Shown here in pieces: positions 1 to 64,000 of a stretch of 64,000 bases of DNA. Position numbers and translations under genes: made by a program. Location of the stretch: the NCBI GenBank assembly GCA_001941075.1, contig MSHH01000064.1, forward strand, positions 25,463 to 89,462, read 5' to 3'. The notes beneath the pieces were generated by a model. It had not been told where the DNA came from and searched no databases. It saw only the letters and a list, made by a program, of their open reading frames with translations. Each line of letters opens with the position of its first letter. The stretch's first letter is position 1. The DNA is from Oscillospiraceae bacterium Zagget6. Lineage in GTDB: Bacteria > Bacillota > Clostridia > Oscillospirales > Oscillospiraceae.

Positions 1-266
1 CCGTACAGGACGGACTGAGACGCCGCCTCGCTGCCGCCCTGACTGTCGAAGGTGACGGTCAGGCCCGCCGCGCCGGTGGACCCGGTGACAACGAGGACCA
101 GAAACGCCGCCGCCATAGCCACCACAAAGGCGGTGGCCCAGCGCGCCATGCTTTTTCGCTGGTTCTCCTGCATCCCCCCCGTGGAGGAGACCCCGAACAG
201 CCCATAGCGGCGGGGCTGGTCGGGTTTTTCCTCCCCGGCAGAGGGACGCTTGCGCTCGTCGCTCAT
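1..266 (-). CDS. Membrane protein with InlB-type B-repeat (Listeria-Bacteroides repeat-like) segment, partial (runs off left edge)
   Basis: Reverse-strand ATG at 264-266; MSDERKRPSAGEEKPDQPRRYGLFGV...RWATAFVVAMAAAFLVLVVTGSTGAAGLTVTFDSQGGSEAASQSVLYG; one TM helix then VTFDSQGGSE motif; 1-nt gap from mglC stop. Confidence 0.6.
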   Translation of the reverse strand, partial: MSDERKRPSAGEEKPDQPRRYGLFGVSSTGGMQENQRKSMARWATAFVVAMAAAFLVLVVTGSTGAAGLTVTFDSQGGSEAASQSVLY

Positions 267-267
267 G

Positions 268-1344
268 TCACTTTCTGGTCAGGTACTTGCGCATATCAAT
301 GGAGCAGGCCAGCAGGATGATGATGCCCTTGATGATATACTGCATGTTGCCGGAGATGGACAGGAAGTTCAGGCCCACGAAGATGATGCGCAGCAGGAAC
401 ACGCCCAATACCACGCCGCCGATGGTGCCGGTGCCGCCGACGAAGGAGACGCCGCCGATGACGCAGGCTGCAATGGCGTCGCACTCGTAGTTCAGGCCGG
501 TGTTGGCGGTGTTGGAACCGATCCGGGCCGCCTCGATGAAGCCGGTGTAGCCGTAGGTGACGCCGGCCAGGGTGTGGACCATCATGGTGGTGAAGAACAC
601 GTTGACGCCGGAGACGTTGGCCGCCTCGGGATTGGAGCCAACAGCGAACATATTCTTGCCGAATGTGGTTTTATTCCAGATAAACCACATGATTATTAGC
701 ACAATCACCGCGTATATGACGTAGTTCGGGATGACGATGCCGGTCAGGGTGCCGATGATGCTGCCGGTGATGCAGCTTTTATAGGCGTCGGACAGGCCGG
801 AGATGGACTGGCCGTTGTTGCCGTTGGCCATATAGTACATCAGGCAGACGCCATAAACGATCAGCTGGGTGGCCAGCGTCACGATGAAGGGGTGCAGCTG
901 GAACTTGGCCACGAAGAAGCCGTTGACCAGACCCACGATGCCGCCCACGGCCAGCGCAGCCAGCAGCACCAGCGGGATGGGCAGCTCGCCCAGGCCCTCG
1001 AAGAACTTGTTGGTGGTGGTCAGCGACTGGAGCAGGGTGGCGGAAATGGCCGCCGTCAGGCCCACCGTCCGCCCGGCGGACAGGTCGGTGCCGGTCAGGA
1101 CGATGCAGCCGCCGATGCCCAGCGCCATAGGCAGGCTTGCCGCCGTCAGGTTGATGATGTTGATGATGGAGCTGGACGAAATGATGTTGTGATTTTGTGT
1201 GTACGTAAAGATGATAAAGACGATCAGGATAATGTAAATCGCGTTGTTCAGCAGCGTATCCGCGACAAACGCATGGCGATCCTTGGCGTCCAGGGTCTTG
1301 TAGCGGGCGCTGGTCTGCTGCAACGATTTGATTGGATTCTTCAT
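268..1344 (-). CDS. mglC: Galactose/methylgalactoside ABC transporter permease
   Basis: ORF 358 aa, BPD_transp_2-like hydrophobic permease (GIGGCIVLTGTDLSAGRTVGL), in order with mglA/mglB. Confidence 0.88.
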   Translation of the reverse strand: MKNPIKSLQQTSARYKTLDAKDRHAFVADTLLNNAIYIILIVFIIFTYTQNHNIISSSSIINIINLTAASLPMALGIGGCIVLTGTDLSAGRTVGLTAAISATLLQSLTTTNKFFEGLGELPIPLVLLAALAVGGIVGLVNGFFVAKFQLHPFIVTLATQLIVYGVCLMYYMANGNNGQSISGLSDAYKSCITGSIIGTLTGIVIPNYVIYAVIVLIIMWFIWNKTTFGKNMFAVGSNPEAANVSGVNVFFTTMMVHTLAGVTYGYTGFIEAARIGSNTANTGLNYECDAIAACVIGGVSFVGGTGTIGGVVLGVFLLRIIFVGLNFLSISGNMQYIIKGIIILLACSIDMRKYLTRK

Positions 1345-1360
1345 AGTAGTACCTCCCCCT

Positions 1361-2860
1361 TTATACGTATTTTGCGGCGAGCGTCAAAATCTCTTCCTGG
1401 GTGGTGTTCTGCGCGTCCACCTCACCGGCCACCCGGCCGCCGCTCATGACCACAATACGGTCACAAACGCCCAGCAGCTCCGGCATTTCCGACGATACCA
1501 TCAGCACCGTGGTGCCGGCCTTGGCCTGGTCGATGATGAGCTGGTAAATTTCGTATTTTGCGCCCACGTCGATGCCGCGGGTGGGTTCGTCCAGCATCAG
1601 CACCTTGGGGTTGGTCAGCAGCCACCGGGCCAGGATGACCTTCTGCTGGTTGCCGCCGGACAGGGAACGAATTTTCGTCTCCTGGGAAGGCGTTTTGGTG
1701 GCCATGGCGTCGATGCCCCATTGGGTGGCCTTTTTCATGGCGTTGTTGTCCAGCCACAGGCCATGGACCAGGTACTTTTTCAGGCTGGCGATGACGGTGT
1801 TGTCCAGGATGCTCCGAATCCCGAAGATACCGGTGGCCCGGCGTTCCTCGGTCACCAGGGCGAAGCCCGCCTCCAGGGACTGCTTGGAGTTCTTGTTGGA
1901 GACCTCTTTTCCCTCCAGCCGGATGGTGCCGCTGTGACGGGTGGCGATGCCGAAGATGGACTCCAGCGTTTCGGTGCGCCCGCTGCTGTCCAGCCCGGCG
2001 AACCCCAAAATCTCGCCCTTCCGCGCCTGAAAGGACACGTCCCGGAGCATATTGTACTGACCGGTCAGCCCTTCCACCTCCAGCGTGACCTCGCCGGGTT
2101 CGTTGGTCTTGGGCGGGAACTGGTTGCTCAGCTCGCGGCCCACCATCAGCTTGATGAGCTTGGCGTTGTCCAGCTCAGAGGCAGGCTCCGTTGCCACCCA
2201 CTGGCCGTCCCGCATGACGGTGACTTCGTCGGCGATGCGGAGGATCTCCGCCATCTTGTGGGAGATATAGACGATGCCGCAGCCCCGGTCCCGGAGCATG
2301 TTGATGATTTTGAACAGGTGCTCCACCTCCGCCTCGGTCAGGGAGGAAGTGGGTTCGTCAAAGATGATGATTTTGGAGTGGTAGGAGACGGCCTTGGCAA
2401 TCTCCACCATCTGGCGCTTGGAGACGGGCAGCTCGCTCATCTTCTGGTCCATGTCCACGTCGATCTCCAGCTCGTCGAAGATGGCTTTGGTGTCCTCGCG
2501 CATTTTCTTCTCGTTGACCATGATGCCGGTGGTGGGGTAGCGGCCCAGCCACAGGTTGTCCAGCACGGAGCGCTTCAGCGCCTGGTTCAGCTCCTGGTGG
2601 ACCATGGAGACGCCGTTTTCCATGGCCTCCTTGGTGGTCTTGAAATCGACTTCTTTTCCCTCCAGCAGGATGGTCCCCTCGTCCTTCCGGTAGATTCCGA
2701 ACAGGCACTTCATCAGGGTGGACTTGCCTGCGCCGTTCTCCCCCATCAGGGCGTGGACCGTTCCCGCCCGGACACGCAGCTGCGCATGGTCCAGCGCTTT
2801 CACGCCGGGGAAGGCTTTGACGATGTCCTTCAAATCCAGCAAAACATCGGAATGTTCCAT
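1361..2860 (-). CDS. mglA: Galactose/methylgalactoside ABC transporter ATP-binding protein (two ABC domains)
   Basis: 499 aa; Walker [10 protein letters not shown], two ABC modules, LSGGNQQK signature. Confidence 0.92.
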
Positions 2861-2901
2861 CTAACAGCCTCCTTTTCTTTCTTGAGTCGCTTCGTTTATC
2901 A

Positions 2902-2939
2902 AAAGAGGGCTGACCACTGAAACAGCGGCAGCCCTCTTT
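2902..2939 (-). terminator. Intercistronic hairpin between mglB and mglA
   Basis: AAAGAGGGCTG ... CAGCCCTCTTT inverted repeat (11 bp) followed by U-run on the minus strand. Confidence 0.7.
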
Positions 2940-3000
2940 CCTTTCTGCTTTACATGTTTACATGATACAGGTCACATTGAGAGCAGCGTGGGGTGGCAGC

Positions 3001-4230
3001 TTACTCTCCGGTGTAGGCGGAATAAGCCATGTAGACCTTGCTGTCGATGCCGTCGGCCAGGGTGAAGGTGTACTCAGACGCATCGGCGGCCAGGGCAGCG
3101 GTGGCCTCGGTGGGCACGGCACCGGAGACAGCCTGGTCGATGAGGAACTTCAGGCCGTAGGCATAGCCGGTGTTGGACTGGGCAACGGTGCCGACCATGT
3201 AGCCGTTGGCGATCAGCTCCTTGGCGGTGTCGGTGGCGTCAACGCCAAAGACGGGGATGGTGGTGGTGCCTTCGCCGTTGTTGTAACCGGCGGCCTGGAG
3301 CGCCTGGACAGCGCCGGCGGCCATGTCGTCGTTGTTGCAGATGACCAGCTCGATCATGTTGCCGTTGGCCTCGCTGTACTGGGACAGGTTGGTCTGCATG
3401 TACTCAGTGGCGGCGGAAGCGGACCATGCGCCGTTGGTATCCACCTGATACTTGTCGGAGTTGTTGGCGTCAAAGTACTCCAGCTCAGCATAACCGGCCT
3501 CGGTCAGGATGGCGTTGGCGTCCTCGACAGCGTACTGGGTGCGGTAGATGGCCTCGGCGTTGCCCTCCTGCCCCTTGAACATGGCGTAGGAGATGACGCC
3601 GTCGCCGTTCAGGTCGATGGAATCATAGTTTTCCACCAGATAGTTGCCGATCATCTCGCCCTGCATATGGCCGGCTTCGGGGGCGTCGGTGCCCAGGAAG
3701 GCCACGTTGTCATAGGCGTTCAGCAGAGCGCCCTCGTTGCCGTCGGCCTCGATGGTGCGGTTGAAGAAGTACACGTCAACGTCGTAGCCGGCGGCTTCTT
3801 CGATGATCTTCTGGGCGGCGTCCTCAGAGCCAGATTCCACCAGGTTGACCAGCAGCAGATTGCAGCCGTTGGTCAGGGCGGTGGTGATGGACTCGTTCTG
3901 GGTGGTCTGGTTGCTGTTGCCATCGTAGTCGGTGTAGGTGATGCCGGCCGCGTCCAGGGTCTCGTCCAGGGAAGAGCGGACGGTGGAGAGGAAGGTGTCG
4001 GAGAAGGCATACCAGAAGATGCCCACGTTCAGGTCGGAGTAGTCAACGTCGCCGGAGGTGGCGTCAGCGTCCGCAGCGGCGGAGGTGTCTTCCGTGGTGT
4101 CGGCGGCAACAGAGGTGTCCTCAGTGTCGTCGGTGGTGGTGGTGTCGCTGCTGCTGCTGGAGCCGCAGGCCGCCAGGGACAGCACCATTGCCAGCGCCAG
4201 GATCAGGGCGAGCAATTTTTTCAGTTTCAT
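3001..4230 (-). CDS. mglB: Galactose/glucose-binding periplasmic-type lipoprotein
   Basis: Lipobox LSLAACGSS; Ca-loop-like DLNGDGVISYAMFKGQEGN; start chosen at 4230 with AGGAGG RBS. Confidence 0.9.
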   Translation of the reverse strand: MKLKKLLALILALAMVLSLAACGSSSSSDTTTTDDTEDTSVAADTTEDTSAAADADATSGDVDYSDLNVGIFWYAFSDTFLSTVRSSLDETLDAAGITYTDYDGNSNQTTQNESITTALTNGCNLLLVNLVESGSEDAAQKIIEEAAGYDVDVYFFNRTIEADGNEGALLNAYDNVAFLGTDAPEAGHMQGEMIGNYLVENYDSIDLNGDGVISYAMFKGQEGNAEAIYRTQYAVEDANAILTEAGYAELEYFDANNSDKYQVDTNGAWSASAATEYMQTNLSQYSEANGNMIELVICNNDDMAAGAVQALQAAGYNNGEGTTTIPVFGVDATDTAKELIANGYMVGTVAQSNTGYAYGLKFLIDQAVSGAVPTEATAALAADASEYTFTLADGIDSKVYMAYSAYTGE

Positions 4231-4239
4231 GTTACAGTC

Positions 4240-4345
4240 CTCCTTCAAATTTTTTGAGCGGTTGTTTCGCTTACATGCTTACGAGAACAGTATAGCAGAG
4301 ATGCAGAGAAATAGCAAATACAAAATTTTTTGTCTTTCTTAAAAA
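4240..4345 (-). promoter_or_regulatory. Putative mglB promoter TTGCTA-N17-TATACT with GTAAGC direct repeats downstream of the -10
   Basis: Minus strand: TTGCTATTTCTCTGCATCTCTGCTATACTGTTCTCGTAAGCATGTAAGCGAAAC. Confidence 0.5.
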
Positions 4346-4352
4346 TTCTTTT

Positions 4353-4718
4353 CTATTCTTCCTCACCTGTTTCTTCCTCGTCCGGCTCATCGCCCTCGCC
4401 TTCGTCTTCGTCCGGCGCCTCGCCGTCGGCTTCCGGCTCTGACAGTTCCAATTCCTCGTCCCCGGTCGCCTCCGGCTGCACGCGGGACATCCTCCACGCC
4501 ATCAGGCCCAGGAAAACCACGCCGCCCCCCAGCACCAGGATGCCCACGATCAGCAGCGGCAGCGACGGGGCGTCCTCGCCGCCTTTGTACGCCTCCTGGA
4601 GGAACGTCACCAGCAGATACGCCAGGTACAGCGCCCCCAGCAGGTAAACGGTCCCGTGTGCGCCGGGGGAAAACGAATGCTTTTGTTTTTTGTCGTCTTT
4701 TTTAAAAGGCATGGTCAT
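4353..4718 (-). CDS. Small two-TM membrane protein with acidic C-terminal tail, unknown function
   Basis: 121 aa, hydrophobic stretches and E/D-rich tail. Confidence 0.6.
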   Translation of the reverse strand: MTMPFKKDDKKQKHSFSPGAHGTVYLLGALYLAYLLVTFLQEAYKGGEDAPSLPLLIVGILVLGGGVVFLGLMAWRMSRVQPEATGDEELELSEPEADGEAPDEDEGEGDEPDEEETGEEE

Positions 4719-5036
4719 TCACTCCTGTTCTGAACGGTCTGCGGTATCTTCTGCTTCGGCGGCATCCTTCGCAGGGACTCCGCAGTAATGATGTGGTGGG
4801 GCGAAACGCTTTCGTCTATTTACCGTCAAGCGGAACTTCCGAAGCTGCGCTTCTCCGCCGTCAAGCGGCACTTCCGCTGCGCTCCCTGCCTGCATTTTAT
4901 CACAGATACCACCGGGTTTCCACATGAAAATCATTGCTTTCACGCAGGCTCATTCCGAAGGAGCATCTTCCTTTTGCCCAACGCCGGGCGTTGCTTCGCC
5001 GGTGGCTGCGTCAGAGCCACCCGCCGCCCGTAGGTC

Positions 5037-5888
5037 CTAGCTGAAAAACCAGTTGATTTTTTCCGTGGGGTCGGCGTGTTTCAGGTAGACGATGTTGAAC
5101 TCCCGGATCATGCGGTCATTCTCCAGCCAGAATTTTTCCAGGTTCGGGTCGCTCTCCGCCAGAATGTTGTAGACGAAGGAGATGCCGTAGCCCTCCCGCA
5201 CCAAGTCCAGGATGATTTTAAAGCTGGAGATGCTGATGCAGTGTTTAAAACGGCTCAGCGACTCGTTGTAGGCCATCAGCTCCTGCTCCAGAATGGCCCG
5301 CGTGCCGGACCCGGCCTCCCGGTGGATGATGGTCTCGCCCAGCAGCTCCTCCATGGAGACCGTCCGGCCCGCGAAGGGGTGGCCGTTGTGACAGATACCC
5401 ACGAATGGCTCCCGGCGGAGGAGGATGGAGTCAAAGCGCTCCTTGTCGAAAAAGCCCTCGATGACGGCGAAATCCAGCCGGTTTTTCTCCAGCTCCCCCA
5501 GCAGGCGCTGGGTGTTATCCACGAGAAATTCCAGTTGGTTGTCCTCATCCCGCAAAAAGCGACGGATGTACTCTGTGAGAAAATAGTCCCCGATGGTCTT
5601 GGTGGCCCCCACCCGGAGGGAGCGGGTGGGCTTTTCTTCCCGGAGTTTCTCCCGCAGCGTCGCCTCCTGATACCGCGCCGCCCGTGCGTAGGTCTCCAGG
5701 GCTTCCGCCGCCGGGGTCTTTTCCAGCCGCCGGTTCACATAGCGGAACAACTGGCATTGGTATTCCTGCTCCAGGTGATGCATTTGCTGGGTGACAGCGG
5801 GCTGGGTCAGGTGCAGCCGCTCTGCCGTCTGGCGGTAGTTTCCGCACTCGCACAGCACCAGAAAGGTCTCGATTCGATAGTCCAACAT
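5037..5888 (-). CDS. LysR-family transcriptional regulator
   Basis: N-terminal HTH (ETFLVLCECGNYRQTAERLHLTQPAVTQQMHHLEQEYQCQLF) plus LysR substrate domain. Confidence 0.92.
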   Translation of the reverse strand: MLDYRIETFLVLCECGNYRQTAERLHLTQPAVTQQMHHLEQEYQCQLFRYVNRRLEKTPAAEALETYARAARYQEATLREKLREEKPTRSLRVGATKTIGDYFLTEYIRRFLRDEDNQLEFLVDNTQRLLGELEKNRLDFAVIEGFFDKERFDSILLRREPFVGICHNGHPFAGRTVSMEELLGETIIHREAGSGTRAILEQELMAYNESLSRFKHCISISSFKIILDLVREGYGISFVYNILAESDPNLEKFWLENDRMIREFNIVYLKHADPTEKINWFFS

Positions 5889-5900
5889 GGTGTATTCCCC

Positions 5901-6074
5901 TTTTAGCTCTTAGCTTTTAGCTTTTGGCTTTTAGCTCTGTGGTGTTTAACAATTTGCTCTGCGCTTGGAACTCGCCGCATAAAACAAACCGCTAACAACG
6001 AACTGATGTCTAACGCTGTTCGCCTATGGTTTGCAGTGCGCAACTAACAGCTAGCAGCTAACGGCTAACAGCTT
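5901..6074. repeat. Intergenic element bounded by inverted heptad arrays (E1)
   Basis: TTTTAGC/TCTTAGC/TTTTAGC/TTTTGGC/TTTTAGC at 5901-5937 and CAACTAA/CAGCTAG/CAGCTAA/CGGCTAA/CAGCTTC at 6041-6074. Confidence 0.75.
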
Positions 6075-6116
6075 CAATAAGATTCTCTAATGGACACATA
6101 AGAATTGCTAAATAGA

Positions 6117-6141
6117 TTTTATCATAAATTGGGCGTATAAT
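6117..6141 (+). promoter_or_regulatory. Putative activator-dependent promoter/operator of the oxidoreductase fusion
   Basis: TATAAT at 6136-6141, poor -35, palindrome TTTATCATAAA at 6118-6128. Confidence 0.45.
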
Positions 6142-6199
6142 CAACGTGAGAAAGAGCGCCGTCCTCAAAAATACGGCGGCGCCAGAGGAGTGTGCCCGT

Positions 6200-8752
6200 A
6201 TGAACGTTATTGTAATTGGCGGCGTAGCCGCCGGCACCAAAACCGCTGCGAAGCTGAAACGTCAGGACCGCAGCGCCACCGTCACGATCTACACCCAAAG
6301 CCAGGACATTTCCTACGCGGGCTGCGGCCTGCCCTACTATGTGGGCGGCGACATCGAGACCCGTGAGGAGCTGATCGTCAACACCCCCGCCAGCTTTACC
6401 GGTCTTACCGGCGTGGCTGTGCGCACCGGCATGGAGGCGGTCTCCGTCAATAGCGCGGAGAAAACCGTCACCTTCGCCAACGGGGAGACCGTGGGCTATG
6501 ACAAGCTGGTCATCGCCACCGGCGCGGCCCCCTTTGTCCCCAACGTGCCGGGGAAGGAGCTGCCCGGCGTGTTCACCATGCGCAGCCCCGACGACGCCAT
6601 CGACCTGCGGGCCTATGTGGAGCAGAACAGCTGCCGCAGCGCCGTGGTGGTGGGCGGCGGCTTCATCGGTCTGGAGATCGCGGAGAACCTGATGGCAAAG
6701 GGCCTGAGTGTCACCGTGGTGGACATGGCCTCCCAGGTGATGCCCAACCTGTTTGACGCGGAAATGGCCGCCTACATCCGCCGCAAGCTTCAGGCCAAGG
6801 GGATGCGGGTCATCACCGGCGCGGGGCTGGAGGAAGTGCAGGGCACCGACAAGGCCACCGGCATCCGCACCAGCGTCGGCAGTTTCGCGGGCGACCTGGT
6901 GGTGCTCGCCATCGGCGTCCGCCCGGCCACTGGGTTCCTGGCCGATTCCGGCATTGAGATGAACCGGGGTACCATCGTGGTGGACAAACAGCAGAAAACC
7001 AACATTGAGGACGTCTACGCCGTGGGCGACTGCGCCCAGGTCTACAACAGCCTGACCGGGCAGAGCCAGTGGTCCGCCATGGGCTCCACTGCCAACCTGA
7101 CGGGCCGTCTGCTGGCGAAAAACCTGACCGGCGAGAGCCTGTCCTACGGCGGCTGCCTGGGCACCGGCGTGGTGCGGCTGGCAAATGACCTGAACGCCGG
7201 GCGCACCGGCCTCACCGAGGCCCAGGCGAAGGCGGCGGGATACGACGTCATCACCGCCACCTGCGTCACCGACGACAAGGCCCACTACTACCCGGACGCT
7301 TCCACCTTCGTCACCAAACTCATCGCGGACCGGGCCACCCACGCCCTGCTGGGCATCCAGGTGCTGGGGTCCGGCGCGGTGGACAAGATGGTGGACATCG
7401 CCGTCACCGGCATCTCCGCCGGAATGAAGCTGGAGGACTTCGACACGCTGGATTACGCCTATGCGCCCCCCTTCTCCACCGCCATTCACCCCTTTGTCCA
7501 GGCTTGCTATATTCTGGAGAACAAACTCAGCGGTGCCTATGAGAGCTTTACCCCCGCCGAGTACGCTGCGGGCAAGGCCAAGGGCTACAAGGTCATCGAC
7601 GCCAGCCCCGCCCCCGCCATTCCCGGCGCGCAGTGGGTCAACCTGACCGCCGTCAACGGGCCGCTGGACGGCATCGACAAGGACGAGAAGCTGCTGCTGG
7701 TCTGTGCCAAGGGCAAGCGGGGCTACCTGCTGCAAAACCGCCTGAAAGCCTTCGGCTACACCAACACCCGCGCTCTGGAGGGCGGCCTGTTCGTCAACGA
7801 GGTCAAGGTGGAGTTCACTGGGGCGCTGCCCGCTGCGGAAATCAAGCGGGTGAAGGCCCTGGGCTGCCTCCAGGACAAGCGGTATCCCGACGTGTTCAAC
7901 GTCCGCGTCATCACCCGCAACGGCAAAATCACCGCCGAGGAGCACCGCACCATCGCGGAGGCGGCGGAGCGGTTCGGCTCCGGCGCGGTCACCATGACCA
8001 CCCGCCTGACTTTGGAAATTCAGGGCGTGAAGTACGCCGACCTCCAGCCGGTGATGGACTTCCTCCACGACCACGGCCTGGAGACCGGCGGCACCGGCTC
8101 TCTGGTGCGCCCGGTGGTCTCCTGCAAGGGCACCACCTGTCAGTATGGCCTCATCGACACCTTTGGCCTGTCCGAGCGGCTCCACGAGGCGTTTTATGTG
8201 GGCTACCACGGCGTCACCCTGCCCCACAAGTTCAAAATCGCGGTGGGCGGCTGTCCCAACAACTGCGTCAAGCCCAACCTGAACGACCTGGGCATCGTGG
8301 GCCAGCGGGTCCCGATGATCGACTACGCCAAGTGCCGGGGCTGCAAGAAGTGCCAGGTGGAGGCCGCCTGCCCCATCAACGTGGCAAGAGTGGAAGATGG
8401 CAAGGTCAAAATCGACCCGACCCAGTGCAATAACTGTGGCCGCTGCAAGGGCAAATGCGTGTTCGGCGCGCTGGACTATCAGGACGGCTACCGCATTTAC
8501 ATTGGCGGACGCTGGGGCAAGAAAGTGGCCCACGGCCAGCCGCTGACCCGCATCTTCACCTCCGAGGAGGAGGTCATGGGCGTCGTGGAGCGGGCCATCC
8601 TGCTGTTCCGGGACGAGGGACAGACCGGCGAGCGCTTCGCGGACACCGTCACCCGGCTGGGCTTCGACTACGTCAACCAGAAGCTACTGGACGATACCAT
8701 GGACAAGGAAGCTATCCTGAAAAAGACCGTCAAGGGCGGCGCTACCTGCTGA
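6200..8752 (+). CDS. CoA-disulfide reductase-like FAD oxidoreductase / rhodanese / nitrite-sulfite reductase-type / 2x[4Fe-4S] ferredoxin fusion
   Basis: IGGVAAGTKTAAKLKR; SYAGCGLPYY active site; rhodanese-like LLLVCAKGKRGY; CKGTTCQYG...CPNNC siroheme/Fe-S pattern; CRGCKKCQVEAACP and CNNCGRCKGKC clusters. Confidence 0.88.
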   Translation: MNVIVIGGVAAGTKTAAKLKRQDRSATVTIYTQSQDISYAGCGLPYYVGGDIETREELIVNTPASFTGLTGVAVRTGMEAVSVNSAEKTVTFANGETVGYDKLVIATGAAPFVPNVPGKELPGVFTMRSPDDAIDLRAYVEQNSCRSAVVVGGGFIGLEIAENLMAKGLSVTVVDMASQVMPNLFDAEMAAYIRRKLQAKGMRVITGAGLEEVQGTDKATGIRTSVGSFAGDLVVLAIGVRPATGFLADSGIEMNRGTIVVDKQQKTNIEDVYAVGDCAQVYNSLTGQSQWSAMGSTANLTGRLLAKNLTGESLSYGGCLGTGVVRLANDLNAGRTGLTEAQAKAAGYDVITATCVTDDKAHYYPDASTFVTKLIADRATHALLGIQVLGSGAVDKMVDIAVTGISAGMKLEDFDTLDYAYAPPFSTAIHPFVQACYILENKLSGAYESFTPAEYAAGKAKGYKVIDASPAPAIPGAQWVNLTAVNGPLDGIDKDEKLLLVCAKGKRGYLLQNRLKAFGYTNTRALEGGLFVNEVKVEFTGALPAAEIKRVKALGCLQDKRYPDVFNVRVITRNGKITAEEHRTIAEAAERFGSGAVTMTTRLTLEIQGVKYADLQPVMDFLHDHGLETGGTGSLVRPVVSCKGTTCQYGLIDTFGLSERLHEAFYVGYHGVTLPHKFKIAVGGCPNNCVKPNLNDLGIVGQRVPMIDYAKCRGCKKCQVEAACPINVARVEDGKVKIDPTQCNNCGRCKGKCVFGALDYQDGYRIYIGGRWGKKVAHGQPLTRIFTSEEEVMGVVERAILLFRDEGQTGERFADTVTRLGFDYVNQKLLDDTMDKEAILKKTVKGGATC

Positions 8753-8768
8753 CGCCGGAAATTCCACG

Positions 8769-8797
8769 TTGACAGGGCCGCAGCTACCTGCTATAAT
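8769..8797 (+). promoter_or_regulatory. Consensus sigma-A promoter for ygjV-like gene
   Basis: TTGACA (8769-8774) N17 TATAAT (8792-8797). Confidence 0.8.
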
Positions 8798-8803
8798 GCA
8801 GCC

Positions 8804-8932
8804 TGTCATTTGGGCAGGCGCACCACAAACAGCCGAAACTGTCATCAATGACGCCTGTTGTTGTCAGTTTCCATGATACTTCAAAAAAGCTGGCACAACA
8901 CTGTGTCAGCTTTTTTTCTGGAGGAACACACC
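8804..8932 (+). ncRNA. Structured 5' leader, candidate transcription attenuator/riboswitch
   Basis: CAGGCG(8815-8820)/CGCCTG(8852-8857), ACAG/CTGT, competing GAAACTG(8835-8841)/CAGTTTC(8865-8871), then terminator hairpin before RBS. Confidence 0.5.
8883..8917 (+). terminator. Intrinsic terminator within leader, just upstream of RBS
   Basis: AAAAAAGCTGGCACA-ACAC-TGTGTCAGCTTTTTTT, 15-bp stem with one G-T pair. Confidence 0.8.
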
Positions 8933-9448
8933 ATGACGCTTCTGTTGCTCGGCAACTTTATCGCTTTCCTCGGTTCGCTGCTGATGGTCTCCATCGGCTT
9001 CATCAAGGATAAGACAAAAATCCTGCTGGTTCAGTGTCTGCAATTCGGTCTGCTGGCCACGGCAAATCTGCTGCTGGGGGCCTACGCGGGCGCGGTCTCC
9101 AACGCCGTCGGCATTGCCCGGAACCTGGCCTTTTTCAAGGTGGCGGCCACTACGCCGCTGAAGGTGTTTTTCATCGTCTTGCAGTTGGGTATCACCCTGG
9201 CCAACGGGATCCCCGCGCCCATCGAGTTTTTCCCCATCCTCGCCACAGTGGTCTACACCTGTTCGCTGGACATCAAGAACATCTTCCGGTTTAAGTACGT
9301 TCTCATTTTCACACAGGCCCTGTGGGTGATCTATGACTTCTACTATTGGAATTACGCCGCGTTTGCCTTTGACCTGTTGACCATCTCCGCCCACGTCTAC
9401 AGCATCGTGTCGCTGAAACGGAACGGGAACCCCGCAGAATCCAAATAA
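8933..9448 (+). CDS. YgjV-family inner membrane protein
   Basis: MTLLLLGNFIAFLGSLLMVSIGFIKDKTKIL...; multiple TM; RBS GGAGG. Confidence 0.75.
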   Translation: MTLLLLGNFIAFLGSLLMVSIGFIKDKTKILLVQCLQFGLLATANLLLGAYAGAVSNAVGIARNLAFFKVAATTPLKVFFIVLQLGITLANGIPAPIEFFPILATVVYTCSLDIKNIFRFKYVLIFTQALWVIYDFYYWNYAAFAFDLLTISAHVYSIVSLKRNGNPAESK

Positions 9449-9506
9449 AAGGCCATAAAAGAGACACAAACGCCCCCGCGTCGGATTACCGGCGCGAGGG
9501 CGCAGT

Positions 9507-10292
9507 TTATTCTTCTGTATCGTAGTATTCGTATTCGTCGTATTCGCTGTATTCGTAGCTTTCTTCGGATTCCTCGGAATTGTATTCTTCTGAATCGTAT
9601 TCCTCATAATCGCTGTATTCGTAGGATTCTTCGTAGTCGTATTCGTCCGTCTCTTCCGGCTCTGTCACCACCAGGGTGAAGGAGAACGTGTCCGACACGT
9701 TGCCGTCCTGGTCTGTCACCGTCAGGCCCAGTTCGTATTCGCCGGGGGTGTACAAATCGTACTCGCCGGAGAGGGTGATATTCGCCAGCAGCTGCCGGTA
9801 AGAGTCCGACACATCCGACAGCTCATCCAGATAGCTCTCCAGGTCCGGGACGGTCCCCAAAGGCACAGTGATGGTGTCGGTGGTCAGCGTGATGACCGGG
9901 ATGTCATAGTTGGGATCGTAGACCTCCTCCGCCGTATAGACAATGCGCTTGGCGGTGGCGGAGTTGGCGCTGTGGTCCGCCACCTGATAGGTGACCACCG
10001 CATAGACGCTGTCCTCGCTGAGCCGAAAGCTTTGCACGATCACGCAATCATCCAGTGCGCCGTCCCGCGTGTCGTAGGCGGTGACATCCTCCAGCAGACA
10101 GGAGTAGTCCAGCGCCTCGATTTCCGCCACGTCCTCCGCCGAAAGGGTCAGCCTGCCTTCGGAAAAGGAGATGACAGGGGCCTCTTTGTCTTTCAGAAGG
10201 TAGAATCCCAGCAAAACCGCACATCCCGCCACACAGACGCCAGCCAACAGCAAAATCGGTTTGACCTTTGCCAGCCGCAGTTTCTCCCTCAT
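9507..10292 (-). CDS. Membrane-anchored Ig-like (DUF5011-like) protein with Tyr/Glu-rich C-terminal tail
   Basis: N-terminal TM, Ig-like repeats, tail EETDEYDYEESYEYSDYEEYDSEEYNSEESEESYEYSEYDEYEYYDTEE. Confidence 0.6.
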   Translation of the reverse strand: MREKLRLAKVKPILLLAGVCVAGCAVLLGFYLLKDKEAPVISFSEGRLTLSAEDVAEIEALDYSCLLEDVTAYDTRDGALDDCVIVQSFRLSEDSVYAVVTYQVADHSANSATAKRIVYTAEEVYDPNYDIPVITLTTDTITVPLGTVPDLESYLDELSDVSDSYRQLLANITLSGEYDLYTPGEYELGLTVTDQDGNVSDTFSFTLVVTEPEETDEYDYEESYEYSDYEEYDSEEYNSEESEESYEYSEYDEYEYYDTEE

Positions 10293-11728
10293 GACCTGTT
10301 CCCCGATTCCTCTCCGTAGCTGGAGGTATAGGAGGTGTAGTAGTACTTGTTGGTGCCATAGGTGCCGTACAACGTCCGGTTGGACATGCGCACTTTATTG
10401 AGGACGGCCCCGGCAAGGTTGCAGTTGGCCCGCTGCATCTGCTGAATGGCCTTGGAGGCCATTCTTCCGCTGACCATGTTGGAGCCGATGACCAGAACCA
10501 CCCCGTCGCACATCTGGCCGATGATGGCGCTGTCAATGACGCTGCCGATGGGCGGCATGTCCAGAATCACATAGTCGTAGTTTTCGCGCACCTGCTCCAG
10601 CAGGGAGCGGAACGCCTTCTGAGAGAGCAGCCCCGCCGGATTGGGCGGACGTTTGCCGGACAGCAGCAGCGACAGGTGGTCAATATCGCTTTCATAAATC
10701 AGGTCGTCGGCCTGCTCCCTGCCGGACAGCACCTCGGACAGCCCTGTGTTCTCGTCCTCCTGGAAGCCCAGCTTCTCACTGAACACGGACATCCGCATAT
10801 CCCCATCGATAAAGAGGACGTTTTTCCCGGTTTTGGCCAGCTCCACGGCAATGCGCAGAGAGATGGTGGATTTTCCCTCGCCGGGAGAGCAACTGGTGAA
10901 GGCAAACACATGGTTTTCCGCCCCGCAGAGCTCGATGTTGGCCCGCAGAGACCGGAAATCCTCTGCGCTGCGGCCGGAGCTGTGGGTCTGCTTCCAGGGT
11001 ACGCTGATGCCCTGCTCCTGGCCCTCGTACAGGATGGACCCCAGCACGGTCAGTCCCAGCCGCTCCTCGATGTCGTCGGCGGTGACGATCCGGTCAATGA
11101 CGATATAATGGATACAGATGCCCAGGACCATCAGGCAGCAGACCACAAACGCTGCCAGGACCGCGACAAACAGGGACGAGGTCTCCGGGTCGGTGGGCAG
11201 GTTGGCTTCCTCGATGACGGTGATCCCCTCCACAGACATCCCGTCCTCAATGGCAGAGATGGCGGTGGTGCGCAGGTAAATGACCAGATTTCTGGCGGTG
11301 ATGGGGTCTTTGTCCTCCACGGAAATGCTCAGAATCCGGGTGTCGCTCTGGTTTTCCACAGTCAGCCGCTTGCAAAAGGATTCATAGCTTTCGTCCAGGC
11401 CGAAAAACCCGATGGTTTTCTCCACCACGGTGCGCCCCTGGATGATTTCAATGTAGTCGTTGGTTAGCTGCTGCCCCACCTCCAGGTCAGAATAGGTGAT
11501 GGTGCTCTCATCGTTCTGGGGCAGAACATAGATTTTGGTGGTGGAGACATAATCGGGGCCGATCACATTTGCATAGAGCAAGAAGGAGACCAGTCCCGCC
11601 AACACACCACACAGCAGGACAATGGGCAGTTTGTCCAGCAGCTCCATAAACAACGATTTGAAATTGATGGAGAGATAGGTGGGCCGGAGCGCGAGGTCCT
11701 GGCGCTCCGCTTCTTCCGTTACGTTCAT
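10289..11728 (-). CDS. Fused Wzz chain-length determinant / bacterial tyrosine kinase (CpsC-CpsD type)
   Basis: Wzz N-term with two TMs, Walker A SPGEGKST, FIDGDMRM, C-terminal Tyr cluster YGTYGTNKYYYTSYTSSYG. Confidence 0.9.
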   Translation of the reverse strand: MNVTEEAERQDLALRPTYLSINFKSLFMELLDKLPIVLLCGVLAGLVSFLLYANVIGPDYVSTTKIYVLPQNDESTITYSDLEVGQQLTNDYIEIIQGRTVVEKTIGFFGLDESYESFCKRLTVENQSDTRILSISVEDKDPITARNLVIYLRTTAISAIEDGMSVEGITVIEEANLPTDPETSSLFVAVLAAFVVCCLMVLGICIHYIVIDRIVTADDIEERLGLTVLGSILYEGQEQGISVPWKQTHSSGRSAEDFRSLRANIELCGAENHVFAFTSCSPGEGKSTISLRIAVELAKTGKNVLFIDGDMRMSVFSEKLGFQEDENTGLSEVLSGREQADDLIYESDIDHLSLLLSGKRPPNPAGLLSQKAFRSLLEQVRENYDYVILDMPPIGSVIDSAIIGQMCDGVVLVIGSNMVSGRMASKAIQQMQRANCNLAGAVLNKVRMSNRTLYGTYGTNKYYYTSYTSSYGEESGNRS

Positions 11729-11761
11729 TCCGATACTCCTTTATCTTGCCTATTAGCTTGC

Positions 11762-13189
11762 CTATGCGCGCTTGATTTTGCCGATGGAAGTTTTCTCAAA
11801 CGGCGCGTCCCGGAACTCCAGAAAATGAATCTGCTTGTAGGTAGGCAGCGTGTCGTTCCGCTGATCCAGGAAGTCCTCCACCGCTTTCCGCGCAGCCTCG
11901 GTGTTTTCCGTTGGGAAAACTTCCGCGCAGAGGAAGTTGTTTTTCTCCTTGACGCGGACTTCTTCCACGAAGGGGCACTCCCGCAGCATCGTTTCCAGCT
12001 CCTCCGGGCTGACGTTCTCCCCGTTGGACAGGATGATCAGGTTTTTCTTCCGTCCGGTCATGTAATAATAGCCGCGTTCATCCACTCGGAAGAGGTCTCC
12101 CGTGTGATACCAGCCGTCTCGCAGCACGGCGGCGGTGGCCGCCGGATCCTTGTAATATCCCATCATCACGGTGTCGCCCCGCAGGAGCAGCTCGCCATCG
12201 ACGATTTTGCCCTCAATGATGTCCTCTGCCGGTCCAAGGCAGGCGGGGTCGTTCACATCCACCGGATTGATAATGCCGTGCCCGTTTGTTTCCGAGGCGG
12301 CATAGACGTTCCACAGTTCAATGTTGTGCTCCGCGAAGACCCTCACCGTGTCCTCCGGGAACTTGGCGCCGCCGCAGGTCATGATCCGCAGCCTTCCCAG
12401 GGGTTTTTCCCCTGGTTTCGCTGTGCGCAGACGCTGGGCCAGAAGGTCCATCAGCTCCGGCACGACGAGCGTATATTCCGGTTCTCCGGTGCGGAGATAC
12501 CGCATCAGATACCTGGGGCTTTCTCCGATGAAGTTGGTGACGCCGCGGGGGAGGAGGTCCGCCGACGTGCCGAATCCGGCCACATGGTGGTAAGGCATCA
12601 CTGTCAGCGCGATATCAAAGGAGCGGGATGGCTTGGTAGGGGTCCAGAAATTGACCAGCAGCGACTTGACGGACAGCATGACCGCCTTCGCGCCCCCTGT
12701 GGTGCCGGAGGTGAACATAATGCAGCCCAGCGCTTCCAAATCTCTCGCTGGAATGGAAATCCCGGAGGCAGGAACAGTGGCCTTGTTCATCGGCGCGGCG
12801 CAGATGCCTGCCTCTGTGGGCACGTTTCGGGCCGCCGCTTCGTCGCACACCACGGTAAAGGTATCCGTTTTTTGACAGTATTCGACGACATCCTGGGCGC
12901 TTAACACATTGCTGAGCAGGATCGGCACTGCGCCGGCATTCAGCAGCGAATAGAAGGTGAGCATCCAGAGATAGGAGTTTTCCCCCATCAGGCCAATGTG
13001 CTGGTCGGCGTAGCCACGGCGAACAAAGTCCTCGGACAAAGCTGCCAGGTCGCTGAAAAATTCCTCTGCGGAGACAGACACGACCTCCCGGTCCTCCATG
13101 TACTTGAACGGCGGAAGTCCCGTCTCCTCATATTTTTCTTTTGAGCGCTGAAAAAATTCGTGGAACGTAGTTGGAACAGACATTTTCAT
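11762..13189 (-). CDS. AMP-binding acyl/aminoacyl ligase (copy A)
   Basis: FTSGTTGGAKAVMLS, YHTGDLFRVDERGYYYMTGRKKNLIILSNGENVSPEELE, GKIKR. Confidence 0.88.
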   Translation of the reverse strand: MKMSVPTTFHEFFQRSKEKYEETGLPPFKYMEDREVVSVSAEEFFSDLAALSEDFVRRGYADQHIGLMGENSYLWMLTFYSLLNAGAVPILLSNVLSAQDVVEYCQKTDTFTVVCDEAAARNVPTEAGICAAPMNKATVPASGISIPARDLEALGCIMFTSGTTGGAKAVMLSVKSLLVNFWTPTKPSRSFDIALTVMPYHHVAGFGTSADLLPRGVTNFIGESPRYLMRYLRTGEPEYTLVVPELMDLLAQRLRTAKPGEKPLGRLRIMTCGGAKFPEDTVRVFAEHNIELWNVYAASETNGHGIINPVDVNDPACLGPAEDIIEGKIVDGELLLRGDTVMMGYYKDPAATAAVLRDGWYHTGDLFRVDERGYYYMTGRKKNLIILSNGENVSPEELETMLRECPFVEEVRVKEKNNFLCAEVFPTENTEAARKAVEDFLDQRNDTLPTYKQIHFLEFRDAPFEKTSIGKIKRA

Positions 13190-13301
13190 ACTCCTTTGCC
13201 GTCAAGCGGTACTTCTGCTGTCAAGCGGAACTTCTGCCCTCAAGGGGCAATTCCGAAGGTGAGCTTCTTCCTGCGGGGCTTTGCCCCGCCCTATGCCTTT
13301 C

Positions 13302-14723
13302 CTATGCGCGTTTGATTTTGCCGGTGGAAGTTTTCTCAAACGGCGTATCCCGGAACTCCAGGAAATGGATTTGCTTGTAGGTAGGAAGCGTGTCGTTCTG
13401 CTGATCCAGGAAGTCCTCCACCGCGTTCCGTGCGGTCTCGGTGTTCTCCGTGGGGAAAATTTCCGCGCAGAGGAAGTTGTTTTTCTCTTTGACGCGGACC
13501 TCTTCCACGAAGGGGCAGCCCCGCAGCATCGTTTCCAGTTCCTCCGGGCTGACGTTTTCCCCGTTGGACAGGATGATCAGGTTTTTCTTCCGGCCGGTCA
13601 TGTAATAATAGCCGCGTTCATCTACCTGGAATAAATCTCCCGTGTGGTACCAGCCGTCGGTCAGCACGGTGGCGGTGGCCTCCGGATCGTTGTAATACCC
13701 CATCATAATGGTGTCGCCCCGCAGGAGCAGCTCGCCATCGACGATTTTTCCCTCCATGACCTCGTCGGTGGGGCCAAGACAGGTGGGGTCGTTCACATCC
13801 AGCGGGTGGACGATGCCGTACCCGCCCGATTCCGAGGCGGAATAGACGTGCCAAAGCTCAATGTTGTGTTCCGCGAAGATCTTCACCGTATCCACCGGGA
13901 ATTTGGCGCCGGCGCAGTACAGCATAGTTACCTTCCCCAGCGGTTTTTCTCCGGGCTTTGCCGTGCGCAGACGCTGGGCCATGACCTCCATCAGCTCCGG
14001 TACAACAAGCATATACTCCGGTTCTGCGGCGCGGATATACCGCATCAGATACTTGGGGCTTTCCCCGATGACGTTGGTGGAGCCACGGGGGAAGGAATCC
14101 GCCGCCGTGCCAAATCCGGCCAGATGGTGGTAGGGCATGACGGTCAGCCCAGTCACAAACGTGCGGTACGGCTTGATGGGTGTCCAGAAAGCGGTGAGCA
14201 GCCCCTTGTTGGAGAGCATGACCGCCTTCGCGTCCCCCGTGGTGCCGGAAGTGAAGATAATGGTACCCAGTTCCTCCCAACCTCTCGTGGGAAGGGGAAT
14301 ACCGGTGGCGGGGGCGGCGGCCTTGGCCAGAGGCGCGGCGCAGAGCCCCGCCTCTGTGGGTACGCTCTGGGACGCCTCTTCGTCGCACACCACGGTAAAG
14401 GTGTCTGTCTTTTTGCAGTATTCGGCGACTTCGTGGGGGTTCAAATCCCTGCTGAGCAGAATGGGGACCGCACCGGCCTCCATCAGCGCGCAGTAGGTGA
14501 GCATCCAGAGATAGGAGTTCTTTCCCATCAGGCCGATGTGCTGGTCGGCGTAGCCGCGGCGTACAAACTCCTCGGCCAGGGCTGCCAGGTCGCTGAAAAA
14601 TTCCTCTGCGGAGACGGTCACGACCTCCCGGCCCTCCATATACTTGAACGGCGGAAGCCCCGTTTCCTTATATTTTTCTTTTGAACGCCGGAAAAACTCG
14701 TGGAACGTGGTTGGAACAGACAT
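13302..14723 (-). CDS. AMP-binding acyl/aminoacyl ligase (copy B, tandem paralog)
   Basis: FTSGTTGDAKAVMLS, GRKKNLIILSNGENVSPEELE, GKIKR; highly similar to copy A along its length. Confidence 0.88.
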   Translation of the reverse strand: MSVPTTFHEFFRRSKEKYKETGLPPFKYMEGREVVTVSAEEFFSDLAALAEEFVRRGYADQHIGLMGKNSYLWMLTYCALMEAGAVPILLSRDLNPHEVAEYCKKTDTFTVVCDEEASQSVPTEAGLCAAPLAKAAAPATGIPLPTRGWEELGTIIFTSGTTGDAKAVMLSNKGLLTAFWTPIKPYRTFVTGLTVMPYHHLAGFGTAADSFPRGSTNVIGESPKYLMRYIRAAEPEYMLVVPELMEVMAQRLRTAKPGEKPLGKVTMLYCAGAKFPVDTVKIFAEHNIELWHVYSASESGGYGIVHPLDVNDPTCLGPTDEVMEGKIVDGELLLRGDTIMMGYYNDPEATATVLTDGWYHTGDLFQVDERGYYYMTGRKKNLIILSNGENVSPEELETMLRGCPFVEEVRVKEKNNFLCAEIFPTENTETARNAVEDFLDQQNDTLPTYKQIHFLEFRDTPFEKTSTGKIKRA

Positions 14724-14766
14724 TTTTGGTTCTCCTTCCTGCTAAAACGGGTTGGGTGGGTTCCCT

Positions 14767-15693
14767 TTACTTTACGTAGTTGTTCAGAAAAGCGTCGCAG
14801 ACGGGGATGAGCTTGTCGTTTTGGACGCTGTGGATCATACCCACGATCCGTTCATACTGGACCTCAACGCCTGCCTCCTGAAGCGCTTTGTAAAAGCGGT
14901 CTGATATGGCCATGGGCACCGTGGAGTCCTCCGTGCCGTGGACGATCAGGACGGGCATCATGTCGCTGCTGATGTTGTACATCACATCAAACTTGTGAAT
15001 TTCTGTGATGATGTCAGAATCCTCTGTCCCATCGACGATTTCCGGGTGCTCGATGAAGTAGGTCAGGATGTCGCCTTCGCAGTAGTAGAGCAGTTGCTCC
15101 AGGTCGGTGGGACCGAAGATGTCGATGGCCGCAGTGATGGTGAAGGCATACTGCTCCGGGTCCGCCGCATATTCCTCCGCGAAGCGCAGGGCCAGCTGCG
15201 CCCCCGCCGAGTCGCCCAAGATGACGACGTTGGAGGGGTCGATCTCATAGGTCTCCGCATTGGCGACCAGATAGGAGACTGCGTCGCTGACGCACTCCAC
15301 CTCTCCCATCAGGGTGGTATCCGGGTGCAGGTCATAGTCGATGGTGGCCACCACATACCCCTCCGCCGAGAAGGTGTAGAGGAAGGAGTTCAGCTCCGAG
15401 CGCTGGCCGGAGGTCCAGCTGCCGCCGTGGACGCAGACCATCAGCGGCTTTACCTCGCCGGTCTGCTGGTACGCCACGTCCATATAGCAGTTGGTGTCCT
15501 TCTCGCCGGGGCGGTAGCAAATGCTCTCCGCCGCCGTCACGTCGTCTCCGTAGGCGGTGCGAATTTCAATGTCCGAAACGTCTGTATCAGCGGCGCGGGA
15601 CCGGAGAAAGAACACTGCCGCCACCACACAGCACAGTGCAAGGATTCCCACCAGAGCGAACAGCCAGACGCGCCTTTGCTTGATGCGTTCCAT
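14767..15693 (-). CDS. Membrane-anchored alpha/beta hydrolase (esterase)
   Basis: HGGSW oxyanion motif, GDSAG nucleophile elbow, VHGTEDSTVP, C-terminal His; N-terminal TM. Confidence 0.85.
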   Translation of the reverse strand: MERIKQRRVWLFALVGILALCCVVAAVFFLRSRAADTDVSDIEIRTAYGDDVTAAESICYRPGEKDTNCYMDVAYQQTGEVKPLMVCVHGGSWTSGQRSELNSFLYTFSAEGYVVATIDYDLHPDTTLMGEVECVSDAVSYLVANAETYEIDPSNVVILGDSAGAQLALRFAEEYAADPEQYAFTITAAIDIFGPTDLEQLLYYCEGDILTYFIEHPEIVDGTEDSDIITEIHKFDVMYNISSDMMPVLIVHGTEDSTVPMAISDRFYKALQEAGVEVQYERIVGMIHSVQNDKLIPVCDAFLNNYVK

Positions 15694-15699
15694 CGGCGG

Positions 15700-15945
15700 T
15701 CACACCAGCTTGTGCAGGATGAACTGCTGCAAGTCTCCCACGGTCACGATTTTGGAGAGCTTCCGGGTGGGGATGCGCACGTCAAAGGCGTCCTCCAGGT
15801 CGGAGATCAGCGCCAGGATCGCCAGGGAACTCATGCCCAGATCCTCCAGCAGCTTGGACTCCGACGTGATTTCGGTCCCCTCGCTGAAATCGAAGGAATC
15901 ACGAACGATCTCGATTACTTTGTCGTTAAATTCTGCTACTGTCAT
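15700..15945 (-). CDS. Acyl carrier protein
   Basis: 81 aa, DLGMSSLAILALISDLEDAFDVRIP with candidate phosphopantetheine Ser. Confidence 0.87.
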   Translation of the reverse strand: MTVAEFNDKVIEIVRDSFDFSEGTEITSESKLLEDLGMSSLAILALISDLEDAFDVRIPTRKLSKIVTVGDLQQFILHKLV

Positions 15946-16016
15946 TGTGTGTACCTCATTTCTGCTTGCAAATATGGGGGGAAGTTCCCCGGAGGCAAAG
16001 GGGGTTACGGCTGCGT

Positions 16017-17105
16017 TTACAGTTCAATGGTCACCTTTTTCCTGCCGCGTCTGCGGGATTTCCGCAGCAGCTCTCTCCCCATCTGGAGACCCGCACAGAC
16101 GACTGCGATAAACACGGCACGGGCCGCGAACATCAGCACCGTTTGGAGGAAGATGCTGTTGGGGAACCATTCCAGGAATTTGTAATTGGGGAGGATGACC
16201 TTCTCAAAAGCGTGGACGCAGATGATCCAGATGTTGTTTATCCCAATGGCCGCGAAGAAGCGGTTGGCGGCGGTATCTATGGTTCTGGCTGTGAGCCAGT
16301 CAAAGAAATGCAGCAGGAGAACGGCCAGGCAGGTGAGGCCGAGGACATCCATCAGACCGCCGCTCAACTCGCCCCGGATCAGGTCGGTATGGCTGCGCAA
16401 AAAGGTGTACAGGCTCAGAACTGCCAGCACCAGCAGCGGGATCAGCGGCAGCTTTCTGTCCAGCAGGTGTTTCTCCCGGATCAGGTTGCCCAGGGCCACC
16501 CAGCCGGTGGCCATCAGGCCGATGTGGATGACAAAGGGCCACACTGCGGAGAACCGCATCATGCAGTAGCCCAACAGCGTACAGGCGAAGGAAAGGCCGT
16601 AGGTGAGCCGCCGGTCTTTCAGGTGGGACAGGCAGTTGAACAGGCAGCGGGCCTCAAAGAGCGCCCACAGGAACCACAGGATGCTGATGCTCTCCACCGG
16701 GACGCCGAACAGCGTACCGCCGCCCTCGAAGTTCAGGCCCAGCGCGTAGGTCAGAAGGAATTCTCCTCCGTGCGCCCAAAAGGAGCGGCGGCGCACAAAG
16801 GCGAGGACCAGCTTTGCCAGCAGCACCGCCGCCGCCGTGATGTAGTAGGGCTTCAGCAGTGTGCGAAAGTTGAAGGAGAGCGATTTTTTGGCAGGCGACG
16901 GGTTGAATCCGTAGCCGCTGAGCAGGAAAAAGAGCACCATGTAGGCGGAACCCAGGACCGAGAACCACCCGTAAAACACAAAATTGGAATAGAAAAATTC
17001 GCTGTTGAAGGAAATGGTGTGTACAAAGATCACCATTAACATTCCATATCCGTAAATCGCGTTGAAATAGCCCAGACCTCTCTGTGCCCGGCGTTGTTCC
17101 GACAT
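16017..17105 (-). CDS. Acyltransferase-3-family membrane protein
   Basis: MSEQRRAQRGLGYFNAIYGYGMLMVIFVHTISFNSEF..., about 10 TM helices. Confidence 0.7.
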   Translation of the reverse strand: MSEQRRAQRGLGYFNAIYGYGMLMVIFVHTISFNSEFFYSNFVFYGWFSVLGSAYMVLFFLLSGYGFNPSPAKKSLSFNFRTLLKPYYITAAAVLLAKLVLAFVRRRSFWAHGGEFLLTYALGLNFEGGGTLFGVPVESISILWFLWALFEARCLFNCLSHLKDRRLTYGLSFACTLLGYCMMRFSAVWPFVIHIGLMATGWVALGNLIREKHLLDRKLPLIPLLVLAVLSLYTFLRSHTDLIRGELSGGLMDVLGLTCLAVLLLHFFDWLTARTIDTAANRFFAAIGINNIWIICVHAFEKVILPNYKFLEWFPNSIFLQTVLMFAARAVFIAVVCAGLQMGRELLRKSRRRGRKKVTIEL

Positions 17106-17109
17106 TGGT

Positions 17110-18561
17110 TTATTCCTCCCCGGTTCCGTTTTTAAGCAGCGCCAGCAGCGGCTTGCGCTTCCAAATACCCGCCAGTCCCACCAGCAGGAACACCACATAC
17201 CGCCAGTATCCCAGTCGGTAGAGGCCCATCATGACAAAGCAGCCCACAATCACCGTTACGGTCAGAGCGGCGAGCCGCTTTTCGGCAAACACGGGTTCCT
17301 CTACCTCGTGGCGGCGGCAGGCCCGCTTCATCACGAGGTAGTGGAGCAGGGTCAGCAGCGCATAGCTCACCAGCGTGGTCCACCCGGCGGCCAGGAAGCC
17401 GAACAGGGGAATGAAGATGGCGTTGAGCACCAGATTGGCCCCTGCGCTGATAATGGACACGGCGGGGATCAGCCGGGTCTCCCCGTAATACATCTCCACG
17501 TTGGCGAAGAGCATATACAAAAAGACGAAGAACACGCTTGCCGCCACCGGCGGGATGACCCAAATGGCGCTCTGGTATTCCCCTGTGGCCAGCAGTGCCA
17601 CCAGGTCCGGCGCAAACGCTGTCATCAGGAGGACCACCACGCCCAGCATCAGGCAAATCAAGGTGGACTGCTTTCGTATCTCCCCGTAGGCGCCGGCCTT
17701 GAGCTTTTTGTACATCCAGGGGTTGTAGGAGCCGTTGATGGCGGACACCAGCAGCAGGGTCAGCGTGGCGGCGGAGTAGGCCACCGAGTAGATGGCGGTG
17801 CTGCCCGTCCCCTCGTAGTAGTTGATCATGATTCTATCTGCCTGGTTCAGCACCGTCTGAGACAGGTAATAGAAGATGAGCGGCAGGTTGAACCGCAGGG
17901 CGAATTTCCAGTAAGTCGCGTCGAAGAACTTCCCGCCCTTTTTTAGCAGGTAGACGTACAGGACCGCGCCAAATATCCCCTGCACAGCGACCGTGGCGAT
18001 GATGCGGGCCTCCGCCTTGTAGGGGGTACAAAGCACCGCAACGATGGCGATGACCGGCGAAGCGATGGTGCTGGCGACGGTGACGGCCACCGGCGCCCGA
18101 TAGCGGAAGTCGAACCGCTCCCGGTTGGTCCAGAGGTACAGCGGGGGGTTGAAGAAAATCTCCACGAACATCAGCCCCATCAGCAGGGAGGACAGGCCGA
18201 TGAACTGGTCGATCCACCGCCGGAACAGCAGGTACACCACCAGCCACCCCAGGGTCATGACCGAAATCAGCCCCACGATGGAGGAGACGTACCCGTCCTT
18301 GTCCTCCTCGTAGCGGATCAGGCCGTTGTTCAGCCCCTCATAGGGCAGCTTCAGCGAGGTGAGGACCACCAACAGTTCAAACCAGGTCTGGTAAACGCTG
18401 TAGACGCCGTACTCCTGGGTGGTCAGCAACCGGGTGAAGATGGGGACGGTGATAAACGCAGTGCCCCGCTGGAGAAAGTTGCAGATGGTAAAGTAGATGG
18501 AGGTCTTTTTTGCGTCCGACAGCTTCCGGTAGGCGCTTTTGAGCTTGTCAGGCCACTTCAT
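17110..18561 (-). CDS. Polysaccharide flippase (Wzx-like, MOP superfamily)
   Basis: QRGTAFITVPIFTRLLTTQEYGVYSVYQTW, 12-14 TM helices. Confidence 0.88.
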   Translation of the reverse strand: MKWPDKLKSAYRKLSDAKKTSIYFTICNFLQRGTAFITVPIFTRLLTTQEYGVYSVYQTWFELLVVLTSLKLPYEGLNNGLIRYEEDKDGYVSSIVGLISVMTLGWLVVYLLFRRWIDQFIGLSSLLMGLMFVEIFFNPPLYLWTNRERFDFRYRAPVAVTVASTIASPVIAIVAVLCTPYKAEARIIATVAVQGIFGAVLYVYLLKKGGKFFDATYWKFALRFNLPLIFYYLSQTVLNQADRIMINYYEGTGSTAIYSVAYSAATLTLLLVSAINGSYNPWMYKKLKAGAYGEIRKQSTLICLMLGVVVLLMTAFAPDLVALLATGEYQSAIWVIPPVAASVFFVFLYMLFANVEMYYGETRLIPAVSIISAGANLVLNAIFIPLFGFLAAGWTTLVSYALLTLLHYLVMKRACRRHEVEEPVFAEKRLAALTVTVIVGCFVMMGLYRLGYWRYVVFLLVGLAGIWKRKPLLALLKNGTGEE

Positions 18562-19783
18562 GGGAAATCCCCTCTTCCGACAGCATGACGCCGATCCAAA
18601 ATCCAAAATAGACCCCGAAGGTGTTGGTGAACGCGGATTCTCCCGTACTGGAGATGATGAGGTAGATAAAACACACCAGCGCGGCGGCGTAGGCGTAGGC
18701 GTTGACCAGCCGCAGCCGGGAAAGCTGCCAGAAAATAGCAATCAGCGCTCCGCAGTAGAAAACGGTCCCCAGAACACCCGCCTCGCCCATCAGATAAGGC
18801 CAGAAGGAGTCGGAAATAAAGGAGTGGTACGTCTCCGAAATGCCCCAGATGTGGTTGATGTGGTAAAGCTCATAGACCCTGGAGTATGGCTCAGCGGAGA
18901 AGGCGGAGCCGAAGGTGGCAAAGCCTGTCCCCAGGGGGAAGTAGTCCCGGACGATTTGGAGAGCCGTGCTGCTCAGCGCTGACCGGGCCGACTCGTTCTG
19001 TAACGTGACATAATAGAACAGGATGGTGCGGATGCCCAGCAGCAGTCCCCCCGCGCCCAGCATCCCCCATATCAGGGGGCCAAAAGCGCGGCGTCGCTGG
19101 CAGATGATCAAAAAGACGAACACCATGAAAAACACGGCACAAATCGCCTTAAATCGCAGGGTGCAGAGCATGATGGCCCACAGCGGCAGCAGGCGCAACA
19201 GCACCCGGTCCCCCAAAAACTCGTACATGCGGAAGTAAACAGCGCAGATGACGCACATGACTGCGGCGCAATAGGTGTAAGCGGAATAGAACAGCTTCAC
19301 GGTGCGCAGACCCATGCGGGTGTCTCCGGGGAAGAGGTGCAGCACCAGGTCCGCCAGGAACAGCACCGTCAGGCAGACCGTCACCACGTCCATCACGCGG
19401 ATGAGCGCGGCGTATCGTTCCGCTTTGCCCCAGTGCATGGTCAGCAGGTATCCCACGGCGATGGCTGCCGGGAACTTCATCCACACCAGGATGTCAGAGA
19501 GAACGTTGGACAGGGGCTGGGAGCCATTCAGCAGCGTAGAGACGCCGCCCGTCAGCAGAAACAGCAGCAAGAACACCAAAATGACAAGGGTGTTTCCTTG
19601 AAACCGAAAGGTGAACTGGGTCTGGCGAAGCTCCAGAAAAAACAGAACGACCACGCTCAGCGCCACCAGTTCCTCCAAGGCCCGGAACGGACCGATCAGA
19701 GATTGCAGCAGGTCCTGCACACAAAACAGAACCAGCAGGACGCAGAGCAGAACGCCGGGATTTTTTGACTTTTGAGGTAACAT
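18548..19783 (-). CDS. O-antigen ligase/polymerase-like membrane protein (Wzy-like)
   Basis: Polytopic; large loop with GTGFATFGSAFSAEPYSRVYELYHINHIWG. Confidence 0.75.
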   Translation of the reverse strand: MLPQKSKNPGVLLCVLLVLFCVQDLLQSLIGPFRALEELVALSVVVLFFLELRQTQFTFRFQGNTLVILVFLLLFLLTGGVSTLLNGSQPLSNVLSDILVWMKFPAAIAVGYLLTMHWGKAERYAALIRVMDVVTVCLTVLFLADLVLHLFPGDTRMGLRTVKLFYSAYTYCAAVMCVICAVYFRMYEFLGDRVLLRLLPLWAIMLCTLRFKAICAVFFMVFVFLIICQRRRAFGPLIWGMLGAGGLLLGIRTILFYYVTLQNESARSALSSTALQIVRDYFPLGTGFATFGSAFSAEPYSRVYELYHINHIWGISETYHSFISDSFWPYLMGEAGVLGTVFYCGALIAIFWQLSRLRLVNAYAYAAALVCFIYLIISSTGESAFTNTFGVYFGFWIGVMLSEEGISHEVA

Positions 19784-19796
19784 TTCTCACGGTCCT

Positions 19797-20534
19797 TTAT
19801 GGCTCTCGGAAAATAACGCCCGGATTTTCTACCAGCAGTCTCCAGGCGTATTCCTCTGAGCAGCGCCGCAGCAGATAGTCCGCGCACGCCTGGTAGGAGG
19901 CGGGACGCTGGACGGCGTGGTGACAATCGGTCCCCAGGATGTCGATCAGCCCGCCCCGGAGCAGCCGCCGGGCGGTGACGCGCTCGGTCAGCGGCGCAGG
20001 CGGCCCGGCAATGCTGCCTGTGTTCACCTGGACCCAGCCGCCTGCATCCTTTAACTGCCGGACCAGGCCGGGCCGCGCCTGAATGCAGGTGTACCGCTCC
20101 ACGTGGGCCACCAGAGGCCGATAACGGTTGGCGGTCAGGATGTCCATGGCCCGAAGCATTTGGGGAAAGGGAAGGTCAGGGGCAAACTCCAGCAGCACGA
20201 AGCGGTTCCGCAGGGGACGGCACAACCCGTCCGCCAGGGCGCGGATCAATTCGCTGCTGTAAAACACCTCGTTGCCGGGCAGAATCTGCACGTTCAGGCC
20301 GATTTGTTTCGTCAGAGCCTGCACCGCCTCCAGCTGCTGCCAGTAGTGCTCCGGCGGATGCTGCCACAGCTGGGGCCGGTAGTGGGAGGTGGCGAAAATG
20401 ACGCGGATTCCCTCCCCATACGCCTGCCGCAGCAGGGCCTCCGTTTCAGCCATATCTTTGGGGCCGTCGTCCAGGCCGGGGAGGATGTGGGCGTGAAAGT
20501 CGATCAGCCCGGACAGGGGTTCTCTATCGCTCAT
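19797..20534 (-). CDS. CpsB/CapC-type PHP tyrosine phosphatase
   Basis: IDFHAHILPGLDDGPKDMAETEALLRQA; ATSHYRP; GTDCHH. Confidence 0.9.
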   Translation of the reverse strand: MSDREPLSGLIDFHAHILPGLDDGPKDMAETEALLRQAYGEGIRVIFATSHYRPQLWQHPPEHYWQQLEAVQALTKQIGLNVQILPGNEVFYSSELIRALADGLCRPLRNRFVLLEFAPDLPFPQMLRAMDILTANRYRPLVAHVERYTCIQARPGLVRQLKDAGGWVQVNTGSIAGPPAPLTERVTARRLLRGGLIDILGTDCHHAVQRPASYQACADYLLRRCSEEYAWRLLVENPGVIFREP

Positions 20535-21525
20535 AGCCGCACTTTTCCGGCAGACGTTGGGCGAACAGCGGCGTCAGCTGTGATTGAATCTCCCGAAAAT
20601 CCAGCTCTGTCTGAGAGTCGTTCAGACAGACCAGCTTGTATTTTTTCGACTGCATCACAGCCTGCACCTGGGATAAGGGGTCCTTCCCCAGCTCACAGCA
20701 GCGGCCCCAGTGGACGCTGCGGGGGATGAAGTTGCCCGTGCAGAGATTCCAATACTTAAAAATCCAATGAGACAGGTCGCTGCTGCTGCGGAAACGGTTG
20801 GATGCGCAGCGGAGCAGCTGCTTTTCCGCCACGCTCCACACCTGGTCGAAGGTGGACTTGCGGTGGGAAGTGGCAAAGTGCAGGTCCTGAAACCCGGAGA
20901 AGTATTGGAAGGGGGTCAGCAGAAGGTTGCTCACAAAATATTTCCCGTAGCAGGGACGGTAAAACTTTCCGGCATACCGTTTGAGGACGGCGGATTTTTG
21001 GAAGTTCTGGTTGAGGACGGCCATGTTGTTGAGCATGGTGTGGGGGAACACGTCCTCCGGGTCCACGCCGTCGATGGTCGTCATGGACGGAATTTCGCAG
21101 GGGACTCCGTCCCGGAAAAAATCAGAGGGATGAACCGGAGCGAACAGGTACATATCGTCGTTGAACAGGACGAAGTGTTCTGACAGGTCCGGGATGCGGT
21201 TCAGGAACAGCTCAATCACGTTGGAGTTGAAGGTGGGCAGGTATTCCGCCGGGATGTAGTCGCTGTGCCGGACAAAGCGCAGCTTGGGGTGGTCCAGGTT
21301 CAGCCACGGGGGACACTGCCCGTTGGTGACGAAAAATACCCGGTTCACCCAGGGGGCGTATTGCTCCACGCCCCGGAACCAGTAGCGCAGCCAACCCCAG
21401 TCCCGATAGCGGTTGTCGGTGCTGCCGTTGTCCTGATCGGCGGGGCAGTACCGGGCCTTTTGGGTCAGCCACTCCGGGTCCGACCCGTCCACCCAGGTGA
21501 TTACAAAGTCGATTTTTTCAGACAA
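20524..21525 (-). CDS. Stealth-family capsule phosphotransferase
   Basis: IDFVITWVDGSDPEW (CR1); NDDMYLFAPVHPSDFF (CR2 region). Confidence 0.88.
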   Translation of the reverse strand: MSEKIDFVITWVDGSDPEWLTQKARYCPADQDNGSTDNRYRDWGWLRYWFRGVEQYAPWVNRVFFVTNGQCPPWLNLDHPKLRFVRHSDYIPAEYLPTFNSNVIELFLNRIPDLSEHFVLFNDDMYLFAPVHPSDFFRDGVPCEIPSMTTIDGVDPEDVFPHTMLNNMAVLNQNFQKSAVLKRYAGKFYRPCYGKYFVSNLLLTPFQYFSGFQDLHFATSHRKSTFDQVWSVAEKQLLRCASNRFRSSSDLSHWIFKYWNLCTGNFIPRSVHWGRCCELGKDPLSQVQAVMQSKKYKLVCLNDSQTELDFREIQSQLTPLFAQRLPEKCGYER

Positions 21526-21608
21526 GGGATGCCTCCACAGTTTTGCCCACGGCAGGGGATGTGCCTCTTTTCGGTTCTAAGGGGTGCGGCAGGGGAGAAA
21601 GCGGATGC

Positions 21609-22708
21609 TCACGGGAGCGTTTCCGCAATCGCCATGTAGTAGTCCTCCAAAGCGGAGTGAGCGCTCTTGATATTGTACCTGGTGGAATGATAGGCTTCGC
21701 CGCCCCGGACCCGCGGCTCTGTTTTGCAGGACAGGATGGTCTCGGCCCACTGCTCCGGCGACTGTTCCAGCGAGAGAAAGACGGTTTTCTCGCTGATTTT
21801 TACCTCGTTCGGCACTTTATCCGAGAAAACGCAGGGCAGGTCAGAAAACTGCGCTTCGATCCCCACTACGGGGACGCCTTCAAACAGGGAGGGCAACACC
21901 AGCACGTCCATAGCCTGGTACAGCTGGTCCACGTTGCCGCAGCTGCCCAAAAAACGCACGCGGCCGCTGACGCCCAGTTCTTGGGCCTGCCGCCGAATCG
22001 CGTGTTCCTTTTCTCCCGTTCCAACCAGGAGCAAAAGGGCGTTGGCTTCTGTTTCAAAACGCTTGCGAAAATTTTCAGCAGAAAATGGTGATTTTTTTGT
22101 TGGGAGAGCCGTCCCACATGGCCGACGACAAATTCCGACTGGGAGATGCCCAGCTCCGTGCGTATTTTCTCGCGGGTCTCCGCGTTGAACAGGAACCGGT
22201 CCCCCTCGATGGCGTTGGGAATCACAGTGAAGTCCTCGGCCCCGAACAGGAAATTTCCCGCCTCCTGGCCACAGGCGCAGCGATAGTTTGCTACGGTAGA
22301 CAGTTTTCCTTTAAAAAAGAGCTTGAGCGGGTATTTATAATCCAGGTCGATGGAGGTGTTGTGGCTGTGGGCAATGCGCACCGGGACGTCGGCCTCCTTC
22401 GCGGTCAGCAGCGGAAGATAGCTCATGGAGTCGATGTGCGCGTGGATGATTTGGTATTCCGGATGATCGCGCCAAAACTGTTCCATATAGCGGAAATACG
22501 CAGGGTAGTTTTGGGGCAGCAGCCGCGGCGCATAAAACACCCTGCCGCCCAGCGCCAGGATCTCGTCGTCGTAGTCGCTTTTTTCCGGCCGGTGGGTCAG
22601 AAAATCGAACTGGAGCCTGGTGCGGTCCATGCTGCGGTAATAGTTCATCAGTATGGTTTCCAGCCCGGCTCTGTGCATATTATTAACGCACTGTAATACT
22701 CGTATCAT
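21609..22708 (-). pseudogene. Family-1-like glycosyltransferase with single frameshift
   Basis: N-terminal frame ...HFLLKIFASVLKQKPT continues in another frame as ALLLLVGTGEKEHAIRRQAQELGVSGRVRFLGS...; break near 22040. Confidence 0.8.
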
Positions 22709-23235
22709 TTTTTCGTGCTCGCTCTGTAGATCTCCAGGGTCTGGTCCACGATAGTGTCCCATTGATATTCCCCGCAGACAAACTCGGAGGACCCCCCTTT
22801 CCCCTTTGACAGTCTTTCACTGCGGCCCCGTTGTTGCACAAGGTCTGCAATGTCTCCCGCAGGATCGCCGTATCGCCCTGTGGGAAGGTCATGCTGTGGC
22901 CACCCAAAACGGAGGCGCGCTCCGCAATGTCCGGCGTGACACAGCAGCAGTCGTAGCTCAGCGCCTCCAGCAGAGTCAGCGGCATTCTCTCCACGTCGCT
23001 GGGCAGCACTATAGAGGTAGGCGTTGCGGTACAGTTTCTCCACGAACTGGTCGGATGCGGAGGACCCGCCCGCGATGACAAGCCGTTTGTCGGTCTGTAC
23101 GCCTCGAAAGGCGTCGATCAGGGCGGCAGCGCCTTTTTTCCGGCACAAGCCGACCCAGGCAGAGAAGGGAAAAGCCGCCTGGACGCGCATTTGCGCCGGA
23201 GCAGCATTTTTGACATCGAAAGGGATTTTCATCAT
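22683..23235 (-). pseudogene. Degenerate glycosyltransferase remnant (5'-truncated, two frameshifts, internal deletion)
   Basis: LCRKKGAAALIDAFRGVQTDKRLVIAGG...RNAYLY | VLPSDVERMPLTLLEALSYDCCCVTPDIAERASVLGG... | EFVCGEYQWDTIVDQTLEIYRASTKK in alternating frames. Confidence 0.8.
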
Positions 23236-23593
23236 ATGTTCTTGCTTATGTGCGTTTTTATCCGCAATTTAACTGTTTTTTATGACGAATAATCGACCGA
23301 TTGCCACCCCTTTATGCACGTGATACCTATTTTACACCAGTTCATAGAAATTTACAATAGCTGTTTGCTGGAAATGGTTCGCCCAATATTCCCAAAATTT
23401 CTGTGGTTTTATCGCCGCTTTTTGTCACAGGGACGTGAAAATGCACGGTTTCACTTTTCTAAAAGACCCCCATCCAGCTTCCCTGTCCAGGCTGAAAACA
23501 CCCAGGAACCCTTTTCGCCCTGCAACATAGGATAAAATGTGACCGGCCTCAACAGCCGGGCGCAAATTTCCTGAATCGTTGGAGGTACTTTTT

Positions 23594-23758
23594 ATGGGAT
23601 GCTGCAATAATGGCTGCGGCGGCGGGGGCTGCCTGTGGATCATCATCCTCATCATCATCCTCTTCTGCTGCTGCGGCGGAGGCTGGGGCGGCTGCGGCAA
23701 TGGCTGTGGCTGTGGCAACGGTTGTGGCTGCGGCAACGACTGCGGCTGTGGCTGCTGA
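23594..23758 (+). CDS. 54-aa membrane Cys/Gly-rich small protein
   Basis: MGCCNNGCGGGGCLWIIILIIILFCCCGGGWGGCGNGCGCGNGCGCGNDCGCGC*, RBS GGAGG 9 nt upstream; below ORF-track length cutoff. Confidence 0.75.
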   Translation: MGCCNNGCGGGGCLWIIILIIILFCCCGGGWGGCGNGCGCGNGCGCGNDCGCGC

Positions 23759-23813
23759 GGAACCCCTGTGAAGCGTCTCCGGCAGACGCCGGGGATGTAA
23801 CAAGCAATACAAA

Positions 23814-23846
23814 AGAGGCGGGGCTGCGGCCCCGCCTTTGGATTTT
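23814..23846. terminator. Bidirectional intrinsic terminator
   Basis: AGGCGGGGC TGC GGCCCCGCCTTT hairpin. Confidence 0.6.
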
Positions 23847-23874
23847 CTATGGCATGTTTACATTGTATCCGATT

Positions 23875-24462
23875 TTAAGTAGACCCGCACATTGTCCCGA
23901 AAGCGGCCTTCGGCAACATATAATGGTAGAGGGCCTGATAGTCCGTTGCAATCTGCCCCGCCGAGGGCGCAGCACCCAGGGTCAGAAGCACATACTCCAC
24001 GCCAAAGAGCCACACCGTTGCGGAGGACAGCGCCGCCCCATTCCGCCGATAAAAGGCCACCCGCCGCTCTCTGATGCTCAGGTCGGCGGGATTTGCCGCG
24101 CCCTGTGGATTCTCCGATTCGATGAGGAGATAACAGCCCTCCGGCAGTGTCTGACGCAGATGCCGCAAAATCGCCCCGCCGCAGCCGGTCCCCCGGAACC
24201 GGGGCAACACCGCGAAATAATCCAGCAGCAGGGCTGGATTGTCGGGAGCCTGTGCCAACACATAGTAGCCCGTCAGCGTTTCGCCCCGGTACGCGCCCCA
24301 AAGGGTGTTGATACCCTGGCCCTCCAGGTCCGCCAGCAGCTCCTGGGGTTTCAGCTCCGAAGGGGGAAAGTCCCGCTCCATCTGCTCGTAATAGAGGGCT
24401 GTCCACTCAGACCGGGCCAGGCGGCGGAAACGCCAGCTCGCCAGTTTCGCTCCTTCGCTCAT
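23875..24462 (-). CDS. GNAT-family N-acetyltransferase
   Basis: LLDYFAVLPRFRGTGCGGAILRHLRQTL acetyl-CoA loop. Confidence 0.83.
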   Translation of the reverse strand: MSEGAKLASWRFRRLARSEWTALYYEQMERDFPPSELKPQELLADLEGQGINTLWGAYRGETLTGYYVLAQAPDNPALLLDYFAVLPRFRGTGCGGAILRHLRQTLPEGCYLLIESENPQGAANPADLSIRERRVAFYRRNGAALSSATVWLFGVEYVLLTLGAAPSAGQIATDYQALYHYMLPKAAFGTMCGST

Positions 24463-24758
24463 CGCGCTGTGGCTTCCACAGAGGCGATTTTCAGCCCCAC
24501 GCCGTTCTGCCGGGCCAGATCCTCCGTCTTGTCGATGAGCTTTCGGCTGTTGCCGTTGATAAGGTCCGCCGCCAGCCGATCCTTTTGCTCCTGGGAGAGG
24601 GTGGAGAGCACCCGCTTCGCCATGCCGGTGGACATGCCGTTGGAGAGCAGCATCCCCACTGGGTTCCCGCTCTGGCGCAGCTGCTCCCCCATTTGAGGCA
24701 GCAGGTTCAGCAACGTCTCATAATCTACTTCGCTGATTTCCAACTCCAGTTTTATCAT
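24459..24758 (-). CDS. Hypothetical protein, 99 aa
   Basis: ORF overlapping GNAT start by 4 nt; same operon. Confidence 0.55.
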   Translation of the reverse strand: MIKLELEISEVDYETLLNLLPQMGEQLRQSGNPVGMLLSNGMSTGMAKRVLSTLSQEQKDRLAADLINGNSRKLIDKTEDLARQNGVGLKIASVEATAR

Positions 24759-24780
24759 AACAAGAAATCCTTTCCAATGC

Positions 24781-25314
24781 TCACAGGCTGACCTGGATCA
24801 TCGCATGGTGGACGGCGGGCAAAAACTTTTCCACAATGTCCGCCGTTTTCAGCTTCAGGCTGGAGGTGTTGATGCAGGGGTGACAGCCGAAGTATTCCTG
24901 CTCCAGCACCGCCCGGTCCACTACCAACTGCACCTGGTTCTCTCGGTCGTATTGCAGTCCCATCACCGAGACGCTGCCCGGCGTCACATTCAGCAGCCGC
25001 TCCATGTCCTCCGGTGTGCCGAAGGACAGCCGGGCCACCCCCAGCTGGTGGGACAAATCCTTGGTCTTAAAGGGCTTGTCGCCGGGCATCAGCATCAGGT
25101 AAAATTTTGTCTTTTGCCGGTTGCAGAGAAACAGATTCTTGCAGATCAGTACCCCCAGCACCGCGTCAATGACGTTGCACACCTCCATGGTGTCCGCCGG
25201 GGCGTGGTCGGTGCGCTGGTAGGCAATGCCCAGCCGGTCCAGCAGGTCGTAGGTCTCCCGTTCCTTGTCCAGCCGCCCTGTGCAGTCAGCGGGCCGCCCG
25301 TTGTAAAGCTCCAT
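24781..25314 (-). CDS. Prolyl-tRNA editing (YbaK/ProX-type deacylase) protein
   Basis: YDLLDRLGIAYQRTDHAPADTMEVC...CKNLFLCNRQKTKFYLMLMPGDK...FGCHPCINTSSLKLKTAD. Confidence 0.9.
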   Translation of the reverse strand: MELYNGRPADCTGRLDKERETYDLLDRLGIAYQRTDHAPADTMEVCNVIDAVLGVLICKNLFLCNRQKTKFYLMLMPGDKPFKTKDLSHQLGVARLSFGTPEDMERLLNVTPGSVSVMGLQYDRENQVQLVVDRAVLEQEYFGCHPCINTSSLKLKTADIVEKFLPAVHHAMIQVSL

Positions 25315-25571
25315 CGTATGTCCACCTCTTAAATAAGCTCATTTACGTCGTTTCTTCGTACTTATGCGGCCTGCACCGCAGAAAACGCCGCTGTACAGTC
25401 CTCAACAGACACTATTATAGGCACTTCCCCCGCCGTTGGCAAGTCCGCCATTGTAAATTTCGTCTCGTAAGGGAATCCCACTTGACGGCGGCGAACGGTT
25501 TGGCTATAATGAAACCTGCTTTTGAAATCGTGCCGCGAGGGGCACAGAGAAACCCGGTGGAGGGAAGCAGG

Positions 25572-26150
25572 ATGAACGACATTCAAATCAGAAAGGTCGC
25601 CTTTGGAGGCTATCACCGGGAGGACGTGGAAAAGGTCCTCAGCCAGTGGCAAAGCACCGCCGCACAGCAGAAGGAGGCCCTTCGGACGGCCCAGGCGGAG
25701 CGGGACGCTTTGGTGACAGAGCGGGAGGCCCTGGGTCAGACGTGCGCCGACCTCCGGGCAGAGCTGGAGGAGAAAAATCGGGAAAACGCCGCGCTCCAGA
25801 ATGAGAAGGCGGCGCTCCAAACGTCGCTGGACGGAAAGGCCCAGGAGAACAGCCATCTGACCCGTATGCTGCGGGAGGTGCAGCAGTCCTGCGACGCGCT
25901 GGCGAACGAGCTGAACACCCAGGAGGCGGCGTTGGACGAGCAGCGCCACCTGTTCGACGAACTGCTCCAGGAATATGGCAAGCTGGAGAGCAAGCTGGAA
26001 CGCTGCAACCAGGTGGGACGGCTGGCAAAAGAGGGCGGCAGCAAGGCGGCGCAGGCGCTGACCGGCGTGGCCGCTCAGCTCCAGGAAATTCGTTCCCAGG
26101 TGCAGGAGGTAGACGCGGCGCTGGACCGGGACGGGCTTGTCAGCCAGTGA
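25572..26150 (+). CDS. DivIVA-like coiled-coil protein
   Basis: VAFGGYHREDVEKVLSQW N-terminal motif followed by long coiled coil. Confidence 0.65.
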   Translation: MNDIQIRKVAFGGYHREDVEKVLSQWQSTAAQQKEALRTAQAERDALVTEREALGQTCADLRAELEEKNRENAALQNEKAALQTSLDGKAQENSHLTRMLREVQQSCDALANELNTQEAALDEQRHLFDELLQEYGKLESKLERCNQVGRLAKEGGSKAAQALTGVAAQLQEIRSQVQEVDAALDRDGLVSQ

Positions 26151-26282
26151 GACGGCCCGCGTGTTCCCCGACAAAGGGGAGGCGGTTCCGATGGAATCCC
26201 ACAAAACGGAATGTATGGTGAGAACGTGCAAAATTTCCCGCCACCTGTGGCGAAATTTCTCAAAAAAGTTTGTCAAACCCCG

Positions 26283-26311
26283 TTGAAAATCCAGAGGCAA
26301 GCCGCTATAAT
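26283..26311 (+). promoter_or_regulatory. mreB promoter
   Basis: TTGAAA-N17-TATAAT. Confidence 0.7.
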
Positions 26312-26433
26312 AGGAGCAGATGGTCATGGGGGCAGTCTGCGCCCCTTTTGTGATACGTCAAAAAGGTTAAATAAGCGGCCTTTTGGAAAGACTAACGTAA
26401 CTCGAAACTCAAAACTGTTCAGGAGTGTGGATA

Positions 26434-27462
26434 ATGAGCGTTGCAAAGGACATCGGTATCGATCTGGGTACTGCTTCCATTCTGGTCTACGTCAAGGGGA
26501 AGGGCGTCGTCCTCCAGGAGCCTTCCGTCGTAGCCATCGACAAAAACACTGGCAAGCTGCTGAAGGTCGGCAGCGAGGCCCAGAACATGCTGGGCCGCAC
26601 CCCCGGCAACATTGTTGCCATGCGTCCCCTGCGGGAGGGCGTCATCTCTGACTACGATATGACCGAGCGTATGCTGCGGGAGTTCATCCGCAAGGTGGCT
26701 CCGGTCCACTTCTTCAAGCCCCGTGTGGTCATTTGCGTTCCCTCCGGTATCACCGAGGTGGAGGAGCGCGCCGTCATCGACGCGGGCATCCAGGCCGGCG
26801 CCCGGAAGGTCTACCTCATCGAGGAGCCGGTGGCCGCCGCCATCGGCGCGGGCATCGACATCGCCAAGCCCGACGGCCACATGATCGTGGACATCGGCGG
26901 CGGCACCACCGACGTGGCGGTTATCTCCCTGTCCGGCGTGGTGGAGTCCGCCTCCATCAAAGTCGCTGGCGACGAGTTCAACGACGCCGTGGTCAAATAC
27001 ATCCGCCGCAAGCACAACGTCCTCATCGGCGAGCGTACGGCGGAAGAGCTGAAAATTTCCATCGGCTGCGTGTTCCCCCGGGAAGAGGAGCAGTCCGTGG
27101 AGATCAAGGGCCGCGACCTGATGACCGGTCTGCCCTGCACTTTCTCCGTCACCTCCTCCGAGATGATCGAAGCCTTCGAGGAACCCACCCAGCGCATCCT
27201 GGAGTCCATCCACAGCGTTCTGGAGCGCACCCCGCCTGAGCTGGTGGCCGACATCTCCACCAACGGCATCGTTATGACCGGCGGCGGCTCCCTGGTCTGG
27301 GGCTTCGACAAGCTCATCGAGTCCCACACCGGCATTGAGACCCGCGTGGCAGACGACGCCATCTCCTGCGTGGCCTTCGGCACCGGCAAGAGCCTGGACG
27401 ACCTGGCTTCCATGCAGGACGGCACCATGAACCTGTCCCGCCGGAAGCAGATGAACAGCTGA
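26434..27462 (+). CDS. mreB: Rod shape-determining protein MreB/Mbl
   Basis: DIGIDLGTASILVYVKGKGVVLQEPSVVAID; MIVDIGGGTTDVAVISL; VMTGGGSLVWG. Confidence 0.95.
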   Translation: MSVAKDIGIDLGTASILVYVKGKGVVLQEPSVVAIDKNTGKLLKVGSEAQNMLGRTPGNIVAMRPLREGVISDYDMTERMLREFIRKVAPVHFFKPRVVICVPSGITEVEERAVIDAGIQAGARKVYLIEEPVAAAIGAGIDIAKPDGHMIVDIGGGTTDVAVISLSGVVESASIKVAGDEFNDAVVKYIRRKHNVLIGERTAEELKISIGCVFPREEEQSVEIKGRDLMTGLPCTFSVTSSEMIEAFEEPTQRILESIHSVLERTPPELVADISTNGIVMTGGGSLVWGFDKLIESHTGIETRVADDAISCVAFGTGKSLDDLASMQDGTMNLSRRKQMNS

Positions 27463-27479
27463 TTTTCACAAAAAAGTTT

Positions 27480-27509
27480 CTCCCCCGCCTGGTTGGGCGG
27501 GGGAGTTTT
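27480..27509 (+). terminator. mreB intrinsic terminator
   Basis: CTCCCCCGCC-TGGTTG-GGCGGGGGAG-TTTT. Confidence 0.85.
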
Positions 27510-27510
27510 A

Positions 27511-28074
27511 CTATGGAGCTAAAAGGTGCCTATTCGTTGTTATAATATTGCAACTCTGAACATCTGAAAAATCAGCATCATTGGTAACTATAAAAGCGCC
27601 AACTTTATTCATTTCATATCCGTAGTAGCGATCATTAAAATCGAATGTTTGCGGATTATTGAACAAGAATGGTATGTCACCAGAAAAAGAGGAAAAACCA
27701 CTATCCACAAAATCAAAAACCGGCTTGATTTGACGTATGATAATGTACTTGAGTTCGTTTAGAATGTCAGAATACTCTGCACTTAGTTTAAATGTTTGCT
27801 TGAAATAGGACTTGGTGTGCGACCAGCCATTCAAGGAGGCAAGTCTATGAAACTCCCTTTGAATGTAAGTGTTTACAAATTCTGATAGCAAGACATCATT
27901 CATGAGTAATTTCGCGTGCGACCTAACAATTCTGGTCATTAGAGTCGAGTACGGACCTATTAATGAAGCATCGTAGGAACCATTTGTATAGTGCATATAC
28001 ATTAAGATGTTGCAATCTAAAAAATAAATTTCTCCCTCCTTCGGCATATGTGTATTCGCATCTAAAATCGCCAT
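27511..28074 (-). CDS. PIN-like domain protein (putative ribonuclease)
   Basis: IYFLDCNILMYM; MNDVLLSEFVN; NDRYYGYEMNKVGAFIVTNDADF: spaced PIN acidic residues; ORF can start further upstream at 28122. Confidence 0.75.
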   Translation of the reverse strand: MAILDANTHMPKEGEIYFLDCNILMYMHYTNGSYDASLIGPYSTLMTRIVRSHAKLLMNDVLLSEFVNTYIQREFHRLASLNGWSHTKSYFKQTFKLSAEYSDILNELKYIIIRQIKPVFDFVDSGFSSFSGDIPFLFNNPQTFDFNDRYYGYEMNKVGAFIVTNDADFSDVQSCNIITTNRHLLAP

Positions 28075-28090
28075 AAATAACCTGCTCCAA

Positions 28091-28420
28091 TCATAAAAAC
28101 TCGTCCAATGCATCCGACACACTTTCAGGATTTGCGTAGAAATCTTTAGCGCGTGAAATAACTCTTTGCAAAATGAACATATCTTCTTGACACAGATTGA
28201 TGATTTTAAGATTTCCGTTCAAAAACTGGCTATCATAATCTTTGTACAACGCGCCTATAGCGTTATTGAGGAACGTTGAAAGGATGGTTTGCATCCCACT
28301 GAAATCAACTTCAACCTTCTCGTTTTCAGAAAAACCTTCCACTATTTTAGCGTGGATTCTATCTCCCTGCTGCATATCGGTTGCTCGATCACCAATTTCC
28401 TGTAGCACACTAATAATCAT
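28091..28420 (-). CDS. STAS-like (DUF4325-type) domain protein
   Basis: VEVDFSGMQTILSTFLNNAIGALYKDYDSQFLNGNLKIINL. Confidence 0.7.
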   Translation of the reverse strand: MIISVLQEIGDRATDMQQGDRIHAKIVEGFSENEKVEVDFSGMQTILSTFLNNAIGALYKDYDSQFLNGNLKIINLCQEDMFILQRVISRAKDFYANPESVSDALDEFL

Positions 28421-28438
28421 ATTTCCCTCCTAGTTTTC

Positions 28439-29323
28439 TTAAAATAACAGTTCAGAATTTGATGGTACATCATGTATATATAGATTAGTATCGTTTTGAT
28501 CTATTTCTATATTCACGATTGTCCCAGGGAAAACTTGCTCAAATTCTCTTTTTCCTTCTGCTCCATTATTGATTTCCCAAAATTCCCTGCCGGAAATTAT
28601 TTGAAATTTTCCTTTGTTGTAACTAATGAAATCTTTCATTAACGATAGACCAATTCCCCCAGTTGTTCCTCTTTTAGTAGAATGATTGGGCTGGACTGCC
28701 CATGAAATGCTGTTGTCTGGAAGGACAGCATCCATTTCCGTTAAATAAGGTATCACGTTTTCTTGGAAAGTTCTTCCTAAATTTACAATAGTAAAATCCA
28801 TTTTATGATAGTAAGGATAATACTGTCCACAAGTGTATACATATGCGCAATTTCCGTGAATCTGCGCATTTCCAAATAACTCTTGTATATACGAGCTAAT
28901 TGCTTTTTTTACAGCTAAATCCATACTGGGAAAGTATCCAATTAACTCATCATCCATGTAGTGGCTAAAGTTGTATGTATCATTAGCTTTAAACACTTTA
29001 AAAGGAATTACTGTTTCAGAATCATGAGGACAATATTCTAAATTGAAACAATGCTTACCAAATCCATTCCGAACAAACAATTTCGTCAATGTACAATCAT
29101 GTTGATTGCGATATATGCTTGTAACGCCTTTTTGTCGTCCTAATTCTACAATAGCATAAAGTGCAGGTAATAAATTCGCGTCAAACCATGTATTCTCTTT
29201 GAAATTGAGCACTACAGATGTATCTTGTGTACAAATATTATATATACTTGCAAGATTTAATAAATCTCTATAACCTGTATAGTTGCTCTTTATCGATTTT
29301 GGAATGATTATCTGTATTGTCAT
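28439..29323 (-). CDS. GHKL/HATPase-type ATP-binding protein with STAS-like N-terminus
   Basis: ELFGNAQIHGN (N box), DFTIVNLG, RGTTGGIGLSLMKDFI (G box); N-term VVLNFKENTWFDANLLPALYAIVELGRQKGV. Confidence 0.75.
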   Translation of the reverse strand: MTIQIIIPKSIKSNYTGYRDLLNLASIYNICTQDTSVVLNFKENTWFDANLLPALYAIVELGRQKGVTSIYRNQHDCTLTKLFVRNGFGKHCFNLEYCPHDSETVIPFKVFKANDTYNFSHYMDDELIGYFPSMDLAVKKAISSYIQELFGNAQIHGNCAYVYTCGQYYPYYHKMDFTIVNLGRTFQENVIPYLTEMDAVLPDNSISWAVQPNHSTKRGTTGGIGLSLMKDFISYNKGKFQIISGREFWEINNGAEGKREFEQVFPGTIVNIEIDQNDTNLYIHDVPSNSELLF

Positions 29324-29450
29324 TTCTTCTCTTTCTTCGCCAATTCAGTTAGCCTTCTTTTGATAGCTGCAAAAATAATCAGCAGAAACTACAAGAGTAC
29401 TATGAAACCGAGTTACTACACTTATATTGGCACCTACTATATACTATGCT

Positions 29451-29494
29451 ATTATACCCTAATAATGAAATAATGGCAAGGCTAATTTGCCATT
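29451..29494 (-). promoter_or_regulatory. Promoter and inverted-repeat operator of the HATPase/STAS/PIN operon
   Basis: Minus strand TTGCCA(29479-29474)-N17-TATAAT(29456-29451); perfect IR AATGGCAA(29472-29479)-N7-TTGCCATT(29487-29494) over the -35. Confidence 0.65.
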
Positions 29495-29567
29495 TTAATT
29501 TATAGAATCAGTTTTTTAGCATCAAGTTCACCCTATTCCCAATTTGAACAAAAACGATGCTTTACTA

Positions 29568-30203
29568 TTATTTCTGCCGAATCGGGTGCTGAATCACCGT
29601 TTTCTGCTTCTCTGGGGCGGTTTTGCGGGGATCGCTGAGATAAATCTCGTGGTGGAGCCTCTGGTCGTTAATGTCCAGCGCGTACCCCTGAGCGGTCATA
29701 AATTCGTGCATCCGCCGAACGGTGGCCGGTTCCTCATCGTAGGGACCGATGTGCATACACTGGACGCACAGCCCCTCGTCAACGGTCAGGAACTCCACCG
29801 GGGAGAAGTCGGTCTTTTTCTTCCGGGTGGCCTCGGCCACGGCCCAGTCGAAGTCCGCCTTGGTAACGAAATCCGGCAGACGAATAACGGAAATGAACCG
29901 AAAGTCCTCTTTTCGGCTGTAGTCAATGTCTGCGTCCTGGCCCGGCTGCTGCCAGAAGCCCTCCAGCGGCGGCACCACGTAGTCGAAATAGCCCTCGATG
30001 GTGTGACTGCCCTTTTTACTCATTTTAATGGTATAGGCCACCCCATAGAGCAGACCAATGGAGGCTTTGTAAGCGCCGTCCATGGCGTTGGGGTCGCCGA
30101 CGCCGAGGACGGCCAGGTAATTCATGGGTGGAACGGTGACGATACCCGGCGTTTTCTTGGGCAGATAGAACTCTTTGTACTCTTTTTTGTAATCAAAGGC
30201 TAT
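29568..30203 (-). CDS. GyrI-like small-molecule-binding domain protein, apparent ATA start
   Basis: Translation from 30203: (ATA)AFDYKKEYKEFYLPKKTPGIVTVPPMNYLAVLGVGDPNAMDG...; GAGGAG RBS 9-10 nt upstream; first ATG only at 30125. Confidence 0.7.
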   Translation of the reverse strand: MAFDYKKEYKEFYLPKKTPGIVTVPPMNYLAVLGVGDPNAMDGAYKASIGLLYGVAYTIKMSKKGSHTIEGYFDYVVPPLEGFWQQPGQDADIDYSRKEDFRFISVIRLPDFVTKADFDWAVAEATRKKKTDFSPVEFLTVDEGLCVQCMHIGPYDEEPATVRRMHEFMTAQGYALDINDQRLHHEIYLSDPRKTAPEKQKTVIQHPIRQK

Positions 30204-30221
30204 AGCGGGCGCTCCTCTCTG

Positions 30222-31223
30222 TCAGATCCAGGCGTCCTCCACTTCATGGTTCTTCCGGCGGGTCATCAGGGAGTTGAACACCTCCGGCACGGTCTTGCCC
30301 TCGTAGAGCACCTCGTAGGCCGCTTGGGTGATGGGCAGCTCCACGCCGTACTTTTTCGCCAGCTGCATCCCCGTCTCGGCGGCGTAGTAGCCCTCCACCA
30401 CCGCGCCAATGCGCTTCACCGCCTCCTGGGGTTCCACCCCCTGGCCGATGAGGATACCCGCCCGGTGGTTCCGGGAGTGAACGCTGGTGCAGGTGACGAT
30501 CAGGTCGCCCACGCCGGTCAGTCCGGCAAAGGTCCGCTGGTGGCCGCCCATGGCGCTGCCCAGCCGGGCGATCTCCGTCAGGCCGCGGGTCATCAGCATG
30601 GCGCGGGTGTTATCCCCGTAGCCCATGCCGTCCACCACGCCGGCGCACAGGGCGATGACGTTTTTCAGCGCCGCGCCGATCTCACAGCCCACCACGTCGG
30701 AGGAGGTGTACACCCGGAAACGGGGGGACATGAAGATGTCCTGCACCCGCTCCGCTGCCTCCTTGTTCTCAGAGGCGGCGACAATGGCGGTGGGGATGCC
30801 ACGCCCCACCTCTTCGGCGTGGGTGGGACCGCACAGCACCACCACTGGGCAGCTCGCGTCCACCTCGGACTCGATGACCTGGCTCAGCCGCAGGGTGGTG
30901 CCTTTCTCGAAGCCCTTGCCCACGCTGACCACGATGGTGCCGGGCCGAATCAGCTTTGCCAGCTGCGCGGCGGTGCTGCGCACCGCGAAGGAGGGGGTGG
31001 CCAGAATGACCACTTCGCTGTCCGTCACACAGGACATATCCGCAGTCAGCTCCAGCTCCGCCGGGAGAGGGACCCCCTTGAGCATGGGGTTTTCGTGGTT
31101 GGCCTGGAGTACGTCGCTCTCCTCCTGGCAGTAGGACCAGAGTACGACCTGGTTGCCGTTTTCCAGCAGCAGCAGGGCCAGAGCGGTGCCCCAGCCGCCG
31201 GAGCCTAAGACGGTGATTTTCAT
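30222..31223 (-). CDS. gpsA: NAD(P)-dependent glycerol-3-phosphate dehydrogenase
   Basis: ITVLGSGGWGTALALLLLENG; catalytic/substrate region GYGDNTRAMLMTRGLTE. Confidence 0.95.
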   Translation of the reverse strand: MKITVLGSGGWGTALALLLLENGNQVVLWSYCQEESDVLQANHENPMLKGVPLPAELELTADMSCVTDSEVVILATPSFAVRSTAAQLAKLIRPGTIVVSVGKGFEKGTTLRLSQVIESEVDASCPVVVLCGPTHAEEVGRGIPTAIVAASENKEAAERVQDIFMSPRFRVYTSSDVVGCEIGAALKNVIALCAGVVDGMGYGDNTRAMLMTRGLTEIARLGSAMGGHQRTFAGLTGVGDLIVTCTSVHSRNHRAGILIGQGVEPQEAVKRIGAVVEGYYAAETGMQLAKKYGVELPITQAAYEVLYEGKTVPEVFNSLMTRRKNHEVEDAWI

Positions 31224-31245
31224 ATGGTTCCTCCATTCCGCATTG

Positions 31246-31540
31246 GCAGCTATTAGCTGTTAGCTGCTAGCTATTAGTCAGGATAGTGCTTGCTGTTTCG
31301 TCAGGAGTTTTATCCGGCAGTTTCTTGAACCAGCATTCAGCGACTGGCACCCCTCTTGCCTCCGCCGTCAAGCGGCACTTTCGCTTCGCTCCCTGCCCTG
31401 AAAGGGGAGGAGGGCCGCCGCCTTTGGGCGGTGGCGGAGGGGTTTCCCGCCAGAATCACTGATAAGAATGATTCAAAGGAACAACTGTAAAAGTTAGCAG
31501 CTTCTGGCTAACAGCCAAGAGCTAAAAGCTAACAGCTAAA
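31246..31540. repeat. Intergenic element bounded by inverted heptad arrays (E2), inside the plsY-gpsA gap
   Basis: TTAGCnn arrays at 31246-31278 and GCTAAnn arrays at 31492-31540; GTCAAGCGG core at 31361-31397. Confidence 0.75.
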
Positions 31541-32176
31541 CTACTCTTTTTTAAACTCGAACTTATTTTCGTTCCCCTGGGCGATGCGTTTGGCATTGTC
31601 CCGGTGCCGCACGACGATGAGTACTCCCGCGACACAAGCCAGCCCCACCACCGGCAGGTTCCCATAGATGAACCAGCAGCAGATGGGGAACAAAATCGCC
31701 GCAACCATGGACCCCAGGGACACCCAGCGGGTGATGGCGACCAGCACCACAAAGGCCCCCAGGCAGATCAGCGCGATGCGCCAGTCCATGCACAGGATGA
31801 CCCCCGCACCGCAGAGAACGCCCTTGCCGCCCCGGAAGCCAAACATACAGGGGAAGGAGTGGCCCAGGATGCAGAAGATGCCCCCCAGCAGCTTGCCGAT
31901 GACCGGCCAGCCCAGGAAAGTCCCCAGCAGCGCCCCGCCCAGCAGGACGGAAATCACCGCCTTGGCAAGGTCGCCCAAAATCACAAAGACGACCTTCCCT
32001 TTGCCAAAGACGCGGTAGAAGTTGGTCAGACCTGCGTTGCCGCTGCCGTGGTTGCGCACGTCGTCGTGGAGGATATATTTAGAGATAATCAGCGCCGAGT
32101 TGCAGCAGCCCAGCAGATAGGAAACCACTGCGACAATGGCAATCAGACCAACGGTCATGGGCAACGCTTCGTTCAT
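31541..32176 (-). CDS. plsY: Acyl-phosphate:glycerol-3-phosphate acyltransferase
   Basis: VSYLLGCCNSALIISK...RNHGSGNAGLTNFYRVFGK...GGKGVLCGAG. Confidence 0.95.
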   Translation of the reverse strand: MNEALPMTVGLIAIVAVVSYLLGCCNSALIISKYILHDDVRNHGSGNAGLTNFYRVFGKGKVVFVILGDLAKAVISVLLGGALLGTFLGWPVIGKLLGGIFCILGHSFPCMFGFRGGKGVLCGAGVILCMDWRIALICLGAFVVLVAITRWVSLGSMVAAILFPICCWFIYGNLPVVGLACVAGVLIVVRHRDNAKRIAQGNENKFEFKKE

Positions 32177-33516
32177 CAGGAATCCTCCTCCTTGTCCCCC
32201 TTTTGCCGGATAATCAGGCGAATCGGTGTGCCGTCCAGCCCAAAGGTGTTTCTAATTTGGTTTTCGATATACCGCTGATAGGAAAAATGGAACAGCTTGG
32301 CCTCGTTGCAGAAGCACACGAAGGTGGGCGGCTGCACTCCCACCTGGGTCATATAGTAGATTTTCAGGCGGCGGCCCTTGTCGGTGGGGGGCTGGACGCG
32401 GGTGGTGGCCTCCGCCAGCACCGAGTTCAGCACGCCGGTGCGGACCCGCAGCAGCGACATCTCGTGGACCCGGTTGATGAGTTCAAACAGCTTGTTCACC
32501 CGCTGGCCGGTCAGGGCCGAGATAAAGAGGATGGGCGCGTAGGGCATATAGGACAGGTCCCGGCGGATGTCGTCGGTCATGCGGCGCATAGTCTTGTCGT
32601 CCTTCTCAATGTCGTCCCACTTGTTGACCACGATGATGGAGGCTTTGCCCGCTTCGTGGGCCAGCCCTGCCACCTTAGTGTCCTGTTCCGTGACCCCTTC
32701 GTGGGCGTCGATGAGGATGAGGCACACGTCCGCCCGGTCGATGGCAAGGGTGGCCCGCAGCACGGAGAACTGCTCCACCCGGTCGTTGACCTTGGACTTT
32801 TTCCGCATCCCTGCCGTGTCGATGAAGCAGTATTTGCCGAACTGGTTCTCGAAGAAGCTGTCCACCGCGTCCCGGGTGGTGCCAGCCATGTCGGAGACGA
32901 TGACCCGCTCCTCGCCCAAAATCCGGTTCACCAGAGAGGACTTGCCCACGTTAGGCTTGCCGATGACCGCCACCTTGATGACGTCGTCGTCCTCGTCCGC
33001 CTCCTGGTCCTCCGGGAAGTAGCGCACACACTCCTCCAGCATATCGTCCACGCCGATGCCGTGGATGGCGGAGACGGCGATGGGGTCGCCCAGGCCCAGG
33101 TTGTAGAATTCGTAAATGTCGGGGTTCAGCGCCTTCGCGCCGGTGGAGTCGGCCTTGTTTGCCACCAGCACCACGGGCTTTTGGGACCGGCGGAGCAGGC
33201 TTGCCACGTCCAGATCGGCGGCGGTGACGCCGGTACGGATGTCGCAGACCAGCACGATGACATCGGCGTTCTGAATGGCGATCTCCGCCTGTCCCCGCAT
33301 GAACTGCAAAATCTCGCTGTTGTTCTGGGGTTCGATACCGCCGGTGTCCACAATGGTGAACTGCCTGCCGCACCACTCGCAGTCGGCGTAGAGCCGGTCA
33401 CGGGTGACGCCGGGGGTGTCCTCCACGATGGAGAGCCACTGACCCGCCAGCTTATTAAAGAGCATGGACTTGCCCACGTTGGGCCGTCCCACGATTGCTA
33501 CCAAAGGTTTTGCCAT
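32176..33516 (-). CDS. der: Ribosome biogenesis GTPase Der (EngA)
   Basis: Two G domains: GRPNVGKSMLFN and GKPNVGKSSLVN; KH-like C-term. Confidence 0.97.
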   Translation of the reverse strand: MAKPLVAIVGRPNVGKSMLFNKLAGQWLSIVEDTPGVTRDRLYADCEWCGRQFTIVDTGGIEPQNNSEILQFMRGQAEIAIQNADVIVLVCDIRTGVTAADLDVASLLRRSQKPVVLVANKADSTGAKALNPDIYEFYNLGLGDPIAVSAIHGIGVDDMLEECVRYFPEDQEADEDDDVIKVAVIGKPNVGKSSLVNRILGEERVIVSDMAGTTRDAVDSFFENQFGKYCFIDTAGMRKKSKVNDRVEQFSVLRATLAIDRADVCLILIDAHEGVTEQDTKVAGLAHEAGKASIIVVNKWDDIEKDDKTMRRMTDDIRRDLSYMPYAPILFISALTGQRVNKLFELINRVHEMSLLRVRTGVLNSVLAEATTRVQPPTDKGRRLKIYYMTQVGVQPPTFVCFCNEAKLFHFSYQRYIENQIRNTFGLDGTPIRLIIRQKGDKEEDS

Positions 33517-33603
33517 ATCGTCACTTCCTTATGGGCACCACCGTACTGTAGGACGCACAGTAGAACATATGGGTAGTGCAGTCGATAAAATTGAATAAAA
33601 AAC

Positions 33604-34983
33604 TTATCTATCTGGATTATACCGGAAATACTCGTCGTCCTCCGGGAAGAAGTCCGCGTCCTCCGGTTCTTCCGCGCCCTCTGTCTCCAAAATCGCGTCC
33701 AGCAGCTTGAAGCCGTCCTGGGCCACAAAGGTGACGGGGACGCCCAGCGCCTCCTCCACCTGTTCCACCGTCACATCGTCCAAAAAGACGTTTTGGTGGT
33801 AGCGAAGCATACAGTCGGGCAGCAACAGCCGCTCTCCCAGCTCTTTGCCCTTTAGCTGGGCAATCAAATCCCGGCCCGTCACCAGTCCGGCCACGGTGAT
33901 CTCAGGGCCGAAGAAGTCGTTGCGGATCTCGTACACACGGCCCTCACCGCCGAACTGGGCGGTGGCCTCTGCTGCCAGCCGGGTGAGCAGGGGAGCGGCG
34001 GCCCGTCCTGTCGCCATGGAGAAGGGCCGGACGGTCACTTCTTCCCCTTCCATCATCCGCAGCGCCCCGCGAAACTCCACCTGAAGCAGCCGCAGCATAC
34101 CCACGCCGTTTTCCAACTGGCAGTAGTCCTCGTAAAATTCATCGGAGGGCAGCTCCCGCTTCGCCAGCAGGTAAAACTCGTCGCTGCACCAGAACATCCG
34201 GCGGCCAAACTCCGCCAGACACCGGTCGCCGTAAGCCTCCACCATGTCCAGCACAGCGGCGGCTTCCGCCTGGGTGTAGGTGCGCAGGGGGTACAGCCCC
34301 TCCCGGTACTTGGTCAGGCCCACCGGGACGATGGCGACGCTGGCGACTCCGTTTCGCATGGCGGTCAGGTCGTTCATGGAGCGCTCCAGCGCCGGGCCGT
34401 CGTTGACGCCGGGGCAGGCCACGATCTGGCAGTTCATCTGGATGCCCGCCTGGGCGAAGCGGCGCATGATGTCGATGGAGCGCCCGGCAAAGCGGTTGCC
34501 CATCATCTTCACCCGCAGCTCCGGGTCAGTGGTGTGGACGGAGACGTTGATGGGGGAGATGCGCAGGTCGATAATGCGCTGGATCTCCCGCTGGGAGAGA
34601 TTGGTCAGGGTGATATAGTTACCCATCAGGAAGCTGAGCCGTTCATCGTCGTCCTTGAAATACAGCGTGTCCCGCAGGCCCGCCGGCATTTGGTCCACAA
34701 AGCAGAAAATGCAGCTGTTGGCGCAGCGGTGGCACTTGTCCATCAGATACGTCTCAAAGTTCAGCCCCAGCTCCTGGCCCTCCCGTTTGCGGACGCGGAG
34801 TTTTCGTTCCTGTCCGCTCTCATCGGCCAGAGTCAGCGTCAAGCGGGTGTCGTAGGTATAAAATTTGTAGTCCAGCACGTCCACGATGGGATTGCCGTTG
34901 ACCGCCCGCAGCTCCTCGCCGGGGCGGATGCCCGCCCGCTCCGCCGGGGAACGGGCATCGACCGATGCAATTTTGGTACTCAC
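33604..34983 (-). CDS. DUF512 PDZ/radical-SAM-like protein
   Basis: PDZ-like N-term, CHRCANSCIFCFVDQMPAGLRDTLYFKDDDERLSFLMGNYITLTNL. Confidence 0.87.
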   Translation of the reverse strand: MSTKIASVDARSPAERAGIRPGEELRAVNGNPIVDVLDYKFYTYDTRLTLTLADESGQERKLRVRKREGQELGLNFETYLMDKCHRCANSCIFCFVDQMPAGLRDTLYFKDDDERLSFLMGNYITLTNLSQREIQRIIDLRISPINVSVHTTDPELRVKMMGNRFAGRSIDIMRRFAQAGIQMNCQIVACPGVNDGPALERSMNDLTAMRNGVASVAIVPVGLTKYREGLYPLRTYTQAEAAAVLDMVEAYGDRCLAEFGRRMFWCSDEFYLLAKRELPSDEFYEDYCQLENGVGMLRLLQVEFRGALRMMEGEEVTVRPFSMATGRAAAPLLTRLAAEATAQFGGEGRVYEIRNDFFGPEITVAGLVTGRDLIAQLKGKELGERLLLPDCMLRYHQNVFLDDVTVEQVEEALGVPVTFVAQDGFKLLDAILETEGAEEPEDADFFPEDDEYFRYNPDR

Positions 34984-35126
34984 TGACGTTCTTCCACTCC
35001 GCGCTCAGAGAATGTTCCCTGAAAAATTCCTTGAATTATCCCCGATGCTCAACTCATTGCGCATTTTGATAGCCATTATTCGGGGCGCTGCCTTTTCAGC
35101 GCAGCGCCTTTTGTTTGCAGTGCCAG

Positions 35127-35157
35127 GCTAACAGCTAACGGCTAATAACTAACAGCT
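35127..35157. repeat. Heptad repeat array
   Basis: GCTAACAGCTAACGGCTAATAACTAACAGCT, identical 31-mer at 40304-40334. Confidence 0.85.
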
Positions 35158-35236
35158 TATTTTACCCCATTTCTGCGCAAAAGTAAAGAGCCTGCCAAAC
35201 AGCAGACTCTCGACTTCGTATCCGGCAACACAGGGG

Positions 35237-35431
35237 TCACTCCACCTCGGCGTTGGCCTCTACCTTCGCGTAGGAGCGGCCATTGTACATGCCGCAGGCG
35301 GGGCAGATGCGGTGGGGCAAACGGTACGCGCCGCATTCGGGGCAGCGCACCAGCTGGGGAGCGGTCAGCTTCCAGTTGGCGCGGCGTTTGTCGCGTCTTG
35401 CCTTGGACACTTTTCTCTTAGGGACTGCCAT
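35237..35431 (-). CDS. rpmF: 50S ribosomal protein L32
   Basis: MAVPKRKVSKARRDKRRANWKLTAPQLVRCPECGAYRLPHRICPACG. Confidence 0.97.
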   Translation of the reverse strand: MAVPKRKVSKARRDKRRANWKLTAPQLVRCPECGAYRLPHRICPACGMYNGRSYAKVEANAEVE

Positions 35432-35465
35432 TGTATGACACCTCCTCGTCCGTCTTTTCCAAAAA

Positions 35466-35969
35466 TCAATCGTCGTCCTGCTCCAGAAGCTGGGCCAGCA
35501 CCGCGAACCGGGGGTCTAATTCCGGCTTGCAGGTACAGGGGCCTTCATTCAGGTCCGCGCCGCACCGGGGGCAGCGGCCCTTGCAGTCCTCTTTACACAG
35601 GTTTTTTGTATCGAGAGCGAAAATCAGCTCATCGCTCATCACTGGGTCCAGCTCCAGCCCGGAGCCGTCCAGGAGGATGATCTCGTCGTCCTCCTCGTTC
35701 TCCAGTTCAGTGGCCAGGGTCCAGTGAATGGGAAGCTCCAGCACCCGCTGGAAGGGCTTGCCGCAGCTGTCGCAGTGCAGGTGCAGGTTGGTGACCGCCT
35801 CCGCCTCCAGCTCCAGCAAACCGGCCCGGTTGCGGACGACGCCCTCGATGCGCACCGGCTCCGCAAAGGGCCGCTCCCCATAGAAATCCAGCTCAGACAG
35901 GTCCATTTCATGCTGAAACGGAAGGACTGAGCCGGGAACATGAATGATGTCTTTGAGTTCCAGTCTCAT
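35466..35969 (-). CDS. YceD/DUF177 family protein
   Basis: Adjacent to rpmF; CKEDCKGRCPRCGADLNEGPCTC. Confidence 0.88.
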   Translation of the reverse strand: MRLELKDIIHVPGSVLPFQHEMDLSELDFYGERPFAEPVRIEGVVRNRAGLLELEAEAVTNLHLHCDSCGKPFQRVLELPIHWTLATELENEEDDEIILLDGSGLELDPVMSDELIFALDTKNLCKEDCKGRCPRCGADLNEGPCTCKPELDPRFAVLAQLLEQDDD

Positions 35970-36046
35970 AGCAAACCTCGCAAAACGATACGATTTGTAT
36001 TGTAACGCAAGTTGTTCTACTTGTCAACCGCTTTTTTCACAAAGAA

Positions 36047-36080
36047 TTGGGCTGCGCCGGAAAATTCCCCGGCGCAGCCC
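36047..36080 (-). terminator. Intrinsic terminator
   Basis: GGGCTGCGCCGG-AAAATTCC-CCGGCGCAGCCC. Confidence 0.6.
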
Positions 36081-36131
36081 TGCGCTTGCCTTTTGCCGTC
36101 TTACGCTGGCAAACCGAACCGTTAGCAGCGA

Positions 36132-38531
36132 TTACCCGGCGTTGAACAGCGCGGAAAGGGTGTCCTCGTGCTCCTGGAAGATCTCCAGCAGGAAGGTATT
36201 CCAGTGGCGGGCGTCCTGAGTGGAGCTGCCGAACACGTAGTCCTCCTGGCCGTAGTCGATGACGTCAAAGCCGGGCATGGCTTTGCTGGCCCCCGCCGTC
36301 CGGTAGGAGACGGCGTCCGCCAGGGAGAAGGAAACGCTGGTCACGTCGCTGGTGTCCACCCAGCTGCTCAGGTCGGTGCCGGTGGCCTCGGTAGCGGTGC
36401 CATTGGCGGTCTGGGTCTCGGCGGCGGGAGTCTCCACTGTCACGCCGTCCGCGTACTCGGCGTACATCTGGTCCACATACAGGGAGAAGGAGCTGCTCAG
36501 CACCTCAGAGGGCACATGGCCGCCATCCCACTGCCACTCAATGGCGCAGTCGGTGCCGCTGTTCAGCCAGGCCAGCTGGAGGTTCAGGGAGGTGAACATG
36601 GACATATCGCCCTCAGAGGCGCCCATGACGATGCGGGTCCAGGCGGGGCTTTCCGTCCCCTCGTCGCCGATATAGTTCAGCGGGTTGTACAGGGAGACGA
36701 TGTTGTTGCCGTACTCGTCCCCGGCCTCGATTTCCGCGATGTCGGCGGCGTAAGCCTCCACCATCTCCTCATAGGTGGAGTAGTTGGCAGAGTCGGTGCT
36801 GCTGCCCGCTGCCTGGGTGGTGCCCGCGTCGGGGGTACCCACGGTCATGGTGTCGCCTGCGCTGTCCACATTCTCGTTCTGAGTGGCGCTGTCGGTGTCG
36901 CCGGTCTGGTCGGGCAGTTCGCCATCCGCGTCGCCGGGCATCTCGCCGCCCATGTCGCTGGGCAGACTGCTGCTGTCGGCGTCAAAGTCGCCGCCCATGT
37001 TGCCGCCTCTGCCGCCACCGGAGGGCAGGTCGCTGGTGTCGATGTCGCCCAGGGTGCTGGTGTCCCCATCAGGCAGCTCACCTCTGCCGCCGCCATCGGT
37101 CTCGCCGCCTGCGAAGTCCGCCGCGCCGTTCATGCCGCTGGGCAGGTCGCCCGTCTTGCCGCCGCCGGAGCTGGCGGTGTAACGGCCCTCCAGGAAGGCC
37201 GCGGCCTTGTCCTCGGTGGTCATGGCGGCCACTTCGTCATCGGAGAGGGCGTTGCCGTCCTCGTCGAACCACGTCCAGCCGTCGGCGTAGTCCAGATTGT
37301 CCAGATACCACTGGAGGTTGGAGACAAACTCCGCCAGGTACAGGTCGAGATAGGTGCCGCCGTAGCCGTTGGTGTCGGCGTACAGCTCCTCATCGTACTC
37401 GATGGTCAGGGCAACGGTGCTGGTCAGCTCGCCGTCCCCGTCCAGGTCAAAGCCCACATCGGCCTCGGCCACGGTCAGATTCTGCTCGTTGATATAGTCC
37501 ATATAGGATTCAGAGAGGTACTCTGCCAGCTGCGCCTGGAAGTCGGAGCCGAATTCGTAATCGGTATCCAGATAATACTCAAAGGCCAGAGCCATATCCG
37601 CCTCATACAGGGAGGTGATGGCGCTGTAGGCGATGCAGCCCCAGGCCCCATCGGACAGCTCCACTTCCTCGCCGTCAATGGTGACGGTGGTGGAATAGCT
37701 GCCATCCTCGGTCAGGTAGCAGCCCACGGCCCCCACTTCCGCCTGATAGGGGTAGAAGTCAGAATTGTTGGAGGTGGCGGCAAACATGGTGGCATGTGCG
37801 CCGCCGCCGGAGCCGCCGGTGGAGACGAAGTAGTCCACGCTGCCGGGAAGATTGCCCAGCAGGATGTTGTACTTGACGAACCGGGTTGCCGCCTTCTGGT
37901 CAGAGAGGCAGGAGGGCGCGTCGCCGGTGTAATAGGTTTCGCCGTCCTCGTCGGTGGCGGTGTCCTGCTTGCCCCGGTTGCCGCAGGCGACGTTGATATA
38001 GCCCTCAGCGGCGTAGGTGGTGGCCGCCTGTGTGTTTGTGGAGGAGCTGTAGCCCGCCGCACCGGTGTTCAAAATTACCGGGGCAGTGGCGGCGGTGTAG
38101 ACCTGGCCGTTGGTGCTGGTGATCTCCGCGTCGTAGTCGATGACCAGACTGCCGTTGACCGCTTCACTGTAGCTGTCCGCCGTCACGTCAGCAGTTCCGT
38201 CCCCGTCGGTGTCGATGCCGGTGACGTACCCGCCGGGAACGCAGACGGAGACGCCTTCCTCGTCCTCAATCTCCGGATAGGCCACGGCGGAGACGATGGA
38301 CATGACCCAGGCGTCCGCGCCAGAGTCGTAGCTCCAGGTGTAGTCGGTGTTGTTGGCCAGGTTCAGCGTCTCCTCGATATACGCTTTGTCAGAGGCGTCG
38401 GAGACGGTGGAGGTGGTCGCGGCGGATGTGTCCGCCTGTGTGGAGCTGTCCTCCGTGGCCGAGCTGCCGCCGCAGGCGGCCAGGCTCAGCACCATGGCGA
38501 AGGAGAGCAAAAGCGCGAGAAGTTTCTTCAT
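36132..38531 (-). CDS. Tannase (subtype B-like) family lipoprotein with Gly/Asp-rich insert
   Basis: Lipobox LSLAACGGS; FVSTGGSGGGAHATMFAA; NPLNYI...WTRIVMGASEGDMS; C-terminal His region. Confidence 0.65.
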   Translation of the reverse strand: MKKLLALLLSFAMVLSLAACGGSSATEDSSTQADTSAATTSTVSDASDKAYIEETLNLANNTDYTWSYDSGADAWVMSIVSAVAYPEIEDEEGVSVCVPGGYVTGIDTDGDGTADVTADSYSEAVNGSLVIDYDAEITSTNGQVYTAATAPVILNTGAAGYSSSTNTQAATTYAAEGYINVACGNRGKQDTATDEDGETYYTGDAPSCLSDQKAATRFVKYNILLGNLPGSVDYFVSTGGSGGGAHATMFAATSNNSDFYPYQAEVGAVGCYLTEDGSYSTTVTIDGEEVELSDGAWGCIAYSAITSLYEADMALAFEYYLDTDYEFGSDFQAQLAEYLSESYMDYINEQNLTVAEADVGFDLDGDGELTSTVALTIEYDEELYADTNGYGGTYLDLYLAEFVSNLQWYLDNLDYADGWTWFDEDGNALSDDEVAAMTTEDKAAAFLEGRYTASSGGGKTGDLPSGMNGAADFAGGETDGGGRGELPDGDTSTLGDIDTSDLPSGGGRGGNMGGDFDADSSSLPSDMGGEMPGDADGELPDQTGDTDSATQNENVDSAGDTMTVGTPDAGTTQAAGSSTDSANYSTYEEMVEAYAADIAEIEAGDEYGNNIVSLYNPLNYIGDEGTESPAWTRIVMGASEGDMSMFTSLNLQLAWLNSGTDCAIEWQWDGGHVPSEVLSSSFSLYVDQMYAEYADGVTVETPAAETQTANGTATEATGTDLSSWVDTSDVTSVSFSLADAVSYRTAGASKAMPGFDVIDYGQEDYVFGSSTQDARHWNTFLLEIFQEHEDTLSALFNAG

Positions 38532-38808
38532 GGGAATATCCCTCCTGTTGTGGGGCGCTCTGCGCCATCCCCGCCGGGAGCCGTGAGATACCCCCTGTGG
38601 AAATGGTGCGCGACCCTGATTTTTCGTAGCACGCGCTAACTAAATATATCTTACAATGCGAAACTGAAACGAGGGTGAAACATCGGTGAATTGCACCCAC
38701 CAATATTCCGCCCGGTTTCTCCGGTTTTTTGGGCAGAGTGTCTAAATGGTGGAGGGGGGTTCTCGCTGGGAGTACCGATAAGGCTTATTCAAAGGGAGAT
38801 AACCCCGC

Positions 38809-38841
38809 CATTGCACATTGCGAATTGCTAATTGCAAATTG
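38809..38841. repeat. Heptad repeat array
   Basis: CATTGCA/CATTGCG/AATTGCT/AATTGCA/AATTG. Confidence 0.75.
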
Positions 38842-38941
38842 TCCCCGGTGTTTCCCTTGACGAACAGGTGGAGATACGATACAATAAAGACCTGTAAAGA
38901 GAACGAAAAGAACCTTATGATACGAACAAGGAGGAACATTT

Positions 38942-40153
38942 ATGAAAAAACTGCTGAGCCTGCTGTTGGCGCTGGCAATGGTGCTGGCCCTGGCGAGCTG
39001 TGCCACCGCCCAGGCGGAGGAGGAACCGGAGGAATCCGCCGAGGTGTCCGTGGTGGAAGTGGAAGCGGAGCCTGTGGTGGAGGAGGATGAATCCGAGCCG
39101 GAGGAAGAGCTTCCCTTCGACTGGAGCTATATCAATCCCCTGACCGGCGAGACCACCGAGGAGGACATCTCCAACAACCGCCCCATCGCCATCATGCTCA
39201 ACAACATCAAACAGGCCCTGCCGCAGTACGGCAACAGCCAGGCGGATGTGTACTATGAAGTGCCCGAAGAGGGCGGCATCACCCGCATTATGGCCCTGTA
39301 CCAGGACGTGACCGACGTGGGGGCTATCGGCAGCATCCGCTCTACCCGCCCCTATTATGTCCGGCTGGCTGTGGCCGCCGACTCCATCCTGGTCCACGCC
39401 GGAGGCAGCACCGCCGCCTACAACGTCATCAAGGATTATATGTATAAGTACGGCCTGGTGGACCTGGACTATCTGAGCAAGGGCACCCGCACGGCGGACA
39501 TCTTCTACCGGGACAGTGGCCGTTTGGCCTCCGGCTACGCCAGTGAGCACACCCTGTTCACCACCTCTGACAACATCCAGACCTATCTGGAAGAACATTC
39601 CGATGAAATTCGTCTGGAGCACAAGGACGACTATGAATATGTCCACTACTTTACGGAGGACGCCACCCCGGTGAGCGGCGACACCGCTGAGACCATTGAC
39701 GTGAGCTTCTCCGGCTACAAGGGGACCACCTTCACCTACGACAGCGAGGCGGGCAACTACAAGGTCAGCGAGTTCGGCTCCGCCTATGTGGACGGCACTA
39801 CCGGCTCTCAGGTCGGCGTGGAGAACGTGGTGGTCATCCAGACCAAAATCGAGGCCCTGAACGACGCCAAAAACCACGTGGCGGTCTACCTGACCGGCAC
39901 CGGCAGCGGCTACTTCGCCTGCAATGGCAAGTATGAAAAGATCACCTGGGTCAAGGAGAAGGCCAAGTACACCTATCAGTTCTACGATGAGGACGGCAAC
40001 GTGGTGGACCTGGGTGTGGGTAAGACCTACGTCTGCATCGTCGGCACCGAGCGGGACATCACTGTGGACGGCGTAGTGCTGGAGAAGCCGGAGGACGCGG
40101 AGGAGACCGAGGATTTGGCCAACTTCGAGGTCACGGACGATGACGAGGACTGA
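38942..40153 (+). CDS. DUF3048 (YerB-like) lipoprotein
   Basis: Lipobox LALASCAT; RPIAIMLNNIKQALPQYGNSQADVYYEVPEEGGITRIMALYQD. Confidence 0.9.
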   Translation: MKKLLSLLLALAMVLALASCATAQAEEEPEESAEVSVVEVEAEPVVEEDESEPEEELPFDWSYINPLTGETTEEDISNNRPIAIMLNNIKQALPQYGNSQADVYYEVPEEGGITRIMALYQDVTDVGAIGSIRSTRPYYVRLAVAADSILVHAGGSTAAYNVIKDYMYKYGLVDLDYLSKGTRTADIFYRDSGRLASGYASEHTLFTTSDNIQTYLEEHSDEIRLEHKDDYEYVHYFTEDATPVSGDTAETIDVSFSGYKGTTFTYDSEAGNYKVSEFGSAYVDGTTGSQVGVENVVVIQTKIEALNDAKNHVAVYLTGTGSGYFACNGKYEKITWVKEKAKYTYQFYDEDGNVVDLGVGKTYVCIVGTERDITVDGVVLEKPEDAEETEDLANFEVTDDDED

Positions 40154-40184
40154 TTGCGCATTATTTGCGCTGATTTGAACAAGC

Positions 40185-40224
40185 TGGGGACGTTGCAGCA
40201 GAAATGTTGCAGCGTCCCCTTTTT
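40185..40224 (+). terminator. Intrinsic terminator
   Basis: GGGGACG...CGTCCCC-TTTTT with inner TGCA pairing. Confidence 0.65.
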
Positions 40225-40303
40225 GATTCGCTCTATGAGCATTCTGTTAGCCATTTGATTTTCGCCCGGTGTTGAACTCTACGTTTTGGGATTGCAGTAC
40301 CTG

Positions 40304-40334
40304 GCTAACAGCTAACGGCTAATAACTAACAGCT
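40304..40334. repeat. Heptad repeat array
   Basis: 31-mer identical to 35127-35157. Confidence 0.85.
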
Positions 40335-40342
40335 GTCTTTCG

Positions 40343-41005
40343 TCACGCGCAGAACCGGTGACTGCCAATGACGGTGATCAGTGGCCTTGACCAGATCCAG
40401 GCGCTGGTGGCCGTAGCGGGGTTGAAATAGTAAATCGCGCCGCCGGTGGGGTCGCTGCCGTTCAGCGCGTCCTGGGCGGCGTGGTAAGCGGAGTCCGCCA
40501 CCGGTTCGTCGATTTGGCCGTCCACCATGCAGGTGAAGGCCCCCGGCTCATAGACCACACCGGCCACGCTGTTGGGGAAGGAGGGGTGAGCGATGCGGTT
40601 CAAAATCACCGCGCCCACTGCCACCTGTCCGGTGTAGGGTTCCCCTCTGGCCTCGGCAGAGATGACCTTGGCCAGCAGCGCCAGGTCGCTGTCCGAGTGA
40701 GACGCGCTGCCCCCGGAAGTGGAAATGCCCATAGCGGTCAGGGTGGCGTCACCGGCCACGCCGTCCGCCGTCAGGCCGTTGACGCTCTGGAAATACTGCA
40801 CGGCGGAGACGGTGGCGCTGCCATAGACCCCATCCACAGCGCCGGTGTAATACCCCCAGCGCTTGAGCTTGGTCTGAATGGTGGTGACGGCTTCGCCGGA
40901 ATCCCCCTGGCGGTAAGCCGCAGCACTGGCCGTCTGGACCAGCAGCAGAGTACACAGCCAAAGAAGCAGCAGGACGGCCATACGGGGCCGCTTGTGCGTA
41001 AGCAT
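40343..41005 (-). CDS. SleB-like cell wall hydrolase with peptidoglycan-binding domain
   Basis: AAYRQGDSGEAVTTIQTKLKRWGYYTGAVDGVYGSATVSAVQYFQ; LAKVISAEARGEPYTGQVAVGAVILNRI. Confidence 0.88.
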   Translation of the reverse strand: MLTHKRPRMAVLLLLWLCTLLLVQTASAAAYRQGDSGEAVTTIQTKLKRWGYYTGAVDGVYGSATVSAVQYFQSVNGLTADGVAGDATLTAMGISTSGGSASHSDSDLALLAKVISAEARGEPYTGQVAVGAVILNRIAHPSFPNSVAGVVYEPGAFTCMVDGQIDEPVADSAYHAAQDALNGSDPTGGAIYYFNPATATSAWIWSRPLITVIGSHRFCA

Positions 41006-41261
41006 GATCGTATCATTCCTTTCAACTATCCCGGTCAAACCGGTGGGTTCGGATACGGGGATAGTTTGAGGCGGAATGACAGAGGTTATGCGGTGCAGAT
41101 TTTGGCAGCCCATTTGCCGGACAGCAGGTGAGTTCGTGTTGTTTCGCCGGAACGATACAATTTTTGCGCCAAAACGTGCAGTTTGATGTCGCAAATAGAG
41201 ACAAAGTGTGTTATACTATAAATTGATATGATTCCTCTCTACAGCGCAAGGAGGTTTGACG

Positions 41262-42071
41262 ATGGCTTTTAAAATCGGTTTTGCGGCAGAGCAGCCCCAG
41301 GAACAGCTCTCAGCCACATACACGCCGCCGCAGCAGACAGCGACGCCCCGCAGGTCGGTGGTGCAGGTGATGTTTCCCAATCGTGGCAACAGGCTGGCCT
41401 ATTACAACGACCAATTCGACCTGCACCCCGGCGACATCGTTTTTGTAGACGGCAAACTGGAAGGACAGCGGGGCCGCGTGGTCGAGGTCAGCTACAACTT
41501 CAAAATCAAGGTGTCTGACTACAGGCGCGTGGTGGCCGTGGCGGACACCGACGTTCACGGTCAGTTTTACATGGCAGGTTCCCACTTTATCACCTTCGAC
41601 CCGGCGGTACTGCCCCGGGGCAAAGTGGAGACCTGGTACATGGCGCCGGAGAATCCAGACGAATATATCAGCGGCTGCGACGACACCGGCTTTCTCCTGG
41701 AGGACCTCAAGGGGTTCCAAATCAGCGAGATGGTGGCGGAGCGCGGGCGCAAATACTACCTGGAAAACAGGGTCGCCTACCTTTCCATTGACGGAACCAG
41801 CGGCTACGCCATTGTGGAGGGCGGCAACCCCTACGAGGTGGAATTTGCTTACAAAGACGGAGAAATCAGCAGACTGGTTTGCTCCTGCTTTTGCAGCTAC
41901 AACTGCAAGCATGAGGTGGCTGTCCTGATGCAGCTGCGGGAAACGCTGACCCTGATAGAAAAGAACTACGGTTCCAAGTACAAGGCGGGCGGCTACTTCG
42001 CGGCGGTCAGCAAGAGCGTCCTGTTCAGCATGGCCATCGACAGCAAGACCACCGGCAGCTTCACGCTGTAA
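41262..42071 (+). CDS. SWIM zinc-finger-like protein
   Basis: RLVCSCFCSYNCKHEVAVLMQL (CxCx...CxH). Confidence 0.65.
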   Translation: MAFKIGFAAEQPQEQLSATYTPPQQTATPRRSVVQVMFPNRGNRLAYYNDQFDLHPGDIVFVDGKLEGQRGRVVEVSYNFKIKVSDYRRVVAVADTDVHGQFYMAGSHFITFDPAVLPRGKVETWYMAPENPDEYISGCDDTGFLLEDLKGFQISEMVAERGRKYYLENRVAYLSIDGTSGYAIVEGGNPYEVEFAYKDGEISRLVCSCFCSYNCKHEVAVLMQLRETLTLIEKNYGSKYKAGGYFAAVSKSVLFSMAIDSKTTGSFTL

Positions 42072-42094
42072 TGTGTGCCGTTTCTTACATGAAA

Positions 42095-42132
42095 ATACCG
42101 GACGATTCGTTTTTGCCGAATCGTCCGGTATT
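42095..42132 (+). terminator. Intrinsic terminator
   Basis: ATACCGGACGATTCG-TTTTTGC-CGAATCGTCCGGTAT-TT. Confidence 0.85.
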
Positions 42133-42133
42133 T

Positions 42134-42311
42134 CAATTAGCAGTTAGCAATGTGCAGTTAGCAATGACCGGGTTTGCAGCCGTATTCGCACCACGGAAAC
42201 ACCTTCAAAAGCAATATGCGCAAGAAAACTCTCGTGAACACCCGCCGACTGGCGACGGCTGAACATCCGGTTTCCACATCATTGCACATTGCTCATTGCA
42301 AATTGCACATT
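42134..42311. repeat. Intergenic element bounded by inverted heptad arrays (E3)
   Basis: CAATTAGCAGTTAGCAATGTGCAGTTAGCAATG at 42134-42166 and CATTGCACATTGCTCATTGCAAATTGCACAT at 42280-42311. Confidence 0.75.
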
Positions 42312-43452
42312 AAATCAGCGCGTAGACCGCCTCCCGTGCGGCGGCGTCGGCCTCCAGCACCTGCTCCAGGGTGTCGGCGGGGCCGTCCGGCACCGTCTCC
42401 AGCGCACGGGCCACCAGCTCGCCGATCTCCAGGAACTTGATTTTGTCCTGCAAGAACAGGCCAACCGCCGCTTCGTTGGCGCCGTTCAGCACGGCGCAGG
42501 CCACGCCGGGCTTCCGGGTCGCATCCAGCGCCAGCTTCAGGCACTGGAAGGTCTCCATGTCCGGCTTCTGGAAGGACAGGGGCGGGCAGTCGAACAGGTC
42601 CAGCTCCTTTGCCACGCCCTCTGTCCGGGCGGGGTAGGTCAGGGCGTACTGGATGGGCAGCCGCATATCCGGCACCCCCAGCTGGGCGAGGATGGCGTTG
42701 TCCCGGAACTCCACCAGGGAGTGAACGATGCTCTGCCGGTGAATGGCGATGGTGATTTGCTCCGGGGCCACCTGATAGAGCCGCATGGCCTCGATGAACT
42801 CCAGGCCCTTGTTCATCAGGGTGGCGCAGTCGATGGTGATTTTGGCCCCCATCTTCCAGGTGGGGTGTTTCAGCGCGTCGGCCCGGGTGTAATGGGCCAG
42901 CTCCTCCCGGCTTTTGCCGAAGAAGGGGCCGCCGGAACAGGTCAAAATCAGCCGTTTCAGTTCTCCGTGGTCATGGCTGCCCTGGAGACACTGGAACAGG
43001 GCGGAGTGCTCACTGTCCACGGGGATAATTTCAGCGCCGTACTCCTTCGCGGTGCGCATGACCAGCTCTCCGGCGCAGACCAGGGTTTCTTTATTAGCCA
43101 GGGCGATGCGCTTTTTCTCCCGCAGAGCGGCCAGCGTGGGCCGCAGGCCCACCATGCCCACCACGGCGGTAATAACGGTGTCTGCCTCCGGCAGGGTAGC
43201 CGCTTCCAGCAGCCCTTCCATCCCGGAGGCCACCCGAACGTCGGTATCCGCCAGGCGGATTTTCAGCTCAGCGGCGGCGGCGGGGTCATAGCAGACCACC
43301 AGCTTGGGGTGGAACTGCCGGGCCTGCTGCTCCAGCAGGTCCACGCTACGGTTGGCGGTCAGGGCCGCCACCGACATGCCGGAGGCAGCAATCACGTCCA
43401 GAGACTGCCGCCCGATGGAGCCGGTGGAACCCAGCAAAGAAATGGTTCTCAT
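42310..43452 (-). CDS. dxr: 1-deoxy-D-xylulose 5-phosphate reductoisomerase
   Basis: ISLLGSTGSIGRQSLDVI; ALANKETLVCAGELV; VDSEHSALFQCLQG. Confidence 0.97.
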   Translation of the reverse strand: MRTISLLGSTGSIGRQSLDVIAASGMSVAALTANRSVDLLEQQARQFHPKLVVCYDPAAAAELKIRLADTDVRVASGMEGLLEAATLPEADTVITAVVGMVGLRPTLAALREKKRIALANKETLVCAGELVMRTAKEYGAEIIPVDSEHSALFQCLQGSHDHGELKRLILTCSGGPFFGKSREELAHYTRADALKHPTWKMGAKITIDCATLMNKGLEFIEAMRLYQVAPEQITIAIHRQSIVHSLVEFRDNAILAQLGVPDMRLPIQYALTYPARTEGVAKELDLFDCPPLSFQKPDMETFQCLKLALDATRKPGVACAVLNGANEAAVGLFLQDKIKFLEIGELVARALETVPDGPADTLEQVLEADAAAREAVYALI

Positions 43453-43463
43453 ACACTCACCTT

Positions 43464-44279
43464 TCAAAATTGAAAGAAGGGGAACACCGTCACCATGAGG
43501 TAGGTGAACGGCGCACAGAAAATGACGCTGTCAAACCGGTCCAGGATGCCGCCGTGACCGGGCAGCAGGTGGCCGTAGTCCTTGATGCCGGATTCCCGCT
43601 TGATATAGGAGAAGAACAGGTCCCCCAGCTGGGAGAGCAGACTGCCCACCAGCCCGTACAGCACCAGCACCGGCAGATTGGGGACGCAGCCCCAGAAGTA
43701 TTGCACCACGAAGCCATACACCACACAGCACAGCACCGAGCCGAAGAACCCGCCCAGGCTGCCCTCCACCGTCTTTTTGGGGGAGAGCTTGGGGGCCAGC
43801 TTGTGCTTGCCGCAGGCCATGCCCACAAAGAGGGCGAAGGCGTCGCTGGTGAAGGCGGAGACGAAGGGCAGCAGGATGAAGAACTTCTCATGCTCCAGGT
43901 CCGCGATCAGTACAAAGACCGACAGCAGTGAAGGGATGACAAACGCCGCAAACGTGGCAATGCCGATTTGCCCAAAGGTCACCTGTCGGTCGCTGGCGAT
44001 GGCAAAGGAGCCGGCGGCCACCAGGAAGCCGAACGCCAGGGCCATGCCCACAATGGGTTCCGCGCCGAAGTAAAACCAGAAGGGGATAACCATTGCCACC
44101 ACCATAGAAGTGACGATCAGTCCCTTGTTTTTGACCTCGCCGGTGGCATACATGACCTCGTGGACGGTGATGGCGCACATCACCGCCAGGATGATGGGCA
44201 GACACACCGGTGGACAGGCCAGCAGTACCGCGATCAGCACCGGGATGAAAATCACGGCCACCAGGATACGACTGAGCAT
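43464..44279 (-). CDS. cdsA: Phosphatidate cytidylyltransferase
   Basis: C-terminal SQLGDLFFSYIKRESGIKDYGHLLPGHGGILDRFDSVIF. Confidence 0.95.
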   Translation of the reverse strand: MLSRILVAVIFIPVLIAVLLACPPVCLPIILAVMCAITVHEVMYATGEVKNKGLIVTSMVVAMVIPFWFYFGAEPIVGMALAFGFLVAAGSFAIASDRQVTFGQIGIATFAAFVIPSLLSVFVLIADLEHEKFFILLPFVSAFTSDAFALFVGMACGKHKLAPKLSPKKTVEGSLGGFFGSVLCCVVYGFVVQYFWGCVPNLPVLVLYGLVGSLLSQLGDLFFSYIKRESGIKDYGHLLPGHGGILDRFDSVIFCAPFTYLMVTVFPFFQF

Positions 44280-44282
44280 AGG

Positions 44283-45026
44283 TCAAACACCTCCATAGCG
44301 GCGGGAACGCTTTTGGTAAGACGCGATGGCGGCCAGCAGGTCGTCCTTGGAGAAGTCCGGCCACAGCACATCGGTAAAATAGAACTCGGCGTAGGCCGAC
44401 TGCCACAGCAAAAAGTTGGAGGTGCGAATCTCCCCGCTGGGCCGGATGATGAGGTCCGGGTCGGGGATGTCCTTCGAGTAGAGATACTGGGAGAAGCTGG
44501 CCTCGGTCAGCTCCGCCGGGTCGGTCAGCCCTGCGGCGCAGTCCGCCTGCCATGCCTTCATGCCCCGGATGATCTCGTCTCTGCCGCCGTAGTTCAGGCA
44601 GACGTTGACCTGATAGCCCTCGTAGCGTTTGGAGATCTCCTGGGTCTCGGCGCACAGGGTTTGCAGCTCCGGGGAGAGCCGGGTCAGGTCGCCGAAGAAG
44701 TTCAGCTTGATGTGGTCCCTCTCCATGGTCTCAATGGCCTCTCCCAGGTACTTTTTCAGCAGCGACATGATGGCGTTGACCTCCTCCAGAGGCCGTTTCC
44801 AGTTCTCGGTGGAGTAGGCGTAGACGGTCAGGTAGTCCAGGCCGATGTCCTTGCCATAGGTGGCGATGGTGCGGAAGGTCTCCGCGCCCACGGCGTGGCC
44901 CGCCGTCCGGGGCAGACCGCGCTTTTTGGCCCAGCGCCCGTTGCCGTCCATGATGATGGCCACATGGCGGGGCAGGTGGTCAAAATCCACATCAACAGTG
45001 GTTTCTTTGCTTTTGAATAGTGCCAT
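44283..45026 (-). CDS. uppS: Isoprenyl (undecaprenyl diphosphate) synthase
   Basis: HVAIIMDGNGRWAKKRGLPRTAGHAVGAET; DLIIRPSGEIRTSNFLLWQSAYAEFYF. Confidence 0.97.
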   Translation of the reverse strand: MALFKSKETTVDVDFDHLPRHVAIIMDGNGRWAKKRGLPRTAGHAVGAETFRTIATYGKDIGLDYLTVYAYSTENWKRPLEEVNAIMSLLKKYLGEAIETMERDHIKLNFFGDLTRLSPELQTLCAETQEISKRYEGYQVNVCLNYGGRDEIIRGMKAWQADCAAGLTDPAELTEASFSQYLYSKDIPDPDLIIRPSGEIRTSNFLLWQSAYAEFYFTDVLWPDFSKDDLLAAIASYQKRSRRYGGV

Positions 45027-45090
45027 AACGATGCTCCAATAATGACAGAGAGACCAGAAGTCTCTCTGCCACGATTTGCGTATGTTTGGG

Positions 45091-45645
45091 TTAAACGCTC
45101 ATCAGTTCCTTTTCCTTGGCTGCGGTCAGGCCGTCAATCTCCTTGCACCGCTTGTCGGTCAGGGCCTGCAATTCTTTCTCGTAATCCTTGGCCATGTCCT
45201 CAGTGATCTCGGACTTTTTCTTCATGGCCTTGATTTTGTCCATGGCGTCCCGGCGGATGTTGCGCACGGCCACCTTGCCGTTTTCGCCGTACTTGCGGAC
45301 CTGCTTGGTCAGGTCTTTCCGGCGCTCCTCGGTCAGCTGGGGGAAGTTCAGCCGGATGACGCGGCCATCGTTCTGGGGGTTGATACCCAGGTCGGAGGTG
45401 TTGATGGCCTTCTCAATGGCCTTGAGCAGGGAGCGGTCCCAGGGCTGGATGAGCAGCTGCCGGGGGTCGGGAGAGGAGATGGACGCCACCTGGTTCAGGG
45501 GGGTGGGGGTGCCGTAATACTCCACGGTGATGCGGTCCAGCACCTGAGCGTTGGCCCGGCCCGCCCGGACAGCGGCGAAGTCGCCCTCCACGGAGCGGAT
45601 GGTTTTTTCCATACGGGCGTCGTATTCTTTTGTAAAGTCGTTCAT
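45091..45645 (-). CDS. frr: Ribosome recycling factor
   Basis: VRAGRANAQVLDRITVEYYGTPTPLNQVASI. Confidence 0.97.
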   Translation of the reverse strand: MNDFTKEYDARMEKTIRSVEGDFAAVRAGRANAQVLDRITVEYYGTPTPLNQVASISSPDPRQLLIQPWDRSLLKAIEKAINTSDLGINPQNDGRVIRLNFPQLTEERRKDLTKQVRKYGENGKVAVRNIRRDAMDKIKAMKKKSEITEDMAKDYEKELQALTDKRCKEIDGLTAAKEKELMSV

Positions 45646-45689
45646 AGTTCTGCCTCCTTTGGCTGAAATTCAGTATAAATCAAGCTCAA

Positions 45690-46403
45690 TCAGCTGACCA
45701 CCGTGCCAATTTTCTCGCCCATGACCGCCCGGACGATGTTCTTGGGGTCCTTCAGGGCGAAGAGCAGCACCGGAATGTGGTTGTCCATGGAGAGGGACGT
45801 GGCGGTGAAGTCCATCACTCCCAGGTGCTGGGACAGCACGTCGTCGTAGGAGATGGAGTCGTAACGGGTGGCGGTGGGGTCCACCACGGGGTCGGCGGTG
45901 TACACGCCGTCCACGTTCTTGGCCAGCAGGATGACGTCCGCGTCGATCTCCGCCGCCCGCAGCACCGCCGCCGTGTCCGTGGAGAAGAAGGGGTTGCCGG
46001 TGCCGCAGCCGAAGATGACGACACGGCCCTTTTCCAGATGACGAATGGCCCTGGAGCGAATATAAGGCTCAGCGATGGCCTGCATCTCAATGGCGGTCTG
46101 CACCCGAACGGGAACGTCCTTTTGCTCCAGCACGTCGGCCACAGCCAGGGCGTTGATGGTGGTGGCCAGCATCCCCATGTGGTCTGCCCGGACCCGGACC
46201 ATGTTCTCGCCGCCATCCTTTTTGCCACGCCAGAAGTTGCCGCCGCCGACGACCACGCCCACCTGGACGCCCAGCGACACACATTCCTTGATGGCGTCGC
46301 AGACCTCGCCGATCACATCAAAATCCAAACCCTGCTTTTTGTCCCCGGCCAGGGCCTCGCCGCTGATTTTCAGGAGGACACGTTTGTATTGGGGTGTTGC
46401 CAT
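45690..46403 (-). CDS. pyrH: UMP kinase
   Basis: [45 protein letters not shown]. Confidence 0.97.
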
Positions 46404-46602
46404 ATTTACCAGCTCCTCAAGTATTGTTATTTTGGGTTCCGTTCTTTTTTCAAACGCATCTGCGGCAGCCGCAGATATTTGACGTAACTATTCTAAACCA
46501 TTTTCTCCTGTTTGGAAAGAGGGAACCATAAATTTTTTGAAAACTCCCAAAAATATGCCATAGGCTCGCCCTTTCGCCGGTTGGCGAAGGCCGTTTTTTC
46601 GC

Positions 46603-47364
46603 TCAGCGGTACTGGTTCAGGTACTCCTCCACGGAGCGGGTCATCTCCCTGGAAAAATCGGAGTTGTATTTGCGGTCACAGAACCGGGCGATCCAGGTCT
46701 CATAATCCAGGGTCCCCCGGCGCTGGCCCAGCATCCCACGGCAGTCCCGCTCCGTTGGGTAGGTGTTCTCGCAGACGGTATACCCCTGGTCGAACCGAAG
46801 GGGCTTGGGCCGCTGGAGCTGCTGCTCTGTGGGATAGCCAAAGACCACCATAGCCGCCGGAAGGACGTAGTCGGGCAGGCGGAGCAGCTCCCGGTGTTGC
46901 TCGTACTGCTCCAGGATGTCCCCGATGTAGCAGGAGCCAACGCCCAAGCTCCAGGCGGCGGTGACGGCGTTCTGGGCGGCGACAGAGGCGTCCACCACCG
47001 CCAGCATCAGGTCGCCCACTCCCGGCTGTCGGTGGGCACACCCCGCCGTCTCGTAGCAGTCCAGCCACTTTTTGCAGTCCGCGCAGAAGATCAGCACCAG
47101 CGGCGCCTGAGCGATGAAGGGCTGGTTGTCGCAGGTGACCGCCAGCCGCTCTTTCAGCGCCTGGTCGGTGATGTCCAGCACCGTGTAAAGCTGCTGACAA
47201 CCGGCGCTGGGGGCCTCCGCCGCCGCGCAGAGGATTAGTTCCCTGGTCTGAGGGTCAATGGGCCGGTCCTGAAAGGCCCGTACCGATTTCCGGTCAAAGA
47301 GTTCCTGTACTGCCGCAGGAGCGTCGGCGTAAAGCCGCCCTCTGGTTTCGTTGTAGTGTTCCAT
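46603..47364 (-). CDS. Nitroreductase family protein
   Basis: LFDRKSVRAFQDRPIDPQTRELILCAAAEAPSAGCQQLYTVLDI. Confidence 0.9.
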   Translation of the reverse strand: MEHYNETRGRLYADAPAAVQELFDRKSVRAFQDRPIDPQTRELILCAAAEAPSAGCQQLYTVLDITDQALKERLAVTCDNQPFIAQAPLVLIFCADCKKWLDCYETAGCAHRQPGVGDLMLAVVDASVAAQNAVTAAWSLGVGSCYIGDILEQYEQHRELLRLPDYVLPAAMVVFGYPTEQQLQRPKPLRFDQGYTVCENTYPTERDCRGMLGQRRGTLDYETWIARFCDRKYNSDFSREMTRSVEEYLNQYR

Positions 47365-47434
47365 AGGTTCCTCCAATCGCTATGTCAAAAATTTCCCCTG
47401 GCAAAGAGGGCTTCGCCAGGGGAGAGAGGGTTAT

Positions 47435-49663
47435 TTATTCGCTTTCCCCGTCAGAATCGGAATCGGAACCGGAATCCCCGGAGTCGCCGCCAGAGGAACC
47501 GGAGTCGCCGGAACTGCCGCCGGAGGACGAGCCGCCGGAACTGCCGGAATCCCCGGAGCTGCCGCCGGAGGAACCGGAATCGCCGGAAGAACCGGAGCTG
47601 CTGTCACCAGAGGATGACCCACCGGAGGAGCCGGAGCTGCTGTCGTCGGAGGACGACCCACCGGAGGAACCAGAGCCGCTGTCATCGGAAGAGGAGCTGC
47701 CGCTGGAGGACGATCCACCAGAGCTGCCGCCGCTGGAAGAGGAACTACCAGAGGAACTGCTGCCGGAGGAACTGCTCCCAGAGGAGGAGCTGGAGCTGCT
47801 GCCGGAGGAGGAACTGCCGGAGGAGCTGGAGCTGCCGGAAGAAGAGCTGCCTGACGAACTGGAGTTGTTGCTTGACGAGGAGCTGGTACTGTCGTCAGAG
47901 GTCGAGCTGTCAGAGGATGAGCTGTCGGAAGAGCTGGAGTTGCTGCTGGACGCGGCGCGCACCGTGATGGTGATGTTCTTGGTGGCCTGGGTGTAGGTCT
48001 CAGTGGCGAAGGCGGTGACCTTGATGGTGGCGGTGCCCGCCCCGATGATGGTGACCTTGCCGTTGGCGTCCACCGTGACCACGTTGGTGTTGCTGGAGGC
48101 GTAGTCCAGCGCGCCGTCGCCAGTGGATTGGGCGTCCAGGTAGAAGGAGCCGTCGCCCACCGTCTTGGTGTAGGAGGAGGTGCCGGTGATGGTCTGGGCC
48201 TGCTCTACGGTGGAGGCTACGCCGCCGTAGAGAATCACATAGGTGCCAACCTCCACGTTTTCATACACCTGCTGGGCCAGGTCCAGAGGCATGTTGATGC
48301 ACCCGTGGGAGCCGGACTCCAGATAGACCTCGCCGCCGAACTCGTCCTCAGAGCGCCAGGTGGCGTCGTGGAGGCCAATGCCGCCGTTGAAGGGCATCCA
48401 GTAGCTGACCCAGTCGTGGTAATCCGCGCCGTTGAGCCAGCGGTCGGTCTCCATGGAGTCGATGGTGTACAGCCCCGTGGGGGTGGAGCAGCCGGTGGCT
48501 ACGTCGCCGGAGCAGATGTCTCCCTCCGCGATCAGTTCGCCGTCCTTGTAGAGCCACAGGTGCTGGCTGTCCAGATCCACCTCCACATAGCTGCCGCCCA
48601 GGTCGGTGGTGCCCTCGATGCCCACCGAGGTGGAGGCATAGGGGGCGTCCCGCTGGCCGTCGGTCATGGTGTCCACACATTCGATGATGTCGTTGTACAG
48701 CGCGTCAGTGTCCACCGTCTCGTCCGAGGCGGGGACGTTGACCTCCACAAAGGTGCCGGTGCTGGTGACGAACTGGGAGGTGGAGTTGTCGTGGACGGAG
48801 TAGGTCTCGTACATCTGCGTCACATAAGCCTGGAGCTTGTCTCCGTTGACGGCGATGGAAATGCCGTCGTCCTCCACATAGAGCCATTGGCTCAGCAGGT
48901 CGTACCCGATCTCCTCGGTGCCGTTGATGTCCGCGCTCTCCACGGAGTAGGTGTAGACAATGCTCAGGTTCAGCTTGGTGTTGGCGTCCTCCAGGGCCTG
49001 CTGCATTTCCTCGCTCCCGGCGGTGCGAATTTCGGTCCCGTAGAGGCCGCTTTCCACCACGTCCAGTGTCTCCGCCAGGGTGCCGGCCTGCTGCGCGATG
49101 GCAGTCGCCAGTTCCTCGGCGTCCACGGTGCCGCCCACGGTCTCCTCCTCGACGCTGAACTTGCCCAGGGCCTCGCTGTAGACCAGCTTGGCGTCCACCG
49201 GAGTGACCCCGGACAGCGCGTCCAGCTCGTCCCAGGCCGCGACCACGGTGGCCAGCGCTGTCTCGTCATAGGTCAGCAGCGTCTCGTCCGTCAGTTCCAG
49301 GTCGGCGGCGGACAGCTCCGCCGCGTCGGTCTTGTTCTGGGTGCGCACCAGCTTTTTCAGCTGGTTATTGGCGCTGACCTCCAGCGAAATTTCCTCGCCG
49401 GTGACGGTCTGCTCCGAGTCGGCAAATTGCACCGTCAGCGTGTACGCCTCCGCCAGGGCGGAGATTTTGGCCTCTGCCTCCTCATAGGTCAGGCCGGACA
49501 CGTCCACGGAGTTCACCGTGGTGCCCTCATAGAAGGTCTTGCCCCGGTTGGTGGCCAGCGTCAGCCGAACGGCCACGAAAATCAACAGGCCCACGATGAT
49601 GGCAACGATGATGACCAGCGCGGCGACCATGGAGGTCAGCCGACTTTTTTTATCTTTTCCCAT
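47435..49663 (-). CDS. Membrane L,D-transpeptidase (YkuD) with Big_2-like domain and Ser/Gly/Asp-rich tail
   Basis: SHGCINMPLDLAQQVYENVEVGTYVILYG; N-term TM; long C-terminal low-complexity tail. Confidence 0.9.
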   Translation of the reverse strand: MGKDKKSRLTSMVAALVIIVAIIVGLLIFVAVRLTLATNRGKTFYEGTTVNSVDVSGLTYEEAEAKISALAEAYTLTVQFADSEQTVTGEEISLEVSANNQLKKLVRTQNKTDAAELSAADLELTDETLLTYDETALATVVAAWDELDALSGVTPVDAKLVYSEALGKFSVEEETVGGTVDAEELATAIAQQAGTLAETLDVVESGLYGTEIRTAGSEEMQQALEDANTKLNLSIVYTYSVESADINGTEEIGYDLLSQWLYVEDDGISIAVNGDKLQAYVTQMYETYSVHDNSTSQFVTSTGTFVEVNVPASDETVDTDALYNDIIECVDTMTDGQRDAPYASTSVGIEGTTDLGGSYVEVDLDSQHLWLYKDGELIAEGDICSGDVATGCSTPTGLYTIDSMETDRWLNGADYHDWVSYWMPFNGGIGLHDATWRSEDEFGGEVYLESGSHGCINMPLDLAQQVYENVEVGTYVILYGGVASTVEQAQTITGTSSYTKTVGDGSFYLDAQSTGDGALDYASSNTNVVTVDANGKVTIIGAGTATIKVTAFATETYTQATKNITITVRAASSSNSSSSDSSSSDSSTSDDSTSSSSSNNSSSSGSSSSGSSSSSGSSSSGSSSSSSSGSSSSGSSSSGSSSSSGGSSGGSSSSGSSSSDDSGSGSSGGSSSDDSSSGSSGGSSSGDSSSGSSGDSGSSGGSSGDSGSSGGSSSGGSSGDSGSSGGDSGDSGSDSDSDGESE

Positions 49664-49717
49664 TGTACTATCCCTTACCTCATTTGTGCTCTGCCCGATA
49701 GGGGCCGGTGGAACCGG

Positions 49718-51421
49718 TCAGGACCCATAGGTCACAGGGGCCTCCAGCCCCAGATAGGTCAGGAAATCCGTGATGGAGTTCTTTTCCTTTTTGCTCAGCG
49801 AATCGTTGTAGACGAACAGGTCGAAGCCGATGACATAGTCGCTGCCCTCCACCACGATGTTGCCGGTGAGGATGGTGACGTCACACTCCTCGTCCTCGTC
49901 GTAGTAGGCCAGGCCGCCCACACAGGCGGAGCCGTCCGCTGCCGTGACCACCTCGCTGGCCTCCTGGGTCAGCACATACTCGTAATCTTCCTCAAAGGTG
50001 CTGGAGAAAATCTCCAGATTCTCCTGGGCGATCTCCTCAATGGAGCGGCCATCGGTGATGATGTTGGAGTACTCCATCTGGTAGTTGGAGGTGTACATAA
50101 AGATGTCCACCACGCCGTTGGAGCCGGTCTCCACCTCTACGGTGTTGTACTTCTTCATCACGGGGATGGTGGCGATGACGCCGTCGTCGGTGACCATTTC
50201 GGTAGACACCAGCCGGTCATAGCCGTCAATGGCCGTAGTCTCCAGCTCGTCGGATACCTCGGTCTCCTCCTCGTCATCGGTGAAGAAGTCCTCGTAATCC
50301 TCGTCGCTGTCGTCCTCCTCGTCCTCTTCTTCATCGTCAAAGCCTTGCAGGTAGTTGCGGCAGATGATGGCGTCCATAAAGACGGTGAACACGTCCTCGG
50401 ACATGGTGGAATACTCGGTGGCCTCCTCCGGCATACCAATGGCAAGGTCCGCTTCGGAATCCACGGGGTAGACGTTCAGGCAGTAGTTGAGGCTGTCGTC
50501 CCGCCGGTCGGTCAGGTCCAGAGTGTAGCCGGAGTCCTCGTCGCCGCAGGTGACCAGCTTCATGGTCCAGTCGTTCCAGTCGCCGTAGGCGTCCAGCTCG
50601 GTCAACTCCTCATAGGTCTCCTCGAAGTCATACCAGATGGTGTCCATCAGGTCGGTCATGGTCCAGCCGGAGGCGTCCATCAGGGCGCTGAAATTCTGCT
50701 CGATGTAGTCGCTCAGGAAGGTCTGGTAGGTGGATTTATCCTCCACCAGGCTCTCGTAGACCTCCAGTAGCTGGGTCTGCAAGTCGCCCAGCCCCAGGCT
50801 CAGGGTGCAGGTGCTGGAGCTGGTGGAGACTTCGTCCGCCGTGTCCTTTTTGATGCTCTTATAGACGTTTTCCAGCAGCTCTTTCACCGCTGCGAAGCCA
50901 TCGCCGTCCAGAGTGGCCCAGGGGTCCTCCTGTAGGGAGACGGAGATGTAGTCCGTGGGGAAGCTCTCCGCCAGATCCGCCAGTTCCTCCGTGAAGTATT
51001 CGCTGTCCACCTCGTCGGTATCCTTGAACCGCTCAGAGAGGTAGTTGGACGCTGTCACCACGTCCACATAGAACTGGTTCCCGTCCACGAGCAGGGTGGT
51101 CAGCGTCTCGCCGTTTGCCATGGTCACGGTGAGAGAAGCCTGCTGAGCGCTGGCGTACCACGCCCCGGTCAGGGTCATGTTGGTGGACGCCGCCTCGCCG
51201 GTCTCCTCGTCCAGGGAGTTGACTTGCAACGTAAAGGTGAAGTCCTCCAGGGCCTGGACCGCCTCGATGGTCTCAAACACGTCCAGGGCGGTTTCGCTGG
51301 TGTAGGTCTTGGTGACGGTGGCAGAACCGGCGGAGCCGTCTCCGCTGGAAGAGCCGCCGCAGCCCGCCAGGGACAACGCCATCGCCAGAGCCAGCACAAA
51401 CGCAATGATTCGATTTCGCAT
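49718..51421 (-). CDS. Putative lipoprotein, unknown function, acidic
   Basis: Lipobox LSLAGCGG; acidic EEEDEEDDSDEDYEDFF region. Confidence 0.7.
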   Translation of the reverse strand: MRNRIIAFVLALAMALSLAGCGGSSSGDGSAGSATVTKTYTSETALDVFETIEAVQALEDFTFTLQVNSLDEETGEAASTNMTLTGAWYASAQQASLTVTMANGETLTTLLVDGNQFYVDVVTASNYLSERFKDTDEVDSEYFTEELADLAESFPTDYISVSLQEDPWATLDGDGFAAVKELLENVYKSIKKDTADEVSTSSSTCTLSLGLGDLQTQLLEVYESLVEDKSTYQTFLSDYIEQNFSALMDASGWTMTDLMDTIWYDFEETYEELTELDAYGDWNDWTMKLVTCGDEDSGYTLDLTDRRDDSLNYCLNVYPVDSEADLAIGMPEEATEYSTMSEDVFTVFMDAIICRNYLQGFDDEEEDEEDDSDEDYEDFFTDDEEETEVSDELETTAIDGYDRLVSTEMVTDDGVIATIPVMKKYNTVEVETGSNGVVDIFMYTSNYQMEYSNIITDGRSIEEIAQENLEIFSSTFEEDYEYVLTQEASEVVTAADGSACVGGLAYYDEDEECDVTILTGNIVVEGSDYVIGFDLFVYNDSLSKKEKNSITDFLTYLGLEAPVTYGS

Positions 51422-51565
51422 AAATTTCTCCTTTATATCCTTATTGTGTCCAACTTTTCAGAGGGAAAGTCACTGATACCTATTATTGTACCACAATAAA
51501 GCATACGGGCAAAAAAAAGCAATACCAATTTGTAAATTTTTAATGGAGATTTCATCAACACCCGG

Positions 51566-52792
51566 TTAAGTCCAGTTCTCCGCCCGGGACAGCTCCACCA
51601 GCACCTCCACCATCTTCCGCAGGGAGGCCACCGGAAGATATTCGTGGACGCCGTGGAAGTTGACGCCGCCGGTGGAGAGGTTGGGGCAGGGGAGACCCAT
51701 GTAGCTCAGCCGCGCCCCATCGGTGCCGCCCCGGATGGGGACGACCTTCGGTTCCACGCCCACCGCACGAAAAGCGTTGCCCGCCCGATGCACCAAGTCC
51801 ATATGCTCCGGCTCGATCTGCTCCCGCATGTTGTAGTACATATCCCGGATGCGCAGCTCTGCCCGGCCCGCGCCGTAGCGCCGGTTCAGGTAGTCCACGA
51901 TGGAGCGGAGCAGCTCCTTGCGCGCCTCGAACTTCTGTCGGTCGTGGTCGCGGATGAGGAGGCTCACCATGGCTTTCGTCTCGTCCCCCCGGATGTCACA
52001 GACGTGGAAGAATCCCTCGTATCCCTCGGTGTGGGCGGGGGCCTCCGCCGGGGGCAGCAGATTCACGAACTCGCAGGCCATCAGCGTGGCGTTGACCATC
52101 TTGTCCTTGCCCTCGCCGGGGTGGATGTTCCGGCCCCGGAACAGCACCCCCGCGTTGGCGGCGTTGAAGTTCTCGAACTCCAGCTCTCCCAACGCGCCGC
52201 CGTCCACAGTGTAGGCGTATTCCGCGCCGAAGTGGTCCAGGTCGAAGTGGTCCACTCCCGCACCGATCTCCTCGTCGGGGGTGAAGGCCAACCACAGGGG
52301 GCCGTGGGCAATCTCCGGGTGATGCAGCAGATACTCCGCCGCACTGACGATCTCCGCCACGCCCGCCTTGTCGTCGGCTCCTAACAGGGTGGTGCCGTCG
52401 GTGACGATCAGCTCCTGCCCCATGTAGTTTTTCAGGCTGGGGAAGCTGGCAGGGGAGAGGGTAACGCCCTCCTTTTCGTTTAGTACGATGTCCTCCCCGG
52501 TGAAGGTGACGACGCGGGGCCTGGCGTTGGCCCCCGGCGCGTCAGGGGAGGTGTCCATGTGGGCGATGAAGCCCAGAGGCGTGACCGCCTCGCACCCAGA
52601 GGTGGCGGGGAGCAGGGCGTACACATAGCCCCACTCGTCCCGCCGGGCCTCCAGGCCCATCTCCCGCAGCTCGGCGCAGAGGTGGTCGCCCAGCGCCAGC
52701 TGCTTGGCGGTGCTGGGGAAGGTGTCGCTGTCCTCCGCCGACTGGGTGTCGTAGGAGACATAGTCCAAAAAACGCTGTAAAACGTCCATCAT
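51566..52792 (-). CDS. pepT: Peptidase T (tripeptide aminopeptidase)
   Basis: FIAHMDTSPDAPG; LLGADDKAGVAEIV; FTPDEEIGAG; RGGTDGARLSYMGLPCPNL. Confidence 0.95.
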   Translation of the reverse strand: MMDVLQRFLDYVSYDTQSAEDSDTFPSTAKQLALGDHLCAELREMGLEARRDEWGYVYALLPATSGCEAVTPLGFIAHMDTSPDAPGANARPRVVTFTGEDIVLNEKEGVTLSPASFPSLKNYMGQELIVTDGTTLLGADDKAGVAEIVSAAEYLLHHPEIAHGPLWLAFTPDEEIGAGVDHFDLDHFGAEYAYTVDGGALGELEFENFNAANAGVLFRGRNIHPGEGKDKMVNATLMACEFVNLLPPAEAPAHTEGYEGFFHVCDIRGDETKAMVSLLIRDHDRQKFEARKELLRSIVDYLNRRYGAGRAELRIRDMYYNMREQIEPEHMDLVHRAGNAFRAVGVEPKVVPIRGGTDGARLSYMGLPCPNLSTGGVNFHGVHEYLPVASLRKMVEVLVELSRAENWT

Positions 52793-52878
52793 TCGTATTT
52801 CCTTCCTTGACGGGCGGTGTCCGCCCGTCTAAAATAATAGCTAAACATGTATTTTACCACAAAGGAGGGCGTTTGGCT

Positions 52879-53784
52879 ATGGCAGATACCAGAGAATTTC
52901 GCTTTTCGCCGCAGGAGGGCGTGTCTCCCCTCTATGGCCGGGCCTGGTGGCCGGAGAACGGCGAGGTCCTCGGCCTGGTGCAGCTGGTCCACGGCCTGAA
53001 TGACCGGGTGGACCGCTATGACCGCTTCGCCCGGCGGCTGGCCGACCGGGGGTTTCTGGTCTTTGGGGAAGACCACCTGGGCCAGGGCAAAAGCGCCCGG
53101 CGCGCCCGGCAGCTGGGCTATACTGCCCCCTCCGGCGGCTGGCAGCTGATGTCTGAGGCGGTCTATTTCCTGGGAAAACAGGCGCAGGCCCGGTATCCCG
53201 GGAAAAAGTGGTTCGTGGTGGGCCACTCCATGGGGTCGCTGCTGGCCCGCACCTGCCTCATCGATCACCCGGACGCCTTCGACGGCTGCGTGTTCACCGG
53301 CACCAACAGCCCACCCGTCCCGGCGCTGGAAAAACTGCTGGAGCGCTGCCGGGAGGAGGAACAGCGCATTGGCCCCACCGGGCGGAGCCGGGAGCTGGCG
53401 GCGCTGATTTTCACCGACGTGCTGCATTTCGACCCCGCCGCCGACGCCATGACCGAGGACGGGAAAATAGACCTGCTGTGTTCGTTTATCCCCACGGTGC
53501 GGCTGTTTGAGGACTTTTTCGAGGGACTTCTGTATCTCCGCCAGCGGGAGACGGAGGGCTACGCCCACCCGCCTGTGCCGCTGCTGCTGCTCTCCGGGGC
53601 GGAGGACCCCACCAACGGGCAGGGCCGGGGGATGCTGCGAACGGCGGAGCGGTTCACCCAGTTGGGGTTCCCAGTCGTGGAGACCCGACTGCTGGAGGGC
53701 CTGCGGCACGAGCTGCTCAACGGCCCCGACGGGGAACCGGTGCAGGAATTAGTGGAGCGCTGGCTGATTAAAATGAGCAATTAG
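52879..53784 (+). CDS. Alpha/beta hydrolase (monoacylglycerol lipase-like)
   Basis: LVHGLNDRVDRYDRFARRLADRGF; GHSMGSLLAR; GLRHELLN. Confidence 0.9.
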   Translation: MADTREFRFSPQEGVSPLYGRAWWPENGEVLGLVQLVHGLNDRVDRYDRFARRLADRGFLVFGEDHLGQGKSARRARQLGYTAPSGGWQLMSEAVYFLGKQAQARYPGKKWFVVGHSMGSLLARTCLIDHPDAFDGCVFTGTNSPPVPALEKLLERCREEEQRIGPTGRSRELAALIFTDVLHFDPAADAMTEDGKIDLLCSFIPTVRLFEDFFEGLLYLRQRETEGYAHPPVPLLLLSGAEDPTNGQGRGMLRTAERFTQLGFPVVETRLLEGLRHELLNGPDGEPVQELVERWLIKMSN

Positions 53785-54037
53785 CAATTAGCAATGTGCA
53801 ATTATGGGGAACCCATCCTTTGTGCCACAAAGGGAAACGTTGCAGTATCCCTTTGCGCCCTGTAGGGGCGGCCCTTACCATCAAACGGTACTTCCGGGGC
53901 GTTGCCCCTCTCTGCGTCCGTCCGCAGAAACCGCCGTAACTACGGGGAACGCTGTGTGATTCCGAACCGCTGCAAAATTTTCCAAAACGTTCAGATAAAG
54001 GAAAAATTGCAAATTGCTCATTGCACATTGCAAATTG
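53775..54037. repeat. Intergenic element bounded by inverted heptad arrays (E4)
   Basis: GAGCAATTAGCAATTAGCAATGTGCAATTA at 53775-53804 and AAATTGCAAATTGCTCATTGCACATTGCAAATTG at 54004-54037; internal TCAAACGGTACTTCCG. Confidence 0.75.
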
Positions 54038-54076
54038 AAAAGGGGCAAGGCTTGCGACAGCCTTGCCCTTTTTGCG
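54038..54076 (-). terminator. carB terminator
   Basis: GGGGCAAGGC...GCCTTGCCC hairpin with A/T flanks. Confidence 0.75.
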
Positions 54077-54094
54077 TTTGCTGTGTAGAAAGAA

Positions 54095-57298
<3,204 letters not shown>

Positions 57299-57301
57299 AG
57301 G

Positions 57302-58387
57302 TCAGCACGCTCCTTTCTTATGACGCTCGATCATATCCAGAAATTCGTCAAACAGATAATCCGTGTCCACCGGGCCGGGCGACGCCTCCGGATGGAACTG
57401 GACGGTGAAGATGTTCTTGTTTTTGTACCGCAGGCCCTCGATGCTGCCGTCGTTGACGTTGACGTGGCTGATTTCCGCCACGTTGGGGTCGATGCTCTCC
57501 CGCATGACCACATAGCCGTGGTTCTGGCTGGTGATGAAGCAGCGGCCCTTTGCCAGGTCCCGGACGGGGTGGTTGGCTCCCCGGTGGCCGAAGTGCATTT
57601 TCCGGGTCTGTGCGCCGGTGGCAAGGGCCATGAGCTGGTGGCCCAGGCAGATGGCGAAGATGGGCAGGTCGGAGTCGTAGAGCTTTTTCACTTCAGCGAT
57701 GATGTCGCCGCAGTCGGCGGGGTCGCCGGGGCCGTTGGAGAGCATGACTGCGTCAAAGCCGCCGTCCAGAATCACCTGAGCGGGGGTGTGGGCGGGATAA
57801 AGGGTGATGTCCAGCCCCCGGTCGTTCAGCCGCTTGATCATGTTGGTCTTTTGGCCGTAGTCGTACATCGCCAGCTTATAGCCGGGGCCGGGGTAATGCT
57901 CCACCTCTGGGATGGTGACCCGCTCCACCGTGCCGGACACCCGGTAGCGGCGGATCTTCTCCAGGCACTCCCCTACATGAAAATGCTCCGCGCAGGTGAT
58001 CATGCCGTTCATAACGCCCTGTTTGCGGAGAATGCGGGTGATGGCACGGGTATCGACATTCTGGATGCCGGTGATGTCGTGCTCCACCAGATAGTGTTCC
58101 AGTGTGTCCTCGCAGCGGAAGTTGCTGCCGCGAGGGGCCAGGTGCCGGACGATGAGCGCCTCCGCCCAGGGCCGACGGCTCTCGCTGTCCTCGTGGTTGA
58201 CGCCGTAGTTGCCGATGAGGGGGTAGGTCATCACCACGCCCTGCCCCGCATAGGACGGGTCGGTGAGGATCTCCTGATAGCCCACCATAGAGGTGTTGAA
58301 CACCATCTCACACACGCAGTCACGGGTGCTGCCGATGCTCTCCCCCACAAAGGTCTGTCCGTTTTCCAGGATCAAAATCGCCTTCAT
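57302..58387 (-). CDS. carA: Carbamoyl-phosphate synthase small subunit
   Basis: ILENGQTFVGESIG; glutamine amidotransferase nucleophile FAICLGHQL; VQFHPEASPGP. Confidence 0.97.
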   Translation of the reverse strand: MKAILILENGQTFVGESIGSTRDCVCEMVFNTSMVGYQEILTDPSYAGQGVVMTYPLIGNYGVNHEDSESRRPWAEALIVRHLAPRGSNFRCEDTLEHYLVEHDITGIQNVDTRAITRILRKQGVMNGMITCAEHFHVGECLEKIRRYRVSGTVERVTIPEVEHYPGPGYKLAMYDYGQKTNMIKRLNDRGLDITLYPAHTPAQVILDGGFDAVMLSNGPGDPADCGDIIAEVKKLYDSDLPIFAICLGHQLMALATGAQTRKMHFGHRGANHPVRDLAKGRCFITSQNHGYVVMRESIDPNVAEISHVNVNDGSIEGLRYKNKNIFTVQFHPEASPGPVDTDYLFDEFLDMIERHKKGAC

Positions 58388-58672
58388 AGATTGAAAATCC
58401 GCCTTTCTCCTTCTCGTGTCCGTTTGATTTGAAAAAAAGGAGCCGCCGCCTCACCCTGATGTGTGTGCGCACTGCCCCCTTTGCTGTTTTGGTGTATTAT
58501 GACACAATTCTGCCGGGTTTGCAAGTTTCCGTACACACTTTTTGCTGTTTTCTCACTTCCACCAAAAGTCTGCGGCATAACGCGGCGGCTGTTTGGACAA
58601 GATAACGACAGAAAAAGGAGCCGTCGGCGGTCACGTCGGCGGCGAACCGCTGAAAAGATGGGAGGACGGTTC

Positions 58673-59353
58673 ATGGCGGTTTGTTTTGCGCGCACGGTGA
58701 TCCTCTACCTGTTGCTCATCACCGCGATCCGGCTGATGGGCAAAAAGCAGGTGGGAGAGCTGGAACCGGCGGAGCTGGTGCTGACCATGCTGGTCTCCGA
58801 CCTGGCCTCGGTGCCCATGCAGGACTTCGGCATCCCGCTGCTGTTCGGGGTGCTGCCCATTTTGATTTTGCTGTGTCTGACCATGATCTTCTCGGTGCTG
58901 ACCATGAAAAGCGTCCGCTTCCGGGCGCTGCTCTGCGGCAGGCCCAGCCTCATCGTGGACCACGGGACGCTGGTGCAGCAGGCCATGGACCGCAACCGCC
59001 TGACGGTAGACGAGCTGCTGGAGGAGCTGCGGCGGCAGGGAGTCACCGACATCTCCTCGGTGAAGTACGCCGTGCTGGAGGACTCCGGCCAGGTGTCGGT
59101 CATCCTCTACAGCGCCAAAGCCCCCGCCACGCCGGAGCAGCTGGGGCTGGCCCCGGAGGAGGACGGTTTGCCCAGAATCATCATCAACGATGGGCGACTC
59201 ATCCGCCACAACCTGGAGCAGCTGGGCAAGACCGACGCCTGGCTGAAGAAAATGCTCCGCAAGCGGGGGTATCAGGACATCCGAGGGGTATTTCTGATGA
59301 CCCTGGACGAGCAGGACAACATCTATCTGGCCCCGAAGGAGGATTTTTCATGA
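58673..59353 (+). CDS. DUF421 (YetF-like) membrane protein
   Basis: YLLLITAIRLMGKKQVGELEPAELVLTMLVSDLASVPMQD. Confidence 0.9.
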   Translation: MAVCFARTVILYLLLITAIRLMGKKQVGELEPAELVLTMLVSDLASVPMQDFGIPLLFGVLPILILLCLTMIFSVLTMKSVRFRALLCGRPSLIVDHGTLVQQAMDRNRLTVDELLEELRRQGVTDISSVKYAVLEDSGQVSVILYSAKAPATPEQLGLAPEEDGLPRIIINDGRLIRHNLEQLGKTDAWLKKMLRKRGYQDIRGVFLMTLDEQDNIYLAPKEDFS

Positions 59354-59730
59354 AACGGCTATGGATCGCCATTGGGGTGCTGGCGCTGCTGCTGGCGGGG
59401 TCGCTGTGGAACACCGCACGGGTGACGCGGGTCTCGGAATCCCTGACCGCCGCGCTGAACCAGGCGGAGGCCGCCGTCGCGGAGGACGACTGGGACACCG
59501 CGGAAGCGCTGACCCAGCAGGCTCTGGAGCAGTGGGCGGCGGCGGAGCCATGGCTGGCCTTTGTCCTCTGCCACGAAAACACCGACCAGGTCACCACCGG
59601 GTTTCAGGAGGTGCTGGGATTCCTCCAGTACCGCTCCGCACCGGAGTACGACAGCGCCAACGGCGCGCTGGTGGCCCAGGTGGAGCATCTGGCGGAAATC
59701 GAGGCGCTGAACTGGAAGAATGTGCTATAG
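59350..59730 (+). CDS. DUF4363-like protein
   Basis: Overlaps DUF421 stop by 4 nt (ATGA); N-terminal TM and helical domain. Confidence 0.75.
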   Translation: MKRLWIAIGVLALLLAGSLWNTARVTRVSESLTAALNQAEAAVAEDDWDTAEALTQQALEQWAAAEPWLAFVLCHENTDQVTTGFQEVLGFLQYRSAPEYDSANGALVAQVEHLAEIEALNWKNVL

Positions 59731-59744
59731 CTGCGGTTCGATTG

Positions 59745-60056
59745 CTAATCGTCCCGGCAGAGGAGCCTCCGCTGGCCCTCGCTGTGGGGAATGGCCGCCA
59801 CGTAGACGTAGAGCATCCCCCGAAAGGCGTTCCGCGCCCCGCCGTGGAAGCGGACGCCGCCAAAGAGGGCGATCAAATCCGCCGCGTTGTCCGCCTGCTC
59901 CAGCGCGGCCAGCCGCCGGGCCACCCATTGCAGGTTGGCGGTCTTTTCCGGGCCGTCCGGCAGCGCCTCCTGGTTTGCCTGTACGGAACGGAGAAGCTCC
60001 TGCATCCGTCTGCGGATGTCCTCCGCCTCTCTGACCTGTTGTTTTGTACCGCGCAT
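59745..60056 (-). CDS. Hypothetical protein, 103 aa
   Basis: ORF directly downstream of and co-directional with Spo0A_C-like gene. Confidence 0.5.
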   Translation of the reverse strand: MRGTKQQVREAEDIRRRMQELLRSVQANQEALPDGPEKTANLQWVARRLAALEQADNAADLIALFGGVRFHGGARNAFRGMLYVYVAAIPHSEGQRRLLCRDD

Positions 60057-60062
60057 ACCGAT

Positions 60063-60446
60063 TTAAAATAGCAGCTCCGGCGACTGTTCCACCACCTGGT
60101 AGAACGGCGTATCCAGGTGGACGTAAAAGGCCAGATAGAACAGCATTTCCTTCGGTCCCTGCTTCTCCGGCAGCGTTCGCCCGATGATGCGGGCCAGGCT
60201 TGCGCTGTCCCCCGTCTCCCAGCAGCAGTTGGCAATGCGCTCCACCTGCCGGGCGACGCTCTGAGGCCGCTGGCCCAGCTGCTCCGCAACCGCAGGGTAC
60301 ACGTCCTGGTTGACCTGGATCTGGCTCATGGGTATCTTTTTCACAAACAGCAGCTCTATTACCTGGTCAACAGCGCAGGCCAGCGCGGTGACGCTGCGCC
60401 GGGTGGGGCCGAGGATCGTGCGGATGACCGCCTCTGACTTTGTCAT
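60063..60446 (-). CDS. Stand-alone Spo0A C-terminal-domain-like protein
   Basis: NQDVYPAVAEQLGQRPQSVARQVERIANCCWETGD resembles Spo0A effector HTH; no receiver domain. Confidence 0.6.
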   Translation of the reverse strand: MTKSEAVIRTILGPTRRSVTALACAVDQVIELLFVKKIPMSQIQVNQDVYPAVAEQLGQRPQSVARQVERIANCCWETGDSASLARIIGRTLPEKQGPKEMLFYLAFYVHLDTPFYQVVEQSPELLF

Positions 60447-60552
60447 AAGAACGCTCCTTTTCAGCGGATTGCCCTTATGATATAATAGCTTTACAGGAAC
60501 GCGACAGAATACGACATAATACGACAAATTATTTCGCGTTTAAAAAGCGCCA

Positions 60553-60589
60553 ACGGGGAGGCTGACCGGCAAACGGACAGCCTCCCCGA
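60553..60589 (-). terminator. rex terminator
   Basis: GGGGAGGCTG...CAGCCTCCCC. Confidence 0.65.
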
Positions 60590-60658
60590 AGCGTTGATAC
60601 ATTATATAAATTAGAATATCACATATCGCATTGCCTTGCCGGGCGTTGCGGAACCGTG

Positions 60659-61285
60659 TCACTCAGAGATCAGGTAGCTCAGCGTCAGCAGAGAATCGGC
60701 GAAGTGAACGCTCTCCACCACCACATTGGAGTCACTGACATCCAACTCAATATTGGTGAAGTTCCAGATGCCCCGGACGCCTCCGGCGATGAGCCGCTCC
60801 GCCACGCTCTGGGCGGCGTATTTGGGGACGGTCAGCACCCCGATGCTGGGCTTGTGCTCCGCCAGGTAGTCGTCCAGACTGTCCATGCTGTAGATGGGGT
60901 AGCCGTTCAACACGGTACCCACGATTTTAGGGTCCACATCGAAGGCGGCGGACAGGGAAAAGCCGTTTTTGTTGAAGTGGAAGTTGCGCATCAGCGCCCG
61001 GCCCAGGTTGCCCGCCCCCACCAGGACGGAGGTGTAACCGGCGTTCATGCCCAAAATATCAGAGAGCGCCTGGCGCAGGTCCGCGACGTTGTAGCCATAC
61101 CCCTGCTGTCCGAACTCACCAAAACAGCTCAGGTCCTGGCGGATCTGGGAAGCGGTGACGCCCATGCTCTCCCCCAGCGCGGAGGAGGAAATGCGCACCG
61201 TGCCCTCTCGATAGAGTGTGTCCAGTGTGCGGTAATAACGGGGGAGCCGTCGGATGACTGCGTTGGATACCTTGCCCTTTTTCAT
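60659..61285 (-). CDS. rex: Redox-sensing transcriptional repressor Rex
   Basis: SNAVIRRLPRYYRTLDTLYREGTVRISSSALGESMGVTASQIRQDLSCFGEFGQQGYGY; VGAGNLGRAL. Confidence 0.96.
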   Translation of the reverse strand: MKKGKVSNAVIRRLPRYYRTLDTLYREGTVRISSSALGESMGVTASQIRQDLSCFGEFGQQGYGYNVADLRQALSDILGMNAGYTSVLVGAGNLGRALMRNFHFNKNGFSLSAAFDVDPKIVGTVLNGYPIYSMDSLDDYLAEHKPSIGVLTVPKYAAQSVAERLIAGGVRGIWNFTNIELDVSDSNVVVESVHFADSLLTLSYLISE

Positions 61286-61341
61286 ATTTAATAGCGCTCC
61301 TATCTGTGTGGTTCTTTCCCTCATGTGAGATTTTTTCTTTT

Positions 61342-61381
61342 ATTTTAATGGATTCCCATGAGTTTGTCAACTTTTTAACGA
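61342..61381 (-). promoter_or_regulatory. rex promoter with overlapping Rex-box-like operator
   Basis: TTGTCAA-CTTT-TTAACGA (61364-61381); minus-strand promoter TTGACA-N17-TAAAAT. Confidence 0.65.
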
Positions 61382-61648
61382 AGGTTTTCTTGACATTTTT
61401 GCGGAAATCTTAGAAAAAAGATATTAATAGAAGTGAAAAACCAATACAAACCGGAGAATAGCAGGGCAAAATTATAAATCGTCGCTCTCTCCCTGCACTG
61501 TGGCGGAGAAGAAACGCCCACCCGCTTTCGGACAAAATCCCGCCTTTGGGGAAATTGGCGTTTTGCCGATTGCAAAACCTTTCGGCAGCAGGTACAATAA
61601 ATTCATCGGCAGTTTCACGGCGCGGTAGCGCAGACAAGGAGCAGTTGT

Positions 61649-62956
61649 ATGGATTTTAACATGGGATACCAGCTTTTGTGGCTGTTTTTCATTTATTCCC
61701 TTTTGGGCTGGATAGGCGAGTCCATTTACGCCGCCGTCCGGCAGAAGCAGTTCGTCAACCGGGGCCTGTTAAACGGCCCCCTGTGCTGCATCTACGGTGT
61801 GGCGGCCCTCGTGTTCTCCCTGGGCTTGCAGGAGTTGGACACCGCGCCGGTGTTCCTGTTCCTTGGCTCAGCGATTTTGGGCGGGTTCATCGAGTGGCTG
61901 ACCGGCCGCCTGCTGGAGCGGTTCTTCCACCGGCGCTGGTGGGACTACTCCCGCCGCCGGTTCAATCTGGACGGCTACGTGTCGCTGGAGTCCTTCCTGC
62001 TGTGGGGCGTGGGTGGCACGCTGGGCATTCTGTTCGTCAACCCCCTGCTGCTGACCGGCTTTGCCATGCTGCCCCAGCGGGTGGTGCGGATCGCGCTGCT
62101 GGTGGTGCTGGGGCTGAGCATCGTGGACGCTGTGGGGACAGTCTGCGCCCTGTTGGGCCTGGAGCGGCAGGAGCGGCAGCTCCAGCAGGAGATCAACGCC
62201 CGCTTGCAGGAAAGCTCTAACCGGCTCAATGCCTGGATCGTCCGCCGGGTCAGTCGGAGAATGAAGGCCGCCCACCCCAGCGCCGCCAGGCGGTTCCGCC
62301 GCCCGTCGGACGAAACGGTGTTCGCCTCCGGCTGTGGCTTTTATAAGGTGGTGTGGCTGTTCGTCCTGGGGTCCCTGCTGGGGGACATCGCGGAGACCAT
62401 TTTCTGCCGCTTCTCCATGGGCTACTGGATGAGCCGCAGCAGTCTGGTCTGGGGACCGTTCAGCATCGTCTGGGGCTTCGCCCTGGCGGTGGGCACCGTT
62501 ATGCTCTACAACTACCGGGACCGCTCCGACAGTTTTCTGTTTCTGTTCGGCACCTTTTTGGGGGGCGCGTATGAGTACCTGTGCAGCGTCCTCTCCGAGC
62601 TGGCCTTTGACAAGGTGTTCTGGGACTACAGCGAGATCCCCTTCAACCTGGGCGGGCGCATCAACCTGCTGTACTGCTTTTTCTGGGGCATCGCGGCGGT
62701 GCTGTGGCTGAAATATGTCTATCCCGTCGCCGCCAAGTGGATCGAGCGCATCCCCATCCGGGTGGGTACGGTGCTGACCTGGGTGATGGTGGTGTTCATG
62801 GTGTGCAACATGGCGGTGTCCTTCTTGGCGCTGGTGCGCAGTTCCCAGCGGGAGACCGGCGTAGAAGCTGCCAACATCGTGCAGGAGCTACTGGATGAAT
62901 ATTACAGCGACGAGGTGCTGGACGTGATTTATCCGGCGGCCCAGTCCACCCGGTAA
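61649..62956 (+). CDS. Putative ABC transporter permease (CmpB-like), internally duplicated
   Basis: FFIYSLLGWIGESIYAAVRQKQFVNRGLLNGPLCCIYG and VLGSLLGDIAETIFCRFSMGYWMSRSSLVWGPFSIVWG. Confidence 0.83.
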   Translation: MDFNMGYQLLWLFFIYSLLGWIGESIYAAVRQKQFVNRGLLNGPLCCIYGVAALVFSLGLQELDTAPVFLFLGSAILGGFIEWLTGRLLERFFHRRWWDYSRRRFNLDGYVSLESFLLWGVGGTLGILFVNPLLLTGFAMLPQRVVRIALLVVLGLSIVDAVGTVCALLGLERQERQLQQEINARLQESSNRLNAWIVRRVSRRMKAAHPSAARRFRRPSDETVFASGCGFYKVVWLFVLGSLLGDIAETIFCRFSMGYWMSRSSLVWGPFSIVWGFALAVGTVMLYNYRDRSDSFLFLFGTFLGGAYEYLCSVLSELAFDKVFWDYSEIPFNLGGRINLLYCFFWGIAAVLWLKYVYPVAAKWIERIPIRVGTVLTWVMVVFMVCNMAVSFLALVRSSQRETGVEAANIVQELLDEYYSDEVLDVIYPAAQSTR

Positions 62957-63051
62957 AAGTGGTGAAAGAACCGCTGCTCTGTGGGATATTTTTCAGACTT
63001 GAATTGCAATAGCAAGTTGCAATAGTTTTCAGTGATGCTCGTTGGTAGATG

Positions 63052-63104
63052 CGTTTGGGTTTCACGGAGGGAGGGCGTAGCCCGACCGGAGAGGAACCCA
63101 AACG
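63052..63104. repeat. Inverted repeat/hairpin downstream of IS30 transposase
   Basis: CGTTTGGGTT (63052-63061) / AACCCAAACG (63095-63104). Confidence 0.55.
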
Positions 63105-63113
63105 TGCGGCTGC

Positions 63114-64000
63114 TCAGGCGGCGTAAATACGATCCAGTTCCTGTTCGAACAGTTCCTCCGGTGTCCGATAGCCCAGGATTTTTCTTGGCAAAGCATTGAT
63201 TCGGTCAGCAAAGAATTGAATGTCCTCTTCGCTGTAGTCTGCTATACTCTCGCCCTTTGGAATAAACCGCCGAAGCATTCGGTTGTGGCATTCGTTCGTA
63301 CCTCGTTCCCAGGAGGAATATGGATGCGCAAAGTATACCTTTACGTCAGCTTTTTTCAATTCGGACAGTCTGGTAAACTCTGAGCCGTTGTCAGCAGTAA
63401 TGGTTTGGAATACTTTTGAGAAGTGCTCACCGTATTCTGCTTTCAATTTTTCCATCGCTTCCATCATGGCATCTGCGGAGTGATTCGGAAGTTTCAGCCA
63501 GATGGACACCCGCAGTTTCCTCTCTGTCAGGGTCATAACGCAGGGCTCCATGGCCGCCTTTTTTCCAAGCACGGAATCAATTTCCCAGTTCCCAAAATCC
63601 TTTCTATTTTCTACACTTTCCTCGCGTAAATCAATGCTGTCACCCAGTTTTTTCTTGTTTTCACGAACTTTTCGTTCCTTCGTGTTCCGGCTCACCTTTT
63701 CAGGTAAATCAATGTTTTTCAGGGCGATTATTCCCAAGTCAATATAATTGTAGAGCGTTTTAGTACACACCATTTCTTCCCGCCGGAACAGACCAGTCTC
63801 CAAAGCATGACCCCAGCAGGCATCCAACGACCACCCTTCTTCTCGAACCATTTTTTCCACATACCGAAGGAATGGCACTGTCTCCAGGCAGCGGTACTTC
63901 CGGGTGCTGCTGCGACGGTTCTTCCTGTACTTCTCTTCACTAGCCTTAGCCTTGTACCGGGATACCTTCCCATCGTAAAGAAGTACTGTCCCACGCTGAA
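63114..64000 (-). mobile_element. IS30-family transposase, N-terminus beyond window edge
   Basis: FGNWEIDSVLGKKAAMEPCVMTLTERKLRVSIWLK; TADNGSEFTRL; FAHPYSSWERGTNECHNRMLRRFIPKG; frame stays open to 64000 (QRGTVLLYDGKVSRYKAKASEEKYRKNRRSSTRKYRCLETVPFLRY). Confidence 0.92.

Follow-up and report, generated by a model that had tools for sequence, protein, structure and literature searches.

Background

The vapKSC system was described by Chambers et al. (EMBO J., 9 June 2026; PMC13373217) in Escherichia sp. E4736. Its three genes encode a STAS-GHKL kinase resembling CapK, a STAS-type antitoxin and a PIN toxin similar to VapC. Escherichia VapC is toxic, and substitution D28A abolishes its toxicity. 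VapS neutralises the toxin through direct binding, and neutralisation is abolished by S48E or by deletion of residues 94-116; in the crystal structure of the VapS-VapC complex (PDB 9Z7O), a 2:2 assembly, S48 is located at the interface. The operon confers approximately 100-fold protection against phage Bas42, which is lost in VapC D28A, VapS S48A and VapK F54A. Activation of Escherichia VapK by ssDNA was deduced from CapK (shown to need ssDNA), from a model and from F54A, and direct phosphorylation of VapS by VapK as well as the RNA target are deductions even for Escherichia. For 36% of vapKSC operons, a defence gene at a distance of no more than 10 kb is reported (PMC13373217). The name vapKSC was found in this report only within the literature searched.

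Three other types of described systems share parts of this design. CapK-CapS comprises a GHKL kinase and a STAS substrate with a conserved Ser, but CapK has an N-terminal HTH and CapS a winged HTH acting on DNA (PMC13373217). SpoIIAB-SpoIIAA and RsbW-RsbV follow the same logic of kinase fold and STAS substrate and control sigma factors. VapBC shares the PIN RNase toxin fold and relies on a DNA-binding VapB.

Identification of a vapKSC operon

The window (the whole stretch of 64,000 nt analysed here, from Oscillospiraceae bacterium Zagget6) contains a three-gene module that resembles Escherichia VapKSC in gene order, domain content, Ser48 phosphoacceptor, catalytic Asp and C-terminal tail of VapS. 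Homology of VapS and VapC to their Escherichia counterparts is statistically supported, though identity is low. The module differs from the Escherichia system in its distant sequence, in Asn and Thr in the G1 box of VapK and in host lineage. In contrast to CapK-CapS, the kinase and substrate have neither HTH nor winged HTH and are joined to a PIN toxin; in contrast to SpoIIAB-SpoIIAA and RsbW-RsbV, the controlled partner would be a nuclease toxin. No VapB-type antitoxin was found next to vapC. The adjoining gene encodes a DUF4325 STAS protein instead; on the published model, phosphorylation of this protein would release the toxin.

We estimate at roughly 93% the probability that this module is a vapKSC operon, in which VapK phosphorylates VapS and thereby releases VapC, and that it is a probably horizontally acquired insert. 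It is a well-supported additional member of a system that is itself already described. The first-pass annotation, made from the letters of the window, regarded the combination as undescribed. This claim is wrong and is corrected here, since the window proteins match VapKSC as characterised in June 2026 (PMC13373217, 9Z7O); a match to a characterised system had been named there as one of the findings that would refute the proposal. The newly published system thus reaches this bacterial lineage.

Features of the locus are listed in Table 1. The genes are separated by 18 and 16 nt, and GC content is 32-38% across 27500-29500 as against 54-69% in most flanking intervals, so that the AT-rich island and the three co-directional genes with short gaps were described correctly, coordinates included, at first pass. 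The most likely start of vapC is the ATG at 28074; a GTG at 28122 is possible and would yield 203 aa. PADLOC 2.0.0 and NCBIfam searches of the window proteins gave no useful match, and no Rfam RNA was found in 27510-29567. Elsewhere in the window (21609-22762, minus strand), a glycosyltransferase-like frame appears split into two overlapping frames, as by frameshift or assembly error.

Table 1. Coordinates of the vapKSC operon, its key codons and adjacent elements in the window
Feature	Position	Strand	Remarks
Terminator hairpin, GC-rich	27480-27505		Borders insert; host element serving mbl
AT-rich insert	27510-29567		2,058 nt; vapKSC and promoter region only
vapC	28074-27511	minus	Third gene; 187 aa from ATG 28074
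VapC Asp20 codon	28015-28017	minus	Equivalent of catalytic Asp28 of Escherichia VapC (phmmer alignment to 9z7o_C)
vapS	28420-28091	minus	Second gene; 109 aa; AGGAGG upstream
VapS Ser48 codon	28277-28279	minus	Equivalent of phosphoacceptor Ser48 of Escherichia VapS
vapK	29323-28439	minus	First gene; 294 aa
VapK Asn181 codon	28781-28783	minus	Replaces Asp of ATP-site D-x-G-x-G motif
Likely sigma-70-type promoter TTGCCA-17-TATAAT	29451-29479	minus	About 128 nt upstream of vapK
Inverted repeat AATGGCAA-N7-TTGCCATT	29472-29494		Overlaps -35 element

Conserved residues of VapS and VapC

VapS matches Pfam PF14213 (DUF4325) significantly (E=2.5e-14), as anticipated by its earlier description as a DUF4325-like STAS protein. 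In a single-sequence search of the PDB it matches 9z7o_A, "Escherichia VapS", with E=1.5e-6. A VapS profile built from five relatives, none of them from Escherichia, retrieves 9z7o_A only (2.2e-23), and a VapC profile built in the same way retrieves 9z7o_C only (1e-21). In the gapless alignment to 9z7o_A, Ser48 of the window protein corresponds to Escherichia Ser48, given that numbering of 9z7o_A is offset by 18 (tag) and that native Escherichia VapS has 116 residues, as in PMC13373217. This position is occupied by S or T in all 77 aligned sequences (S in 41, T in 36). The C-terminal tail (DFYANPESVSDALDEFL) extends 17 residues beyond K92 and would be the counterpart of Escherichia VapS residues 94-116; in all 77 VapS of complete systems the tail beyond the conserved Lys comprises 15-27 residues. 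A second DUF4325 gene was not found in the host genome assembly.

Window VapC scores below the Pfam cut-off for PIN_12 (E=0.037). Its identity as a PIN protein is nevertheless confirmed by profiles, models and relatives: it matches 9z7o_C, "Escherichia VapC", in a single-sequence search (E=6e-5), and its AlphaFold2 model (pLDDT 93.1) matches VapC and related PIN structures. All elements of the motif pattern "D..N, E, D, TNDADF" noted at first pass are present, as D20-C-N22, E65, D145-F-N-D148 and T-N-D166-A-D168-F. The acidic residues, whose lack of conservation would have been a refuting finding according to that annotation, are conserved: D20 is found in 76/77 sequences (one gap), E65, D148 and D166 in 77/77 and D168 in 74/77. 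When phages and plasmids were searched with window VapC by tblastn, no match was obtained.

The kinase and its ATP site

VapK likewise scores below the Pfam cut-off for HATPase_c (E=0.18), but profiles, models and relatives confirm an N-terminal STAS domain followed by a GHKL kinase, in accordance with the original description. It matches phrog_3364 with E=9e-30. The AlphaFold2 model (pLDDT 91.9) is confident throughout the kinase core and begins with the STAS domain; an N-terminal HTH of CapK type was not found. In a structure search of the PDB, the best match of the model is SpoIIAB (E=1.8e-5), with RsbV lower in the list, and the STAS region matches anti-sigma factor antagonists. The fold library used for the VapK and VapC models ends in April 2026, and 9Z7O is not among its matches; from the input alignments of both models, one row originating from a phage record was left out.

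Six residues (E148, N152, H156, G183, G223 and G225) are invariant in all 77 VapK, i.e. in 76 relatives and the window protein. The N-box and G2 box of the latter are intact, with catalytic Glu148 and Mg-binding Asn152 retained. The position of W46 is aromatic in 75/77 sequences (W in 50, F in 22, Y in 3), which is consistent with equivalence to F54 of Escherichia VapK and W68 of CapK at the putative ssDNA site.

The D-x-G-x-G motif reads N-L-G-R-T in the window, with Asn at the adenine-binding Asp and Thr at the final Gly. Because of these two replacements, ATP binding or kinase rate of window VapK may be altered. NLGRT could also mean a weaker or different nucleotide site, and for this reason we retain as an alternative, albeit an unlikely one, that the operon is degenerate: the kinase (N181, T185) would bind ATP poorly, and VapS-VapC would be a plain toxin-antitoxin pair kept for stability. 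The weak HATPase_c match and the rarity of the Asp replacement, seen in just 3 of 77 sequences (the window and two relatives; D in 74), agree with such degeneration. On the other hand, all three reading frames are intact, Glu148, Asn152, the G2 box and the aromatic site are kept, and the model shows a confident kinase core. Furthermore, Thr185 occurs in 27 of 77 sequences, and the VapK of one relative (L042) has NLGTT with everything else intact.

Proposed mode of action

Every functional step of the window operon is modelled here on Escherichia VapKSC. VapS would bind a dimer of VapC, a PIN RNase, its C-terminal tail covering the region of the active site. VapK would sense single-stranded DNA arising from phage attack or DNA damage and, once activated, phosphorylate VapS at Ser48. 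Since the phosphate would fall within the VapS-VapC interface, VapC would be set free; it could then cleave RNA and halt growth, an outcome similar to abortive infection. In outline, the first-pass annotation had foreseen this, proposing that a GHKL/STAS partner switch restrains or frees a PIN RNase in defence or as a toxin-antitoxin module. This agrees with what was shown or modelled for Escherichia VapKSC, and the key residues are kept in the window.

Genomic site and control elements

Alignments to three congeners (G019, G027 and G014) break off at window position 27509 and pick up again at 29568 or 29577. The bounds of the insert, 27510-29567, were set by these breaks, which reveal an empty site in the congeners. 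The insert is flanked by what we take to be mbl/mreB and a GyrI-like gene, named by similarity. Since the GC-rich hairpin at its border is also present in congeners devoid of the insert, we assign this terminator to the host. The distance between mbl/mreB and the GyrI-like gene at the empty site is 70 nt in G019, 231 nt in G027 and 342 nt in G014; the spot downstream of the mbl terminator (window 27506-29567) thus accommodates either these short sequences or vapKSC, in the manner of a small insertion hot spot. No direct repeats, a mark of transposition or of an integrase event, were found to flank the insert.

Among 31 congeners no close VapK was detected; a single weak kinase-like match occurs in G013. 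In a concatenated tree, the window operon is closest to that of L047 (support 1.0), a viral contig on which the operon adjoins an integrase-like gene. The self-contained 2,058-nt insert was probably acquired horizontally. It lies outside any defence island in this genome and is a lone insert, whereas Escherichia vapKSC resides beside other defence genes. VapKSC can therefore exist as a minimal, self-contained chromosomal insert.

The candidate promoter of vapK agrees with the consensus at 11 of 12 positions and is the best in the region by consensus match. The inverted repeat over its -35 element is a possible operator, yet none of the operon's three proteins contains a known DNA-binding domain. 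The repeat bears on a switch of CapK/CapS type, in which VapS would repress the operon and the kinase would raise expression of VapC rather than free the protein. The related protein CapS is indeed a repressor (PMC13373217). However, with 109 aa, window VapS consists of STAS and the 17-residue tail, and the C-terminal winged HTH of CapS type was not found in it; moreover, in Escherichia it is direct binding of VapS that neutralises the toxin (PMC13373217). We regard transcriptional control of this kind as very improbable and keep to release of VapC by phosphorylation of VapS.

Co-occurrence of the three genes

A scan of 84,980 species genomes was performed with VapS alone as query, in the form of a four-row alignment; wider VapS alignments were too diverse to give patterns. 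As VapK and VapC were not part of the query, the scan is a fair test of association. VapK, VapS and VapC are encoded together at 70 of the 80 loci returned, an association far beyond chance, and three of the ten remaining loci are truncated by a contig end. Co-occurrence of the three families, which the first-pass annotation had suggested examining, is thereby established. Considering all sources, 76 distant complete systems were collected, and in each of them (76/76) the three genes lie on one strand, separated by short gaps and arranged K-S-C, as in the window (STAS-GHKL kinase lacking HTH, STAS protein, PIN protein). Counts of phrog_3364 over the phylum (335/399 genomes) were discarded, as unrelated GHKL-type kinases were matched too. 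Immediate neighbours of the relatives (n=110 proteins) include type I restriction components (4 specificity subunits and 3 methyltransferases), one Cas7 and many housekeeping proteins.

An ordinary SpoIIAB/SpoIIAA or RsbW/RsbV sigma-factor switch with a PIN gene adjacent by chance, to which the SpoIIAB, RsbV and anti-sigma antagonist matches of VapK would be suited, is scarcely credible and already largely refuted because the third gene is conserved: the PIN gene is present at 70/80 VapS loci and always third, none of the three genes that make up the insert encodes a sigma factor, the VapS profile finds Escherichia VapS alone in the PDB, VapK carries an N-terminal STAS domain, and the VapS tail goes with the presence of VapC.

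Carriage and variants

Complete vapKSC operons are present on temperate phages or phage contigs (L002, L003 1420-3189, L039, L040, L042-L045, L047 and L048). One adjoins the integrase of Streptococcus prophage Javan172 (L002 2489-4278), where VapC is unannotated; further copies are located on the faecal phage contig MT837343 and on eight other IMG/VR contigs. Several of these operons adjoin integrase, repressor or lysis genes. The system was also found on a Deinococcus plasmid and in three archaeal MAGs (L056, L058 and L065; two Methanosarcina-related and one Euryarchaeota), for which MAG contamination is possible. The set gathered here thereby adds carriage by temperate phages, a plasmid and archaeal MAGs to the published account, and the main text of PMC13373217 does not discuss phage carriage of vapKSC.

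In three marine Flavobacteriaceae, a dCTP deaminase gene is followed by vapK-vapS and VapC is absent: Dokdonia pacifica (L104 997-4273), Mesoflavibacter zeaxanthinifaciens (L119 1038-4306) and Tenacibaculum skagerrakense (L126 1050-4273). With E-values of roughly 1e-114 to 1e-120, the deaminases match the anti-phage dCTPase of PADLOC. Deaminase as a term is absent from the main text of PMC13373217. The VapS tail of these loci extends only 6-10 residues beyond the conserved Lys, compared with 15-27 in complete systems. That the tail is tied to the presence of VapC provides independent comparative support for the published model of inhibition. A search of 250 further genomes of the family gave only one distant VapK, hence this variant is rare. 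Tentatively, with chances somewhat short of even, the VapK/VapS pair may be a portable damage-sensing switch that was re-coupled to another effector, the dCTP deaminase. If so, sensing of ssDNA by VapK would control nucleotide depletion.

Several incomplete or rearranged loci were encountered. A lone VapS homologue with Thr as phosphoacceptor lies on a contig of 411 kb that was classed as viral (L041 3989-4327); VapK is absent from the whole contig, and no VapC lies within 4 kb. The homologue may be either a decoy antitoxin or part of a piece of bacterial DNA. As a candidate phage antitoxin mimic it was set aside and is a lead only: Terminase_6N was not found and its neighbours include no clear phage genes. 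At another locus (L059 939-7456), VapK is missing, and genes for VapS and for a VapC of 111 aa with an internal deletion lie between apparent mod and res genes of type III restriction. In phage LYGO9 (L129 2159-3348) and Javan140 (L131 2054-3243), prophages of Streptococcus agalactiae and S. dysgalactiae, the lysin gene is followed by a kinase-like gene and a gene for a 99-aa protein, with no PIN gene; this pair is possibly a two-gene relative of VapKS. At L009 (1285-3430), the K and S genes precede one for an unknown protein of 204 aa. Finally, kinase and substrate are fused at L017 (1294-2577), where a single polypeptide contains STAS-GHKL and then a second STAS domain.
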